A stretch of DNA of 64,000 nucleotides from Liolophura sinensis (Eukaryota; Mollusca; Polyplacophora; Chitonida; Chitonidae): positions 25,183,953-25,247,952 of the forward strand of contig NC_088307.1 of assembly GCF_032854445.1 (NCBI RefSeq), given 5' to 3'. This document shows positions 1 to 64,000 of this stretch, piece after piece. Within the stretch, counting starts at the first letter, position 1, and each line of letters opens with the position of its first letter. The translations under genes and the position numbers were made by a program. A model generated the notes under the pieces. It was given only the letters and a program-made list of their open reading frames with translations. It was not told the origin of the DNA and did no database searches.

Positions 1-154
1 TCAATACCTGATCAAGTTTTACCACAGTCCAAATCCCATGGGTTATGCATATAGTGTCATTTGTCTGGAAACTTTCATATCATTGAACTGTTATTTCATG
101 TTTTTCATCTCTAAAAATAATATGTACTCGTCAGTGACAATACATCCTGTCTGT

Positions 155-335
155 ATAGTATATTAGCCAGAGCTATCAGACTAATTATATATAGTATATT
201 AGCCAGAGCTATCAGACTAATTATGTATAGTATATTAGCCAGAGCTATCAGACTAATTATGTTTAGTATATTAGCCAGAGCTATCAGACTAATTATGTTT
301 AGTATATTAGCCAGAGCTATCAGACTAATTATGCA
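155..335. repeat. 36-bp tandem repeat, 5 copies
   Basis: The unit TATTAGCCAGAGCTATCAGA plus CTAATTATGTTTAGTA is repeated five times with only one or two base changes between copies. It is non-coding. Confidence 0.9.
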
Positions 336-674
336 TTGTTCTTCACAGAATATTCAAATTTTTTTCATGACTTTTTATAAAGGCTGCATTAAAGTTTTGT
401 AATTCTTATGTCGGTAATGTGTTTTGTTGTTTATCAGATATTGCAAATATTCATTGTTTGTTTTATTTCTTATCATTGCTTGTCATAATAAAACTTGTAA
501 TGAAGGAACAAGTTTATAGCAAATTTAGGGACTGAATCAACTTGTTTGGCCAATTATTTCTGTATCTGATTTGTCTTTGCAATGTATGACGATTTCATGA
601 TGATGTCTTCATGGGTCAACGGTTGGCCCATGTATTTCGTAGCACACAAACCAATACCAGTAATATGAAGAAGT

Positions 675-870
675 CTGGTTGGGGGAGCCTATGACCCAAG
701 AGCCTCTCACCAATGTGGTTGCTACGAGTTCAAGTCCAGCTCATGCTGGCTCCCTCTCAGGCCATACGTGGGAAGGTTGGTCAGCAAACTGCAGATGGTC
801 ATAGTTTTCTGCTCGGTTAATTCCTTCCACCTTAATGCTTCGGGCAATCCAGTTTTCTCCACACACAATT
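675..870 (+). mobile_element. SINE family A, decayed copy
   Basis: Retains the tRNA-like head (GACCCAAGAGCCTCTCACCA, B-box GAGTTCAAGTCC) and the body motif GGGAAGG..GTCAGCAAAC; the 3' half is degenerate. Confidence 0.7.
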
Positions 871-1334
871 AACACTGATGCCTATTGTACAAGGAAAAAG
901 TCTTCTGTTTGAGCAAATAGAACCTGACATGTCACATTGTCATATATTCATCCTGATTGATCGCGATAGCAACGCTGAAATATTGCTGATGAGGAGTTGA
1001 GCCATAAATCTGTCACCGATAGGTTGAACGTAGCCCCATGCTGTAAATATGTCCGGTACTATTAACTGTGTGCATTATTACCTGTCATCACCCGTTGTGA
1101 ATCATCATTTATTCTGACTGATCCAGAGTATGAGGAAGGTAAAGTGTTATTACCCAGGATGACTTATCGTCATTGTTGGGCAGTCAGTATCAACAGAAAA
1201 CTACCAGTCATCAAGGGTGCAGGATGTAGCCCAGTGAGAAAGATGCCCAACTCCAACCCACAAGACAAACAAGATGGGGTTCAAATCCAGCCCTAGGAAA
1301 GGGAATTTCCCCCACAAAACATTCCCGGCTCAAC

Positions 1335-1455
1335 TACGCGGTCGCTGTGAGTTGAAGAGCAACTCTTGCTGGTTTCCTCTCCTGTCATATGTTGGAAGAT
1401 CTGTGAGGAAAATGCAGATGATTGTGGGTTTCCACCCACCATAATGCTGATTCCT
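1335..1455 (+). mobile_element. SINE family A fragment
   Basis: Matches the middle of the element from GCGGTCGCTGTGAGTT through TTTCCACCCACCATAATGCTG; both ends are missing. Confidence 0.65.
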
Positions 1456-1973
1456 GGGACTCTCACTGCTAGTCATGAGGCCATGGTATGACAAGAAGTG
1501 GTCAATGACGTGGATGTTGGCACATCCAACCATTTATTAAAAGAGAACTCGTCTTCCACAAGCATCTGGAAGTGCAGTTGAAATATTTTATTCCAGGTCA
1601 GTCTGGTAAACGTTCACAGTTTTGTCCTGGATTCTGTCAAATCAAAACGCCATAGCTCAAAAAAGGTGTTTTTTGAGCTCTGAGCTCTTGACACTCAGTA
1701 TACAGGGAATATCTCATGTCTTCAGCATGTTGTTTCACTGAGACTGCATTAAAAATAAAAAACCCTTCCAACTCATCCTTAGAAACTATTGCGAAAGATG
1801 TGTTTAAAAGTGACACAACCTAATATGCAACTACCTGTAAATACAGTATTTATTTGATAAACTTTGAGCTGCTTTATGAAACACTCTTGTGTGGATGAAG
1901 CTTTGCAAACAGTGAAAATTACAAGTGCAGTTACTGAAAACTGCGCCACTGAACAGACTAGTGTAATCTTTAC

Positions 1974-2058
1974 AGGATGAGGACGAAAGAGAAGTAGAGT
2001 TTCTGTGCGGAAGTTGATGGCATCAGAGTCGTGAAAACATTGTTTGTGTGCACTTGAA
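1974..2058 (-). CDS. Putative second exon of the unrecognised minus-strand gene
   Basis: A pyrimidine-rich acceptor (CTCCCTTCCACTCCC..GGTCAG) precedes 85 nt that continue in phase from the exon ending at 3944. They encode VQVHTNNVFTTLMPSTSAQK then LYFSFVLI, and end at a strong donor (CATCCT|GTAAAG) in phase 2. The joined product has no stop. A possible 32-nt third exon at 1113-1082 (coding INDDSQRVMT) has plausible borders but is too short to trust. The rest of the gene would lie left of the window or in repeat-masked sequence near 1-1000. Function unknown. Confidence 0.38.
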
Positions 2059-3943
2059 CTGACCGGCCAGGGAGTGGAAGGGAGATGGTTTTCATCAAAC
2101 ATAAAATACACACTATACCAATATTGTCATCAAACATAAAATATGCAATAAAATACGCATAATATACCAATAAAATCTGCCAAATGGGAAATTAATTAAG
2201 GTAGAACAAGAAGATTCATTCATCAATCATATATATCCCTGCATATATCATACATTCACGAGTCTATGCACAGTCTTGATCCCAACTTCCTTCACCCAAT
2301 ACCAAGATGACGAACAGTAGTCCATCAATGGGAAATTTCTCGAACAAAATATCTAGATCTAGAAGTAAATGCCTTCTATGACAAAAAGCTATATTATGGT
2401 GTAGTTAATTTAAATTATTTGGCCTACTTCAAATGACTTGAACGCCATAAAACACCAATCAAATCAAATCAAATGACTTGACCATCGTTGAATACAAGTT
2501 ACATGGGCTGGGTGGGACTTAACTGAAGTTAGGTACGTACGACCCTCGGACACTATATGATTTGTCTAGGTTGGCCATATTCCATTGAAAGAACGTTTCT
2601 TAAAACTGCTTATAATATGCTGAGGTGACTTCCTGCATTTAAAGGTAAATTACGTCTGTGCTTGAAGACATACATGTATATGGGCCTAGGCCTTCATGAG
2701 CACGATGTGACCTTAATATGTGACATATATACACCACACGACCTACCTAAGTGCTGTGAAAAAGCCGCTGATATGAGGGATACATATGTATTTGGTAAAT
2801 AGCTACAGCACACGCCTGCCTCATCGCCACAGTGTGTATGATAACATAGTATTATGTTGTTGTTGCATTGTCTATATGCACCACGTGAATGAATTCATTA
2901 ATCGGTTGTATTAAAACTGATTTATGTATGCGAGGGTTTTATCTTTATGAAAGCGGATCTTGAGACAACTGAAACCGAGTCCAAAATCGCTGGTCTTGCC
3001 CTTTAATTTACTTGACAAATAGGCTCCGAGGGCTATACGTTAAATCTCCATGCTTAAACCGGTACCCGCCGCAACTAATTTATACAGGTATTAACGGCTC
3101 TGTTTACCCCTCAGCAATCGTGTGCCATTCTTATATATGTGCACAGCAAGAATTTGGAATTTCATTTCTTTTGTACCAAAGTGTACAGATTTCATTCCTG
3201 TCCGATCGAGACAACCGAAACTGAAAGTTTTTCGGTCCCCTGTCATTTCGGTCTCGTGCTTAAACGATAACGTACGGTAAATCACGAGATTCAAGATGTC
3301 TGCCCCCTGGTGAAAGCCTGGAAACTTTCGAAAAGTTTGTATTTTGTTGGCTACTTTAGATAGCATTTGTTTTTGTACTCTTCACCGCATAAGAACACTC
3401 TGTTATTCATTCATTATGCGATTTACTACTTTGGAGGTGTTATTTTATCACAATTTGGCTTTTCCCACACCCATGTTTGTAGTAGCACTCGGCAGACTGG
3501 TCACAAGTTAAAAAGAGTCATGACAGTAATATTCGACAGCACAGAGTTACAGCAATGTATTTGTCAAATTAGCTAGCTAGTAGACGGCTTTGACGAATGT
3601 TTTGCTAATAAATCAAGTCAAATCAAATTTTCTCTACTGAATTTTAATTAAGCTTTGATAAAATGGTCATACACATTTAAGTACTGCATTTGTAGCCTAA
3701 TGAATTAGACCGTGTCAGCTAATGATACAAGGCCTAACAGAGGTTCCTTCCCAAAACGCTGGGTATTTTCCTGTCTGTACTTAAACCTTCATAGCGTTTA
3801 CATGCTGATAGTTTCTGAATCACCTATCCCTAGTATCCGAAGAGATCGCACTTTTGTTAGACCCAAACCGAAGTCTGCTATGTTCAAATCAGTTCGTTTT
3901 AGATGGAAAAAGCAACAAAATTTGAACAGGCAGCCATGTATAC
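2059..3943. other. Interval between the two putative minus-strand exons; no other gene seen
   Basis: Would be an intron if the minus-strand gene is real. Short ORFs on both strands around 3012-3576 resemble no family known to me and have no convincing splice context. Confidence 0.4.
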
Positions 3944-4130
3944 CTTCTTGATGCTTTGCCAAGTATTCTTCATGATGGAAGCTTTTCGCCATGCAGATGC
4001 CTGTTGTTGACAGATAAAAATCGTCCACTGTTTGTGAGAAATTGTGAATAGTACACACTGCACCATGGTCATGCGCGCACAGACTAGAGATGGCGAACAG
4101 GTCTGCCTCTTCGAAATTTTTCTGGGTCAT
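3944..4130 (-). CDS. Putative first coding exon of an unrecognised minus-strand gene
   Basis: Reading leftward from an ATG at 4130-4128, 62 codons are open with coding-like codon use. They contain FEEADLFAISSLCAHDHGAV, SQTVDDFYLSTTGICMAK and HHEEYLAKHQE. An in-frame TAG lies two codons upstream of the ATG, fixing the start. A good donor (GAAG|GTATAC) ends the exon in phase 1, which fits the acceptor of the exon at 2058. I do not recognise the family: no signal peptide, membrane segment or catalytic motif is evident. It starts about 490 bp from the TNNI3K start codon in the opposite direction, suggesting a shared promoter. It could still be a chance ORF; support rests on codon texture and matching splice phases. 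Confidence 0.45.
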
Positions 4131-4617
4131 GGACTAAAAATGCTCAATTTAATCGTCACCAAAGCCGATTGTGGTCCAATAAAGGTGTGACCCTCTCGGC
4201 CGAGGACAGCTGATTCTGATGCATTTGGGAAGGGAGCTCTGTTAGATGTTGTGTCGCAAGCATACAAAATCTAACTCATTAAACTAAGGCATAAGAAGCT
4301 TAATTTCCAGTATAATTAAGTAAGATCAGTGCTATAAAATGAAGATCACTGGTTTCCTTCAACCATACTTTTGGCAGTCGTTGTACAGGTTAAATATTCT
4401 TGACTAGGCCCAAGGCATAAAACACAACACAAATAAATAATTTAAAATGTAAGTGAAGAATTAATGGTTTGTATGTATTCATACAAGAACTTGACAAAAA
4501 ATCTCACGAATAATTGTTTTTGTTTTTTTAATTTTTACAATTATCACTTTAGACTATTGCAGATCCTGATATGATTTTAAACTCATATGTGGAAATGCTC
4601 GCAAATACTGTGAAGAG
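4131..4617. promoter_or_regulatory. Candidate bidirectional promoter between TNNI3K and the minus-strand ORF
   Basis: This 487-bp interval separates two divergent start codons. A CCAAT box is at 4176-4180. A pyrimidine-rich TTTTTTTAATTTTTACA..CTTTAG at ~4525-4555 could be the acceptor of a TNNI3K 5'UTR exon, in which case the true transcription start would lie further upstream. No clear TATA box or initiator was seen. The assignment is positional. Confidence 0.35.
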
Positions 4618-7600
4618 ATGGGGAATTACAAATCCAGGCCAACAAGTACTTGTGCGGGTATGGCTGTTATTTCTTCATGATTTATACAGTTTTGGTGTTG
4701 CCCCAATTCTTCAACCTTTTCAACCACCTCTGCAACCAATATTTTGAAACATTCTTCGAGAACAATTGAGAGTAAAGAAATAATTTGCACAGTTAAATGA
4801 AGCTTGCATCTTTAATGAGTCAAACAAATAATTTTAGCATCATTTTGAAAATATTTCTATGTGCAAATTCCATTGAAAAGGTTGAAGATTTACAGCACGT
4901 CACTACAACAGGGTGACGACGTAGTTCCAAACGACATCACTGCTTTATGGCATGAAGTAAATTTCTTATCAGAATTCATGTTAAGACAAAACTATGGACA
5001 GAACATTATGCTTATCAAAGAACATATTTCAGAAGATTAGTCCAATCCTGTTTAATAGCGGTCCACATTCTATATATATCACACCATATTAAACTTGGCA
5101 GGCAGACCCTACTGTGCCATGAAACAACCTTGTGTCTGAAAGCGGCGTCACTGAAAGGGACATTGTCAAGATGTTTTATCTTGAAATATGTTTTAATCAG
5201 GAGTGAAAAATACAAGTAATTAAATCATGAAGGCTATTGTTCTGTGAAGGGAAAAAGTTTGATATCAAAAATAAAATGCAAATAATGTTTTGAGAACTTT
5301 AATGTTGATACTTATAGTTCATTTAGGTGTATGTATCGTACTTTATGTTTTCAGACGAACTGAAGAAAAAAATCAGTGAGAGTTATGCTTTGTTCAGGTC
5401 TAAGGCCATAGAAGATCTGCGTCCTCGGGAAACGGATTGGTCAGAGCTTCAGCTTGCCTGCAGGTAAATGTGTATAGACATGTGCCATGTGAAATTGTGG
5501 TTATCTCCCTTTCATTCAAAAGTGGAGCTGAAGAGCTTCAAACTAAGAGGAGATAACTATACCTCTTTTTGGATAGGATTTTGGAGGTCAAAGGTTAACG
5601 GCAGATACACACCAAGTACTTGCATATTGGCTTGTGAAGTAGAGGCACATGTATAAGACTTTCGAGTTGTAGGCCACAAATAAATAAGTCTTGATCAGTT
5701 GGCCACAAATACATGAATAATTTTGATGGGTAGGTCACATATTTATAAGATTTTTGAAGGGTACATGACTTTTGAGTGAAGATTTGACAAATCTACAAGT
5801 TTCATTTCCAAGGCTGGGTTTACTTTGAGCCAACACTTTATGTGTTTTAGCAATTAACATACAAACATCACCATTTAAGCATGAGGTGCACCTACCATTA
5901 GCCAGTAGGCCAACTGAAAAGGATTCCCGATGATAAAGACTGTGTAAAGGAGTTATGCTCCTTTTTGTCACATATTTCTTTTTCATGCAGTTTTACTTTT
6001 AAATTTTGGGTGCAATTGTACCTACAGTTGGCTCAGAAGTCTACTGATAATGGATTCTGACAGGCATAAGTTGAGGTTCCGAAATCTTTTTTTACTTGTA
6101 TTTTATGGATGTTTTCTGTTTTTTTTTTCTTTTCGTTTTATCCAGCCATGGAGACATTCACAGAGCGCGGGAACTGATCACCACAGAAACAAGCAATGAG
6201 AGAACGGAGAGTGGTCTATCCTTGATACACATCTGTGTGATAGCAGGAGGTAAGGTTTGCACAGAAGTGAAACTTTCACTGCAAGTTTTTATTCACACAG
6301 TTTTTGCACAGTACTGAATACATGTGGCAAGGTCCCCAAAAGAACCTTTCAGATTTTAACAGATGGTACTATTCATCAATAGATTATGGTTTCTGCCAAT
6401 AACTGTACGAGTTGTAAGTGCTGAAAACTGTTCCACAAGGAGAATTTTCGCAGTTACTGGTTGGGTCTGAGCTGTTTACCACAATGAGGGAAGATAATTA
6501 CAGGATTTCATCCAAACCTTGGACTTGAGCGGTGCACAGTTTTACGTTTTAGACAAAATAATAAGAATTTAAGTTTCAGCTCCTTCTGTTGAAAACCATC
6601 TGTTAATATATCGATGTCTAAAGTTGTTTTTCTGTAATACCTCATTATTACTGTATGTTACAGGCTCCACCGCCAGCGACCTGGTGTCATTGTTATTACA
6701 GAATGGCGCCAAACCGAATTGGTTGAGTAAAAACCAGTTCTCTCCCCTTCATTTGGCTGCATACAAGGTAAGATAAGGCAAGAGGGCATGTGCTTATGCT
6801 TTATCTGAGATTTGTCAGTATCAAAATTTATTTATATCCGTACTTATTGATAAATAAGTCATGAATATTGATAAATTTATATTGTATATTAAATATTTTA
6901 TAATATTGATTAATAATCTTTTTACAGTTGTCAGCAAATGAATTATCAACATTTATCAATATCTATAATTCGGGATTAAATGTTCAATGGACTCCAACAG
7001 GCTGATTTATGTTTGTCCTGAAGTTTTGTATTCATTTCTCTCGTACAGCCATGTAAATGTGATGATATCCAGATGGTGTATTTGTGCGTTGTGATCTGTG
7101 ATGTTGCAGGGGGATGTTGATGTGGTTAGTGCCTTGACAGAAGGACATGCTGACCTAAATCAGGCAGGAAACAGTGGAGTTACCTCCCTTCACATTGCTG
7201 CCATGTGTGGCCACCAGGAGGTAACATAGTAAATATAGTGTAAAGGGAATAATTTCACAAGGACATTATTATCATTAAATCTCAACATTTGAAGACATTC
7301 TGCATTGTGATTTAGAATGGTAAAATTATTTGTTGATTTTAAGTCGTTTTGAGCTTATTGTTAATAAGTGCAATAAGAACTGTAAATTTGTTTCCAGTAT
7401 AAAATATTCCAGCGTACATTTTCAGTTGGTCTGAGACTACTATTTACTATAAGTTTGTTTTTCGGAAAATCACCTGTAATTTCATGGAGTTTTTCACCAG
7501 CTGCTTATTTATTTGATTGTTTTGTTTATGATGTGGTCAAGAATATTTCACTTGTATGACATCGACCAGCATTATGGGGAGAGGAAACCGAGCAGAAACC

Positions 7601-10600
7601 CGTAGTCATCCACAGATTGCAGGCAGACCTTCCAACGTATGACTGGAGACGCATTGGCGAGAGTCTCCAGGGTCATTGCACTGCGTTGGTGTGCTGACCA
7701 CCTCAGTCACGGAGACCCCCCCCCCCCCATTATGTTCAATTTTACGTGATTTACAGTAAACAACGTATCCTAAATCTTCAACTTTTTCAACCAATATTGT
7801 AAAATATTCTGAGGGAACTTTGGGGTGTACAAAAATAATTTGTACAGTTTAATGAAGCGTGCATATTTATCAACACAAACAAAACATTTTTAGTGCCATC
7901 CTCTAATAATTGTATGCATTAATTTCACTGAAAATGTGTTGTAGTGGTTTGAAAAATCTGAAGATTTACAGTAAATGCATGTGATTTTTCCTCATCTAAT
8001 CATCATTCTTTACTACAGCTCATACAGCAAGGTAATTTGTGAAAAATTCCATTATGAATTATAGGTGATTCACCGTGTTGTTAGATCCATGGATTACCAT
8101 ATTTCCTCTAAAGTTTGGTATGTGAGAATGAATTACAGGTGATTCACCGTGTTGTTAGATCCATGGATTACCGTATTTCCTCTAAAGTTTGGTATGTGAG
8201 AATGAATTCTGGGTGATTCACCGTGTTGTTAGATCCATGGATTACCGTATTTCCTCTAAAGTTTGGTATGTGAAAATGAATTCTAGGTGATTCACCGTGT
8301 TGTTAGATCCATGGATTACTGTATTTCCTCTAAAGTTTGGTATGTGAAAATGAATTCTAGGTGATTCACCGTGTTGTTAGATCCATGGATTACTGTATTT
8401 CCTCTAAAGTTTGGTATGTGAGAATGAATTATAGGTGATTCACCGTGTTGTTAGATCCATGGGTTACCGTATTTCTTCTAAAGTTTGGTATGTGAGAATG
8501 AAGTATAGGTGATTCACCATGTTGTTAGATCCATGGATTACTGTATTTCCTCTAAAGTTTGGTATGTGAAAATAAATTATAGGTGATTCACCGTGTTGGT
8601 AGATCCATGGGTTGCCATATTTCCTTTAAAGTTTGGTATGTGAGAATGAATTCTGGGTGATTCACCGTGTTGTTAGATCCATGGATTACCGTATTTCCTG
8701 TAAAGTTTGGTATGTGGAAAAGCACTTTTAGAAGCACATAAGGGCCGTAAATTATTATTTAATACGGAAATTTAATCGAGAATAATTTTAAAAATCTGAA
8801 TTGGCTGTATAAGGTGGATGACTCAATCGGGGACCAAGCAAAATGTGGTGTTTGAAAAATGCAAAACTTGTTTACTAATTACTGTATAATAAACAGATGG
8901 CTTTTTGCAGATATATGTACAGAAATCTTCAAAGTTTTTTAGTGCTGTTTTTTTTTTGTTGTCAGGTTGCCAAACTCTTACTGAGTAAAGGAGCACAGAT
9001 AGATGCCCCAGATGCTGTTAGATTCTCTCCCCTTCATCTTGCTTGTTACTTTGGTCATGAAAAGGTAGACAGAATCAACTTTTCTCCTGTCCGTTTACAG
9101 TACTTTTACTGTAGTGATGAACTGTATACTATAATACTTCCAATTCTTACCTCCCCTTACGAAGTAGGGAGAGGTATTGTGAGAGGAGGATCAGATGCTG
9201 TCGGTGATGGTGTCCAGTTTGATGAAAGTTTTTTGCCAATCATAGGGTTGCAGTGGCCACTCATAGTAAACATTTAGCCAATCATCAGTAGCGATTTGCA
9301 TATCAGAGACCAAGCAAGTCTTACTACCTAGCTCAAAATTTGCTCAGCTATTGCATGAGTTACATGAGTTGCAGTTGCGTCCTATATGACATGGATTGCC
9401 AAATACAGTTCACAATTTACATATGAAATACCTCTGTGGTAAATTTGTGTACTAACTCCCCACGGTGTCTTTTACCACCACAATGATTTACAACTCCATA
9501 ACATATGAAGTCACTACCCTGAAATCCTTCTGCATATGATACGTAGTAATAGTTGTGACAGTATAATGATTTTTTGCCTTTTCTGTTCATTTAATGGCAA
9601 GATCTCAGCACTGTATAATTAGAGGATGATGTCAGTGTGTCAATCATTCTATTTTGTTAAGGGTTAGAGGTCAATATTTGAATGTATCACATGACTTTAT
9701 GATGTTTTACAAACTGCTCAAACAGGCGAGCTACCGGTATTCTCTGAATGCCTTGTTGGTGACATCTTGTCAGCTCCTTTTGGCCAATTTACATGTAATT
9801 ATAACAGGAATACTCAGTTCCTCTTTCTTCACATGATTTGTCCATCTAATGTACAACATTTACATGTACATATCATTCCTTACTTGTCTGAAATAAATGA
9901 AAGAGGAATGTAATTTTTTGTCTTCTGCAAATGTCTAATCTAGCTAATATCTGTGCCAAGAATTAGAATATGAAAGTGATATAAGTGTTATTAACCGCAG
10001 GGGCAGGTACCTGGCAAAATGTCAGTGGTTTATACAAGATTAGAACATTGTTACAGGCTAACACATCGAGTAAGGCAGTTGTACTGGAATGACGTCATGC
10101 GCGTTGGAAAGTACAAGGTCATTTGACGTCAAGTGTTCTAGCACGATGTCACACCAGGCAAAACAGGAAACAGAAAACTTTTGTTTCCATGTTGTCCTCA
10201 CAAACTAACAACAGCCGCTGTAATGCAATGCATTTTTTTTTTTGCCGTGTAAGAAAATAAATCCATCTGTCTCGATCCTTATCATTTAGCCTTAATTTTA
10301 AGACCTACAAGTCTTGGCACTAAAGTAACCGTTTAAAGGTTAAAATAGTCCTACTGTATAATGTGATTTGTGAAAAATGTTAGGCAACTTTTGATGAAAT
10401 GTTCACAAACATTCAGCTCCTCTTTTTCTCCATCATTTAAATACTCTAAGTTACTTTCTGTGGAACTTTTTGTTTGGACGCCAATTTTACAGTAGGTGTT
10501 ATCAAAAACGACTGCCTAACATTTTTGACAGGTCACGGGGAGCAGTACAACCTTTGTTTCCTTTGACGATAAAATAGTTTAAATCAGAAACTGCCCTGTT

Positions 10601-13600
10601 GGCCGTGTCATTGAAATGTTTGCATGTTGACAGACAGTGGAGGAGCTGATCAACAATGGGGCTGACATAAACATCAGTGCTGGTGTCGGAGATCGCCCCA
10701 TTCACCTGGCCTGTGCCCGGGGCAACCAACAGATTACACAACGGCTTGTTCAGGGTACTAACACCCAGAAGGCAGATGGTATGGCACCTGTTAAAATTAC
10801 TTTAAACTTCACAGTTTGTTAGGGTGATACTGTGATTCTTCAATCTTTTTGCATGTTTCTTCGGTGTTTTTTTTTTTTTTTTTTGGTGTTTTCTTAGGTT
10901 ATTATTATAGTTACACTAATAAAGTTTTACTTTTTGTGAAACCCTTAAATTAGCTGACCCAGCCAATGTAGATACAAACGTCTTTTGCATGATATCCACT
11001 TCTTGAGCTCACAGCCTTTTTTGCCAGTGTAATTCTGAATCCTTAGAAGCCTGTTTCTGTAATGTGGCTCAGTTGTGATTCCACCAGGAAGCAAGGGAAA
11101 GAAAAAAGAACAAAAAATAAGTTATTTTGTTGTGCATATTTTATATGCGTATATATAGTAAATACAACTGTGAGACCTTTGACCAAATGGGGTCACATGC
11201 TCAAGTTGAGATCACACTGACTTGGATATGCACGTAGCTTAAAGTCAGGAGGTTTGTCAGTTATTTGCCAAAGGGCAGTGGTTTTAGTCCAAGCTCTCCA
11301 TTTTTCCTCCACCCTAAAACTGGACCGCTACAACATAAGTGAAGAAGTCTTCTCTGTGGCATTCATCAGCAATCGCAACAAATACATCAAATGAATTTAT
11401 TAAACAAAAGTTTGATTGTTTCTTTGCTGACAGTAAATGCCAAAGATGATGAGGAACACAGGCCCTTGCATTTCTGCTGTAAAGGGGGTCACTTGGGGGT
11501 TGTGAATTACCTCTTACAGCAGCCGGTGGAGCCCCACGTGACCAATATATATGGGGACACGCCTCTGCATTTGTAAGTCTGCAACACTCTGGAAATAGTG
11601 GTGTGTAAAAAGAATCTTTAAGTTTGTGATTTGCTAGAAATGAGAAACTTGAAATATATATAAAGTAATTTGGGAAAAAAGTGAAGAGGAAAAGTGTTCC
11701 ACGGTGAGGAATAAGAAATAGTGAACAAGCATTAAAACTTCAGTAGAGAAAACAAAGGGTGTAAAATAATGAAGTCCATGAAACAGGAAAATAAAATAAA
11801 ATTTTCAAGAAATTTCAGTACATGCTGACATTAATCCCTTCATTCAGATCATCTTTAAAATGGGTATGGTGGCTTCCTCTTTGGTAGTATGTGGGACGGT
11901 CCGCAGCAACCTGCGGATGGTCGTGTGTTTCCCCCGGGCTCTGCCCAGTATCCTCCCATCATAATGCTGGCCACTGTCGTATAAGTAAAATATTCTTGGG
12001 TATGGCCTAAGACACCAAATCAAATGAAGTAAAATGAGTAAATGGCATTCAAATTCTGTATACATGGTTTGCTGAAGCTTACTTTTATCAACAATGTAGT
12101 TGGATACCATGTACTACCTTCCAAACAAATATCAAAATGCCTTTCGAGGATTGATAGAACTCTCAGAAACCTGGACTTAATCGTAAATGAAAGTTTAGAT
12201 CATTTTATACAGTAAATGTGTGTGTGTTTTTATCATTAAGATTTGTGAAAAATATTTTTCATGGATGATTACATTAAACATAATTATGTTTAGATGAAGT
12301 TTAATCGTGATTAGTCAAAACAGGTCTGAATGACATGAGTCTTTGAAATATTGTGAAGTTATATCTTTTCTGATTTCAGAGCTTGTTATCATGGGAAAAT
12401 AGAGGTTGCTAAGCAACTGGTGTCAAAGACAGGTCCAGAGAGTTTGTCTATGGAAAACATTTTTAGTGAAACTCCTTTACACAGGTATTAAATGATGGTG
12501 ATGACAGTTCCTTATGGATGTCTTCCAGAAATCAGAATATATACTGAGTTTATGATCTCTCTGTAACTAAACTGAAGCAATTCATGATCGTACCGTGAAT
12601 ATTTTTTTTCATTTTGAGAAACACATCTTTATTGTATTAATGAATTGATGAGAGTTTAGGATGCATTTTTAAATGATGCAAGTACATCAAAAAAGAAAGA
12701 AAAAAAAAAATTAAAAACATAATCTAAACATGGTTATGAGTTTGTTCAAAAATATTACTTTGCAAATTTTTGTTTAATTTTCCCTCAAATTACTGGTATT
12801 ACAAGCAACTGTCAAAAAGCGTATGAATTCAGAGAATTATTTGTGCTTTCTATAGACAGCGTGTGCACCCGGTTTGCTGTACCAACACAGTGCTCTCCCT
12901 TTGTTCTTCCTCAGTGGTTGTAGCTATGGTCGCAGCATAGATCTGGTGAAGTTTTTGTTGGATCAGCCTGCGGTGGACATCAACTACCAGGGAAAAGATG
13001 CCCACACAGGTATGCTTGTCCAGGCTTTGCATGGGCCTGAGAAACCATTGAAAATGAAAAATATAACTGGGGCTGCAACAGTCATGAAAAAGCCTTCTAA
13101 GTCCTGAGTACAATTCCCTGTCATAAACGGTCATCGAAAAGTGATGAATTTTACTTTCTGAATGTTATCGTATATACCTATGACTTTTGTTAAAATTAGT
13201 CCAACTTTTCATATGCCTGCCTTTTCCCCACTGTATTGGATAAACATCTGCCCTATATCTCTTTTGTTTTCAGTATTACATTTCAGTTGATTAAGTATTT
13301 TTGGACTTCCCAAAGATAAACATGTAGAGACCGTCTTTCATTTAGTTTATTTTAGTAGTGCAGAAAGCAAAGAATTGTATTATGTATCTCCGAGTTTTTC
13401 TGAAAAATAAAGATATGAATATTTGTCCATGAGATGGACTAATTATGTGGAAAAGGAGAAACTAAATATTTCTGCTACAGATATATGTATATTGACTAAA
13501 AAGAGCAGACCAGTTGTCCCAAAAATTAAGTGCGTGAATTTCTAACTGTGTGAAGGTCATTTTTTTTTTACATTACCACTAATTGTTCACTAAACTTCTG

Positions 13601-16600
13601 AATTTGACTGAATCAGATTCTATTCATCTCAGAAAGATGTTTTAAGGTTTGGCTGGGAGGGGAGGGCCTCTGTGGCCAGGGGGTGTAGAATTACGCCAAT
13701 GCAGCGTAATGACCCAGAAGCCTCTGTCGTATAAGTTACACATTCTCTTAAAACACCAATCAGATAATAAAAATATAAAGGGTTTGGTTGGAACATACGT
13801 GTAGGATGATAATTTTGTGGAAAAATATGATTAAGCCTTAAAAAATGTATTTTGTCTTGCAAATTTTTGGGGGCAAATGCAATATTTTGCGTTCATTTAA
13901 AAAAATCCAGCTTAAACACATGTATTGTTTTTGTCTCCAGCTCTTCACAGTGCCTGTTACCATGGTCACATCCGACTGGTGCAGTTTTTGCTGGAGAACG
14001 GTGCCGACATGAACCTGGTAGCTTCTGTCAGCGATCAGAATGGCGGCAGTGAGAAGAAGGAAGAGCAAACTCCTCTCATGTGGGCGTATGAGCGAGGTCA
14101 GAGGTCAATCTTGAACAAGTGCTCTATATGAAGTATATCTGTGCAATAAAACTTTTTTTGAAGATTTAAAAAAAAAAACACTGTAAGCTTATGGAGTATT
14201 GGCGCAATGTGTCGTCACCATTGCAAGAGAATATACAGTGTAGCTGACGGCCATATTGGAAGTATATTAGCATTTGCTGGTATAGCAGTATTTCTCCAAC
14301 AAGAGCTATCGAAAGTAGGTCCAATATTATAAGCTGTAACCAAAAAATCTGAACTTCTCCTGCATCACAGAAGATACTCCCTTTTAATTGGTCACTTTGG
14401 GAATGCATATATTTCTGAGCTCATCAACTGATGTCATCATATTTCTGTTACCCAGGTTATCGTAATTCATTCGGCTTTCAAAATAATGGCGTCACTGAAG
14501 TGATCAGCCAATACAACGGCCTTCTGTGCTTTGTTTGTTTCAAGGTTATTCACTGACTGGATAACATGTAGCCAGCATGAAGGTTACTAGCCTGAAATAT
14601 ATACATATTTTGTCAGTGACCATTTATTTACTTGACCGGTGTTTTATGTTGTACTCAAGAATATTTCACTTATACCAAGGAGGCCAGCATTATGGTGGGT
14701 GGGAGCAGGGTAGAGCCTGGGGGAAACCCATGACCACCCACAGGTTGCTGCCAGACCTTCCCACAGCCGGAGAGGAATCTAGCATAAGCTGGACCAATGT
14801 AACTAATCATGTCATATTATATTTATGTGTATTATGAAAATACGACATTGACAGGCTTTGAAAATGTACTTGGGATAATATATCAAAAAGTGATAAATTG
14901 TACAACTGTTGTAGCTTACAGTTTTTGTTTTCACACTTACATGTGAAGACAGGGAACTCTCCTGCTCTCACTCCTTGAGGGGCCTTGCCGACCATAAGCT
15001 GAAGATGACGCTTGTGTTTCCATTCTGTAGACATCATTTGTCTGTCCCTAATAATTGTACAGTGTTTATATCTGTATGTTACATGTGGGAAAGCTCATCA
15101 GTGACATGCTAAAGGTCTGTGGTTTTCCATGGGCACGCCAGTTTCCTCTTCCCATGAAAGCGACTGCCATCATATAATTTTAATGTTCCTAGTTACGCCG
15201 TTATACAACAATCAAATAAATAAATAAATAAATCATGTTTCCCTGACGATGTCTGGACCTATTATTTGCAGGTCACGACTCCATAGTGACGTTGTTGAAA
15301 CATCACAAGCGCCCGCAGGATGAGTCCGCATGCGGGGACTACACCCAGCCAGGGGGTGACGGCTCGTACGTCTCTGTCCCCTCCCCACTTGGCAAGCTAC
15401 GCAGCATCACAAGAGGTATGGAAAAGTTTCAAGCAAGCATGTAGTCATGGCGTTGTTGCAAGGACAATATGCTAATGCAGGTCTTCTTTCAGTGAGTTGT
15501 AAACGGTGTGACTTCTCTAAAAAAATCAGCCCACGTAACTGGTCATTAGGTTACAGACAGAATCTTTGCCAATAGACCAGTAGTCTACAGGTAATTGCGA
15601 GGTGTGAAAGTCAAATGGTCAGTTGGGGCTTTGGTCCTCTTTATGCTTCTGTTACTTGTCCATCATTGTGCTCGGAGTAATTTGGTATTGACATTATGAA
15701 TGTCACTTCTGACCGCAGAGAAGATTGACGTCTTACAGCTGCGTGCCAGCCTCCCGCACCAGTTCCACCTTCTCATCACAGACATGGAATTCCAGGAGGT
15801 CATTGGCACTGGATCCTTTGGCAAAGTCTTCAAGGGAAAATGTAGAGGAAAGACAGTGGCTATTAAACAGTGAGTTTGATTATATTCCTCGATAATTGTG
15901 TTAAGTTGGAGCGAAGGTGCTCTCAGCTTTTCTACTGGATCTTTTGAAGTTTTGATTTATTTATTTGATTTGTGTTTTATGCCGTACTCAAGAATATTTC
16001 ACTTATGCGACGGCGGTCAGCATTATGGTGGGAGGAAACTGGGCAGAGTCCGGGGGGAAACCCACGACCATGTGCGAACAGCCGGAGAGGAAACCAGCAT
16101 AAGCTGGACTTGAACTCAGAGCGACCGCATTGGTGAAAGGCTTATGGGTCATTATGCTGCGCTAGCGCGCTAACCAACTGAGCCGCTTGAAGTTTTGAGG
16201 TTTGTGACATTAAATTACTGTAAAAAATCATGTTTTTTATTATGTTTCAGCACCAAAAGTAATATATTAAAAAAAAAACAAGCAAACAAACAAATAAAAT
16301 AGCTATCTTCTGTTTAACTAGGTACAGGGCCAGCTCCTTTGGTGCGAAGTCAGATGTGGACATGTTTTGTAGAGAAGTGTCCATCCTGGCCAAACTCAAC
16401 AGTTCTTATGTTATAAACTTTGTGGGGGCGTGTTTGGATGATCCTAGTGTGAGTTCATTTACTGATTTTATTTGATGAAGGTGTTGTTTGTTTTATAACA
16501 TACAGTCTTATTCCCTGATCCACTAAAGGTTATGACACCAGAATAACCCTCATGCCTTAACCTTTCCACATGTGAACTTTCAGTGTAATTTATGCGCATT

Positions 16601-19600
16601 GAAGTTTTGATTTTGAGAACAAAACCACAATTGTTGGATTGGCCGGTTTCAGGGCTTTACAAGAAGTATTATTTTATCAGTCAGCACAGAAAAATGCCTT
16701 CAGAATGTGCTTGAATAAACACCTTGAAAGCATGTGAAAAGGTTGAAGAATGACATTACGTTAAAGTTATAGTATTAAATGTTTTGTCAGTTCAATTTTT
16801 GATAAATATATATCATTTTGGCTGTCATCATAATATTGAGGAAAATTTTTGTTGTTAATTTACTACCATTGAGTATGATGATGGTGAAATTCAGTATTGA
16901 ATTAGTGAGGAACTCTCAAAACCCGCATAAAGTACCAATCAGATAATGAAATGATGAAATCTGTTTCAGCAATTTGCCATAGTCACACAGTTCGTGTCAG
17001 GTGGATCGCTCTTCAGTCTTCTTCATGAACAAAAGAGGTAATTAACCTGTAATATCTTATCTAACATGTTTGCTTTCGAAAAGCTTACAAATATACATCA
17101 AATTTCATTGAAATGTGTTATTTAGAGCACCTTAAGGCACTGTTCCGGCTATACGTGGAAAGGTCTAGCAGCAACCTGCAGATGGTCGTGGGTTTTCTCC
17201 TGGCTCTGCCCGGTTTCCTCCCACCATAATGCTGGCTGCCATCGTATAAGTGAAATATTATTGAGTACGGCGTAAAACACCAATCAAATAAATAAATGAA
17301 TTAAGGCAATGATAAATAAACCCAAACTGCATGACAAAGTTATACATTTTGCATGATTATGACAGTTATATTGATCTTAGAAAGGTGTGTTGAGATTTGT
17401 TTGGAAATTGAGGTGATATCCTATCGCTTTTCAGCACCAAAAGTGATATTTTATGACAATAATTGCATCTAAAGACTCACTTTTTGGGGCGAATCTTGAA
17501 GTCTTTTATTATACAGTATAATGAAATGGGCCTCAGAGTAACACGCGAGCATAGCGCAATGACCCAGGAGCCTCTCACCAATGCGGTCGCTGTGAGTTTT
17601 AGTCCAGCTCATGCTGGCTTCCTCTCCGGCCAAATGTGGGAAGCAACCTGTGGATGGTCGTGGGTTTTCCCCGGCCTCTGTCCGGTTTCCTACCACCAAA
17701 ATGCTGGCCGTTGTCGTATAAGTGAAATATTCTTGAGTACAGCGTAAAACACCAATAAAATAAATAAATGCGTATTATATAGTATATATATCGTAGTACC
17801 AAAGGCTACTCAGAGGCACAGGTAGTGATTATCAGACCCTTGACCAATTTCTTAATTAAATGAGTGAGTGAGTGAGTGCTTGGGGTTTAACGTCGTACTC
17901 AACAATTTTTCAGTCATATGACGACGAAGGAATCATTTGGGTGCATGCACGTGTAATGTGCCTCCTTGTTGCAGGACGGATTTCCACCGCTCTTTTATTT
18001 AGTGCTGCATCACTGAGACGACTTACCGAAGGCAAGTAAGCCGCCCCGCCCGAGCCATTATACTGATACGGGTCAACCAGTCGTTGCACTATCCCCTTCA
18101 TGCTGAACGCCAAGCGAGGAAGTTACAACTTCCTCTTTTAAAGTCTTAGGTGTGACTCGACCAAGGATTGATCCTGGATCTACCGGTCCCGAAGCGGACG
18201 CTCTACCAACTGTGCTATCCGGGCCGGTCTTAATTAAATGAAGAAGTAAATTTAAACTTACATGTATTCTGTTGGTTTTAGTTTGATGTGAAAACTTTTT
18301 TGGATCTGTTGTTAGAAGCATGATTTGATTTAGTTTGCTGCATGTCACGCCACTCTATAAATAAATCAGCAGGAAAAATGTTTGGAAAATCATTAGTTTC
18401 TAATGCCATTGTCTGCCAACTGCTGAACATTAATGCATTGGTTTGACAGGCTGATTGACTTACAGTCCAAGCTAACGATCGCCTACGACGTGGCCAAAGG
18501 CATGGAATATCTTCACAATCTACCTCAGCCAATTATACACAGAGATCTCAACAGCCACAACATCCTGTTGGATGAAAACGGACACGCCCTGGTGGCTGAC
18601 TTTGGAGGTTTGTTCTATTTGTGTAAGATATCCTAGCCTGCAGTGTGTTAGTACTTAAATTTCCAAATTTTGTCCTCACTTTTTTAAATGGGTCCTTTTT
18701 TGAAAATGTCCTTGTCTAATAAGCAGAAAGTTCTGATTACATGTACATTGTTGATAATTTGTAATGAAAATCCCAGAAGATATAGCTGCATGTATACATG
18801 TTAATATAGGTTGCCTGGTTGTGGACCAATTTGTATGCGTATGTCAGCAACCTGTGGATGATCGTGGGTTTCCCTTGGGCTCTGCGTGCTTTCCTCCCAG
18901 CATAATGATGGCCATGGTTGTATAAGTGAAATATTCTTGAGTATGGCGTAAAATACTAACCGGATAAATAAATAAATAAACTATAGATGGAGCCTGTATT
19001 AAAGGAGAAGAAAACTTTAAAAAATGACACAATAGGCTGAAAAGAGCACATTTTTTTTCTATCTGGTGGTGCGTGTTGCATAATTTGGCGATTTTTCCTC
19101 ACTGTACATGTAAAGACTGAAAATGGCAAAGCTGGCATAAATCACTTAGTCCATCGCGTCCTCCATCTTCAGCACCCTGTAATTAATTCTGGGGGTGTGT
19201 TTCCACTCATCCAATGGGAGTAGTTAAAACTGCCGGCTTGTTCGTGTAAACTGGGAACCCACATCCAACATTCCTGATCGTCAAGTTGTAAACGAACTGT
19301 ACCGTTCGCTACCTTTTGGGAAGAAGAGTTCCACCAGAAATGCACTTTGGCTGTTTCCGACGGCAATTCTCCTAACACACAAGACTTCAGGACTAGTTCT
19401 TAGGCAAAATGGAGTGGCCCACAGTGGATTTTGGCGCTGACTTTATTTATAATTTATCAATTTGAAGTACATATTAGATTTTTTTTTATGGCACGCACCT
19501 GCGAGGAAATGCATAATCTATTTGATGGTATTTGATTGACATTTAAATTTTCTTCTCCTTTAAAGAAACCAGTATTAAGTACTCACTGTAAATTGTATAT

Positions 19601-22600
19601 TTTGTCAGAATCCCGCTTTCTGAGGTCTACGGAGGAAGATAACATGACCAAACAACCTGGGGTGAGTGACGTGAAAAATTCTCAGTTATTACCCTAAATG
19701 GGGATAAATTTCATCCATGACTTAGCTGCCCCTTTTTCTTGATTTTTAGAGTTCTGTTGATTTTAGAAAGGTGTTTTGAGGTTGGGAACATGGGATGATA
19801 TGCGAATAAAAAATTTTAAGTTTGAGTACGAAAAGTAATATTTTGTGACACTCATGCCTCTGAAAATGTACTTTTGTGGGCGAAATTTTAGCTCATTTAG
19901 GGTAGACATCTTATTTATTGATTAACTTTTATGTTATTTATTTATGTACTTATATACTTAGTTATTTGTTTATGTGTATATTTATTTGATTGGAGTTTTA
20001 TGCCATACTGAAGAATATTTCACTAATACAACAGCAGCTAGAGTTATTGTTGGGAGAAAACTGAACAGGGCGGCTGGGAAACGACCAGAGAGAAAGCCAG
20101 CATGAATTGTGTAAACTCACAGTGACTGCATTAGAGAGACCCCTGGGTCAGGCTTCCATTCTACTGTGGCATGCCAACAACTAGGCCTTGGAGGCTCCCT
20201 CTACTGGTAGAGAAGTGTTGCTGTTTGCCAAGTTGGCTCAGATGCTATGGCATGTGTTCTGTTGTGCCATTGTGCTAGCATCAGACAACTTGTAGGAACT
20301 TCAAAACATAATCGGAAAATCTCATGGTTCTACCATTATAGCATATATGTTAAGCTGGCTCTCCATGAGGTTTGGGTTCAAACCCAATCTTGGACAGAGG
20401 ATTTGTAAATTCCCCGGCTGTCAATGCATGTGGTGGCCTTGGTAACAATATAAATCAATCAGTGAGCCGTGTTTGGCCGTTCGATCGTTTTGTCTTTCAG
20501 CAGTATGTTATGCATGTCTAAATGTCACAAGTGGGAAGGTTTGCCAGTAAATTGCCAAAGGTCAGTGGTTTACTCAGTGCACTCCAGTTGCCTCCACCTA
20601 TAAAACTGAATGCCGTCTCTTAAGTGAAAGTCTTGAGTATTGCAGTAAGGAAACAATCAAACAAGTAAATAAATATATCAAGCTTGCTCATGTGATTTTG
20701 CACACAAATGTTTTTTGAGCAATGCATTTAAAAAACGATGAAATAAATAATTAAATCAGTGGATAATAAAATGGTTCCAAAAATTGCAGAACCTCCGCTG
20801 GATGGCTCCTGAGATCTTTACCCAGTGCACCAAGTATAGCATCAAGGCAGATGTGTTTAGCTACTCTCTGTGTCTGTGGGAACTTCTGGCGGGAGAACTG
20901 CCCTTTGCTCATCTCAAGCCAGGTGAGTCAGTGTAGCATCAAGGTGGATGTGTTTAGTTACTCCCTGTGACCGTGGGAACTTCTGGTGGGAGAACTGCCC
21001 TTTGCTGGTCTGTAACCAGGTGAGTCAGTGTAGCCACAAGGTGGATGTGTTTAGCTACTCCCTGTGACTGTGGGAACTTCTGTTGGGAGAACTGCCCTTT
21101 GCTCATATCAAGCCAGGTGAGTCAGTGTAGCGTCAAGGTGGATGTGTTTAACTACTCCCTGTGTCTGTAGGAACTTCTGGCGGGAGAACTGCCCTTTGTT
21201 CATCTCAAACCAGGTGAGTCAGTGTAGCGTCAAGGTGGATGTGTTTAACTACTCCCTGTGTCTGTGGGAACTTCTGGTGGGAGAACTGCCCCTTGCCGGT
21301 CTCAAACCAGGAATCAGTGTAGCGTCAAGGTGGATGTGTTTAACTACTCCCTGTGTCTTTGGGAACTTCTGGTGGGAGAACTGCCCTTTGCTGGTCTCAA
21401 ACCAGGAGTCAGTGTAGCGTCAAGGTGGATGTGTTTAGCTACTCCCTGTGTCTGTGGGAACTTCTGGTGGGAGAACTGCCGTTTGCTGGTCTCAAACCAG
21501 GTGATTCAGTGTAGCCACAAGGTGGATGTGTTTAGCTACTCCCTGTGACTGGGAACTTCTGGTGGGAGAACTGCCCTTTGCTGGTCTCAAACCAGGTGAT
21601 TCAGTGTAGCATCAAGGTGGATGTGTTTGGCTACTCCCTGTGTCTGTGGGAACTTCTGGCGGGAGAACTTGCCTTTGCTGGTCTCAAACCAGGTGAGTCA
21701 GTATAGCATCAAGGTGGATGTGCTTAGCTACTCCCTGTGACTGTGGGAACTTCTGGTGGGAGAACTTGCCTTTGCTGGTCTCAAACCAGGTGAGTCAGTG
21801 TAGCATCAAGGTGGATGTGTTTAGCTACTCCCTGTGTCTGTGGGAACTTCTGGCAGGAGAACTTGCCTTTGCTGGTCTCAAACCAGGTGAGTCAGTATAG
21901 CATCAAGGTGGATGTGCTTAGCTACTCCCTGTGACTGTGGGAACTTCTGGTGGGAGAACTTGCCTTTGCTGGTCTCAAACCAGGTGAGTCAGTGTAGCAT
22001 CAAGGTGGATGTGTTTAGCTACTCCCTGTGTCTGTGGGAACTTCTGGCGGGAGAACTTGCCTTAGCTGGTCTCAAACCAGGTGAGTCAGTGTAGCCACAA
22101 GGTGGATGTGTTTAACTACTCCCTGTGTCTGTGGGAACTTCTGGCGGGAGAACTGCCCTTTGCTGGTCTCAAACCAGGTGAGTCAGTGTAGCATCAAGGT
22201 GGATGTGCTTAGTTACTCCCTGTGACTGTGGGAACTTCTGGTGGGAGAATTGCCCTTTGCCGGTCTCAAACCAGGTGAGTCAGTGTAGCATCAAGGTGGA
22301 TGTGTTTAACTACTCCCTGTGTCTGTAGGAACTTGTGGTTGGAGAACTGCCCTTTGCTGGTCTCAAACCAGGTGATTCAGTGTAGCATCAAGGTGGATGT
22401 GTTTAGTTACTCCCTGTGTCTGTAGGAACTTCTGGTGGGAGAACTGCCCTTTGCTGGTCTCAAACCAGGTGTCAGTGTAGCATCAAGGTGGATATGCTTA
22501 GCTACTCCCTGTGTCTGTGGGAACTTCTGTTGGGAGAACTGCCCTTTGTTCATCTCAAACCAGGTGAGTCAGTGTAGCGTCAAGGTGGATGTGTTTAGCT

Positions 22601-25600
22601 ACTCCCTGTGTCTTTGGGAACTTCTGGTGGGTGAACTGCTCTTTGCCGGTCTCAAACCAGGTGTCAGTGTAGCATCAAGGTGGATATGCTTAGCTACTCC
22701 CTGTGTCTGTGGGAACTTCTGTTGGGAGAACTGCCCTTTGTTCATCTCAAACCAGGTGAGTCAGTGTAGCATCAAGGTGGATGTGTTTAGCTACTCCCTG
22801 TGTCTGTGGGAACTTCTGTTGGGAGAACTGGCCTTTGCTGGTCTCAAACCAGGTGAGTCAGTGTAGCATCAAGGTGGATGTGTTTAGCTACTCCCTTTGT
22901 CTGTGGGAACTTCTGGTGGGAGAACTGCCCTTTGCTGGTCGCAAACCAGGTGTCATTGTAGCGTCAAGGTGGATGTGTTTAGCTACTCCCTGTGTCTGTG
23001 GGAACTTCTGGCGGGAGAACTGCCCTTTGCTCATCTCAAACCAGGTGAGTCAGTATAGCATCAAGGCCGATGTGTTTAGCTACTCTCTGTGTCTGTGGGA
23101 ACTTCTGGTGGGAGAACTGCCCTTTGCTCATCTCAAGCCAGGTGAGTCAGTGTAGCATCAGGGTGGATGTGTTTAGCTACTCCCTGTGTCTGTGGGAACT
23201 TCTGTTGGGAGAACTGCCCTTTGCTCATCTCAAACCAGGTGAGTCAGTGTAGCGTCAAGGTGGATGTGTTTAACTACTCCCTGTGTCTTTGGGAACTTCT
23301 GGTGGGAGAACTGCCCTTTGCTGGTCTCAAACCAGGTGAGTCAGTATAGCATCAAGGTGGATGTGTTTAGCTACTCCCTGTGACTGTGGGAACTTCTGTT
23401 GGGAGAACTGCCCTTTGTTCATCTCAAACCAGGTGAGTCAGTGTAGCATCAGGGTGGATGTGTTTAACTACTCCCTGTGACTGTGGGAACTTCTGTTGGG
23501 AGAACTGCCCTTTGTTCATCTCAAACCAGGTGAGTCAGTGTAGCATCAGGGTGGATGTGTTTAGCTACTCCCTGTGTCTGTGGGAACTTCTGGCGGGAGA
23601 ACTGCCCTTTGCTCATCTCAATCCAGGTGAGTCAGGGTAGCATCAGGGTGGATGTGTTTAACTACTCCCTGTGTCTGTAGGAACTTCTGGTTGGAGAACT
23701 GCCCTTTGCTGGTCTCAAACCAGGTGAGTCAGTGTAGCATCAAGGTGGATGTGTTTAGCTACTCCCTGTGACTGTGGGAACTTCTGGTGGGTGAACTGCC
23801 CTTTGCTGGTCTCAAACCAGGTGAGTCAGTGTAGCATCAAGGTGGATGTGTTTAGCTACTCCCTGTGACTGTGGGAACTTTTGGTGGGAGAACTGGCCTT
23901 TGCTGGTCTCAAACCAGGTGAGTCAGTATAGCAGCAGCTAATAAGAGAAAAGGCTTAAGTTTATTAGAAAGATATTTTTACGGAATGTGTGATAACACAG
24001 ATCAAATCAGGTGTTAACCAGGGTGTGAACTAGTCCGGTGAATTTCAGAGAAATTGATTGAGAATCCCACACCCGCAGTCGTGTAAGTGAAAAATTCTTG
24101 AATACAGGATAAAACACCAAGTGATCAAATACAGGTACCTGTACTTAGTTATGCTTTCCTGTATTTACTGTTGTTATTTTGTTGCATTACAGCTGCAGCC
24201 GCTGCTGAGATGGCGTACCACACAACGCGACCTCCGATCGCCATAACCTTTCCCAAACCTCTGCTTGCTCTGCTACAGAAAGGTTGGAATGCCAACCCAC
24301 AGGTAAGATGAGGAATCACCTGTTATTTTAGTTCCTAATATTGATCGAGACAAGGAACGGTGTAATGTGATCCAACAAAGAGGTTATCATGGAATTGTTA
24401 CTTATGTTGCAGTTGTTGAAATTTGCTCTTTGAGGAGTAAGGAAGTGTTGCAGAATACTGCAGTTGTTGAAACCTGTTCTTTTAGGAGTAAGGTAGTATG
24501 GCAGAATACTGCATTTGTTGACACCAGCTCTTTTAGGCGTATGGAAGTGTTGCAGAATACTGCAGTTGTTGAAACATGTACTGTTAGGAGTATGGAATTG
24601 TGGCAGAATACTGCAGTTGTTGAAACCTGCTCTTTGAGGAGTATGGGAATGTGGCAGAATACTGCAGTTGTTGACACCAGCTCTTTTAGGAGTATGGAAA
24701 TGTGGTAGAATACTGCAGTTGTTGAACATGCACTGTTAGGAGTATGGAATTGTGGCAGAATACTGCAGTTGGTGACACCTGCTCTTTGAGGAGTATGGCA
24801 ATGTGGCAGAATACTGCATTTGTTGAATCCTCCTATTTTAGGAGTACGGAAGTGTGGCAGAATACTGCAGTTGTTGACACCTGCTCTTGAGGAGTCTGGA
24901 AGTGTGGTAGAATACTGTTGACACCTGCTCTTTCAGGAGTGTGGAAGTGTTGCAGAATAGTGCAGTTGTTGAAACGTGTACTGTTAGGAGTATGGAAGTG
25001 TGGCAGAATACTGCAGTTGTTGACACCCGCTCTTGAGGAGTATGGAAGTGTTGTAGAATACTGTTGACACCTGCTCTTTCAGGAGTGTGGAAGTGTTGCA
25101 GAATAGTGCAGTTGTTGAAACGTGTTCTGTTAGGAGTATGGAATTGTGGCAGAATACTGCAGTTGTTGACACCTGCTCTTGAGGAGTATGGAAGTGTTGT
25201 AGAATACTGCAGTTGTTGACACCAGCTCTTTTAGGAGTATGGAAATGTTGCAGAATACTGCAGTTGTTGAAACATGTACTGTTAGGAGTATGGAATTGTG
25301 GCAGAATACTGCAGTTGTTGACACCTGCTCTTTGAGGAGTATGGCAATGTGGCAGAATACTGCATTTGTTGAATCCTCCTATTTTAGGAGTATGGAAGTG
25401 TGGCAGAATACTGCAGTTGTTGACACCCGCTCTTGAGGAGTATGGAAGTGTGGTAGAATACTGTTGACACCTGCTCTTTCAGGAGTATGGAAGTGTTGCA
25501 GAATAGTGCAGTTGTTGAAACATGTACTGTTAGGAGTATGGAAATGTGGTAGAATACTGCAGTTGTTGAAACATGCACTGTTAGGAGTATGGTTGCAGAA

Positions 25601-27974
25601 TATTGCATTTGTTGAAACCTGAACAAAAAAAAGAAAAAAAATGAAAAATAATAAAAGTTGATTTAGAGTACAAAAAGTTGCAGTTTGATATCAGCCTTTG
25701 CCCTGTGAGATTTTATGTTGAAATCCATTCAGGTCTGCGGGCATTCAAAGTTTTCAACCAGGAATGATAAGCCTAGATATGGTTCAGTCGACCCACTAAT
25801 TCTGTCCAAAACATGGATAACATGTCTGATCTCTGTCTAATTTCAGGAGCGTCCAGAGTTCAGAGAAATTGTCCCTATTTTGGAGGAGTGTCGGCACTCA
25901 CAGGCTGTGGCGTTGCTAAGCAACAGTATAAGCACTCAGTCCGAGTTTAACAGTGGGCTTAGTGTGCTGACTGAGCCTGTGCTGGAAGAAGAGGACGGGA
26001 GGTCAACTCCCCCCCTCACGGGTATGGTGACTGCCATGAGGACACGCTGGGAAATGGAAGCCTCCAGAAATAAGTACGCTCACATTTATGTAAACGACAA
26101 CAACAGTAACTAAATAACAACATAACAACAACAACAACCGTGAGAATGGTCACATTTCTGGCCTGTTTAACCAACAACAGCAACAACGACAATAAAAACA
26201 ACAATTTATGTATTGTATTTCACATAAGGCTAACTTTCTTCAAGTGACACATTTCATTTAATTATAATCCACTTTATGGGCCACGAGAGTTTTTTTTTTT
26301 GTGAAGTTTGAACAATTTCCTATCAGAAGAACATAACCAGTGAAGAAATACATTTGTTTCACCACCCATTTCACCAAAATCCACCTGGATTTAAATATTT
26401 TGTCTTTTTTGAGATGGTCGTAAACTTTGCAAGGAAACATTTCTACATGTACATGTCCAGATGTAAATGAAATGGTATTGAGGAAGATATTATGAGTGAA
26501 ATAAATTCAAGTTTTATGTTGACAAGTAGTGAGAGGAATATTGTTTATAACTACCGGTATTAAGATATTAAACTGGTATTAATTCCTCTGTACATTTACA
26601 GTACAAATCAAAGATTTTACAGTACATTTACAGTACAAATCAAAGATTTTACAGTACTTTACAGTACATTTATGACTTGTTTCAGTGCTGTGTCGTCTGA
26701 AGAATTTCGTCGCAGGTTTCCTTATGCACAGTTGGATAAAAATGGTTTGTACATTTTGCATGCAGATTTTCAACAAAAAAATCCCACATAACTGTATTAC
26801 CATTGATTGACAGGTAGGCTTCAAATTGAAAAGTGGAATGTTAGACAACATGCTGAAACTGTTTGGGATTTGGTATGCTGTTTAGAAAATTTTTATTTAG
26901 GATGAACTGCATTTGTTTGGGATGATTTTGTATTCAAATGACAGGGTGAAATATTAGACTTTTGGGCTTGTGAAACGAATATTTTATGCCTGTTTCAAAA
27001 TTCTCTTTGAAAGCGAATATTAAAACAGAAATTTCTGTTCATATCTTTTGTGTGGAAAGCATTCTGTTATCAATGCTTTAAAGTCCAATGAGTGTGAAAT
27101 CAAAATGTGTTTTCTTCTGTAATATGTGTGACCTGTCCACAACTATTTTTTTTAAAGTTTGAAAATTTTGTCATATGATTTTTTGAGATGTAGTTACAAT
27201 AATCATCAGACAAATTCCATCAACCCCATAATTTTATTAAGTATAATTAACTTATTACCTAAGTATGTGTACAGGAAGTGTTTGAGCTCGGACTTCTTCC
27301 ACCCATAGCTCATGCTGGCTTCCTCTCTGGCTGTAGGTGGGAAGGTCTGTCAGCAACCTGAGGATGGTTGTGGGTTTCGCCTGGGCTCTGCTTGTTTTCG
27401 ATCCACCATAATGCTGGCCGCCGTCATATAAGTGAAATATTCTTGAGTACGGCGTAAAACACCAATCAAATAAATAAATACATCTTCCACCCCTAAACGT
27501 TACCCTAGTCCTATAACTGACAACTTCTTGAGTACAGCATTAACCACCAATCAGATAAATAAATAAATAAATAAATGAATAAATGTTTATGCTAGTGTTC
27601 TGAGTGATGTCTCCAAAAGTATTTGCTAAATACTCTCCAGGTTTACAGTTACACGATGAGATATAAGAATGTGTCACGGCCGTACATTGGAAGGTCTGAC
27701 AGCAACCTGTTTCTCTTGGGCTCTGCCCAGTTTGCTCCCTCCATAATGTTGGCTGCTATCATATAAGTGAAATATTCTGGAATATGGTGTAAAACGCCAA
27801 TCAAATAAATAGATAAGATAATTACAATTTGCCTTCCCATTGCCAGGTTATGTGACCGACCCACTCAGCACCCTGGGGATTCCTGTCTCTCTGCCCCTCC
27901 CCCCACAAGCCTCTCTCAGCACAGAAGATGAGAGCCACCTGCTGGTCACTAGGCTCCACCACCTGCAACTGTAG
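4618..27974 (+). CDS. TNNI3K: TNNI3K-like ankyrin-repeat / TKL-type protein kinase, complete, 22 coding exons
   Basis: Coding exons: 4618-4657, 5355-5463, 6146-6249, 6664-6767, 7110-7220, 8966-9064, 10634-10778, 11434-11572, 12380-12484, 12915-13009, 13941-14096, 15272-15415, 15719-15869, 16322-16448, 16970-17037, 18450-18607, 19609-19661, 20790-20922, 24193-24302, 25847-26073, 26686-26744, 27847-27974. All joins are GT-AG and keep frame; they total 2565 nt (854 aa; human about 835). The start [12 protein letters not shown] matches the vertebrate N-terminus nearly residue for residue. Residues ~60-430 are ankyrin repeats (e.g. [32 protein letters not shown]). The kinase domain spans ~465-725: glycine loop GTGSFG 480-485, VAIK Lys500, alpha-C Glu519, HRDLNSHN with Asp598, DFG 616-618, APE 642-644, so it should be active. 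In vertebrates the protein is a cardiac, troponin-I-interacting dual-specificity kinase; its role here is unknown. The C-terminal tail (~726-854) is weakly conserved apart from DKNGYVTDP, near the vertebrate DKYGYVSDP. The exon 20 donor (aa|GTACGC) is the least certain join. Confidence 0.95.
4708..4895. mobile_element. MITE-like element, family 2 (TNNI3K intron 1)
   Basis: Inverted ends: AATTCTTCAACCTTTTCAA on the left and TTGAAAAGGTTGAAGATTTA on the right. Length is ~188 bp with no coding capacity. Relatives lie at 7765-7972, 39700-39775 (partial), 42810-43012 and 43825-44050. Confidence 0.75.
7503..7700 (-). mobile_element. SINE family A (TNNI3K intron 5)
   Basis: Reverse-orientation body CAAGAATATTTCACTTGTAT..CAGCATTATGGGGAGAGGAAA, tail side on the left; the tRNA-like head is degraded. 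Confidence 0.75.
7765..7972. mobile_element. MITE-like element, family 2
   Basis: Starts AAATCTTCAACTTTTTCAAC and ends AAAATCTGAAGATTTACAG. The internal AATTTGTACAGTTTAATGAA is shared with the 4708 copy. The right terminus is partly eroded. Confidence 0.65.
8055..8717. repeat. ~74-bp minisatellite, 9 copies (TNNI3K intron 5)
   Basis: Unit GTGATTCACCGTGTTGTTAG..GGTATGTGAGAATGAATT. Copies differ by a few substitutions. The array ends ~250 bp before exon 6. Confidence 0.93.
10090..10131. promoter_or_regulatory. Pair of perfect CRE-type TGACGTCA sites in intron 6
   Basis: TGACGTCA occurs at 10090-10097 and again at 10124-10131, 34 bp apart. This palindrome is the canonical binding site of CREB/ATF-type bZIP factors. 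Function in this intron is inference only. Confidence 0.3.
11215..11370 (+). mobile_element. SINE family B fragment (TNNI3K intron 7)
   Basis: Body motif GTTATTTGCCAAAGGGCAGT, then TCCACCCTAAAACTGGA, as in the copies at 15075 and 20355. Confidence 0.55.
11865..12025 (+). mobile_element. SINE family A, 3' two-thirds (intron 8)
   Basis: CAGCAACCTGCGGATGGTCG, CATAATGCTGGCC and the terminal ACACCAAATCAAAT are present; the tRNA-like head is lost. Confidence 0.8.
13680..13775 (+). mobile_element. SINE family A with an internal deletion
   Basis: The head (GCAGCGTAATGACCCAGAAG) is joined directly to the 3' end (GTCGTATAAGT..AAAACACCAATCAGATAA); about 150 bp of body is absent. Confidence 0.65.
14625..14800 (-). 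mobile_element. SINE family A (intron 11)
   Basis: Contains CAAGAATATTTCACTTATAC, AGCATTATGGTGGGTGGGAG and AGCATAAGCTGGA. The tRNA-like head beyond 14800 is missing. Confidence 0.8.
15075..15235 (+). mobile_element. SINE family B (intron 11)
   Basis: GTTACATGTGGGAAAGCTCA, TCAGTGACATGCTAAAGGTC, and a tail ATCAAATAAATAAATAAATA. The tail resembles that of family A although the body differs. Confidence 0.65.
15950..16195 (-). mobile_element. SINE family A, full length (intron 13)
   Basis: Runs from tail TTTATTTATTTGATT (left) to the complete tRNA-like head ending CGCGCTAACCAACTGAGC. On the minus strand the A-box-like GCTCAGTTGGTTAGCGCGCT and B-box GAGTTCAAGTCC are intact. It serves as the reference copy for the family. 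Confidence 0.88.
16540..16762. mobile_element. MITE-like element, family 3 (intron 14)
   Basis: Left end CCTTAACCTTTCCACATGTG and right end CATGTGAAAAGGTTGAAGAA are inverted relatives. The core AATGCCTTCAGAATGTGCTT recurs at 54285-54480, and a decayed relative is at 40905-41190. Confidence 0.65.
17140..17300 (+). mobile_element. SINE family A, head lost (intron 15)
   Basis: AGCAACCTGCAGATGGTCGT through GTACGGCGTAAAACACCAAT and an AAATAAATAAATG tail. Confidence 0.82.
17345..17510. mobile_element. MITE-like element, family 1, partial (intron 15)
   Basis: Shares CTTAGAAAGGTGTGTTGAG and CAGCACCAAAAGTGATATTT with the fuller copies at 19691 and 31544; both termini are eroded. Confidence 0.5.
17545..17772 (+). 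mobile_element. SINE family A, near full length (intron 15)
   Basis: Head AGCGCAATGACCCAGGAGCC, body CAACCTGTGGATGGTCGTGG and tail ACACCAATAAAATAAATAAA. Confidence 0.85.
17851..18241 (-). mobile_element. tRNA-derived SINE family C with exact target-site duplication (intron 15)
   Basis: Flanked by identical 13-bp direct repeats CTTAATTAAATGA (17851-17863 and 18229-18241). On the minus strand it starts with a tRNA-like head (A-box region GATAGCACAGTTGGTAGAGC, B-box-like GGTAGATCCAGGATCAATCC). It ends in a (TCAC)n tail, which is the GAGTGAGTGAGTGAG on the plus strand. Clean duplications indicate a recent LINE-dependent insertion. It is not a functional tRNA gene: the cloverleaf 3' half is replaced by SINE body. 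Confidence 0.88.
18840..18985 (+). mobile_element. SINE family A, head lost (intron 16)
   Basis: CAGCAACCTGTGGATGATCG, CATAATGATGGCC, and the tail CGGATAAATAAATAAATAAA. Confidence 0.78.
19691..19903. mobile_element. MITE-like element, family 1 (intron 17)
   Basis: The left end ACCCTAAATGGGGATAAATT and right end CGAAATTTTAGCTCATTTAG plus GGT form imperfect terminal inverted repeats of the consensus ACCCTAAATGACCTAAAATT. The internal GATTTTAGAAAGGTGTTTTG is shared with 31544-31771, 31929-32147 and 52850-53046. Confidence 0.72.
19975..20190 (-). mobile_element. SINE family A, diverged (intron 17)
   Basis: TATTTATTTGATTGGAGTTT then AAGAATATTTCACTAATACA; the tRNA-like part near 20120-20190 is only weakly recognisable. 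Confidence 0.65.
20355..20670 (+). mobile_element. SINE family B, longest copy (intron 17)
   Basis: Begins with a B-box-bearing head (GGGTTCAAACCCAATCTTGG), continues GGATTTGTAAATTCCCC and AGTAAATTGCCAAAGGTCAG, and ends near AACAATCAAACAAGTAAATA. Separate heads of the same type lie at ~42395-42500 and ~1280-1320. Confidence 0.6.
20838..23931 (+). repeat. 32-copy ~97-bp minisatellite derived from TNNI3K exon 18 and its splice donor
   Basis: Copy 1 is the 3' end of the functional exon 18 plus the first intron bases. Each later unit repeats the exon part coding [16 protein letters not shown] and GELPFAxLKP, then CCAGGTGAGTCAGTGTAG. The core GGAACTTCT recurs at about 20879, 20975, 21072 and so on to 23872, giving 32 units at a mean spacing of 96.5 bp. 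The upstream half of the exon ([10 protein letters not shown]) is not repeated. Many copies carry TGA or TAG inside the former reading frame, and unit length varies by 1-3 bp, so the array is not coding. Most copies share differences from the exon (GTGGAT for GCAGAT, GGTCTCAAACC for CATCTCAAGCC), showing homogenisation within the array. Almost every unit keeps a consensus 5' splice site. It fills most of intron 18. Confidence 0.95.
24405..25620. repeat. ~51-bp minisatellite with a 146-bp higher-order period (TNNI3K intron 19)
   Basis: Unit GTTGACACCTGCTCTT..AGGAGTATGGAAGTGTGGCA then GAATACTGCA, about 24 copies, some shortened by ~7 bp. Blocks of three units recur every 146 bp at ~24838, 24984 and 25130. 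Long ORFs across it on both strands are artefacts of the repeat. It ends ~230 bp before exon 20. Confidence 0.93.
26074..26113 (+). other. Alternative in-frame end of TNNI3K if intron 20 is retained
   Basis: Reading through the exon 20 donor adds 13 codons ([13 protein letters not shown]) and stops at TAA 26111-26113. This would give a ~806-aa isoform lacking the last ~61 residues. The splice to 26686 is preferred because it restores the conserved DKNGYVTDP tail. Confidence 0.35.
27295..27475 (+). mobile_element. SINE family A (TNNI3K intron 21)
   Basis: Starts within the tRNA-like head (AGCTCATGCTGGCTTCCTCT) and runs to GTACGGCGTAAAACACCAAT plus tail; the 5' end is truncated. A second 3'-end fragment lies at 27510-27580. 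Confidence 0.85.
27670..27815 (+). mobile_element. SINE family A fragment just upstream of the last TNNI3K exon
   Basis: CGTACATTGGAAGGTCTGAC through AACGCCAATCAAATAAATAG; it ends ~30 bp before the exon 22 acceptor. Confidence 0.78.
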
Positions 27975-28086
27975 GCAGTCTTCATCCAGCCACAGACTGT
28001 AACTTGTTGGCCGTCATGGCTCCAGCCACAGACTGTAGCTTGTCAGCCGTCATGGCTCCAACATGTGGTACGTTTAGGTTATGCAA

Positions 28087-28163
28087 ACATCTGACATGAG
28101 CCGTACATCTGACATGAGCCGTACATCTGACATGAGCCGTACATCTGACATGAGCCGTACATC
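28087..28163. repeat. 18-bp tandem repeat (ACATCTGACATGAGCCGT), ~4 copies
   Basis: Essentially identical copies within the probable TNNI3K 3'UTR. Confidence 0.9.
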
Positions 28164-28249
28164 ACACCAGTTTTCCTCTGTTAGCACGGCTTCCAAAATT
28201 AGGTCATGCAAAAGTACATGTATAATATGAACTATATGTTACAGCAACA

Positions 28250-28440
28250 TGGGTGCGTTCAGGGATTCGTTCATGAATACATTCATGGATGCGTTCATGG
28301 ATTTGTTCATGTATTCGTTCATGGATGCTTTTATGGATTTGTTCATGGATTTGTTCATGTATTCGTTCATGTATTCATTCATGGATGCGTTCATGGATTT
28401 GTTCATGGATGCGTTCATGGATTTGTTCGTGGATGTGTTC
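28250..28440. repeat. 12-bp TTCATGGATxxG repeat, ~16 copies
   Basis: Units alternate TTCATGGATGCG, TTCATGGATTTG and TTCATGTATTCG. Because the period is a multiple of three and lacks stops, all three forward frames stay open across it, giving spurious ORFs of 73-101 codons. Confidence 0.92.
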
Positions 28441-28599
28441 TTGCAAACTTCTGGATTTGCTGCGTATTAGGTTAAAACTACTCCAATATGGCTTCCAGAA
28501 TCAATCTGTCCAAGTGGAAAAACTGACCTACAAGAACATGTTTGTCAAAACAGAAAGTGAAGAAGCTGTGTTCAATAAAAGGAACATCTGTTGACTGGT

Positions 28600-30410
28600 A
28601 AAAGGTGTACTTCGCGACTGGCTGAATTTCTGTTGGTAAACATTGATTTGTAAAACAGTACTGCATAGAGCATAAGACACAAAAAGAGCAGTGTTGAAAG
28701 GCCGTTGTTGCTCTATGTATTGATTCAGCTCACAGCAGAGTACCAGATCAAACTGTGTAAACAGCCATGACCTTTACTCACCTCACTATAAATCAATCAG
28801 AAATCTCTCCTGTCTTGTTGCAGAGTGACAAGATTGTACTTGGGGTTTCACAAAAATGAAAAACATGTCAGATCAAGACAGAAACTTTGACAGAATGCAT
28901 TGTTGACATCAGGTTGGTCCATTTGACTGTTACCAAAAATATAACTGATGTTAAGGTGCTAGTTCTTAAATCTGTACACATGTGTAAGTTACCTGTGGAA
29001 GTTTGACAAATTTGGTTAATTTTGTTTTCACCTTGTAGTCCACTCTAAAAGAATATCTGGCCTACACACTTTAATTTTTATTAATTTTATTGTTTTTATT
29101 TCTTTTTGATATGTTATTCTTTTTGATAAAAAAAAAAAAACTTTAATAAGTAATTCTGCAGCAGATAAGAAAATTAAGTTAAAGGAAGTTAATATCATGA
29201 CCATTTAATATAGGGGACGCAAAGCTGTTCTAGGCTCTGCTAAAATGTTTGGGTGCGATGCTCGCCTAAAATCGGGCTTGTGATACTCACGTTGTTACTG
29301 GTGTGGTATCTTGAAGTACATGTGGTAAGGTCTTACATGAATAATTATATATTACGTATATAATGTATTAAAGTGGACTCTAACGAATGAGCCGTTCTCA
29401 TCTGGCTTGGTTACTCAGTTGGCAGAGCAGTGATAACCTTGCCCTTCAAATGTGTTTTCCATTCAAACTATAAACGCACAAAGAAGTTTTTACATTGTCT
29501 CCCTGAATATTAAGTAACATGTTTACTCAGCTGTTCGGGTAAGTATTCATTATCAGTTGTGACTTCAATTTCCATTTTGGAACAATAATCGAGGTGCTAT
29601 GGCAGCGTGAAGTCAGAGTGGTCAGCATCCACAGGTGACAGCACTCAGTACTGAGTGTGTCCACCATGAAGAGCATGAACTGTGATTACCCACACACTGC
29701 CATAGCTTCTGGATTATTGTCGTAAAATGTGAAAATCTTTGGGAAATTGAAGCCACAATGGCAATCTCGAGAATCGATATACAGACTGACCAAATGACGG
29801 TAGAACGCATCGTTTTCTTCTGTGACGTTGCAGTGCATGTGTACTTCATGTATGTTTTATGAGGACACATACACCGATAATTGTGACGTAATATAGGAAA
29901 GAACAAATGAGTTCACAGCTTTGAACCACCCTCATACAGATGGGAAGGAGTTTTACGAGTTCCCCATTAATGATGAATACTTACCCTTATTAACACATTA
30001 TTTAATTCTGAGAGAAAACAATATAAAATGGCTTCCTGCGTTTATATTTTTGATGAGTATAGTTCGCTTGATGGGTTAATTTGTCTGCTAAAATGGCGAC
30101 ATCAGCAAACATTAAGTATACCCATTGACAGATGTAGTATTTTGACATGCAGTTGCAGTTGTTTTGATTATTTTGATTGATTAAAATAAAATCGGTCAAT
30201 TTAAGGTAAGAGTTATTTAAAATATTCGAATGAGACAAGCCTCTTCAGTCAGCAATACCACTGGACATACATGTAGATCTGAGATCAGGTTTTAGTGATT
30301 TTTTTTATACCCCACCCCCAACAAAATTTTGTGGTATGTGACATTTACCTGAATCACTATGTCAAACATGATTGTGATTATGAAGTTTATGTCGTCAAAT
30401 TATGTGTAAT
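28600..30410. other. Intergenic, no feature recognised
   Basis: AT-rich; short ORFs only. Nothing here resembles an exon or a repeat family seen elsewhere in the window. Confidence 0.5.
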
Positions 30411-30411
30411 A

Positions 30412-30645
30412 GTTGGTTAGCGCGCTAGCGCAACGTAATGACCCAGAGGCCTCTCACCAATGCGGTCGGTGTGAGTTCAAGTCCAGCTCATGCTGGCTTC
30501 CTCTCCGGCCGTACGTGGGAAGGTCTGACAGCAACCTGCGGATGGTCGTGGGTTTCCTCCCACCATAATGCTGGCCGCCGTCGCATAAGTGAAATATTCT
30601 TGAGTATGGCGTAAAACATCAATCAAACAAATAACTAAATAATTA
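30412..30645 (+). mobile_element. SINE family A, full length (intergenic)
   Basis: Complete head TAGTTGGTTAGCGCGCTAGC, B-box GAGTTCAAGTCC, body and 3' end AACATCAATCAAACAAATAA. Part of the GGGCTCTGCCCGG body segment is deleted. Confidence 0.88.
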
Positions 30646-31543
30646 TGTGTAATAAATGTTAATGTACCTGTGAATGATACATAGCCTATGCAACTATACC
30701 CTGTATTCACAGGCCTGTCTTACAAAACTGTTGCTATGCTACACCAAGTTCAGTTACCATGGTGATGTATCTCTTCACTCTGTTCATGGAAGTTTACGAC
30801 TGCTTGGTAAGATCGGCCCAGGTTTCAGTGAGAACACCTGTACAATGTATTATAAACTTCAAATGTTCTCCACATTTTTTGTACTCATTTTTACAAAATG
30901 TTCTCCACGTTTTTTAAGGTAAAATATTAAAAAATAAAGATATCTTTTTCGGTAGTTGTTCATGTATATGTATTGATTTACAGATGATTGTCTTTCATAC
31001 ATGGTGCCAAAGATCTGATCTGTTTACAACTGGTGTTAGTAGAGTGATATTAAATATACTAAGTTTAATTATTACATTACAGTCACATTGTTCATGGAGA
31101 ATGGGTTTGAATGTTGGTTTTGACTTAGTGACATGTAGTCAAGCAATCTTTATATGTACCATATTAATATGTGTACAAATTATTAAAACAGCATCAGCCA
31201 GTAAAGTTTTTCTTTCAGAACTGTTTATTTTGTATACCATGATTACGTATTATGATTTCCTTCAAACTTGATATATTTTATATCACATTGTGTGATATCA
31301 CATTGTGTGATATCACATTTATTGTAACACTTCGGGGTACAATAATCTTTGGTCAGGGAAAACTTTTGATATAAATAACAAATAAAAATATGGTATATTT
31401 CATGGTTAAGTGGGTTATCTAGTCTATTGTACCACAGAACCTCAAACTGATATCTTGTATCAAACATTTGTTATTTGTCATGGACATTACATTTCTTCCT
31501 TTTTAATGTATGGTATATGGTATCTATGAATCTGTTAGCTACC

Positions 31544-31771
31544 TACTCTAAATGACCTAAAATTTCGTCCATGACTAATTTGCTCATTTTTACAGATTCT
31601 GGGAGTTCTGTTGATTTTAGAAAGGTGCTTTGAGAGGTGTCAGGAGGGTAGAGTGTTGTCCTACTGGGAAAATGTTGATTTTGGCACTAGAAGTAATATC
31701 TCATGACATTTATTTGCCTCCAAGAATGCTCTTTTGTGCTTGAATTTGAGGTCATTTAGGTAATATAGGTC
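31544..31771. mobile_element. MITE-like element, family 1
   Basis: Left end CTCTAAATGACCTAAAATTT and right end TTGAGGTCATTTAGGTAA. The core TGATTTTAGAAAGGTGCTTT is present. Confidence 0.75.
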
Positions 31772-31928
31772 GGGGAATAATCCCAGTTTTTGTACTTATG
31801 TATTATACAGTGCTTTAGGTTTTAGTTCTTTACTGTTGTGTGATGTTTGAACTTTGAAGAGTCAGTCAAAAAAAAATCAAAATTGTCACATATTTGTGAC
31901 AAAAATGAAGCTCCGACTCTTTTGAAAT

Positions 31929-32147
31929 ACCCTAAATGACCTGAAATTTCACCCACAAAAATGCATTTTTAGAGGCAAATAAATGTCACAAAATATTATT
32001 TTTGGTGTTAAAACTTGCATTTTTTCAAGTAGAATATCGTCACACGTTCCAAGCAAACCTTAAAACACCTTTCTAAACTCAATAGAACTCTCAGAATGAG
32101 GAAAAATGAGCGAGTGACTCATGGACAAAATTTATGGTCATTTAGGG
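31929..32147. mobile_element. MITE-like element, family 1, opposite orientation
   Basis: ACCCTAAATGACCTGAAATT on the left, AAATTTATGGTCATTTAGGG on the right. The core reads in reverse (CACCTTTCTAAACTCAATAG). It lies only ~160 bp from the copy at 31544, so the pair forms a large inverted repeat. Confidence 0.8.
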
Positions 32148-32727
32148 ATATACTGTCTTTGTGTCATGGAACCTCAAACTGATATTATGTATCAAACATT
32201 TTTTTAGTTGTTATGGGCATTAAATTTTTTTCTTGTTAATGTACTGTACTGTATACGGTATCTGTGGGATCTGTTGGCTACCTGTATAGTTCAGTGAATA
32301 AGCTGTGGCCTGTGTGTTAGTTCTTTACTGTTGTGTGATGTTCGAACTTTGAAGAGTCAGTCTTGCCAAAAATCCAAATTGTCACACATTTGTGACGATG
32401 ATGTAAATAGAGCACAAAGTCCATGAGGCATGTGATGTTTTAACCTTTCTACTTATTCCACTCAAATTTGTCTTAGAACTGGTCTTATGTTTATGTTTTT
32501 TTGAATTGGTGAGAGTATATGCATAGTAAACACTCATCATAGCATTGAAATCTGGGCATTCAATGTCCTTAAAGTCAACTTGGTTGACTCCGCACTTTCA
32601 GTTTATCTCGCCCAAACTGAATGATGAAATGGTTACTGAGTCATCCAATGTCTTTATATGTAGGTCAGTATGAATTTTGCCAGTAAGAATGTATGTTTAA
32701 ACATGATCCTCAATACATGTGTATTTC

Positions 32728-32797
32728 CTTTTGTATACATTTCCTTTAGTATACATTTCCTTTTGTATACATTTCCTTTTGTATACATTTCCTTTTA
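32728..32797. repeat. 16-bp repeat (ACATTTCCTTTTGTAT), ~4 copies
   Basis: Short imperfect tandem array, intergenic. Confidence 0.75.
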
Positions 32798-33584
32798 CGT
32801 TATTTATAGTTCTAGATCTTTCACAGTTTCTCTCCAGTATATGTAAATTTAGGTTTAGAATAATCTATCTTTTTCTACCTGTGTTATTTTTTGCAGGTTT
32901 TTTTTTTCATTTTCTGATACCACATTTTGTTTTTTGTACATGTCATGTTAACTTATTTATGTTCGTAGATCTTTCCACTATTTCTCATCAGCATATTTAA
33001 GATTAGTATCAAATAAACCTATCTGTGTACCCCTGTGCTTTTCTTCACTTTATTGCCACGTTCTTTTGATTGTGTTTGTTTAAATTTTAGTTTTGTTGTG
33101 AATGTAGTAAATATTAAAGGCGGAACTTTACATGAGATAACAGGGGAAGGTCAAATTTTGAATACATGCTAACTAACTGTTAGGTCAGTGTTCAGCAATT
33201 TTAACTTACAACATGTATGAAATTTTAACTGCCTCCCAGGATCATAGTTGCACATTGAAAGATTTAAAAGTTCCTTTCAACATTACTTTGATAATTATTT
33301 ATTACGTTCAAAGATAACAGAGATCAACAGAGATAGCCAGGATCATTTTGTAAAAATTATAGTTATCATTTCTGTATTTTCTAAAAGGTATTGATAATAA
33401 TCAGTGAGTACTGGTAAATTATTTATCTTCTGAGAGGCCCTTCACTATATACCCCTAAATTATCCTAATGAAACTAAATAAATCTAACACAGAAAAAAAA
33501 AGTTACCACTTACATGTACCTTACCTTTCCTTACAAGGTTGGGTTATTGCCAGTAAAAGTTTTTTGAAAGCTGGCCTCGCTGGT

Positions 33585-34860
33585 AAGGACATCATGTTTG
33601 GTGTCATGTAATATAATGTGACTGACTGGGTGTCATGTCTTGTGTCATACAGTATACCGTGAATGGGTGGGTGATCACATCTGGTGTCATATAACATACC
33701 GTGACCCGGTGGGGCGTCCGGTCTGGTGTCATACAATATAGCATGATTAGGTGGGGTGTCATGTCTAGTGTCATACAGTATAATGTGACTGGGTGGACAT
33801 CATGTCTGGTGTCATACAATACAGCATGACTAGGTAGGGTGTCATGTCTGGTGCCATACAATATAATGTGACTGAGTGGGTGTCCTGTCTTGTGCCATAC
33901 AACATACCGTGACTGGGTGGGTGATCATGTTTGGTGTCATAGAATATAGAGTGACTGGGTGGGGCATCATGTCTGGTGTCATACAATATAGCATGACTAG
34001 GTGGGATGTCATGTCTGGTGCCATACAATATAATGTGACTGGGTGGACATCTTGTCTGGTGTCATACAATATAGCATGACTAGGTGGGGTGTCATGTCTG
34101 GTGTCATACAATATAATGTGACTGGGTGGACATCTTGTCTGGTGTCATACAATATAGCATGACTAGGTAAGGTGTCATGTCTGGTGCCATACAATATAAT
34201 GTGACTGAGTGGGTGTCCTGTCACGTGCCATACAACATACCGTGACTGGGTGGGTGATCATGTTTGGTGTCATAGAATATAGAGTGACTGGGTGGGGCGT
34301 CATGTCTGGTGTCATACAATATAGCATGACTAGGTGGGGTGTCATGTCTGGTGCCATACAATATAATGTGACTGGGTGGACATCTTGTCTGGTGTCATAC
34401 AATATAGCATGACTAGGTAAGGTGTCATGTCTGGTGCCATACAATATAATGTGACTGAGTGGGTGTCCTGTCACGTGCCATACAACATACCGTGACTGGG
34501 TGGGTGATCATGTTTGGTGTCATAGAATATAGAGTGACTGGGTGGGGCGTCATGTCTGGTGTCATACAATATAGCATGACTAGGTAAGGTGTCATGTCTG
34601 GTGCCATACAATATACTATGACTGGGTGGGCATCATGTCTGGTGTCATGCAACATACCAGTTCTATGGCTGGCCTCACTGGGTGGGGTGTCTGGTGCCAT
34701 GTAATGGTCTGACCAGGTGGGGTATCATGTCTTGTGTTATACAATATACTGGTACTATGCCTGGCCTCACTGGGTGCGGTTATCATCTCTGGTGCCATGT
34801 AATAGTCTGACTGGGTGGGGGTATCATGTCTTGTGGTATACAATATGCTGTGGCTGGGTA
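33585..34860. repeat. ~42-bp satellite array with a 250-bp higher-order unit
   Basis: Unit GTGTCATACAATATAGCATG followed by ACTAGGTGGGGTGTCATGTCTG, about 30 copies. The block beginning at 34141 recurs at 34391 essentially unchanged for ~190 bp, and a looser version lies near 33890. The 42-bp period preserves frame, so long minus-strand ORFs across it are artefacts. Confidence 0.95.
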
Positions 34861-35184
34861 AGTTTTCTAAGAGACTATCATCCCATCCCCCAGGCAAACC
34901 TCAAATTACCTTTATAGAATCATTACAATCAGAATCAGGAATCAGTTTGTCAAGGACGAAATTTATGGTCATTCAGGGTAATTAGGCCTACTTATAAAAG
35001 CTTTGTGTGTATACTTTGCTGTATTATATGATTTAATGGTGAACATCGTGCTATATTTAGTCCTCTAGGAAAAGTCACACACAAAGTGGTACCTTACTGG
35101 CATTATGCTCTTGACATGCACTCTCATTTTACCTGAAATCAGTGAGGCAGTGGTATATTTCAGGCACTCCATGGTTTTCTTTAT

Positions 35185-35495
35185 CTATAGACCATTCCTT
35201 CTATAGACCATTCCTTCTATGGACCATTCCTTCTATGGACCATTCCTTCTATAGACCATTCCTTCTATAGACCATTCCTTCTCTAGACCTTTCCTTCTAT
35301 AGACCATTCCTTCTATGGACCATTCCTTCTATGGACCATTCCTTCTATAGACCATTCCTTCTATAGACCATTCCTTCTGTGGACCATTCCTTCTATAGAC
35401 CATTCCTTCTATAGACCATTCCTTCTATAGACCTTTCCTTCTATAGACCATTCCTTCTATAAAACATTCCTTCTATGGGCCATTCCTTCTGTGGA
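35185..35495. repeat. 16-bp repeat (CCATTCCTTCTATAGA), ~19 copies
   Basis: Very regular array; variants are TATGGA, TGTGGA and TCTAGA at the variable end. Flanked on the right by a SINE-tail-like AACACCAATCAAATAAA. Confidence 0.93.
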
Positions 35496-35769
35496 ATGGT
35501 GTTTAACACCAATCAAATAAAAAATATACATTTGTCAGGAATATAGCAAGATTCCCTAGCTGCTGCCAGGGCATTGTTCTCAGGGATTTAGTGGTATTAA
35601 ACTGTTTTGTGTACCCTTACATAAAGTTTGCTGGAGTCTCCTGGATCAACACGTCCGCCAGTGTGACATGTAATGTAGTGGCTTACTTAATTGTTTGTGT
35701 GGAAAAATTTGCCGCCGTAATTCTGATTAAAAATTCTGATTGTCTTACGTTCACTGTCTTCCACTTGTG

Positions 35770-35880
35770 TGGTGTGCATATCTGTCTGTTACACGTGGAA
35801 AAGTTCATCAGTGACTTGCCAAGGGTCAGTGGTTTACTCCATGCACTCGGGTTTCCTCCACCCATGCCGTCTGACTGATG
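35770..35880 (+). mobile_element. SINE family B fragment
   Basis: GTTACACGTGGAAAAGTTCA then CAGTGACTTGCCAAGGGTCA and GGTTTCCTCCACCCATG. Confidence 0.6.
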
Positions 35881-35949
35881 GTTTAGACGGAAACTTCTTT
35901 AGAGTAGACCTATGTGTGCATGGCAAACATACAACAATATGAAAATAAA

Positions 35950-38900
35950 AAATTAAAAATGATAAATAATAATAAGAAAATATTCAGCACCTATACTACT
36001 ATACTACGGCTGCTATAGTGGACATTATATAAAGGCCATTATAAATGCAGAAAGATGCACAGTTAAGCTTTAAGTTATGAATGCACAAAAATGCACAATT
36101 AAGCCTGCTGGTATACCAGTGTGAGTGCTTTTTTTATTATTAATAGCAGACCCAGAGTCATGTCTAAATTGTCAGCTGCAGTCTACATCACATGTAGGTC
36201 ACTGGCCCGTCAATCACCATTGAAAAGAACAAGTACTTTCACTTTGAAATTGTACATTTTTAATAGCTCCAGTATGTTATGTATAGAAAACAAAGCCAAA
36301 ACTGCCCGCCAGTGGTCCGTGTTCGCTTTCTTGTCCCATTTCACCCGATAGGATTGCGCCAAATACGCGCTACGACAGCAGTGTGCAAACCACTGGGGGG
36401 AAAACACGTCTTATCTGTCGATTTGAAGTATACCGCTTCATTCGGCGTTTACTCTGGCCTGAACGCTCAGTCTACTTTTACTGGGTTTGCTCGCCTAATC
36501 GTAAAGCTTGGACAGCAGCTGTCAGTAAGTATATCTGATTTAGAATGGGCAGAAGCAGCTATTTCTTCAGCACTGTGTATTATTTCTGCTTGAGGCTTAT
36601 GAGTTTTATGAGCTTAGTGTAAAGTTGTTTTAAATATGCTTCTTCGCTGCTTGGTGCGGTTTTTTTTTCACCTTCGCCTGTTTGATTTATATGATCTAGT
36701 GATGTATATTCTCAACAATTTCCGTAATTCAGCAAAGAAAAAGTCTGCCCTCATTTTCCTATTTTGATATTTTTAATATGTCGACGCATCTCACTGAGAT
36801 TCTCAGTCCGAATGTCAAGATACTGGTAAAAAAAAAAAGATCAAAAATTAAAAAATATAACGTTACAACACTCAGTGTAAAACCAGGACTGAGCGTAAAA
36901 ATAGAACTGAGTGTAAAACCAGAGCTGCAACGATGATGTGATACCTGACAAATGGTCACACGTAACAGGTGAAATACGGCTATAGCATAGAGAGTAAAAC
37001 CAGAGCCGTAACGACGATGTAATTATAAAGTTGTGATGGAACATGCCAGGCAGATGTACAGCGTATTTAATTATAATTTTATTATCAATCCTATGAACTC
37101 TGCAATGAACTCTGACTGCGGAATGCTAACATGTTTTTTCACTTCAGACTAGCTCTGTACAGAAAGCTGAAAAAAATATTTACTTTTCTCTTCTGAAAAA
37201 AATCTTGTGATGATGACATTTAAGTTCAAATTTGGTTTGATGATACAGGTGGAAATCTCAGGATGTCTGGTGTCATTAGTGAAGCGTGAAGGCACAAGCA
37301 TCATTTGTGCACTCAAATGAGATTAAATCCTGCATGAGATATATTCAGAGATCAGATTTAAATCCCTTAATTTAGATTGATCATGACGGTGGATTGGTTT
37401 ACCAGGTGTCATGCAGATATTGATTTCCACTTATCCATCAGTTATGGTACACAGCTTTAGAGATATCTCAGTGACAGTTGTATTGTAATATGTCCATGGC
37501 TGAAAACTTTATCCTATTGACTGGAGCGGGGTGGTGGTGGGCACGTGTTCATGATGTATTGGGGATAAAGTTGACTAACACTGGTTTAGAACGAATGATT
37601 ATGGCTTAGACGACACCAGCTTTATTTGATTTTATTTCACAAGCCAGCCGGAACTGAAATATCAAAAAATAAAATAAAAACAAAACTGACAACGTATTTA
37701 TTTTGTCTGATGTTAATGTATTTAGTACATATTTTCCACAAATTAGATGATTTTCAAGTTCTATTTTTATACCCTCCTCTGAAATAGATAAAAGATTTAT
37801 TTCACCCGTAAAACGACAATTAATCCTGGTGTGGCCTCAGTGCCACCTTTGTGGGGAGTGATTAAAGACAGTCTAAGGTTGACAAAAGGAAGTACAACTT
37901 TGTCGACTGAGGGTAAGCTAGTTTATCATGAGATCAGAAACTGCTTTTGTACACCACACTGTGCCTGGTATTGATGATTTAAATGATTGACACTGGCTAG
38001 AGTGTATGTACCGTACAGACGGATCCTACCCATAAATCCCCATGGTGGCCTGATGATACACTGACGGTCGGCCCATGATCAGCGTACAATACGTAGGCCA
38101 TTGTACGAGGACCCTCAGCCGACGATTGGCGGACCATCCACCCATGATCATCAATTGTTTAATGCTAAATACAGACCGTTTTCCTGTAAACCCTCAGGTT
38201 TGTTATGAACATCCTGATGGCTCACAGCATATTTACTTGAACACGAATTTTGCACAAATTACCACTCGGTTTCACTTCGATCGTTCACCGCAACAGCTTT
38301 CGATTTTTCTCCAGAATTATCCTCCCCTTATTTAAACTCACAATGCCAAAATAACTAGTAACAACCATATGGTCTCCGCTACAGCATCCATAGAAACAAT
38401 GAACCAAATTAGCCTCCCGCACCAAAAACATATTCCTCATCATGGAAACCGCTTCAAAAGCTTGGGAAGGCTAATGTTTGGACCCCGTACTGTTTTGTTC
38501 CATTACTCGTATACACCCTTCTCGTGAGGACAGGGGATTCAAGTTTGTACTGGGTATCTTGAATATACAATGTTTTGTTTTATAAATTACTTCAGTAAGT
38601 ATTAAATAAAAAGCCTATGTAGAAGCATCTGAAGTCCGCGCTGTACATGACGTGGCAGTGTTTCAGAATTTGGAAATGGACTTGAGTTCTTTGGATTATC
38701 AGTAAAATTTATCACGGTTTCATGTTGGATACAAAATTAAACAGGAGTATTTGATTTTATTGTCTGATGTGTGTCAGTCAGCGTGCTTATATACGCTTAA
38801 AAAACCTCTATTGAAAATGTATATGTAATGAGTCATATTGGTACAATACACACAAGGCCTACAATTTATAAAATTCGAACCACTGACTCGTATAAATGTC

Positions 38901-39470
38901 AGCAGGTTAATGTTTTTCCCTTTAATCTCGACACCCTAAACTGTATCCCCAATTCACAATTGTCGATCCTGTCATTTATTAATTTCTATAACCACAAAAA
39001 TGTGTCTATTGTAAGATGAGTACAATCATATGCATCCTGAATCTTGCATAAAATCAAGCTGTAAATTATTTTACATATTTTGAGAATATTCCGCAACCTA
39101 TCCATGTATAAATTATGAAAATACATCAAAGAAAGTAAAAATCAAATCTGGAGGTTTTGGGACCAGTTAAAAGAAATCTGTTAGCACAATTTCAATCCAA
39201 TTTTTGCTGTTACTTTAGAATAGCCCAAATAATTAGCTTCCATGAAATACCAGGCTCGTCCATGCATGTGTCATGTTCAAAATCAGTAATGAAGTTCTAA
39301 AAATCTATAGAGAAAGTGTCTTGCATAATACAAGGCGTACAGTGACGACATTTTTGATCAGGGTCTGGCCAGGGTCAGCGTACAGTTGGGGTATAATATA
39401 CGGACCATCCAACCACAATGGGCGTTGGACTGATGGTTAGGATCCAGCTGTACTGTAGATCTACATGTAA
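35950..39470. other. Intergenic, no gene recognised
   Basis: ORFs at 36279-36593 and 38075-38335 have no splice context or recognisable domain. Segments at ~38068-38150 and ~39356-39440 share diverged text (ATCAGCGTACA and GCGGACCATCC versus GTCAGCGTACA and ACGGACCATCC), suggesting remnants of one old repeat. Confidence 0.4.
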
Positions 39471-39479
39471 TGGTCTCAA

Positions 39480-39842
39480 AGTACCATGTTTCACCTAAAG
39501 TTAGCGTTTCCCCAAGTGACATACTGGTATTTTTCTTGACACATAGGGCACAGTGTAGAACGATAGGTTTTCTTTTCTTTCTTTTTTTCTGGGTTATGAA
39601 AAAGATTGGCATTTTACAGAAGTAAAACTGAGAAGAAAAAAAAATAAACAGATAAAATAAAATAAATTCCATTAACCGCCAAATAAAAACCTTTGAGTAA
39701 CCTAATTCTTTAACCTTTTCAACCGCCTCTGCCACCAATATTTCGAAACATTGCCATGTTTCGAAATTGCCAAGTAAGGCCTTCATGTGCTCCTGAAAGT
39801 GCATTTTTATATTGCAAAGTTTTGGGGGAAATACAGTATGTA
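39480..39842. mobile_element. MITE-like family 4 element interrupted by other insertions
   Basis: Ends GTTTCACCTAAAGTTAGCGT and AGTTTTGGGGGAAATACAGT correspond to the intact copy at 44464-44661. About 165 extra bp inside include a family 2 fragment at 39700-39775 (TTTAACCTTTTCAACCGCCT). A 148-codon minus-strand ORF across it looks spurious. Confidence 0.6.
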
Positions 39843-40904
39843 TGCAGCCAGCTTTAGAATTACGTCTTACACTTTACTTTCTTATATCTGGAAATATTCC
39901 CTTTTTGGCTTAAAATTCAAAATGAAAGACCATCCTTAAAAAATTCTTTGTTGGGAGTAACCCAACCCTATCAGAAAAATAGGATACATTGTAGGATGAT
40001 AGGTAATGTTTTTATTCTGGGTAAAGGAAAAGGTCGGCATTTTACAGAAATAAGACTGAGAGAAAAAAAATAATAAATTCCATTAAAAGTCAAATAAAAA
40101 CTTTGAGTAGGTCCCTTTTTTGAATGGTCAGTCAGCCGACCCCCTAAAAACATTTAAGGGCCTAAGGTTATGATTGTCACATTGATTAAATGCAACCACT
40201 ATTGAGCATGCATTAAATTTTTCAGATTGTTTTTTTTTTTTTTAAATTATAAAATGATTCGTCATTCAGGAGGAATGTTCTTAATGTGGAAAATTCTTCG
40301 GTAAGGGATTAGACAGGGATTATTCCAGGTACGACTTTTGCTGTATGTGATTATTTCTGTTCACTTTTAGAAACACTTTTCATTTTTTTAAAGTTTACTC
40401 CTGTTCTGAATTGTTATCGTTTTTACTAATCGTGTGAATAAAAGCAATGTATGAATTACGGAAACTTGTGGCCATGCAGGAACTCAAATTTCATTGTCCA
40501 TGGCACACCCCAAAAAAACTTTGGAGTTCTTTGGTTTATAGAGATTCTGCAGTTGCCTGGATTGTGTGTGTTAGTCTGAAATGGGGAACCTTCCCATCTA
40601 AAGTAATTTGGGCCAAATTTGTGTAGTCTGTTTTTCAAATTCTTATTTTACAATGATGATTTGCTGGAAAACTGGTAGCCTAGTATCTATGTATTACAAG
40701 AAAACAGTGGTCAGCTTGGTTTAGGCTCAAGTCATTGTTACACAGGAAATACTACTTCACTGGATGACAGTTTTGGGACGTTTAAAAATAGATATAATAT
40801 ATTTGCCATGTGAACTGGAGTAATTTTAGGGAGTGATTTCATAAAATTGGGAGTGCAGAGGACTATTTTTGCACTCCAGGCTGTCGTGAGTGCAAATTAC
40901 TTAC

Positions 40905-41190
40905 CCTGATTTTTCAACTTTTTCACATACAAAAGGGCAACTTTTTCACGTAGAAAAGGGCAACTTTTTCACATCACAAAGAGCAACTTTTTCACATAGC
41001 AAAGAGCAACTTTCATTGCGACTTACAGCTAGTATGCACCTTTCAAATTTGATTTTGGAGACAAAACTACACTGGTTGGGTTTTCCAGTTTCAGGGCTTC
41101 ATAGATAATTTTATCAGTCAATACAGAATAAAGCAATCAGATTATGCATGAATAAATGTCTTTGCACACATGCGAAAAGGTGAAGACTTA
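40905..41190. mobile_element. Decayed MITE-like family 3 element with a 5' tandem expansion
   Basis: Four ~22-bp repeats of CAACTTTTTCACAT..AAAGGG expand its left terminus. The body (TTTGGAGACAAAACTACACT) and right end (ACATGCGAAAAGGTGAAGAC) match 54285-54480. Confidence 0.55.
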
Positions 41191-41916
41191 AGTACAGAGT
41201 GTGTATTTCTGCAGCTGTTGATAAATGACTGAAAGGGATAAATGCATGAGTATGTATTGACATTATCCGTAGATGAGATGCCACAGATTTTAACCAGGTG
41301 GTTATCAGCTCAAAGCCCTAATACATACTCAATATCTAGTGATCTTCACAGGGAAACATGTGTGCGTTAAATTTTAGATCGTAAATAAGATACATGTAGG
41401 TGTACTTAACGAACAATACATGTAGATTTATAATTGATAATGGAGAGATTGAACATTTAAGTGGCTGGAAAATGGGATAGGGTTGATTTCACCTGTGGCA
41501 TATGAATATCTGCAAAGCATCTGTTACCACATCAGTGTTGTGCATGATACAGCAAGCTAAATCCAGCGTGAATTTAGACATGAAGTACATTAAAAGACAT
41601 GAAGTACATGTGTATATGTCAAATACGGTAAATAAATCATTTTATTCGTTCTTTTGGAATGAACTAGTCTGTAGATTTAAAAGAGCCCCCTTCACACATA
41701 TCACAATCATACTTTCTTTTTCATAATGTTGTTTTTCAACAACAAAGACAGTCGTGGCTTGTGGACCATTCAGCTTCTTATCCATTTTATTTGTCAAAAA
41801 TTTATGATTTGCACGATCGTTGGGCTTAAAATCTCTGTGTAAAATTGGTTTCTTTATCCGTTTAAATGTCTGTGCTTTTTTCAGGAAGAATGTTTCAATG
41901 AAAAGGGTGTATACCA

Positions 41917-42155
41917 AACAAGGCGTTGTTATGGATATACAACGTCTTGGTTTATTAACATGACGTTTTGATGTAGTTACTAACATCGTTACCAAGGGAA
42001 TGTCACTTAGTAACTACATCGAAACGTCGTGTTAATAAACCAAGACATTGTATGTCCATAAGAATGCCTTGACATTCACTTGGTAACGATGTTAGTAACT
42101 ACATCGAAACATCGTGTTAATACACCAAGACGTTGTGTATTCGTAAGAATACCTT
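41917..42155. mobile_element. Palindromic fold-back element
   Basis: The left arm (GTCTTGGTTTATTAACATGA..TAGTTACTAACATCGTTACC) is the inverse of two successive right arms, ~42005-42047 and ~42076-42140. The latter contain TAGTAACTACATCGAAAC and GTTAATA.ACCAAGAC. The inner ~40-bp stem has about two mismatches. No ORF; fits a non-autonomous fold-back or MITE. Confidence 0.7.
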
Positions 42156-42539
42156 ATTCAGTGTACTATCATCCCAACTTCTAAATGCCACTCAAACAAG
42201 TTAACAGGGTGTATGAAGATGGAATTGTGGTTGGATGAAACAGACAAATCTTGACTTAAACAATGCAACTTCTCGCCCAAACTGAGTAAAGAGTGTAAAA
42301 GAAATCATACATGCATATACAGCAGACATAAATCCCGCATGGTATTACTTTATAGGGGGGAAAGTCTGATCGTGAATGATTGGTAAATGTGTGGTCTTTT
42401 CACGCTCTAGAGTTCACAAGGTATGGGGTTCAATCCCGGCAGTGGACGGGGAATTTGTGCATTCCTCTGCCCTCATTGTTCTTGGAGCCAGTTCTTGGTG
42501 ACAGTAAGCAATCAACAACACTAGTATTACTACCTTACT

Positions 42540-42785
42540 CATTTATTTATTTGGTTGGTTTTTACAACTTCTCAAGAATATTTCACTTATAGGAAGGCGG
42601 CCAGCATTATGGTGGGAGAAAACTGGCCAGAGCCCAGGGGAAACCCATGACAGTCCACAGGTTACTGACAGACCTTCCAATGTACGGTCAGAGAGGAAGC
42701 CAGCCGGAGCTGGAACCGCATGGGTGGGAGGCTCCTGGGTCATTGCGCCATGCTGGAGTGCTAACCTGCTAGACTACGAAGGCCC
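42540..42785 (-). mobile_element. SINE family A, near full length
   Basis: Tail TTTATTTATTTGGTTGG on the left, body AGCATTATGGTGGGAGAAAA, head GTGCTAACCTGCTAGACTAC on the right; head and B-box are diverged. Confidence 0.8.
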
Positions 42786-42809
42786 CTCTAACATACTGTC
42801 AATCTTTGT

Positions 42810-43012
42810 CCTTTTCAAGCACTGAAGCACTTTTTCCAGAGAAATTGATGCATGTAATTATCATGAAAATTCAGCTAAAAATGGTTTGTTTGCGTCGCTA
42901 AAGATGCAAGCTTCATTAAAATATGCAAATTATTTCATTACATTATTTAAGTTCTCCCAGAATGTTTCCAAATATTCGCCGCAGTGTTGATTGAAAAGGT
43001 TGAAGAAATAGG
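42810..43012. mobile_element. MITE-like element, family 2, reverse orientation
   Basis: The internal GATGCAAGCTTCATTAAA and right end TTGAAAAGGTTGAAGAAAT match the inverted family consensus. The left terminus is eroded near the SINE at 42785. Confidence 0.6.
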
Positions 43013-43064
43013 ATAACCCTTGAAAACGACTTGTATTCTACCATATATTTACTTATATTATATA

Positions 43065-43200
43065 TTCGATTGGTGTTTTACACCGTACTCAAGAATATTT
43101 CACTGATACGACGGCGGCCAGCATTATGGTGGGAGGAAACCAGGCAGAGCCAGGAAAACCCACAGCCATTCGCAGGTTGCTGACAGACCTTCCCACGTAT
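43065..43200 (-). mobile_element. SINE family A, truncated
   Basis: GTACTCAAGAATATTTCACT, then CGACGGCGGCCAGCATTATG, stopping at CTTCCCACGTATG. A family B fragment (AGTCAGCAACTTGCCAAAGG) abuts it at 43220-43370. Confidence 0.8.
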
Positions 43201-43654
43201 GTCTACCATATATGGGGATCATATGTGCACGTCATATGTGAAAAGTTAGTCAGCAACTTGCCAAAGGTGGGTGGTTTATTCCGGTTTCGTCCATCCATAA
43301 ATATGATCGCTGTCAAGTGAAAAATTCGTGAGTATGGTGTGAAACATCAATCAAATAAATAAATAAAATTTTTGTGAGGTTATGAAATGTTCAGATAGGA
43401 TCATGATTTGTCATATAAAACTGATAGTGACTCTGGAGTAGAATAAGACCAAGATGTTTTGACAAGCAGCAAGTTGATTAAAGATACCTATTGGGGGTTG
43501 AATGTTCGTTTTGTAGGGTTTATACCCTATTGTATTACTCTGACTATAATTACCAGACAAATTAGAAAGCCGTTTTGAAAACTGCTTATACTTAAATCAC
43601 TTTGGGGGAGTTTGATAGTTACATCCTTTTAAAAGCTACAGACAATTTGTGACA

Positions 43655-43800
43655 TGGGCACCCACAGCAGCGAAACATTTGCCCACAACAGCTAAGCGCA
43701 TGCCCACAGCAGCTAATTGCATGCCCACAACAGCTAAACACATGCCCATAATGGTAAGACTGGTGCCTACAATGTTCCACTGAATGGATGGCCACAACAG
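43655..43800. repeat. ~22-bp CCCACAACAGCTAA repeats, ~5 degenerate copies
   Basis: Short imperfect tandem array upstream of POFUT1. Confidence 0.7.
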
Positions 43801-43824
43801 GAAGTTAAAATATCCAGTATGGAT

Positions 43825-44050
43825 GTACCCTTATTGTTCAACCTTTTCAGCCACCTCTGCAAGCAATATTCTATAAGATTCTGAGGAAACTTGGTAGGTG
43901 TAGAGGAGTAATTTGCACAGTTTTATGAATCTTGCATCCCTAATAACTCAAATTATTTCAGCACCAAACCATTTACATACTAATTACTTGGATAAATTCC
44001 ACTGAAAAAGGTGCTTTTTTCAAAGATTGAAAAGGTTAAAGATTTACAGA
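43825..44050. mobile_element. MITE-like element, family 2, immediately upstream of POFUT1
   Basis: TTGTTCAACCTTTTCAGCCA on the left and GATTGAAAAGGTTAAAGATT on the right. It ends ~70 bp before the POFUT1 start codon, so it may lie in the promoter or in a 5'UTR intron. Confidence 0.7.
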
Positions 44051-44121
44051 AGGTGTTGGTATATTGAGCTGGTAAAACAAAAAGCATATCCTCTCATTTC
44101 AGACTTGCCCTGGCCAGCAGG

Positions 44122-47100
44122 ATGACTTGCAGTTTCTTGTTGTACCCTGGGGTCTTGCTGACAGTCCTGGTCGTCCTCAGCCTGGGGGTACTTCCTGTGG
44201 AGGTGGACCCTAATGGGTACATACTGTACTGCCCCTGTATGGGTAAGGCTGCACACTGCTTGTCATGAGCAGAAAAATCATGGTTTAGAAAGAAAAACTG
44301 AAACAAAGAACACAAAAATAAACAAAGGATTTTTTTAGGAGAGGTGAAGAGGTGTAATGAGCATGTTTGGTAAAACGCTTTTGGAATCAGTCTCCAAAAA
44401 TATTCTGATCCATGCGGCTTTCTTCATCACCCTCTGAAAAACTGAACAATCACCATATAACAGGTACCGTATTTCACCTAAAGTTTCACAGTTTTCAAGT
44501 GATGCATTTTTTGCTTGATTCATCCACCTTATTCAGTAGCTTGGCAGATGTTTGATTAATTTCTTATCAGAAAAACTCAAAAAAAAAAAATCAAAAGAGG
44601 CCTTTATATGCCTCTGAAAGTGCATTTTTACACACTAAGCTTTAGGTGAAATACAGTATGTTTCATGAATTCTGTAATAAAGTATTAATGTAAGTGTAAA
44701 GCTCTCTTTTAGCCATTGGCTGCTGTTGTTGTTGTTGTTGCAGGTCGGTTTGGGAACCAGGCAGATCATTTTTTGGGGTCGCTAGCATTTGCACGCTCCC
44801 TCAATCGTACGCTGGCGCTTCCCGCCTGGGTGGAATTCAGAAATCATGCTCCCAGATCGGTAAGCCTTCATCATTTACACCTCTGCATACGTGTATCTGG
44901 AAAGATTTGAAGGAAAAGACAACTCAAAGTTAAAGTAAACATAGCAGTTAGAAATCTAAAGATGCTAAAAAAAAAAAAAAAGTCCAGCTTTATTTGAAGG
45001 TTCCTTACAATTTTAGAATTCTGAGGGCCTTACAGACTAGCGACATACTGATTGTGTCATTATAAGGATTAAAATCATGTGCAAGTATGTGTAAGAGGAT
45101 GCAGATGTGACACTGATTATACAGTCCAATGAGTACAGCTTAAAAGGACACAGAATCATTTCTGATTGGTTGTTGTGAGAGGTACGCTTTGTTCAGCCAT
45201 AGTTGAATTTTATGGATGGGAAGGGTGACCAAACCTGGGGAGTTTAAGGCAGGAAATCCTATCTCTACCTTAAACCAATCAGCAGCAAGTCTGTATCCCT
45301 TTAAGACACCAGTGGGGGAGTTTCCAGTTTGAACTCTTTTGTTGTCACTGTCTGTTGACATCAATTTACTGATCACTTATCTCACAGTGTTCCAGTGGCA
45401 CAAATGACACCTCTTTCAAGTTCACGACTTTAACTTCATTTAGACACCCATTGTAAATGTGGCTAATAATAGATGCCTAACATTTTTAACAGGTCACATT
45501 ATACAGTGGGACATTTTTTCTTTTGGTGACAAAAGAGGTAACTGGAAATTTCCCTATTAAAAATCAAATCAATGAAATAACCAACCAGTAAACCACTTTG
45601 CTGTTACAGACGCAGATTCCATTTGACACATACTTCCAAGTAGCTCCTTTACAAGAGTACCACCGTGTGATAACAATGGAAAAGTTCATGAAAGAATTGG
45701 CACCAGAAATATGGCCACCTGGGGAGAGAACGGGTAGGAACTGAATTTGTTTGTGGGTCCTCATTGGCTCTTTTGTTTAAAGAGCTACTTCATTTTCAAG
45801 ACCTATATATCTTAAAAGCATAATAAACTGATTGGGGTGGATAATCTCAGTTGCTTTCATGAATTGTTAGTTTTGAATGATAATAGTTTCCTGTAATTTC
45901 CGATTTTGCCTGGTGTAACGTCTTGTAAGAACCCTGGGGATCACCCCTCCCTGACGTATAGCCACAAATGATGCTGTAAATTTAAACACGCATGAAGTCA
46001 TTCCAGCGTCAATGCCTCATCTGACGCCTCGTCTTCCTGATTCACCTGCATCAGATAAGGAATATTATCACATCACATCAGGGACTTTTATCGAAACTGC
46101 CAAAGATTCACTGATTGGTGTTAATGGTGCTATTTTTGAACTGTGCTGGTAGCTCTGTTCCATAGGGTATCCCGCACATCATCTTCCCATTTCTGCCTGG
46201 TTTCTCTTCAAACTGAAGTAGCACTTTAAATTGCGCTGTGCGCTATAGATTAGAGCTTTTGTGAAAGAGAAGAAATATGAATTTGACCTAACCCGTACGT
46301 AAGCTGTGCACGTTTAGTATGAGATTTAAAACCTGAATTATCGTCTGCATAAATCATTTGTGTTACCCGTTATGGGAAACAAGGGAGACAATCTGTTAAA
46401 ACGTTCATCCAGATTTTCACCATATTTTTCAAACTAATTTTATTCCATTTGTTGGTGATCCTTTTGTGTTCTCAACTATGCAGAACCGGGGAGACAATAA
46501 TATTGACAGGCTAATTATCTTAGTTTTGATTTACTTCTTGATGACTATTTTTGCTGTGTACCATGGGGAATAAGGGGGACAACTCACTAAATATTTTCAG
46601 GCTAAATTGCACTATGTTTTCTCAACTTAATCTTGATTACTTTAATACCATTTGTTTATAACGGTTTCATTTATGAACCATAAGGAACAAGGGAGACAAC
46701 TCAGTAAATGCATCCAAGCTAAATTGCACTGTTTTACAGTTTGATCTTGGTTGATAATTGTTTCTTGGTTGATAACTATTTTGGGTTTCTCAGTTTGATC
46801 TTGGTTACTTTAATACCATTTCCTGACTATTTGTTATCCACCATGGGGGAGGAAGGGAGACAACCTAATAAATATATCCTTGGTAAATGGCATTCTGCTT
46901 CTCAGCTTGATCTGGATTTAACATTTCTTGGTCACTATTTCTGTTTATGTACCATGTAGAACAGGAGAGATAACCCAGTGAATAAGTCCAAAATTCCATT
47001 ATGTTTTCTCAACTTTAACGTGAATACTTTCACATTGTCTTGGTGACTGCTTTTGTTAGGTACTAAGGGAAACAAGGGAGACAACCCAATTTATTCAGAC

Positions 47101-50100
47101 AAACGTTGAACAGTCTAACATTCATTGAAGGTCTCTTACTTTTCACCAGTGTAGTACATCATGTGTGGAAAAGCATGTCAATACTTTAATTCTTCTAATT
47201 TTTGCGACAGATGTTAGTAGTGGTGAAAGTAGAATATTACATTTCTTTACCAGCCTTTTGGAAAAGATATGTAAAACTTCATTTATTTTTTTATGTTTTA
47301 TCCAGCTTTAAGTGAAAACATAGCTATTTGTGTTTAAAAAGACTCACAGGTCTTGATAGCTAGTGAATGCCTCCAGTATTGTTTCAGTGTTCTGCTATTC
47401 CAAGAGAGGTAACTCTGGATGTGATGCTAAGCAAGGCAATCCATTTGGACCATTCTGGGACACTTACGAGGTGGACTTTGACCACTCAGAACTGTATGGC
47501 CCCCTCTACTTTGCTCCGCACAGTCAGTTTGAAACAAAAAGATGGCTTGATAAGTATGTGCAATTTATTTGCCTGAACTTAGTATTTACTTCTTTTTTTT
47601 TGCTTTCAGTCATGTTAAAAGTGTGTTAGTGAATGCTGAATGAGAGCATAAATTTTATTTTTTGATATTTTCCTTTTATTTTTTTTTTTGTGTTATTTTT
47701 ATTATTTATTTGGCTGTGTGTTCTAATTGACTTTCACTGAAGACCACAAGGCTTTGGCCAATGAGACACATTTGCATTTCAGACCGATGCCATTTTTTCA
47801 CGCAGAATACCATGAGTTCTTCCTGCATCAGTATGGCAGCTGGGTGCTGATTTTCACTTTACAGCCGATTGCTTAACATTGTGACTGCATGTTTACAACA
47901 GTAAATGTCCATTTCATTGAAATTCTGCATCGCATTCCCGTTTGTAGCATCTTGTAGTTAAAACAAAGGTGGAACTAAAAATACCAACTAAAAACTGTTA
48001 CTTTGAAGTGTTTGCTGCTTTATTGGCCATTAAAAGCAGCTGAAGTCTCAAAGGTCTCGATTGGGTGTTAATTTGAGCCCTTTATAAAATTGCATTGTCT
48101 ACAAGTATGATGAGATCAGTAGAAAACAATACTTAGCTATGACTCATGACAGAGGTAGGCACAGCGCCATCTGGATGTGGTGTAGGGAATGATAACTCGG
48201 TGGTATAATTCAGTGAACTAAGTATCACTGAGTAATGGACTATGTCACTCAGTTATCCCCCCTTAGAGAACATCCAGATGGCGCTATGCCTATATTGGTC
48301 AAGGGTGATAACTGTGTATGGTCTCCCATTATTTTACTATTGTGTTTCTAGATACCCACCTGACAAATACCCAGTCATGGCTTTCACAGGAGCTCCTGCA
48401 CAGTTCCCTGTGAACCCCGCAGATGCTCCTCTCCAAAAATACTTAAAATGGTCCAAAAACATTGAAGCAAAAGCAACAAAATTCATCAAGGAAAACGTTG
48501 AGAAGCCATTCATTGGTTTACACCTGCGGAATGGGATTGACTGGGTAAGTGTGTAAGCAGTGTAGTTGTAGTGATCATTGGGGAAGATTTAGGGAGGGCT
48601 TATATTCCCCATTTAGTAGTCACCAAGGTAGGATCAGGTCACTGATTCATGCTGTGATGGGGTTTACCAGCATGGGATTTGAACCAGTGATGTCTGGGTT
48701 CTGAATCTAGACCTGAATCACGAAACTAAGGGGGAAATTCCCCTGTTACCAGGCATTAAGGACTGCTTTCAAACAAACATGCACAGACCTTACACCAATA
48801 AGTACGACAAAATTTTGGAAAAAGTCATGTTCGCCGTCGGGCTCCACTGTCATGTGACTTAGGGATGGATTCTGTCTTGAAACAAGATGAGCTGTCAGAA
48901 TATGCAAAACATCATCGTTTCCTGTGACAGAAAATTAATTATTGCGCAAGATTTGAGTCCAAACCTTGCAGAATAACGTACACAAAATTAAAAAAAGCAC
49001 AGATAACTCTGTTGACTGGAACTGAAGACTGAAAGCTTAGTCTGCAGACTCATTATTTGTTCATCTATGCCAGGTAAGGTTAATAGTCCGGGTTTTGTGA
49101 TGGGAAAGAGGGTTTATCCTGAATCACAGCAGGGATGGATGAAGTTGACCAGCTCAATACGGTAGTACATTGCTAAATCTGCTGTCAGCTTCATTCATAT
49201 CGGCTTCAGCTTCAAGTATGAGAATGAACACTTGCCTGTTTGAAGATTTGGTTTGCATTTCGATATGGTTATGCTTTCATATCGTCATGGGAATACGTTC
49301 ATGTTTTCATAGGATGCTTGCACATCTGAACAGATGTTTGTTTGCATATCTGAAGGTTTTGGTTGCACATCTGAAATAAAATGTTATAACATGTCTGAAG
49401 AAATTGCTTGCATATTTGAAGAAAATGATTGAATGGATCACAGAGGATGCTTTTCAGACACAAAGAAAGAGGATTGATGATTCCAAATTTTCTTGCATAT
49501 CTTTGGAGAATGCTTGCATGTATTGCACAGTTGCAATGTTTTATGTATGAACTGGTAACAAGGAAAATAAAAATTTAATTTCCAAGTGACATGGTGTAAG
49601 AATATGAATTTCTGTGCAGAGAAATGCGTGTGACCATGTGGAGCAGTCTCCTCAGATGTTTGCCTCGCCCCAGTGCCTTGGACAACGTGGAGAAAATGGT
49701 CCTATGACATACGAGCTATGTTTTCCGTCCGATAAAACCATCATAAGACAAGTGAAAGAGGCGGTGAAGAAGTACAAGGCCAAAACAGTTTTTGTGGCAA
49801 CAGACCAGAGAGACATGATGACAGAGCTGGGCGATGCGTTTAAGAAAAAGGTGAGAGGGATTTCTTTGAACTTCTGCAAATTTATGGGAAGATGTTTGGG
49901 AAGAAGTGCATGACACACAAGGTGTAAGTTCAGTCTCGGCTTGGAACAGGAAGTTGGGATATTCCTTGTACATGTACTTGTTGTTCAGGAGTCCTGGCGG
50001 ACAATAAGCTGAAGATTGTGCTCTAGTGGCTGTAAACACACAATAATATGTGTTTCAGACATGGGCAACACACTTATGTAAACTTTCACATGCTAGGATT

Positions 50101-51200
50101 ACAAATTACTACATGCCAACGGAGGGTTATGAAAATTAGGCAAACAGCAATCTTACATCATGTACAACAAGGCCCGATCAGATTTTACTCACAAATTTCT
50201 TGGCAGGTTCACCGGCTTTTACTAACCCCACCTCAAACTTCTGCAGCTGTCTGTCATCCTTCTCTTCCTACCAAAACCTGAACCTACATGTAGCTCAAAT
50301 CATAAGCGAAAAGGGACTCTCATTGAAATGTTTGTAAATCCACATATACCCTCAACAAATTAAACAAAAGCATCAGTATCAGTATTTCTGGCAGTAGGTG
50401 TATGCCACACGTGAGAAAGTTCATCAGTAACTTGCCTAAGGTTAGTGGTTTACACTGTCCTCCCAAAAAAAACCTTTTAAGTAGAAAATTACACACCTGT
50501 CAAATCAGTAAATGATTTGCTGTGTTTTAAATTGTATTTCATGACCTGACTTGCTAAGGATAGCTGTGACTGTCACGTCCTTGACCATTGAGGTAGTGTG
50601 AACCCAATTCTCGCCTTTCCGCTTGTGGTTTTAAGTCAGGAAGCTTGTCAGATACCTGATGAAGGCTAGTCGTTTACTGGCACCTGGGTTTTCTCGGCTC
50701 ATGCACCTGAAATAATGATCTCAAAAATTCCTTCCCACTGGTGAACACCAGAAAAAAAAAGGTGATGTGACGTCAGAGTTCCTAGATACCATCAGTATGG
50801 CTCACACAGCCCACCATAGTTTTCTAATATTTGAATGCCTTTAAAAAATGTAAATAAATAAATGAAAGTATTTTAACGCATAATTTTTGTGTATGTTGAA
50901 CCTTACTTTATATTCTAGCTTTCTTTCACTTTAAAGCGAAAAATTCTTGATTGTGGCATTTAACACCATTCAGATGAATAAATAAACCAAAGTGTTGTCT
51001 TGCAGGTGAAGCTGGTAAAATTTACCCCCTCAGATCCTCACGTTGACTTAGCCATTCTTGGAAAAGCCGATTTTTTTCTGGGGAACTGTGTCTCAACCTT
51101 CACGGCTTTTGCTAAAAGAGAGAGAGATGTTAATGACTTGCCATCAGGGTTTTGGGCTTTCCCAACCAAATCCAAGAAAAAAACCAAGGAAGAACTTTAA
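44122..51200 (+). CDS. POFUT1: GDP-fucose protein O-fucosyltransferase 1, complete, 7 coding exons
   Basis: Coding exons: 44122-44242, 44744-44859, 45610-45733, 47388-47553, 48352-48544, 49620-49850, 51006-51200; all in frame, 1146 nt, 381 aa (human 388). The enzyme transfers fucose from GDP-fucose to Ser/Thr of EGF-like repeats in the ER lumen, including those of Notch (family GT65). Residues ~5-25 are a hydrophobic signal peptide, followed by [20 protein letters not shown], the family N-terminal GDP-fucose motif. HLRNGIDW at 233-240 corresponds to human HLRIGSDW and keeps the catalytic-site Arg (R235). [12 protein letters not shown], starting at about residue 341, matches the conserved C-terminal motif. 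The chain ends KEEL, a KDEL-type retrieval signal (vertebrates end in RDEF). The ATG at 44122 is the first one that gives a signal peptide. Coding exon 1 may be preceded by an intron, because TTTTCAG lies just upstream. Confidence 0.96.
44464..44661. mobile_element. MITE-like element, family 4 (POFUT1 intron 1)
   Basis: Terminal inverted repeats: ACCGTATTTCACCTAAAGTT on the left and AGCTTTAGGTGAAATACAGT on the right. ~198 bp, non-coding. Confidence 0.78.
46365..47090. repeat. ~100-bp degenerate tandem repeat, about 7 copies (POFUT1 intron 3)
   Basis: The motif ACCATGGGGAA.AAGGGAGACAACxCA recurs at ~46370, 46482, 46560, 46676, 46838, 46950 and 47060, each followed by TTTTCTCAACTTxATCTTG-like text. 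Spacing is irregular, so this is an old array. Confidence 0.75.
48158..48290. repeat. Fold-back inverted repeat (POFUT1 intron 4)
   Basis: GGCACAGCGCCATCTGGATG (from 48158) pairs with CATCCAGATGGCGCTATGCC (to 48290), one mismatch. An inner pair (GGGAATGATAACTC versus AGTTATCCCCCC) extends the stem. It ends ~60 bp before the exon 5 acceptor. Confidence 0.75.
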
Positions 51201-51640
51201 AATGAAATGTTGTGGACTTGGTGTTTAGCAGAATATTCTTCCCCCATCACCTTTTAAAAAATTGGTTGCTTTCAAATGGAACAAAAGCAGAGATCAGTTG
51301 AACATGAATTCCAGTTGTAGTTTGTAGTGAATTTATTTATTATCATTATATACACAATTCCAGTTTTAGGTTTACATTTTTTGTTTCCCTGATGTAGTGG
51401 TTTACCAAAGGTATCATTCCAGCTTTTTGTTTTTAAATGTAGTTTCCCCCATTGACCATTTTATACTGGTTTATACTAGTTCAGTATTGTGTACAACTGT
51501 AGGAATTCAGACCGGGGATATCACATAAAGTACCCTGTTTTCTTGACCTTTTCTCACTTTCTCATTCAGAAAAAATTTTGAGAAACTTTTTTTTTTGTCA
51601 CCATGTGTACCAAGGGCCTGTGCTGGCTGAATAAATTGAT
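51201..51640 (+). other. Probable POFUT1 3'UTR
   Basis: Begins after the TAA; the first plausible polyadenylation signal is AATAAA at 51630-51635. A SINE starts ~60 bp further on. The end is inferred. Confidence 0.45.
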
Positions 51641-51699
51641 TGTTAATCAGTAAATCACCCAGACCTATCAAGGTGCAGCATATTTGGCAGTGCCAAGGG

Positions 51700-51895
51700 G
51701 GCTAGCCCCCGCTCGGTGCAATTACTCAGGAGCCTCCCACCAATGTGGTCGCTGTGAGCTCAAGGCCAGCTCATGCTGGCTTTGTCTCCGTCTGTAAGTG
51801 TGGATGATCATGGGTTTCCCCATGGGTTTCGTATAAGTGAAATATTCTTGAGGACGGGGTGAAACACCAATCAAATAAATTAATAAATAAGTAAA
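51700..51895 (+). mobile_element. SINE family A downstream of POFUT1
   Basis: Head CAATTACTCAGGAGCCTCCC, B-box slot GAGCTCAAGGCCAGCTC, and tail CCAATCAAATAAATTAATAA; the body between is shortened. Confidence 0.78.
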
Positions 51896-52849
51896 TCATG
51901 GTTTGCACAATATATTTCTCCAAAAATCTTTTACGTTTTGTTACAAAATTAGTTTTTGAGTTTTTTTTTTTTTTAAATTTTATTTGAATACATTACACAT
52001 ATGTGCCAGGCAAGATTGTAGCACCTACTGGGTTTTACGACAGCTTTAATTCAGAAGTTTGGATGGGTTAGATGATCTTTTTGAGAATGGCGTAAAACAC
52101 AGCTTACCAGAGATAAATGTGTACCAAAAATGTATTTTTAGGTCTATACATAAAATGTGTGATTAGAATCATTCCATTGACTTTTGTGTGTGGAGAAAAG
52201 GTCAGGGAACCAGGTTCGATTCTACAAAGCCAATTTTGACTTAAATCAAAGCTTAAAATACTTTTTCAGGGCTTGTTATTCAGCCCTTCGAATGAACATT
52301 TTGATGACCCTGTCAGTGTTATCTTCAGACAACTGTGTTAGAATTTCAAGTTCCATTACCAAAAACTAAGCTATGTGGCAAGGTTTTAAATTTTGACTTC
52401 AGTCAGAATGCTGTCTGTGGAATCAGCCCTAGGGTTTTTTGCTGATTTTTAAAAAAGGTCTGTTTTCTGAGAAGTTGTATGATAGATTTCGCCCCCATTC
52501 CCTCGTAGTTTCCAAAAACAATGAATTGTTTTAAGTAGACATGCGACACCCACTGGTTTTTTGTTCCATGAGAATTGTTGTTGTTAAATACAGATTTATT
52601 TTTCAGGTTTGTTGAAATAGGCACTGGGCCACTGGTAATGTGATGCCTCAGTGAAGCGATCGTTGATTATTAACGATACATTTTTTGATACTTCAAGCTT
52701 TTCTCCAAGGAGTAAAATAAGTAGCATTAACTGTCTTGTTGATGTCTTTATTAAAAAATAACTGTACAAAGATGTTAAGCGAAGACCATATGCCTTTTTG
52801 CAATGATGTGTGTTATTGTGTGTTATTTTTTAGACACATTTTATATATT

Positions 52850-53046
52850 ACCCTAAATGACCTAAAATTTCGTCCATGACTAAGTTACTCATTTTTCCAC
52901 ATTCTGGGTGTTTTGTTGATTTTAGAAAGGTGCTTTGAGAGGAGCTTAGAAGGATACTCGACTGCCAGAATGTAAATTTGAAATTTATGATATTTATTTG
53001 CCCGAAAAATGCTCTTTTGTGTTCGAATTTTTGGGTCATGTAGGGT
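52850..53046. mobile_element. MITE-like element, family 1, well preserved
   Basis: ACCCTAAATGACCTAAAATT on the left, GAATTTTTGGGTCATGTAGG plus GT on the right; 197 bp. The core GATTTTAGAAAGGTGCTTTG is intact. Confidence 0.8.
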
Positions 53047-53787
53047 ATCAGTTTTGTCTGTACATAATACCGTATCATAGAAATATTGAACTGTTTCATA
53101 AAGCACTAGGAGAAATTTTGTAAGCTTTGCCATTCAGGGTGCAACTTTGTGTGTATTAGAATTTTGTGTATTAGAAAATGATCTGTAATGGCTTGCCCAG
53201 GCTTTACCACTTCTGTTAAAAATTGTGAACTTCAGCTTTCATGTCCTACCCCCCATAGCCCTCCAAACACCGCCCCCCACCCACTGCTTTCAACCTCTGC
53301 ATTATTCATGTATTTTTTACGACCTCTCTTCAGATTGGTTAAATAAGTGCAAATGATGGTGCCTTGTTTACTAGAGATCATGTAGCAGAGTTGCCAAGCG
53401 TCTTCTTCTAATGCGCAATGCAAAACAGCAGCCTATTGTAATTTGTAACAAACTTTGTTAGAATTTATTGAAAGGAAAGAAAAGTCGTAACACTTCTTGT
53501 ATTTCAAGTTTGGTACTACATGATGATGTTTGTATTTTAAATTAGCTGTGTTACTCCATTATCACTGAATAGTTCCGATCTTTCAGACCATTTGAATATA
53601 ATCTTTAATAATAATATTCAATCTGGCCATCCAACCCAAACAAGTTGCAACCAGTTTGAAGAGCTGTTTAGGAAGATTAGAATTCGGCACAATTTTATTG
53701 ATCTAATCCGCTAATGATAGCATCTGCATTGGATTCCAGCTATTATTTGGGGAAAGTAGTCTTAATATTTGTTATGCACCCTAATAT

Positions 53788-54155
53788 AAATGCTTTCATT
53801 AAGTGCAAATAACAACAAAAAATATTATTTTTGTGTTGTGCAAATGAATTCCAATCTTAGACTTGTCCAGTTAACATGCAGGAGTAAAGAGATGAAAATA
53901 CATGACTGGCTACAGAGGTGCACTTTACAAAAACAACCTAAGTAATGTTGAAAGTCATGGTAAATCCCACATAAATAAACCAGTCAAGTAAGCATTCAGT
54001 GGACTACAACCAAGGCACTACTGTTAAAATATTAGCCAACGTTTTCTCTACCACAAATGCTTTCATTAAGTGCAAATAACAACAAACAATATTATTTTTG
54101 TGTTGTGCAAATGAATTTCAAATCTTGTCCAGTTAACATGCAGGAGTAAAGAGAT
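53788..54155. repeat. Duplicated ~105-bp segment flanking a ~175-bp module
   Basis: AAATGCTTTCATTAAGTGCA and its following ~100 bp occur at 53788 and again at 54056. The module between (53893-54070, GAAAATACATGACTGG..CTTTCATTAA) is also found at 56362-56540. Origin unknown, non-coding. Confidence 0.7.
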
Positions 54156-54284
54156 TAATATAACAATGCGCTTATTATACAAGTGAATATGCATATTCAT
54201 AAATTTTGAGCATTCAGATGTGCTAAAATGGGTGAAATGATGTTTTTTTGTTGAGTTTTAAAGTTTAAAGTACTACCCTAATTC

Positions 54285-54482
54285 CTCAACCTTTTTGCAT
54301 CTGAAGGAGCAGCTTTCATTGCAAACGATGCAGGTTTTAAATTAATTTTGAAGACAAAACTACATTGGAGCGGTTGGCTAATTTGGTGTAAGAAGCATTT
54401 TGTCAGTCAACACACCAAAATGCCTGCGGAATGTGCTTGAGTGAACACCTTGCAAACATGCGAAAATCTTGAAGAATTACAG
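54285..54482. mobile_element. MITE-like element, family 3
   Basis: Left end TAATTCCTCAACCTTTTTGC, right end ATGCGAAAATCTTGAAGAAT. The core AATGCCTGCGGAATGTGCTT is shared with 16540-16762. Confidence 0.68.
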
Positions 54483-55239
54483 TATTGGAAACACTGAAAT
54501 TATCATATTTGAGGGCTGGGCACATTATGATTACTTTTCCAGAAAGAATTTCTGCCTTAATATTCTTATTTTTCGTTTTTCATGGAAAAAACATATTCAA
54601 GGGTTCTGTCGCCTGCATTAAATTTGTCACATGACCAAGGAGTGTGTTGCTGATTGGTTGAGAGCAGCTATGACATAGCTGCAAAGGTACATATATGAAT
54701 AATAGTCAGTTATAGAATTGCCATGCATTACTAAACAATTTGGATAGGAAATAGCACAATCTCTTTATTTTTATGTAAGTTCCTTTATTTTCATTTTTTG
54801 ACTGAGTTTGTTTAGGGTGCTATTTTATATGAGTTATTTTATGATATCAGCTATCTTCTATCATATACATCTTATACTGACTGTGAAATGACAATTGAAG
54901 TCTTCATATTTTCATCAAGTTTTTATTAGTAAATTAGTGCTTAAAAATAAATCATTTTCAGTGTTTCATTTTGTACAACGCATGTTTAAAAGGCTGGTAC
55001 TTTACATCTGCTGCTTGATATCTTGTAGAAAGATGTGGCTCAACCAGTGCACCATTCCTTTAGAAAATTTAAAGTGTCTGCTTTAAGTCAAGATGATGGA
55101 ATTAGGTACCGCTTATAGCTAAGCAGTGTCAAGTGTATTGAGAATGTTACTGTGACCCTGTTAGGATTTGAACCAGTGATCTTTGGGACCGTAGCCTACA
55201 ATCCTATGACTAGACCAAAATAAACTTCCCATTACCCTT

Positions 55240-55432
55240 TAAGCAGTGATCCATTACCCATTAAGCAGTGATCCATTACCCTTCCAGCAGTGATCCATTA
55301 CCCTTCAAGCAGTGATCCATTACCCTTCAAGCAGTTATCCATTAGACTTCAAGCAGTGATCCATTACCCTTCATTCAGTGATCCATTACCCTTCATGCAG
55401 TGATCCATTACCCTTCAAGCAGTGATCCATTA
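55240..55432. repeat. 21-bp repeat (AGCAGTGATCCATTACCCTTC), ~9 copies
   Basis: Regular intergenic tandem array; a few copies have ATTC or ATGC in place of AAGC. Confidence 0.92.
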
Positions 55433-55439
55433 CATTATA

Positions 55440-57600
55440 TATTGTCACATTAGAATTGTCTGTTACTGTGTTTGGCTTATCAACTGAATAAAAATAATGG
55501 ATGCAGGACGAAGATTGTGAATTCAGTCTCTAGTTCTGTTGTTGATAGACATTGTCAGGAGCACGATAGATTGAGATCTGATCATGATCAATACAGGAAG
55601 TATATCTCAAACAAAGAAAAGAATTTTGCTAACAGAGTTTGTCGAGCTTGCTGACAGTAGACTTATATGAAAGCCCAGAGAATAGTGAATCATTCTTTGT
55701 CAACTACACATGTGTAAAATATATGGAGTGCATTCAGTTGAAAAGGGATATGATTTTTGGTATAATGTACAACTATAGGCCTTTGTCATGATATTCATCA
55801 GAAGGGTTCATTGTAAACATGAAGTGCCTTTATAAACTGTGTGGTACATTTGCTGTTTGATTTCACAGGTTTTGTTATGAAATAAACCCAAATGAATGCA
55901 AATCAGCTTTCTTGTGTTATATATATTCTGTAGAGAAATTTTAATGTACCGGTATGGCATAATTGGGAATTGGTAAGTAATTTTCTTAATATATTATTCT
56001 CTAGAAAGTCTGTAATTATGAGTTATTAAAGGATGCAGAAAGTTTTGTTTTTACGATGTCTTATGTGTTTAGATTGCTTTGAAGCCTTGCACCAGAGAGG
56101 TCAGTGGCTCAAATCCTACTCTTCCCATTTTTCCTCCAGACAACACAGAAGCCTTACTGTGTTAGCTTAGAAATTAGGGCAAATGAGAATGTGTGTACCA
56201 GTATATACATCCCTATAGTAAGAAGAGTTCATTGATTGGCTTATCTGAGATATGGTCAAATACAAGAGCAGCGGAAACTGGGCTAGGGGAAAAGTATTGA
56301 ACACCCCCAATTCCCTGGCTAGGCACTTAGAACACGGGAATAAGCCAAAAGCTCCATGCCTATGAAAATACATGACTGGTACCAGAGGCGCACTTTACAA
56401 AAATAACCTAAGCAATGTTGACAGTAATGGTAAATCCCATATAAATAAACCAGTCAAGTAAGCATTCAGTCTGTGGACTACAACGAAGGCATTGCTGTTA
56501 AAATATTAGCCAACGTTTTCTCTACCACAGATGCTTTCATTAATTTGTCGAGAGTTATTCCCCCTGAGCATACTCACCATGGCGATCATGTAAACAGTTC
56601 ACACTCCAGGTTGTCGGTAAAATGTGATACTTCACCTTCTTATGAGTCAGCGTGTATTTCTTTTTAGGTAAGTTTATACAATGGCACATTTTCCGATGTT
56701 GGGTGCAATGAAATTCGAATTTTACTCTATTAAGGATACGTTTTGCGTTGGAGACCTTTTATGCCTCAGATTTTCACAACAACAACAACAACATGTGTCA
56801 TTTCTTTAGCCCATGTAAAGCGCATAAACATTAGGTTGCCCGTACCAATTTTTTGTACTGCTACTTATCAAAAAGTTATTGTTTTCGTTCCCTACGGAAA
56901 CAGACCTAAGCTATATGATGATAATAGTTATATGTAACGCATGCTATATAATACTCTTTATGGGACGTCACGAGTTTTTACATACGGTAATAATTTCAAG
57001 GTAATTGAGGCAAAAAATAATTGTAGGTCTATAAAACTTTGTGTTAAAGGTAAACTTGTTTTCAACATAACTTGCATTTGAAAGTGAATCACTTGCTTGG
57101 TTTATCTTAGTGGTTGTGTTCATAGTACCGTACACTAGCCTGTATTTTATTTTATTTCCCGTCACAGGGAAAACAGTGCTTCCAAATTGGTTATGTTCAG
57201 CAGTAGTGTCAAAGGTGACCTTATAATGGCAAACACATAAATGTCTTTCCTGTCTGTAACACAGCGTGATCCAAATCTATGAACTCTTTTGTTCATTCTT
57301 TTATTAGATCACAATTATTGGTGTATTTGTGGTCATAAAATACCTTGTATAGAATATAGAAGAAAATGCTGTGTTCTACTGCGATTTGGATTTTTTTTGT
57401 GTCTTTTTCATCTTTGAGTCTCTAATTGTTAAGCAATCAGCAATGAATAATTCCAGATTTTTCTTTTGTCTAAGTTTGCATGCATTTAGAATTTTTATAA
57501 TTTACTATATGTACTCTGGAATAGGTGTACACCCATTACCAAACTTTTGAGGATGAGTATGCTGTGACAAAGTGACAGATTACATGTACGTCTCCCTTCA
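55440..57600. other. Spacer upstream of TTC16; no gene established
   Basis: Apart from the repeat module at 56362-56540, an ORF at 56473-56667 ends at a strong AG|GTAAGT donor-like site (56666). It could belong to an untranslated 5' exon of TTC16, but nothing else supports that. Confidence 0.3.
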
Positions 57601-57602
57601 AC

Positions 57603-60600
57603 ATGGAAAACGGTGGTGATGACAAAACCCAGCATGGGGGCAGTAATTCAGTGGTGGCTGGAGGTGACCAGAGCAGTGGCCCAGGATCTTCTCCTGACCA
57701 GGCAGATGACCATGAAGATGTGGTCAATGTCCACCAGTTCTATCCTGAAATCGACATCTTGACATCCACTGTCATATCGGACAGCAATGTGGCAGAGACG
57801 GAGGATTACAGGTTTGGTATTGAAGAGTTACCTGCCCGCAGCTCTGCGTCACCCAGTCATGAATTAGTCCCAGTAAGTGAGACTAATGAAGACAATGAAA
57901 ATGGAACAAAAAAGGCAGACGAAAGTGAGGCAGAATCGCAAGATGTTGACCAAAGAACTGCTGAGAAAGAAGATGAAGGCAGATGTGGTACCAAAAAGAA
58001 TATGGATTTCTTTGGTGGTTTGGTGGAATATACGGCCAACGCTGTGGATGACCACAATAATTCTGCTGGCAGGTCAAAGGTTAGTGTGCTCTTAGCTTCT
58101 GACTACATACATACCCGAGAACTCTGAGTGCTGAGCAGCTTGTAATCCACATAGCAGTGTTAAGTATGCATGGTACATCCACATGTTAGTGAGGATATCC
58201 GACAACACAGTTCCCTTTGTTAAAGCAGTGTAAACCAACAGTGCCCTCTGTAAGTTTTCTACGTCTTATGTGAACCTTTTATCTCATCTAACTTAACAAT
58301 GACTCAAGCGTAGTTTCATATCAAAGACTTTAATAATTAACTACACTTCATATCTTATGTCTTGATATCCATAATGCTGGCCATGTATTAAGTTTTATAT
58401 TATTATTATTATTTATTATTTATAAGTGATAAAATTATCATTTGTTTTTAATTGTTCATTTGCAGGCTGGTCGTGTAGATAGGTTCCCAGCCACACAACG
58501 TTTCCAGGAGTTTGAGGAAGTTGTGGGTACAACAGAGAGATATACCTCCCCTGACCTGGACATGGCTCTTATTATCAACACCAAAGCTGAAGAACAGTAA
58601 GAGTGCAGTCATCTTGTCATGTATTGGTGTGACTCTTGTTATACTCAGGATATACACAGTGTTCAGTAAGAGTGCAGGCATCTTGTCATGTATTGGTGTG
58701 ACTCTTGTTATACTCAGGATATACACAGTGTTCCGGCATTTTTCATACCATTGTGAGGAGTGTATATTTTATGTCTCTGTTTTTGGTCATTGATTTTTCC
58801 AGTACTGACTACAATGTGTCAAGTAGGTTAAAATTTGCTTTTCAATGGGGCCCAGTGTATTTTTTAATCTCGGGCTAGGTGGCGCCAGTGTGAAGCAGGA
58901 CTTCAAGCCATGGTTACGTCAAGAATGGACTGTAGCGTAATGTCTACACTGTTACAATGTATCAGTTTGTAGTGTAATGTCATACTGTCTTTAATGTGAC
59001 GCCATTATGATGAGCTGGGAAAAGATCATATGACATCAATATGTCACGCAATTGAAGAATTGCAGTACATGTATATGCATTGGAACCTTCACTTGGAGCA
59101 AATTCTTTGTGGAACCGTGTTTGATTAAATTCTGTTGGATTCCCGCAAAGCAAATGTACATGTAAGGGAATCAGACTAGATTCTGGTAAAAATGGATGAT
59201 GAAAATAAAGGCGTGTCACACACGGCAATTTTTTCAGTTACATGCTATAAGCTAGTGTTTTATTCTAGACACTCACCCATTACAGCAAGTTTTGTTGAAC
59301 AGTTAAACTATTCTTGAGAATTCTGTTGAAAACAAATCAGTCATTCAGTCAGTCAATCAACCTGTCTGTCAATCAGTCAGACAGTAGGCTTGTTATTTAA
59401 TCAGACAGTCAGTCAGCCTGTTAGCTGATTAATCAATCAGTCTGTTAGTTAATCAGTCAGTCAATCAGCCTGTCATTTAATCAGACAGCCAATCAGCCTG
59501 TTAGTTAATCAGTCAGTCAGTAGGCTTGTTATTCAATCAGACAATCAATCAGTCAATCCATTGTTTCAGCTTCATGAAGGCCATGCAGTGTAAGGAGGAA
59601 GGAGACCTCCAGCGGGCCATCCAGTTGATCGGCAAAGACATGATTCTTCAGCGTGACCAGCCTCGCCACTTTGTGGAGAAAGCAGAGATGTTCCTCGAAC
59701 TCTGCGACTTCCAGTCCGCCATTCTGAACTACAAGAAGGCTTGTTTTCTCGAGCCTAACAACACAGAGTTCTACAGTCGCCTGGCATTCATCTACTACTT
59801 TCAGGGACAAGTGTTTTTCGATCAGCGGTTGTACGCGGAGGCACTGGAATCCTTCTCGAGAGCTTCAGAAATGCTACCAGAGAAAGTCGGTTTTCACACT
59901 AGAAGGTACGTCTGTGGTATGAACCAAGCAGTTATGCAATTAGCTCACCACCAGTACTCTTGTATCAGGCTTCTAGTGTTCCATGGCCCTTGTCTTCATC
60001 ATTTGGACACCAATAACAGGCTTGTAGCATTCCACTACCCTTCACCTTGTATTCATCAGTAGCACACTAATAGCAGGCTTGTTGCATTCCACTACGCTTC
60101 ACCTTGTCTTCATCAGTAGCACACTAATAGCAGACTTGTAGCATTCCACTACCCTTCCTCTTGTCTTCATCAGTAGCACACTAATAGGAGACTTGTAGCA
60201 TTCCACTACCCTTCACCTTGTCTTCATCAGTAGCACACTAATAGCAGACTTGTAGCATTTCATTACCCATCACCTTGTATTCATCAGTGGCACACTAATA
60301 GCTGACTTGTAGCATTTCACTACCCTTAACCTTGTCTCCATCAGTAGTACACTAATAGCAGACTTGTAGCATTTCATTACCCATCACCTTGTATTCATCA
60401 GTGGCACACTAATAGCTGACTTGTAGCATTTCACTACCCTTAACCTTGTCTTCATCAGTAGCACACTAATAGGAGACTTGTAGCATTCCACTACCCATCA
60501 CCTTGTCTTCATCAGTTGCACACTAATAGCAGACTTGTAGCATTCCTCTACCCTTCACCTTGTCTATATCAGTAGCACACCAATAGCAGGCTTGTAGCAT

Positions 60601-63600
60601 TCCACTACCCTTCACCTTGTCTTCATCAGTTGCACACTAATAGCAGGCTCGTTGCATTCCACTACTCTTCACCTTGTATTTATCAGTTGCACCCTAATAG
60701 CAGGCTTGTAGCATTCCACTACCCTTCACCTTGTATAATCGTCAGTAGCACACTAATAGCAGACTTGTAGCATTCCACTACCCTTCACCTTGTATTCATC
60801 AGTAGCACACTAATAGCAGGCTTGTTGCATTCCACTACGCTTCAACTTGTCTTTATCAGTAGCACACTAATAGCAGACTTGTAGCATTCCACTACCCTTC
60901 ACCTTGTATTCATCAGTAGCACACTAATAGCAGGCTTGTTGCATTCCACTACGCTTCACCTTGTCTTCATCAGTTGCACACTAATAGCAGACTTGCAGCA
61001 TTCCACTACCCTTCCTCTTGTCTTCATCAGTAGCACACTAATAGCAGACTTGCAGCATTCCACTACCCTTCCTCTTGTCTTCATCAGTAGCACACTAATA
61101 GCAGACTTGTAGCATTCCACTACCCTTCACCTTGTCTTCATCAGTAGCACACTAATAGGAGACTTGTAGCATTCCACTACCCTTCACCTTGTCTTCATCA
61201 GTAGCACACTAATAGCAGACTTGTAGCATTTCATTACCCATCACCTTGTATTCATCAGTAGCACACTAATAGCTGACTTGTAGCATTTCACTACCCTTAA
61301 CCTTGTCTTCATCAGTAGCACACTAATAGGAGACTTGTAGCATTCCACTACCCTTCACCTTGTCTTCATCAGTAGCACACCAATAGCAGGCTTCACTACC
61401 TTTCACCTACATATATCCTTCATCAGATGTATAGTGACCTCCATGGCCTGTGGATATCGGATGGCCAGCTAATTGAAGCACAGTGTCTTTGTTACCCTGC
61501 ATGTATTCCATGGACCTATCACAGGTAAGCCGCCAGCAAACCATTGGCAGGCTATTAGTTCAATCACAAGTGCCATGTTATCATTTCTGTCTGGGTATTG
61601 TTTGCAGGTTACTTCTCTAACCGGAGGATGGGCCTGTTTCCACTCATGTCACCTGGGGTACGACATCATGTTTGTGGTTGCTCTAACATGACGCATCCCA
61701 TGACCTTCTCATTAGAGACTTTTTGTTATCTATTCTTCTAACTGCTTGACCATTACACACTCCCTTGGCTATAAATGAACCGTCTATCTCTTTCCAGCAT
61801 TGCCTGCTTGGCAGCCTTACAGCGACACGGGGAGTGCCTGTCATTGGTGAATCGTCAGTTGGAGGTGGACAAACAGAACCCCGACCTGTACGTCATGAGG
61901 GCCAGGCTTCATGAGATGTTCAATAATGTAAGTAAGGATGACTGCTAAGAAGTGTTCTTCCTTTTCAGAGGAATTCCTCGTTATTATTTATTCAAAAAGT
62001 CATTACACAAATTCTCTGTATTTAGGTTAGAAGTAATTTCCTCTTAATTAACCCACCCGTACAAAGCTACGTAGCTTATGTTGTACCCTGATCCTCAGCA
62101 TTGGTGTCCTATAATAGGGAAAGCTCAGGGTTTGCACACATCTAGAGCACAGTAACACAAGGTGGATATTCTATTGTTGATTTGATGTGTGCTTATTATA
62201 TACTGTAAATTACCAAATCCCTGACTTAGCATATTTTGTATTAGAATTAATGTTAAACAAAATGTTAGGGATGGTATCTCAAAAGTATAGCATTTTTTAA
62301 CCTGAAGTTTTTACATGCATGTAAAGTACAGTGACACATCGCCGATGCTATTCATGCATATTAATTACCATAAATTACCAAATTCATGACGCCAGGACTT
62401 GAAGTTTTGCATTCATGTCTCTCTACAGGCGAGCTCTTTGGTAGCCCTGCTATCAAAGCTAAGTTATCTTGTCTGAGACTGTAAGGCCACATCAAACATG
62501 CCACTAAGGTGACCAGATCATACCAGGGCATTTCATTAAGAACTGACATATTCTGAATTGATGTTAATGTTGTTCAAAGGAAACAAAGAAGATCATTGGC
62601 TAGCGGGACAAAGTTAACCTTGTCATTGTGCTTATATAGGACTGACATATTGCTTGACTGAGTAATTCTAGACCAGTGACGTATAATAAATTGCAGTTAC
62701 CATTTTGCATATTTCTTTTTATCATATTCTGCTTAAACCATGGTGCTTGGCGGCATGTGAATCGCTGCTGTTCATGCATTTACATGAACAGTTGGAATAA
62801 AACCCTGACTGAGGTAAATTGACAAGCGGCCGTATTTCACTGGTTACGTGTGACCTTTTGCCATCTATCACACTGTTGTTGTTGCTCTGGTCTTACTCAC
62901 TATGCTGTACATCTTTTAATATATATGAAATAATTTTTATACGTATGCACATGTGCCGTAGATGTGTTGATAACAGCAGACCTCTTGCCGGGATACAACC
63001 TTTTGCTTGTCACGGTGCTTCCCGCTGAGCAGGGGGCTTTCACAGCAGGTCTCTGACCACAGCCAGAGGACGGTAGATCTGCTATCGTGTTCTAAAAGAC
63101 AGTTTCAACACCTGAGGTTGTTTTCTGCAACTGAAGAAAACTGTGGATGAGAAAATGGTGGATGTGAATGCTCCCTAAATTATATTTGTTATCCCGGACA
63201 CGACGATCATTTGTTCTAAAAAGTATCAAAATATGATGTGTTGGTTTGTCGTCGGCTTTAATGACTGTTCATGTGGATTGAAGTTATATTTGCTGTGAAT
63301 TATGACACAACTAATATTGTAATTGACATGTACTTTTGGACAGCCAGTGTCAGATGTCCAAAAATAAAAAGAATTTCTATTTATAAATGGCTTTTGACCT
63401 TCAGATGACCTTGTGCTATTACGATGTGAAGGACGCTCTGGCTCTGAAATCAGATCATTCTGAAGCTCTTGTGCTGAAAAAGAAGCTTGAGGAAAAAGCT
63501 GAAGAAAACAAGCTACAATCCATGCAGCTGAGTATTATGGGAAAGCACAGAGAGGCCCTCCAGAAGATGTGTGTTGCCATGGAAATGAACCCAGCTGTGG

Positions 63601-63619
63601 CAGAGTATCATGTACTAAG
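57603..63619 (+). CDS. TTC16: TTC16-like tetratricopeptide repeat protein, 5' part (5 exons, runs off window)
   Basis: Exons: 57603-58079, 58466-58596, 59570-59905, 61798-61927, 63405-63619; phases agree and give 429 codons so far. An in-frame TGA at 57573-57575 supports the ATG at 57603. Exon 1 encodes an acidic, low-complexity N-terminus with no recognised domain. TPR repeats begin in exon 3 (GDLQRAIQLI, FLELCDFQSAILNYKKACFL, YAEALESFSRASEMLPEK) and continue in exon 4 (ACLAALQRHGECLSLV, PDLYVMRARLHEM) and exon 5 (CYYDVKDALAL, MGKHREALQKM). The order and motifs such as AEMFLELCDFQSA, FQGQVFFDQ and EMLPEKVGF match vertebrate TTC16 (LRAEAYLQLCDFSSA, LQGQCLFEQ, ELQPEKPCF). The molecular role of the family is poorly known; TPRs generally bind protein partners. 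The exon 5 donor (AG|GTAGAT) is weak, and later exons lie beyond 64000. Confidence 0.88.
58595..58733. repeat. 69-bp tandem duplication spanning the TTC16 exon 2 splice donor
   Basis: CAGTAAGAGTGCAG and the following intron bases to CACAGTGTT are present twice, with GT at 58597 and again at 58666. Copies are nearly identical (GCAGTCATC versus GCAGGCATC). Use of the second donor would add an in-frame TAA at once. Confidence 0.88.
59340..59565. repeat. Simple-sequence tract (TCAGTCAATCAGNCTG)n ending at the TTC16 exon 3 acceptor
   Basis: Low-complexity GTCAGTCAATCA runs extend to the TTGTTTCAG acceptor, so the branch-point and pyrimidine region is largely repeat-derived. Confidence 0.85.
59964..61400. 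repeat. 57-bp minisatellite, ~25 copies (TTC16 intron 3)
   Basis: Unit TTGTAGCATTCCACTACCCT then TCACCTTGTCTTCATCAGTA and GCACACTAATAGCAGAC. Variants (GGAGAC, GCTGAC, TTTCATTACCCATC) recur in blocks, e.g. ~60240-60480 and again ~61200-61340. It starts ~60 bp after the exon 3 donor. Confidence 0.95.
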
Positions 63620-64000
63620 GTAGATGTAGCTCCAAGACTTTTTACTTCTACACAAGATCTTTTTCTGGTTAATAAAGTTTTAGTATCACTTTGGCATGTT
63701 ATGACTGTGATCGCAATGTATTTAAAAGTCAAACCGCTTCAAATAAAGATTTCATATTTGGTATGCAGACTCATACTGAGGTGAACGAGGTAGCTATTTA
63801 ATCTGTGGCTGTTTCAATCAAATTTCTGGTTTCCATGACCAAAAAAATTGATTTTTTAGGTAATAGAAGGCACATTACATGCACTCTAAGGATTCCTTTG
63901 TTGTCACATGACTAAAAAATTGTTAAGTACGACATTAAACCCTAGCAGTCCCTCACTCACTCAGGTTCAAATGTTTTTCACTCTCAAATTCTGAAACCAA

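What the first reader, a model, noticed from the sequence alone, without database searches (positions are those of the whole stretch)
20790..23931. A kinase exon end and its splice donor amplified 32-fold inside the following intron of TNNI3K
The first unit of a ~97-bp minisatellite is the 3' part of functional exon 18 ([20 protein letters not shown] region) plus GTGAGTCAGTGT. Thirty-one further copies follow, nearly all keeping a consensus 5' splice site. Many copies have stops in the old frame, so they are not alternative exons, but they form a long row of decoy donors beside a constitutive kinase exon. Each unit also has GTGTAG in front of the exon-like part, so an 83-nt cryptic exon (TAG|CATCAAG to CCAG|GTGAGT) is conceivable; it would shift frame and could act as a poison exon. 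I know of no described case of this form in TNNI3K.
Basis: partly seen in the sequence, partly recalled or inferred. Interest (0 to 1): 0.75.

Follow-up and report, generated by a model that had tools for sequence, protein, structure and literature searches.

The report
Exon-boundary minisatellite in chiton TNNI3K gene
In a chiton (a marine mollusc) the end of one kinase-gene exon and its splice signal have been copied into a row of 31 further repeats inside the next intron; this looks like a harmless by-product of repeat growth, of a kind known in amphioxus and, as a sample of other genes suggests, not rare in this animal.

Summary
Exon 20790-20922 of a TNNI3K orthologue ends CCAG|GTGAGT. Its last 90 nt plus 7 intron nt form a 97-bp unit, present 32 times in tandem (20833-23924), filling about 92% of a 3,270-nt intron. 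The assembly matches the chiton Liolophura japonica. The kind is known: amphioxus "mirages", minisatellites spanning exon-intron boundaries. My searches showed no mollusc report.

It is not alone in this genome. By one rule, 7 of 135 scorable donor junctions sampled (0 of 1,350 donor shuffles) and 2 of 154 acceptor junctions lie in such arrays. Junctions are not favoured: 7/135 at the donor, 17/134 at +150. Birth by slippage between two AGTATAGCA copies is likely.

I see no convincing sign of a selected splicing role: donor columns are more variable than average, 14 of 32 units have stops, variant types look neutral; one permutation test weakly disagrees. Any later donor used from this exon gives HLKPGESV-stop. 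One oddity stays open: CCAG|GTGAGT also scores as a strong acceptor (97th percentile), a ratchet-site shape, but 0 of 32 units have a branch motif. Ordinary in mechanism; notable for taxon and frequency.

The parts
20790..20922 (+). TNNI3K kinase exon ([10 protein letters not shown]...PFAHLKP), 133 nt, phase-0 start, phase-1 end, ending CCAG|GTGAGT
20833..20929 (+). Unit 1 of the array: last 90 nt of the exon plus GTGAGTC
20930..23924 (+). 31 further exon-boundary units (of all 32 units, 26 are 97 nt and 6 are 95 nt)
23052..23148 (+). Unit 24, only 2.1% different from the exon copy (the other extra units 6.2-16.8%): probable exchange between exon and array
23925..23933 (+). Partial copy AGTATAGCA after the last unit; the same 9 nt begin unit 1 in the exon (20833); probable slippage microhomology
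20923..24192 (+). Host intron, 3,270 nt, about 92% array
24193..24302 (+). Next exon ([15 protein letters not shown]...NANPQ), donor CAG|GTAAGA
24408..25621 (+). Separate 51/146-bp intronic minisatellite in the following intron, between exon 24193-24302 and the exon starting at 25847

Best explanation
This is a 'mirage' minisatellite: a tandem array whose unit happens to span an exon-intron boundary. It probably began by slippage or unequal exchange between two copies of a 9-bp word (AGTATAGCA), one in the exon at 20833 and one in the intron that today stands right behind the last unit, and then grew by unequal exchange and conversion. The real exon remains the first unit, held by selection on the kinase. 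Splicing most likely keeps using the first donor, which pairs with the acceptor 133 nt upstream (exon definition), and the 31 copies leave with the intron. They have no selected function. Shown: the structure, the shared 9-mer, the neutral-looking variation of the copies, and the same structure at other genes in this genome. Inferred: the slippage step and the normal use of donor 1, since no RNA was available.
For: AGTATAGCA at 20833 in the exon and again directly after the last unit. Variant types among the 31 extra copies: 15 synonymous, 25 non-synonymous, 3 stop, against 13.1/28.5/1.4 expected without constraint; 14 of 32 units have stops. The donor 9-mer is among the more variable stretches (14th of 89 windows, gaps counted); 5 of the 6 units with a 2-nt deletion have it in the donor. 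Identical unit pairs 10/12 and 18/20, mosaic variants and exon-like unit 24 point to unequal exchange or conversion. Same process elsewhere: 7 of 135 scorable donor junctions (0 of 1,350 donor shuffles) and 2 of 154 acceptor junctions lie in boundary-spanning arrays; two more donor cases were found by eye (L054, L091). Junctions are not favoured over intron: donor 7/135 against 17/134 at +150 of the same loci (unpaired Fisher p 0.034). Amphioxus papers say that such repeats do not disturb normal mRNA (PMC3087553; PMC3902484; passages).
Against: No RNA data. A permutation of the variable columns gave weak signs of constraint on substitutions: with the five deleted donors set back to consensus, 28 of 31 copies have no substitution in the donor 9-mer against 18.4 +/- 5.3 expected (4.4% of permutations reach it), 31 of 31 keep AG|GT against 24.4 (9.4%), and the exon-end acceptor score is high (5.5%); counting indels, only 23 of 31 donors are intact. 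The array donor is a better U1 match than most donors of this gene.
Confidence: 0.8

Rival explanations
1. Decoy or poison array: the extra donors compete with the real one, or cryptic units are included, giving a truncated kinase or nonsense-mediated decay and so tuning TNNI3K output.
For: Use of a donor beyond the first from this exon gives HLKPGESV-stop, because the stop lies 12 nt past the exon end (shown for donors 2-4; the same sequence precedes every later donor). 24 of 32 donors are full CAG|GTGAGT with U1 duplex -11.7 kcal/mol. Four units (4, 16, 17, 30) carry a stronger cryptic acceptor TGTAG|GAAC (about 98th percentile) that would make a 43-nt pseudo-exon; two of them (4, 30) also have an intact donor. 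Substitutions are weakly depleted in the donor.
Against: The 83-nt exon has weak acceptors. Donor columns, gaps counted, are more variable than average and variant types look neutral. Similar arrays at unrelated genes suggest no gene-specific role.
Confidence: 0.08
2. Ratchet or self-correcting splicing: every CCAG|GTGAGT can act as acceptor and donor, so the intron can be removed in steps, and a transcript that wrongly kept whole units can be spliced again from donor 1 to the end of the kept stretch, restoring the normal mRNA.
For: CCAG|GT scores as an acceptor at the 97th percentile of the window's 3,760 plus-strand AGs on average (32 sites; the array's own AGs are among the 3,760). Of 67 surveyed exon ends with AG|GT only 1 reaches the array mean and none the exon copy. 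By sequence logic the zero-length step leaves the reading frame unchanged.
Against: 0 of 32 units have a yTnAy branch motif 15-50 nt upstream, against 6 of 10 real acceptors of the gene and a 50% base rate among AGs. Of the 7 rule-based donor-side arrays only 4 have AG|GT and the best of them is at the 90.3rd percentile, so it is not general. In flies the mechanism appears restricted to very long introns (PMC6110457, passages); this one is 3.27 kb. The acceptor matrix and branch motif were recalled, not derived here.
Confidence: 0.07
3. Assembly artefact: the array or its length is created by mis-assembly.
For: No reads were seen; the search of G000 found this sequence at one locus only, so there is no second allele to compare.
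Against: The extra copies differ by 8.65% on average; HiFi mean read length of 8.3 kb exceeds the array; same kind at other loci.
Confidence: 0.03

Closest known systems
Amphioxus 'mirage' minisatellites (Adh3, globins BflGb6/BflGb9, troponin C, PGBD5; PMC3087553 and PMC3902484, passages)
   Same: Tandem units spanning an exon-intron boundary, one end copy being the real exon edge; many copies keep AG/GT signals; unit lengths of the same order (Adh3 10-72, PGBD5 60 and 108, globins 150-160 bp; 97 here)
   Different: Mollusc, not cephalochordate; 32 copies against 3 and 6 reported for two BflGb6 haplotypes; length instability and normal splicing are reported there and were not testable here
Intron gain by tandem duplication of AGGT-containing exon segments (Rogers model; ATP2A1; fission yeast 24-bp repeats; PMC4974935, passages)
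   Same: Tandem copies of a segment with AG|GT, so that removal of whole units restores the original sequence
   Different: Here an intron already stood at the boundary; no new intron is shown
Recursive splice sites (ratchet points) of Drosophila (PMC6110457, passages)
   Same: Juxtaposed acceptor and donor around AG/GT
   Different: Short intron, no branch motif found, sites multiplied by repetition, no junction reads

Membership tests
Mirage minisatellite | Tandem repeat unit spans an exon-intron boundary | tested here: met
   90 exon nt + 7 intron nt, 32 units
Mirage minisatellite | One terminal copy is the real exon edge | tested here: met
   unit 1 lies in the TNNI3K exon
Mirage minisatellite | Does not disturb regular splicing | not testable with these tools
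   no RNA data
Mirage minisatellite | Length instability between alleles | not testable with these tools
   one locus in G000, no second allele
Recursive splice site | Strong 3' splice-site motif juxtaposed to a 5' motif at AG/GT | tested here: met
   CCAG|GT at the 97th percentile on average; matrix recalled
Recursive splice site | Branch-site motif upstream | tested here: not met
   0 of 32 units; motif recalled; 4 of 10 real acceptors of the gene lack it too
Recursive splice site | Ratchet junction reads | not testable with these tools
   no RNA data
Poison exon (83 nt) | Usable 3' splice site before the exon-like part | tested here: not met
   TAG|C mean 36th, best 58th percentile; by sequence score only, and the real acceptor of this exon is itself only at the 49th
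Rogers-type new intron | Duplication creates a new intron position | not tested
   intron positions in relatives were not examined

The most novel reading that the evidence does not exclude
This exon can carry so long an array because its end is by chance also a strong acceptor: any transcript that keeps extra units can be spliced again from donor 1 to the last kept CCAG, restoring the normal mRNA. Such splicing-transparent boundaries would let mirages grow without cost, and across the chiton genome array length should rise with the acceptor score of the exon end.
Probability: 0.07. Interest if true: 0.75.

Novelty: new member of a known kind. Interest (0 to 1): 0.42.

Why it matters
In the papers I could search, exon-boundary minisatellites called mirages are described for amphioxus. 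Here they turn up in a mollusc, at about 1 in 20 of the scorable donor junctions sampled, and they look like the edge of a general tendency of this genome to grow intronic arrays. That makes chitons a good place to ask how splicing ignores dozens of perfect decoy donors beside a real one, and whether such arrays seed new introns.

Tried and rejected
Coding role of the copies: rejected; neutral-looking variant types and 14 of 32 units with stops. 83-nt cryptic exon: weak acceptors. RNA structure: one two-unit stretch (22752-22945) folds no better than shuffles (z +1.09). Known RNA family: none at gathering score in 20000-25000. Minus-strand gene: the list of ORFs of 60 aa or more for 15000-30000 shows no minus-strand ORF inside 20833-23933. 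Amphioxus as the source: my first guess, rejected by a haemocyanin gene with 8 Haemocyan_bet_s domains (that the family is molluscan is recalled), the mitochondrial code and assembly statistics equal to Liolophura japonica. Kinase-family hits as an array detector: not sensitive; the array copies are not among the listed PF07714 matches, a list that was cut. Block duplication of units 1-9 as 24-32: not clearly supported; lag 23 is not special apart from the pair 1/24. Similarity falling with distance between units: weak, r 0.08, p 0.10. Donor bias of mirages over acceptors: 7/135 against 2/154, Fisher p 0.087, not established. L085 (array ends just before the likely real acceptor), L066 (5 exon nt only) and L076 were looked at and not counted. 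Origin-of-minisatellite search: listing only, nothing opened.
Full report
WHAT IS THERE. The window shows an exon at 20790-20922, an intron 20923-24192 and a further exon at 24193-24302. The exon encodes [44 protein letters not shown]. The peptide of exons 20790-, 24193- and 25847- joined (97 aa) hits PDB chains named TNNI3K (4yff) at E 7.4e-46, with TAK1 next at 2.5e-17. Ankyrin-repeat matches lie upstream on the same strand, as expected for TNNI3K (domain order recalled). Tandem Repeats Finder finds 32.1 copies of a 97-bp unit at 20833-23933; cut at CCAG there are 32 units, 26 of 97 nt and 6 of 95 nt. Unit 1 is the last 90 nt of the exon and GTGAGTC of the intron.

WHOSE GENOME. G000 has 609,464,459 bases in 632 contigs. 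Its contig lengths of 96,433,062, 37,343,639, 25,057,479 and 19,479,325 equal the longest scaffold, the N50 and scaffolds 12 and 13 of the chiton Liolophura japonica, which also has 632 scaffolds; the paper's total is 609,495,693, 31 kb more (PMC11068029, passages read). Eight Haemocyan_bet_s domains in one 11.4-kb cluster and a COX1 frame open in the invertebrate mitochondrial code, with AGA/AGG as Ser, ATA as Met and AAA as Lys in plausible places (judged from memory of COX1), agree with a mollusc. The paper reports HiFi reads of mean 8,347 bp at 14X, so single reads can span the array.

HOW IT AROSE. AGTATAGCA begins unit 1 in the exon and recurs directly after the last unit. This is what slippage or unequal exchange between short direct repeats would leave; that mechanism is general knowledge, not tested here. 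The 31 extra units differ by 8.65% on average and from the exon by 11.0%. Units 10 and 12, and 18 and 20, are identical; variants are mosaic; unit 24 differs from the exon by only 2.1%. Exchange among units, and at least once between exon and array, explains this.

IS IT SELECTED. Variant types match no constraint: 15 synonymous, 25 non-synonymous, 3 stop, against 13.1, 28.5, 1.4 expected. The donor 9-mer ranks 14th most variable of 89 windows, gaps counted; 24 of 32 units keep CAG|GTGAGT. A permutation of variable columns gives a weak opposite sign for substitutions alone, with the five deleted donors set back to consensus: 28 of 31 donors free of substitution (reached by 4.4% of permutations), 31 of 31 with AG|GT (9.4%), exon-end acceptor score (5.5%). 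But 5 of the 6 units with a 2-nt deletion have it in the donor. I read this as no convincing constraint.

WHAT SPLICING COULD DO. Use of a later donor from this exon gives HLKPGESV-stop. Better cryptic acceptors exist: TGTAG|GAAC in units 4, 16, 17 and 30 (43-nt pseudo-exon), and CCAG|GTGAGT itself, at the 97th percentile on average. The latter gives each intact unit the shape of a recursive splice site. It is an outlier: of 67 surveyed exon ends with AG|GT only 1 reaches the array mean and none the exon copy. Against its use, 0 of 32 units have a yTnAy motif 15-50 nt upstream, while 6 of 10 real acceptors of the gene do.

HOW COMMON. From family searches (PF07714, PF00063, PF00225, PF00005) I chose short matches by hand and cut 200 loci holding 204 exon matches: 61 kinase, 43 myosin, 82 kinesin, 18 ABC (total). 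A donor could be called at 135 and an acceptor at 154; the rest (69 and 50) were dropped. With a 36-nt probe centred on the junction and at least 2 more copies at 27/36 identity within 250 nt, 7 of 135 donor junctions are positive (L003, L035, L057, L071, L117, L132, L157) and 2 of 154 acceptor junctions (L081, L107); donor shuffles 0 of 1,350; acceptors were not shuffled. The rule was set after I had seen the first 100 loci. L054 and L091 are donor-side arrays that the rule missed because their donors scored low. Frequency is lower at the junction than inside introns of the same loci (donor 7/135 against 17/134 at +150, p 0.034; acceptor 2/154 against 7/153 at -150, p 0.10; unpaired tests). 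So arrays do not start preferentially at exon edges; they occur in introns at large and sometimes take in an edge. Of the 200 loci, 64 hold a tandem array of period 10 or more and at least 2.5 copies, and 15% of the window is tandem repeat (from the list).

WHAT IS KNOWN. [quoted passage not shown] The globin paper also proposes them as a source of new introns; the AGGT duplication model is summarised in PMC4974935 (passages). Searches for minisatellites at exon-intron boundaries, for mirages, and for chiton or mollusc cases listed no mollusc report that I recognised from title and start of abstract. Of the mollusc papers listed I opened PMC11545220 (passages: no 'minisatellite'); the octopus and bivalve papers were not opened. 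The main text of the L. japonica paper has no word beginning 'tandem'. The library lacks most subscription papers.

VERDICT. A real, striking but most likely functionless mirage minisatellite. New, as far as these searches go, are the taxon, the copy number and the measured frequency, plus an open question about the dual acceptor-donor site.

Noticed in passing
L003, L035, L054, L057, L071, L091, L117, L132, L157 (donor side); L081, L107 (acceptor side): Other exon-boundary tandem arrays at kinase, myosin and kinesin exons of the same genome
   Followed up: partly
window 24408-25621: A second long minisatellite (51/146 bp) in the next TNNI3K intron; no exon overlap seen
   Followed up: no
G000:C99 (108,685 bp): Seven mitochondrial COX1 matches about 15.5 kb apart, one of them partial: a head-to-tail mitochondrial concatemer, probably an assembly product
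   Followed up: no
G000:C8:37880506-37891931: Eight Haemocyan_bet_s domains in tandem on one strand: a haemocyanin gene
   Followed up: no
window 21124-21220, 22282-22378, 22379-22473, 23634-23730: Units 4, 16, 17 and 30 carry a TGG to TAG change that both stops the old frame and makes a strong-looking acceptor
   Followed up: partly
window 20770-20789: The real acceptor of the array-bearing exon is unusually poor in pyrimidines (49th percentile of AGs)
   Followed up: no
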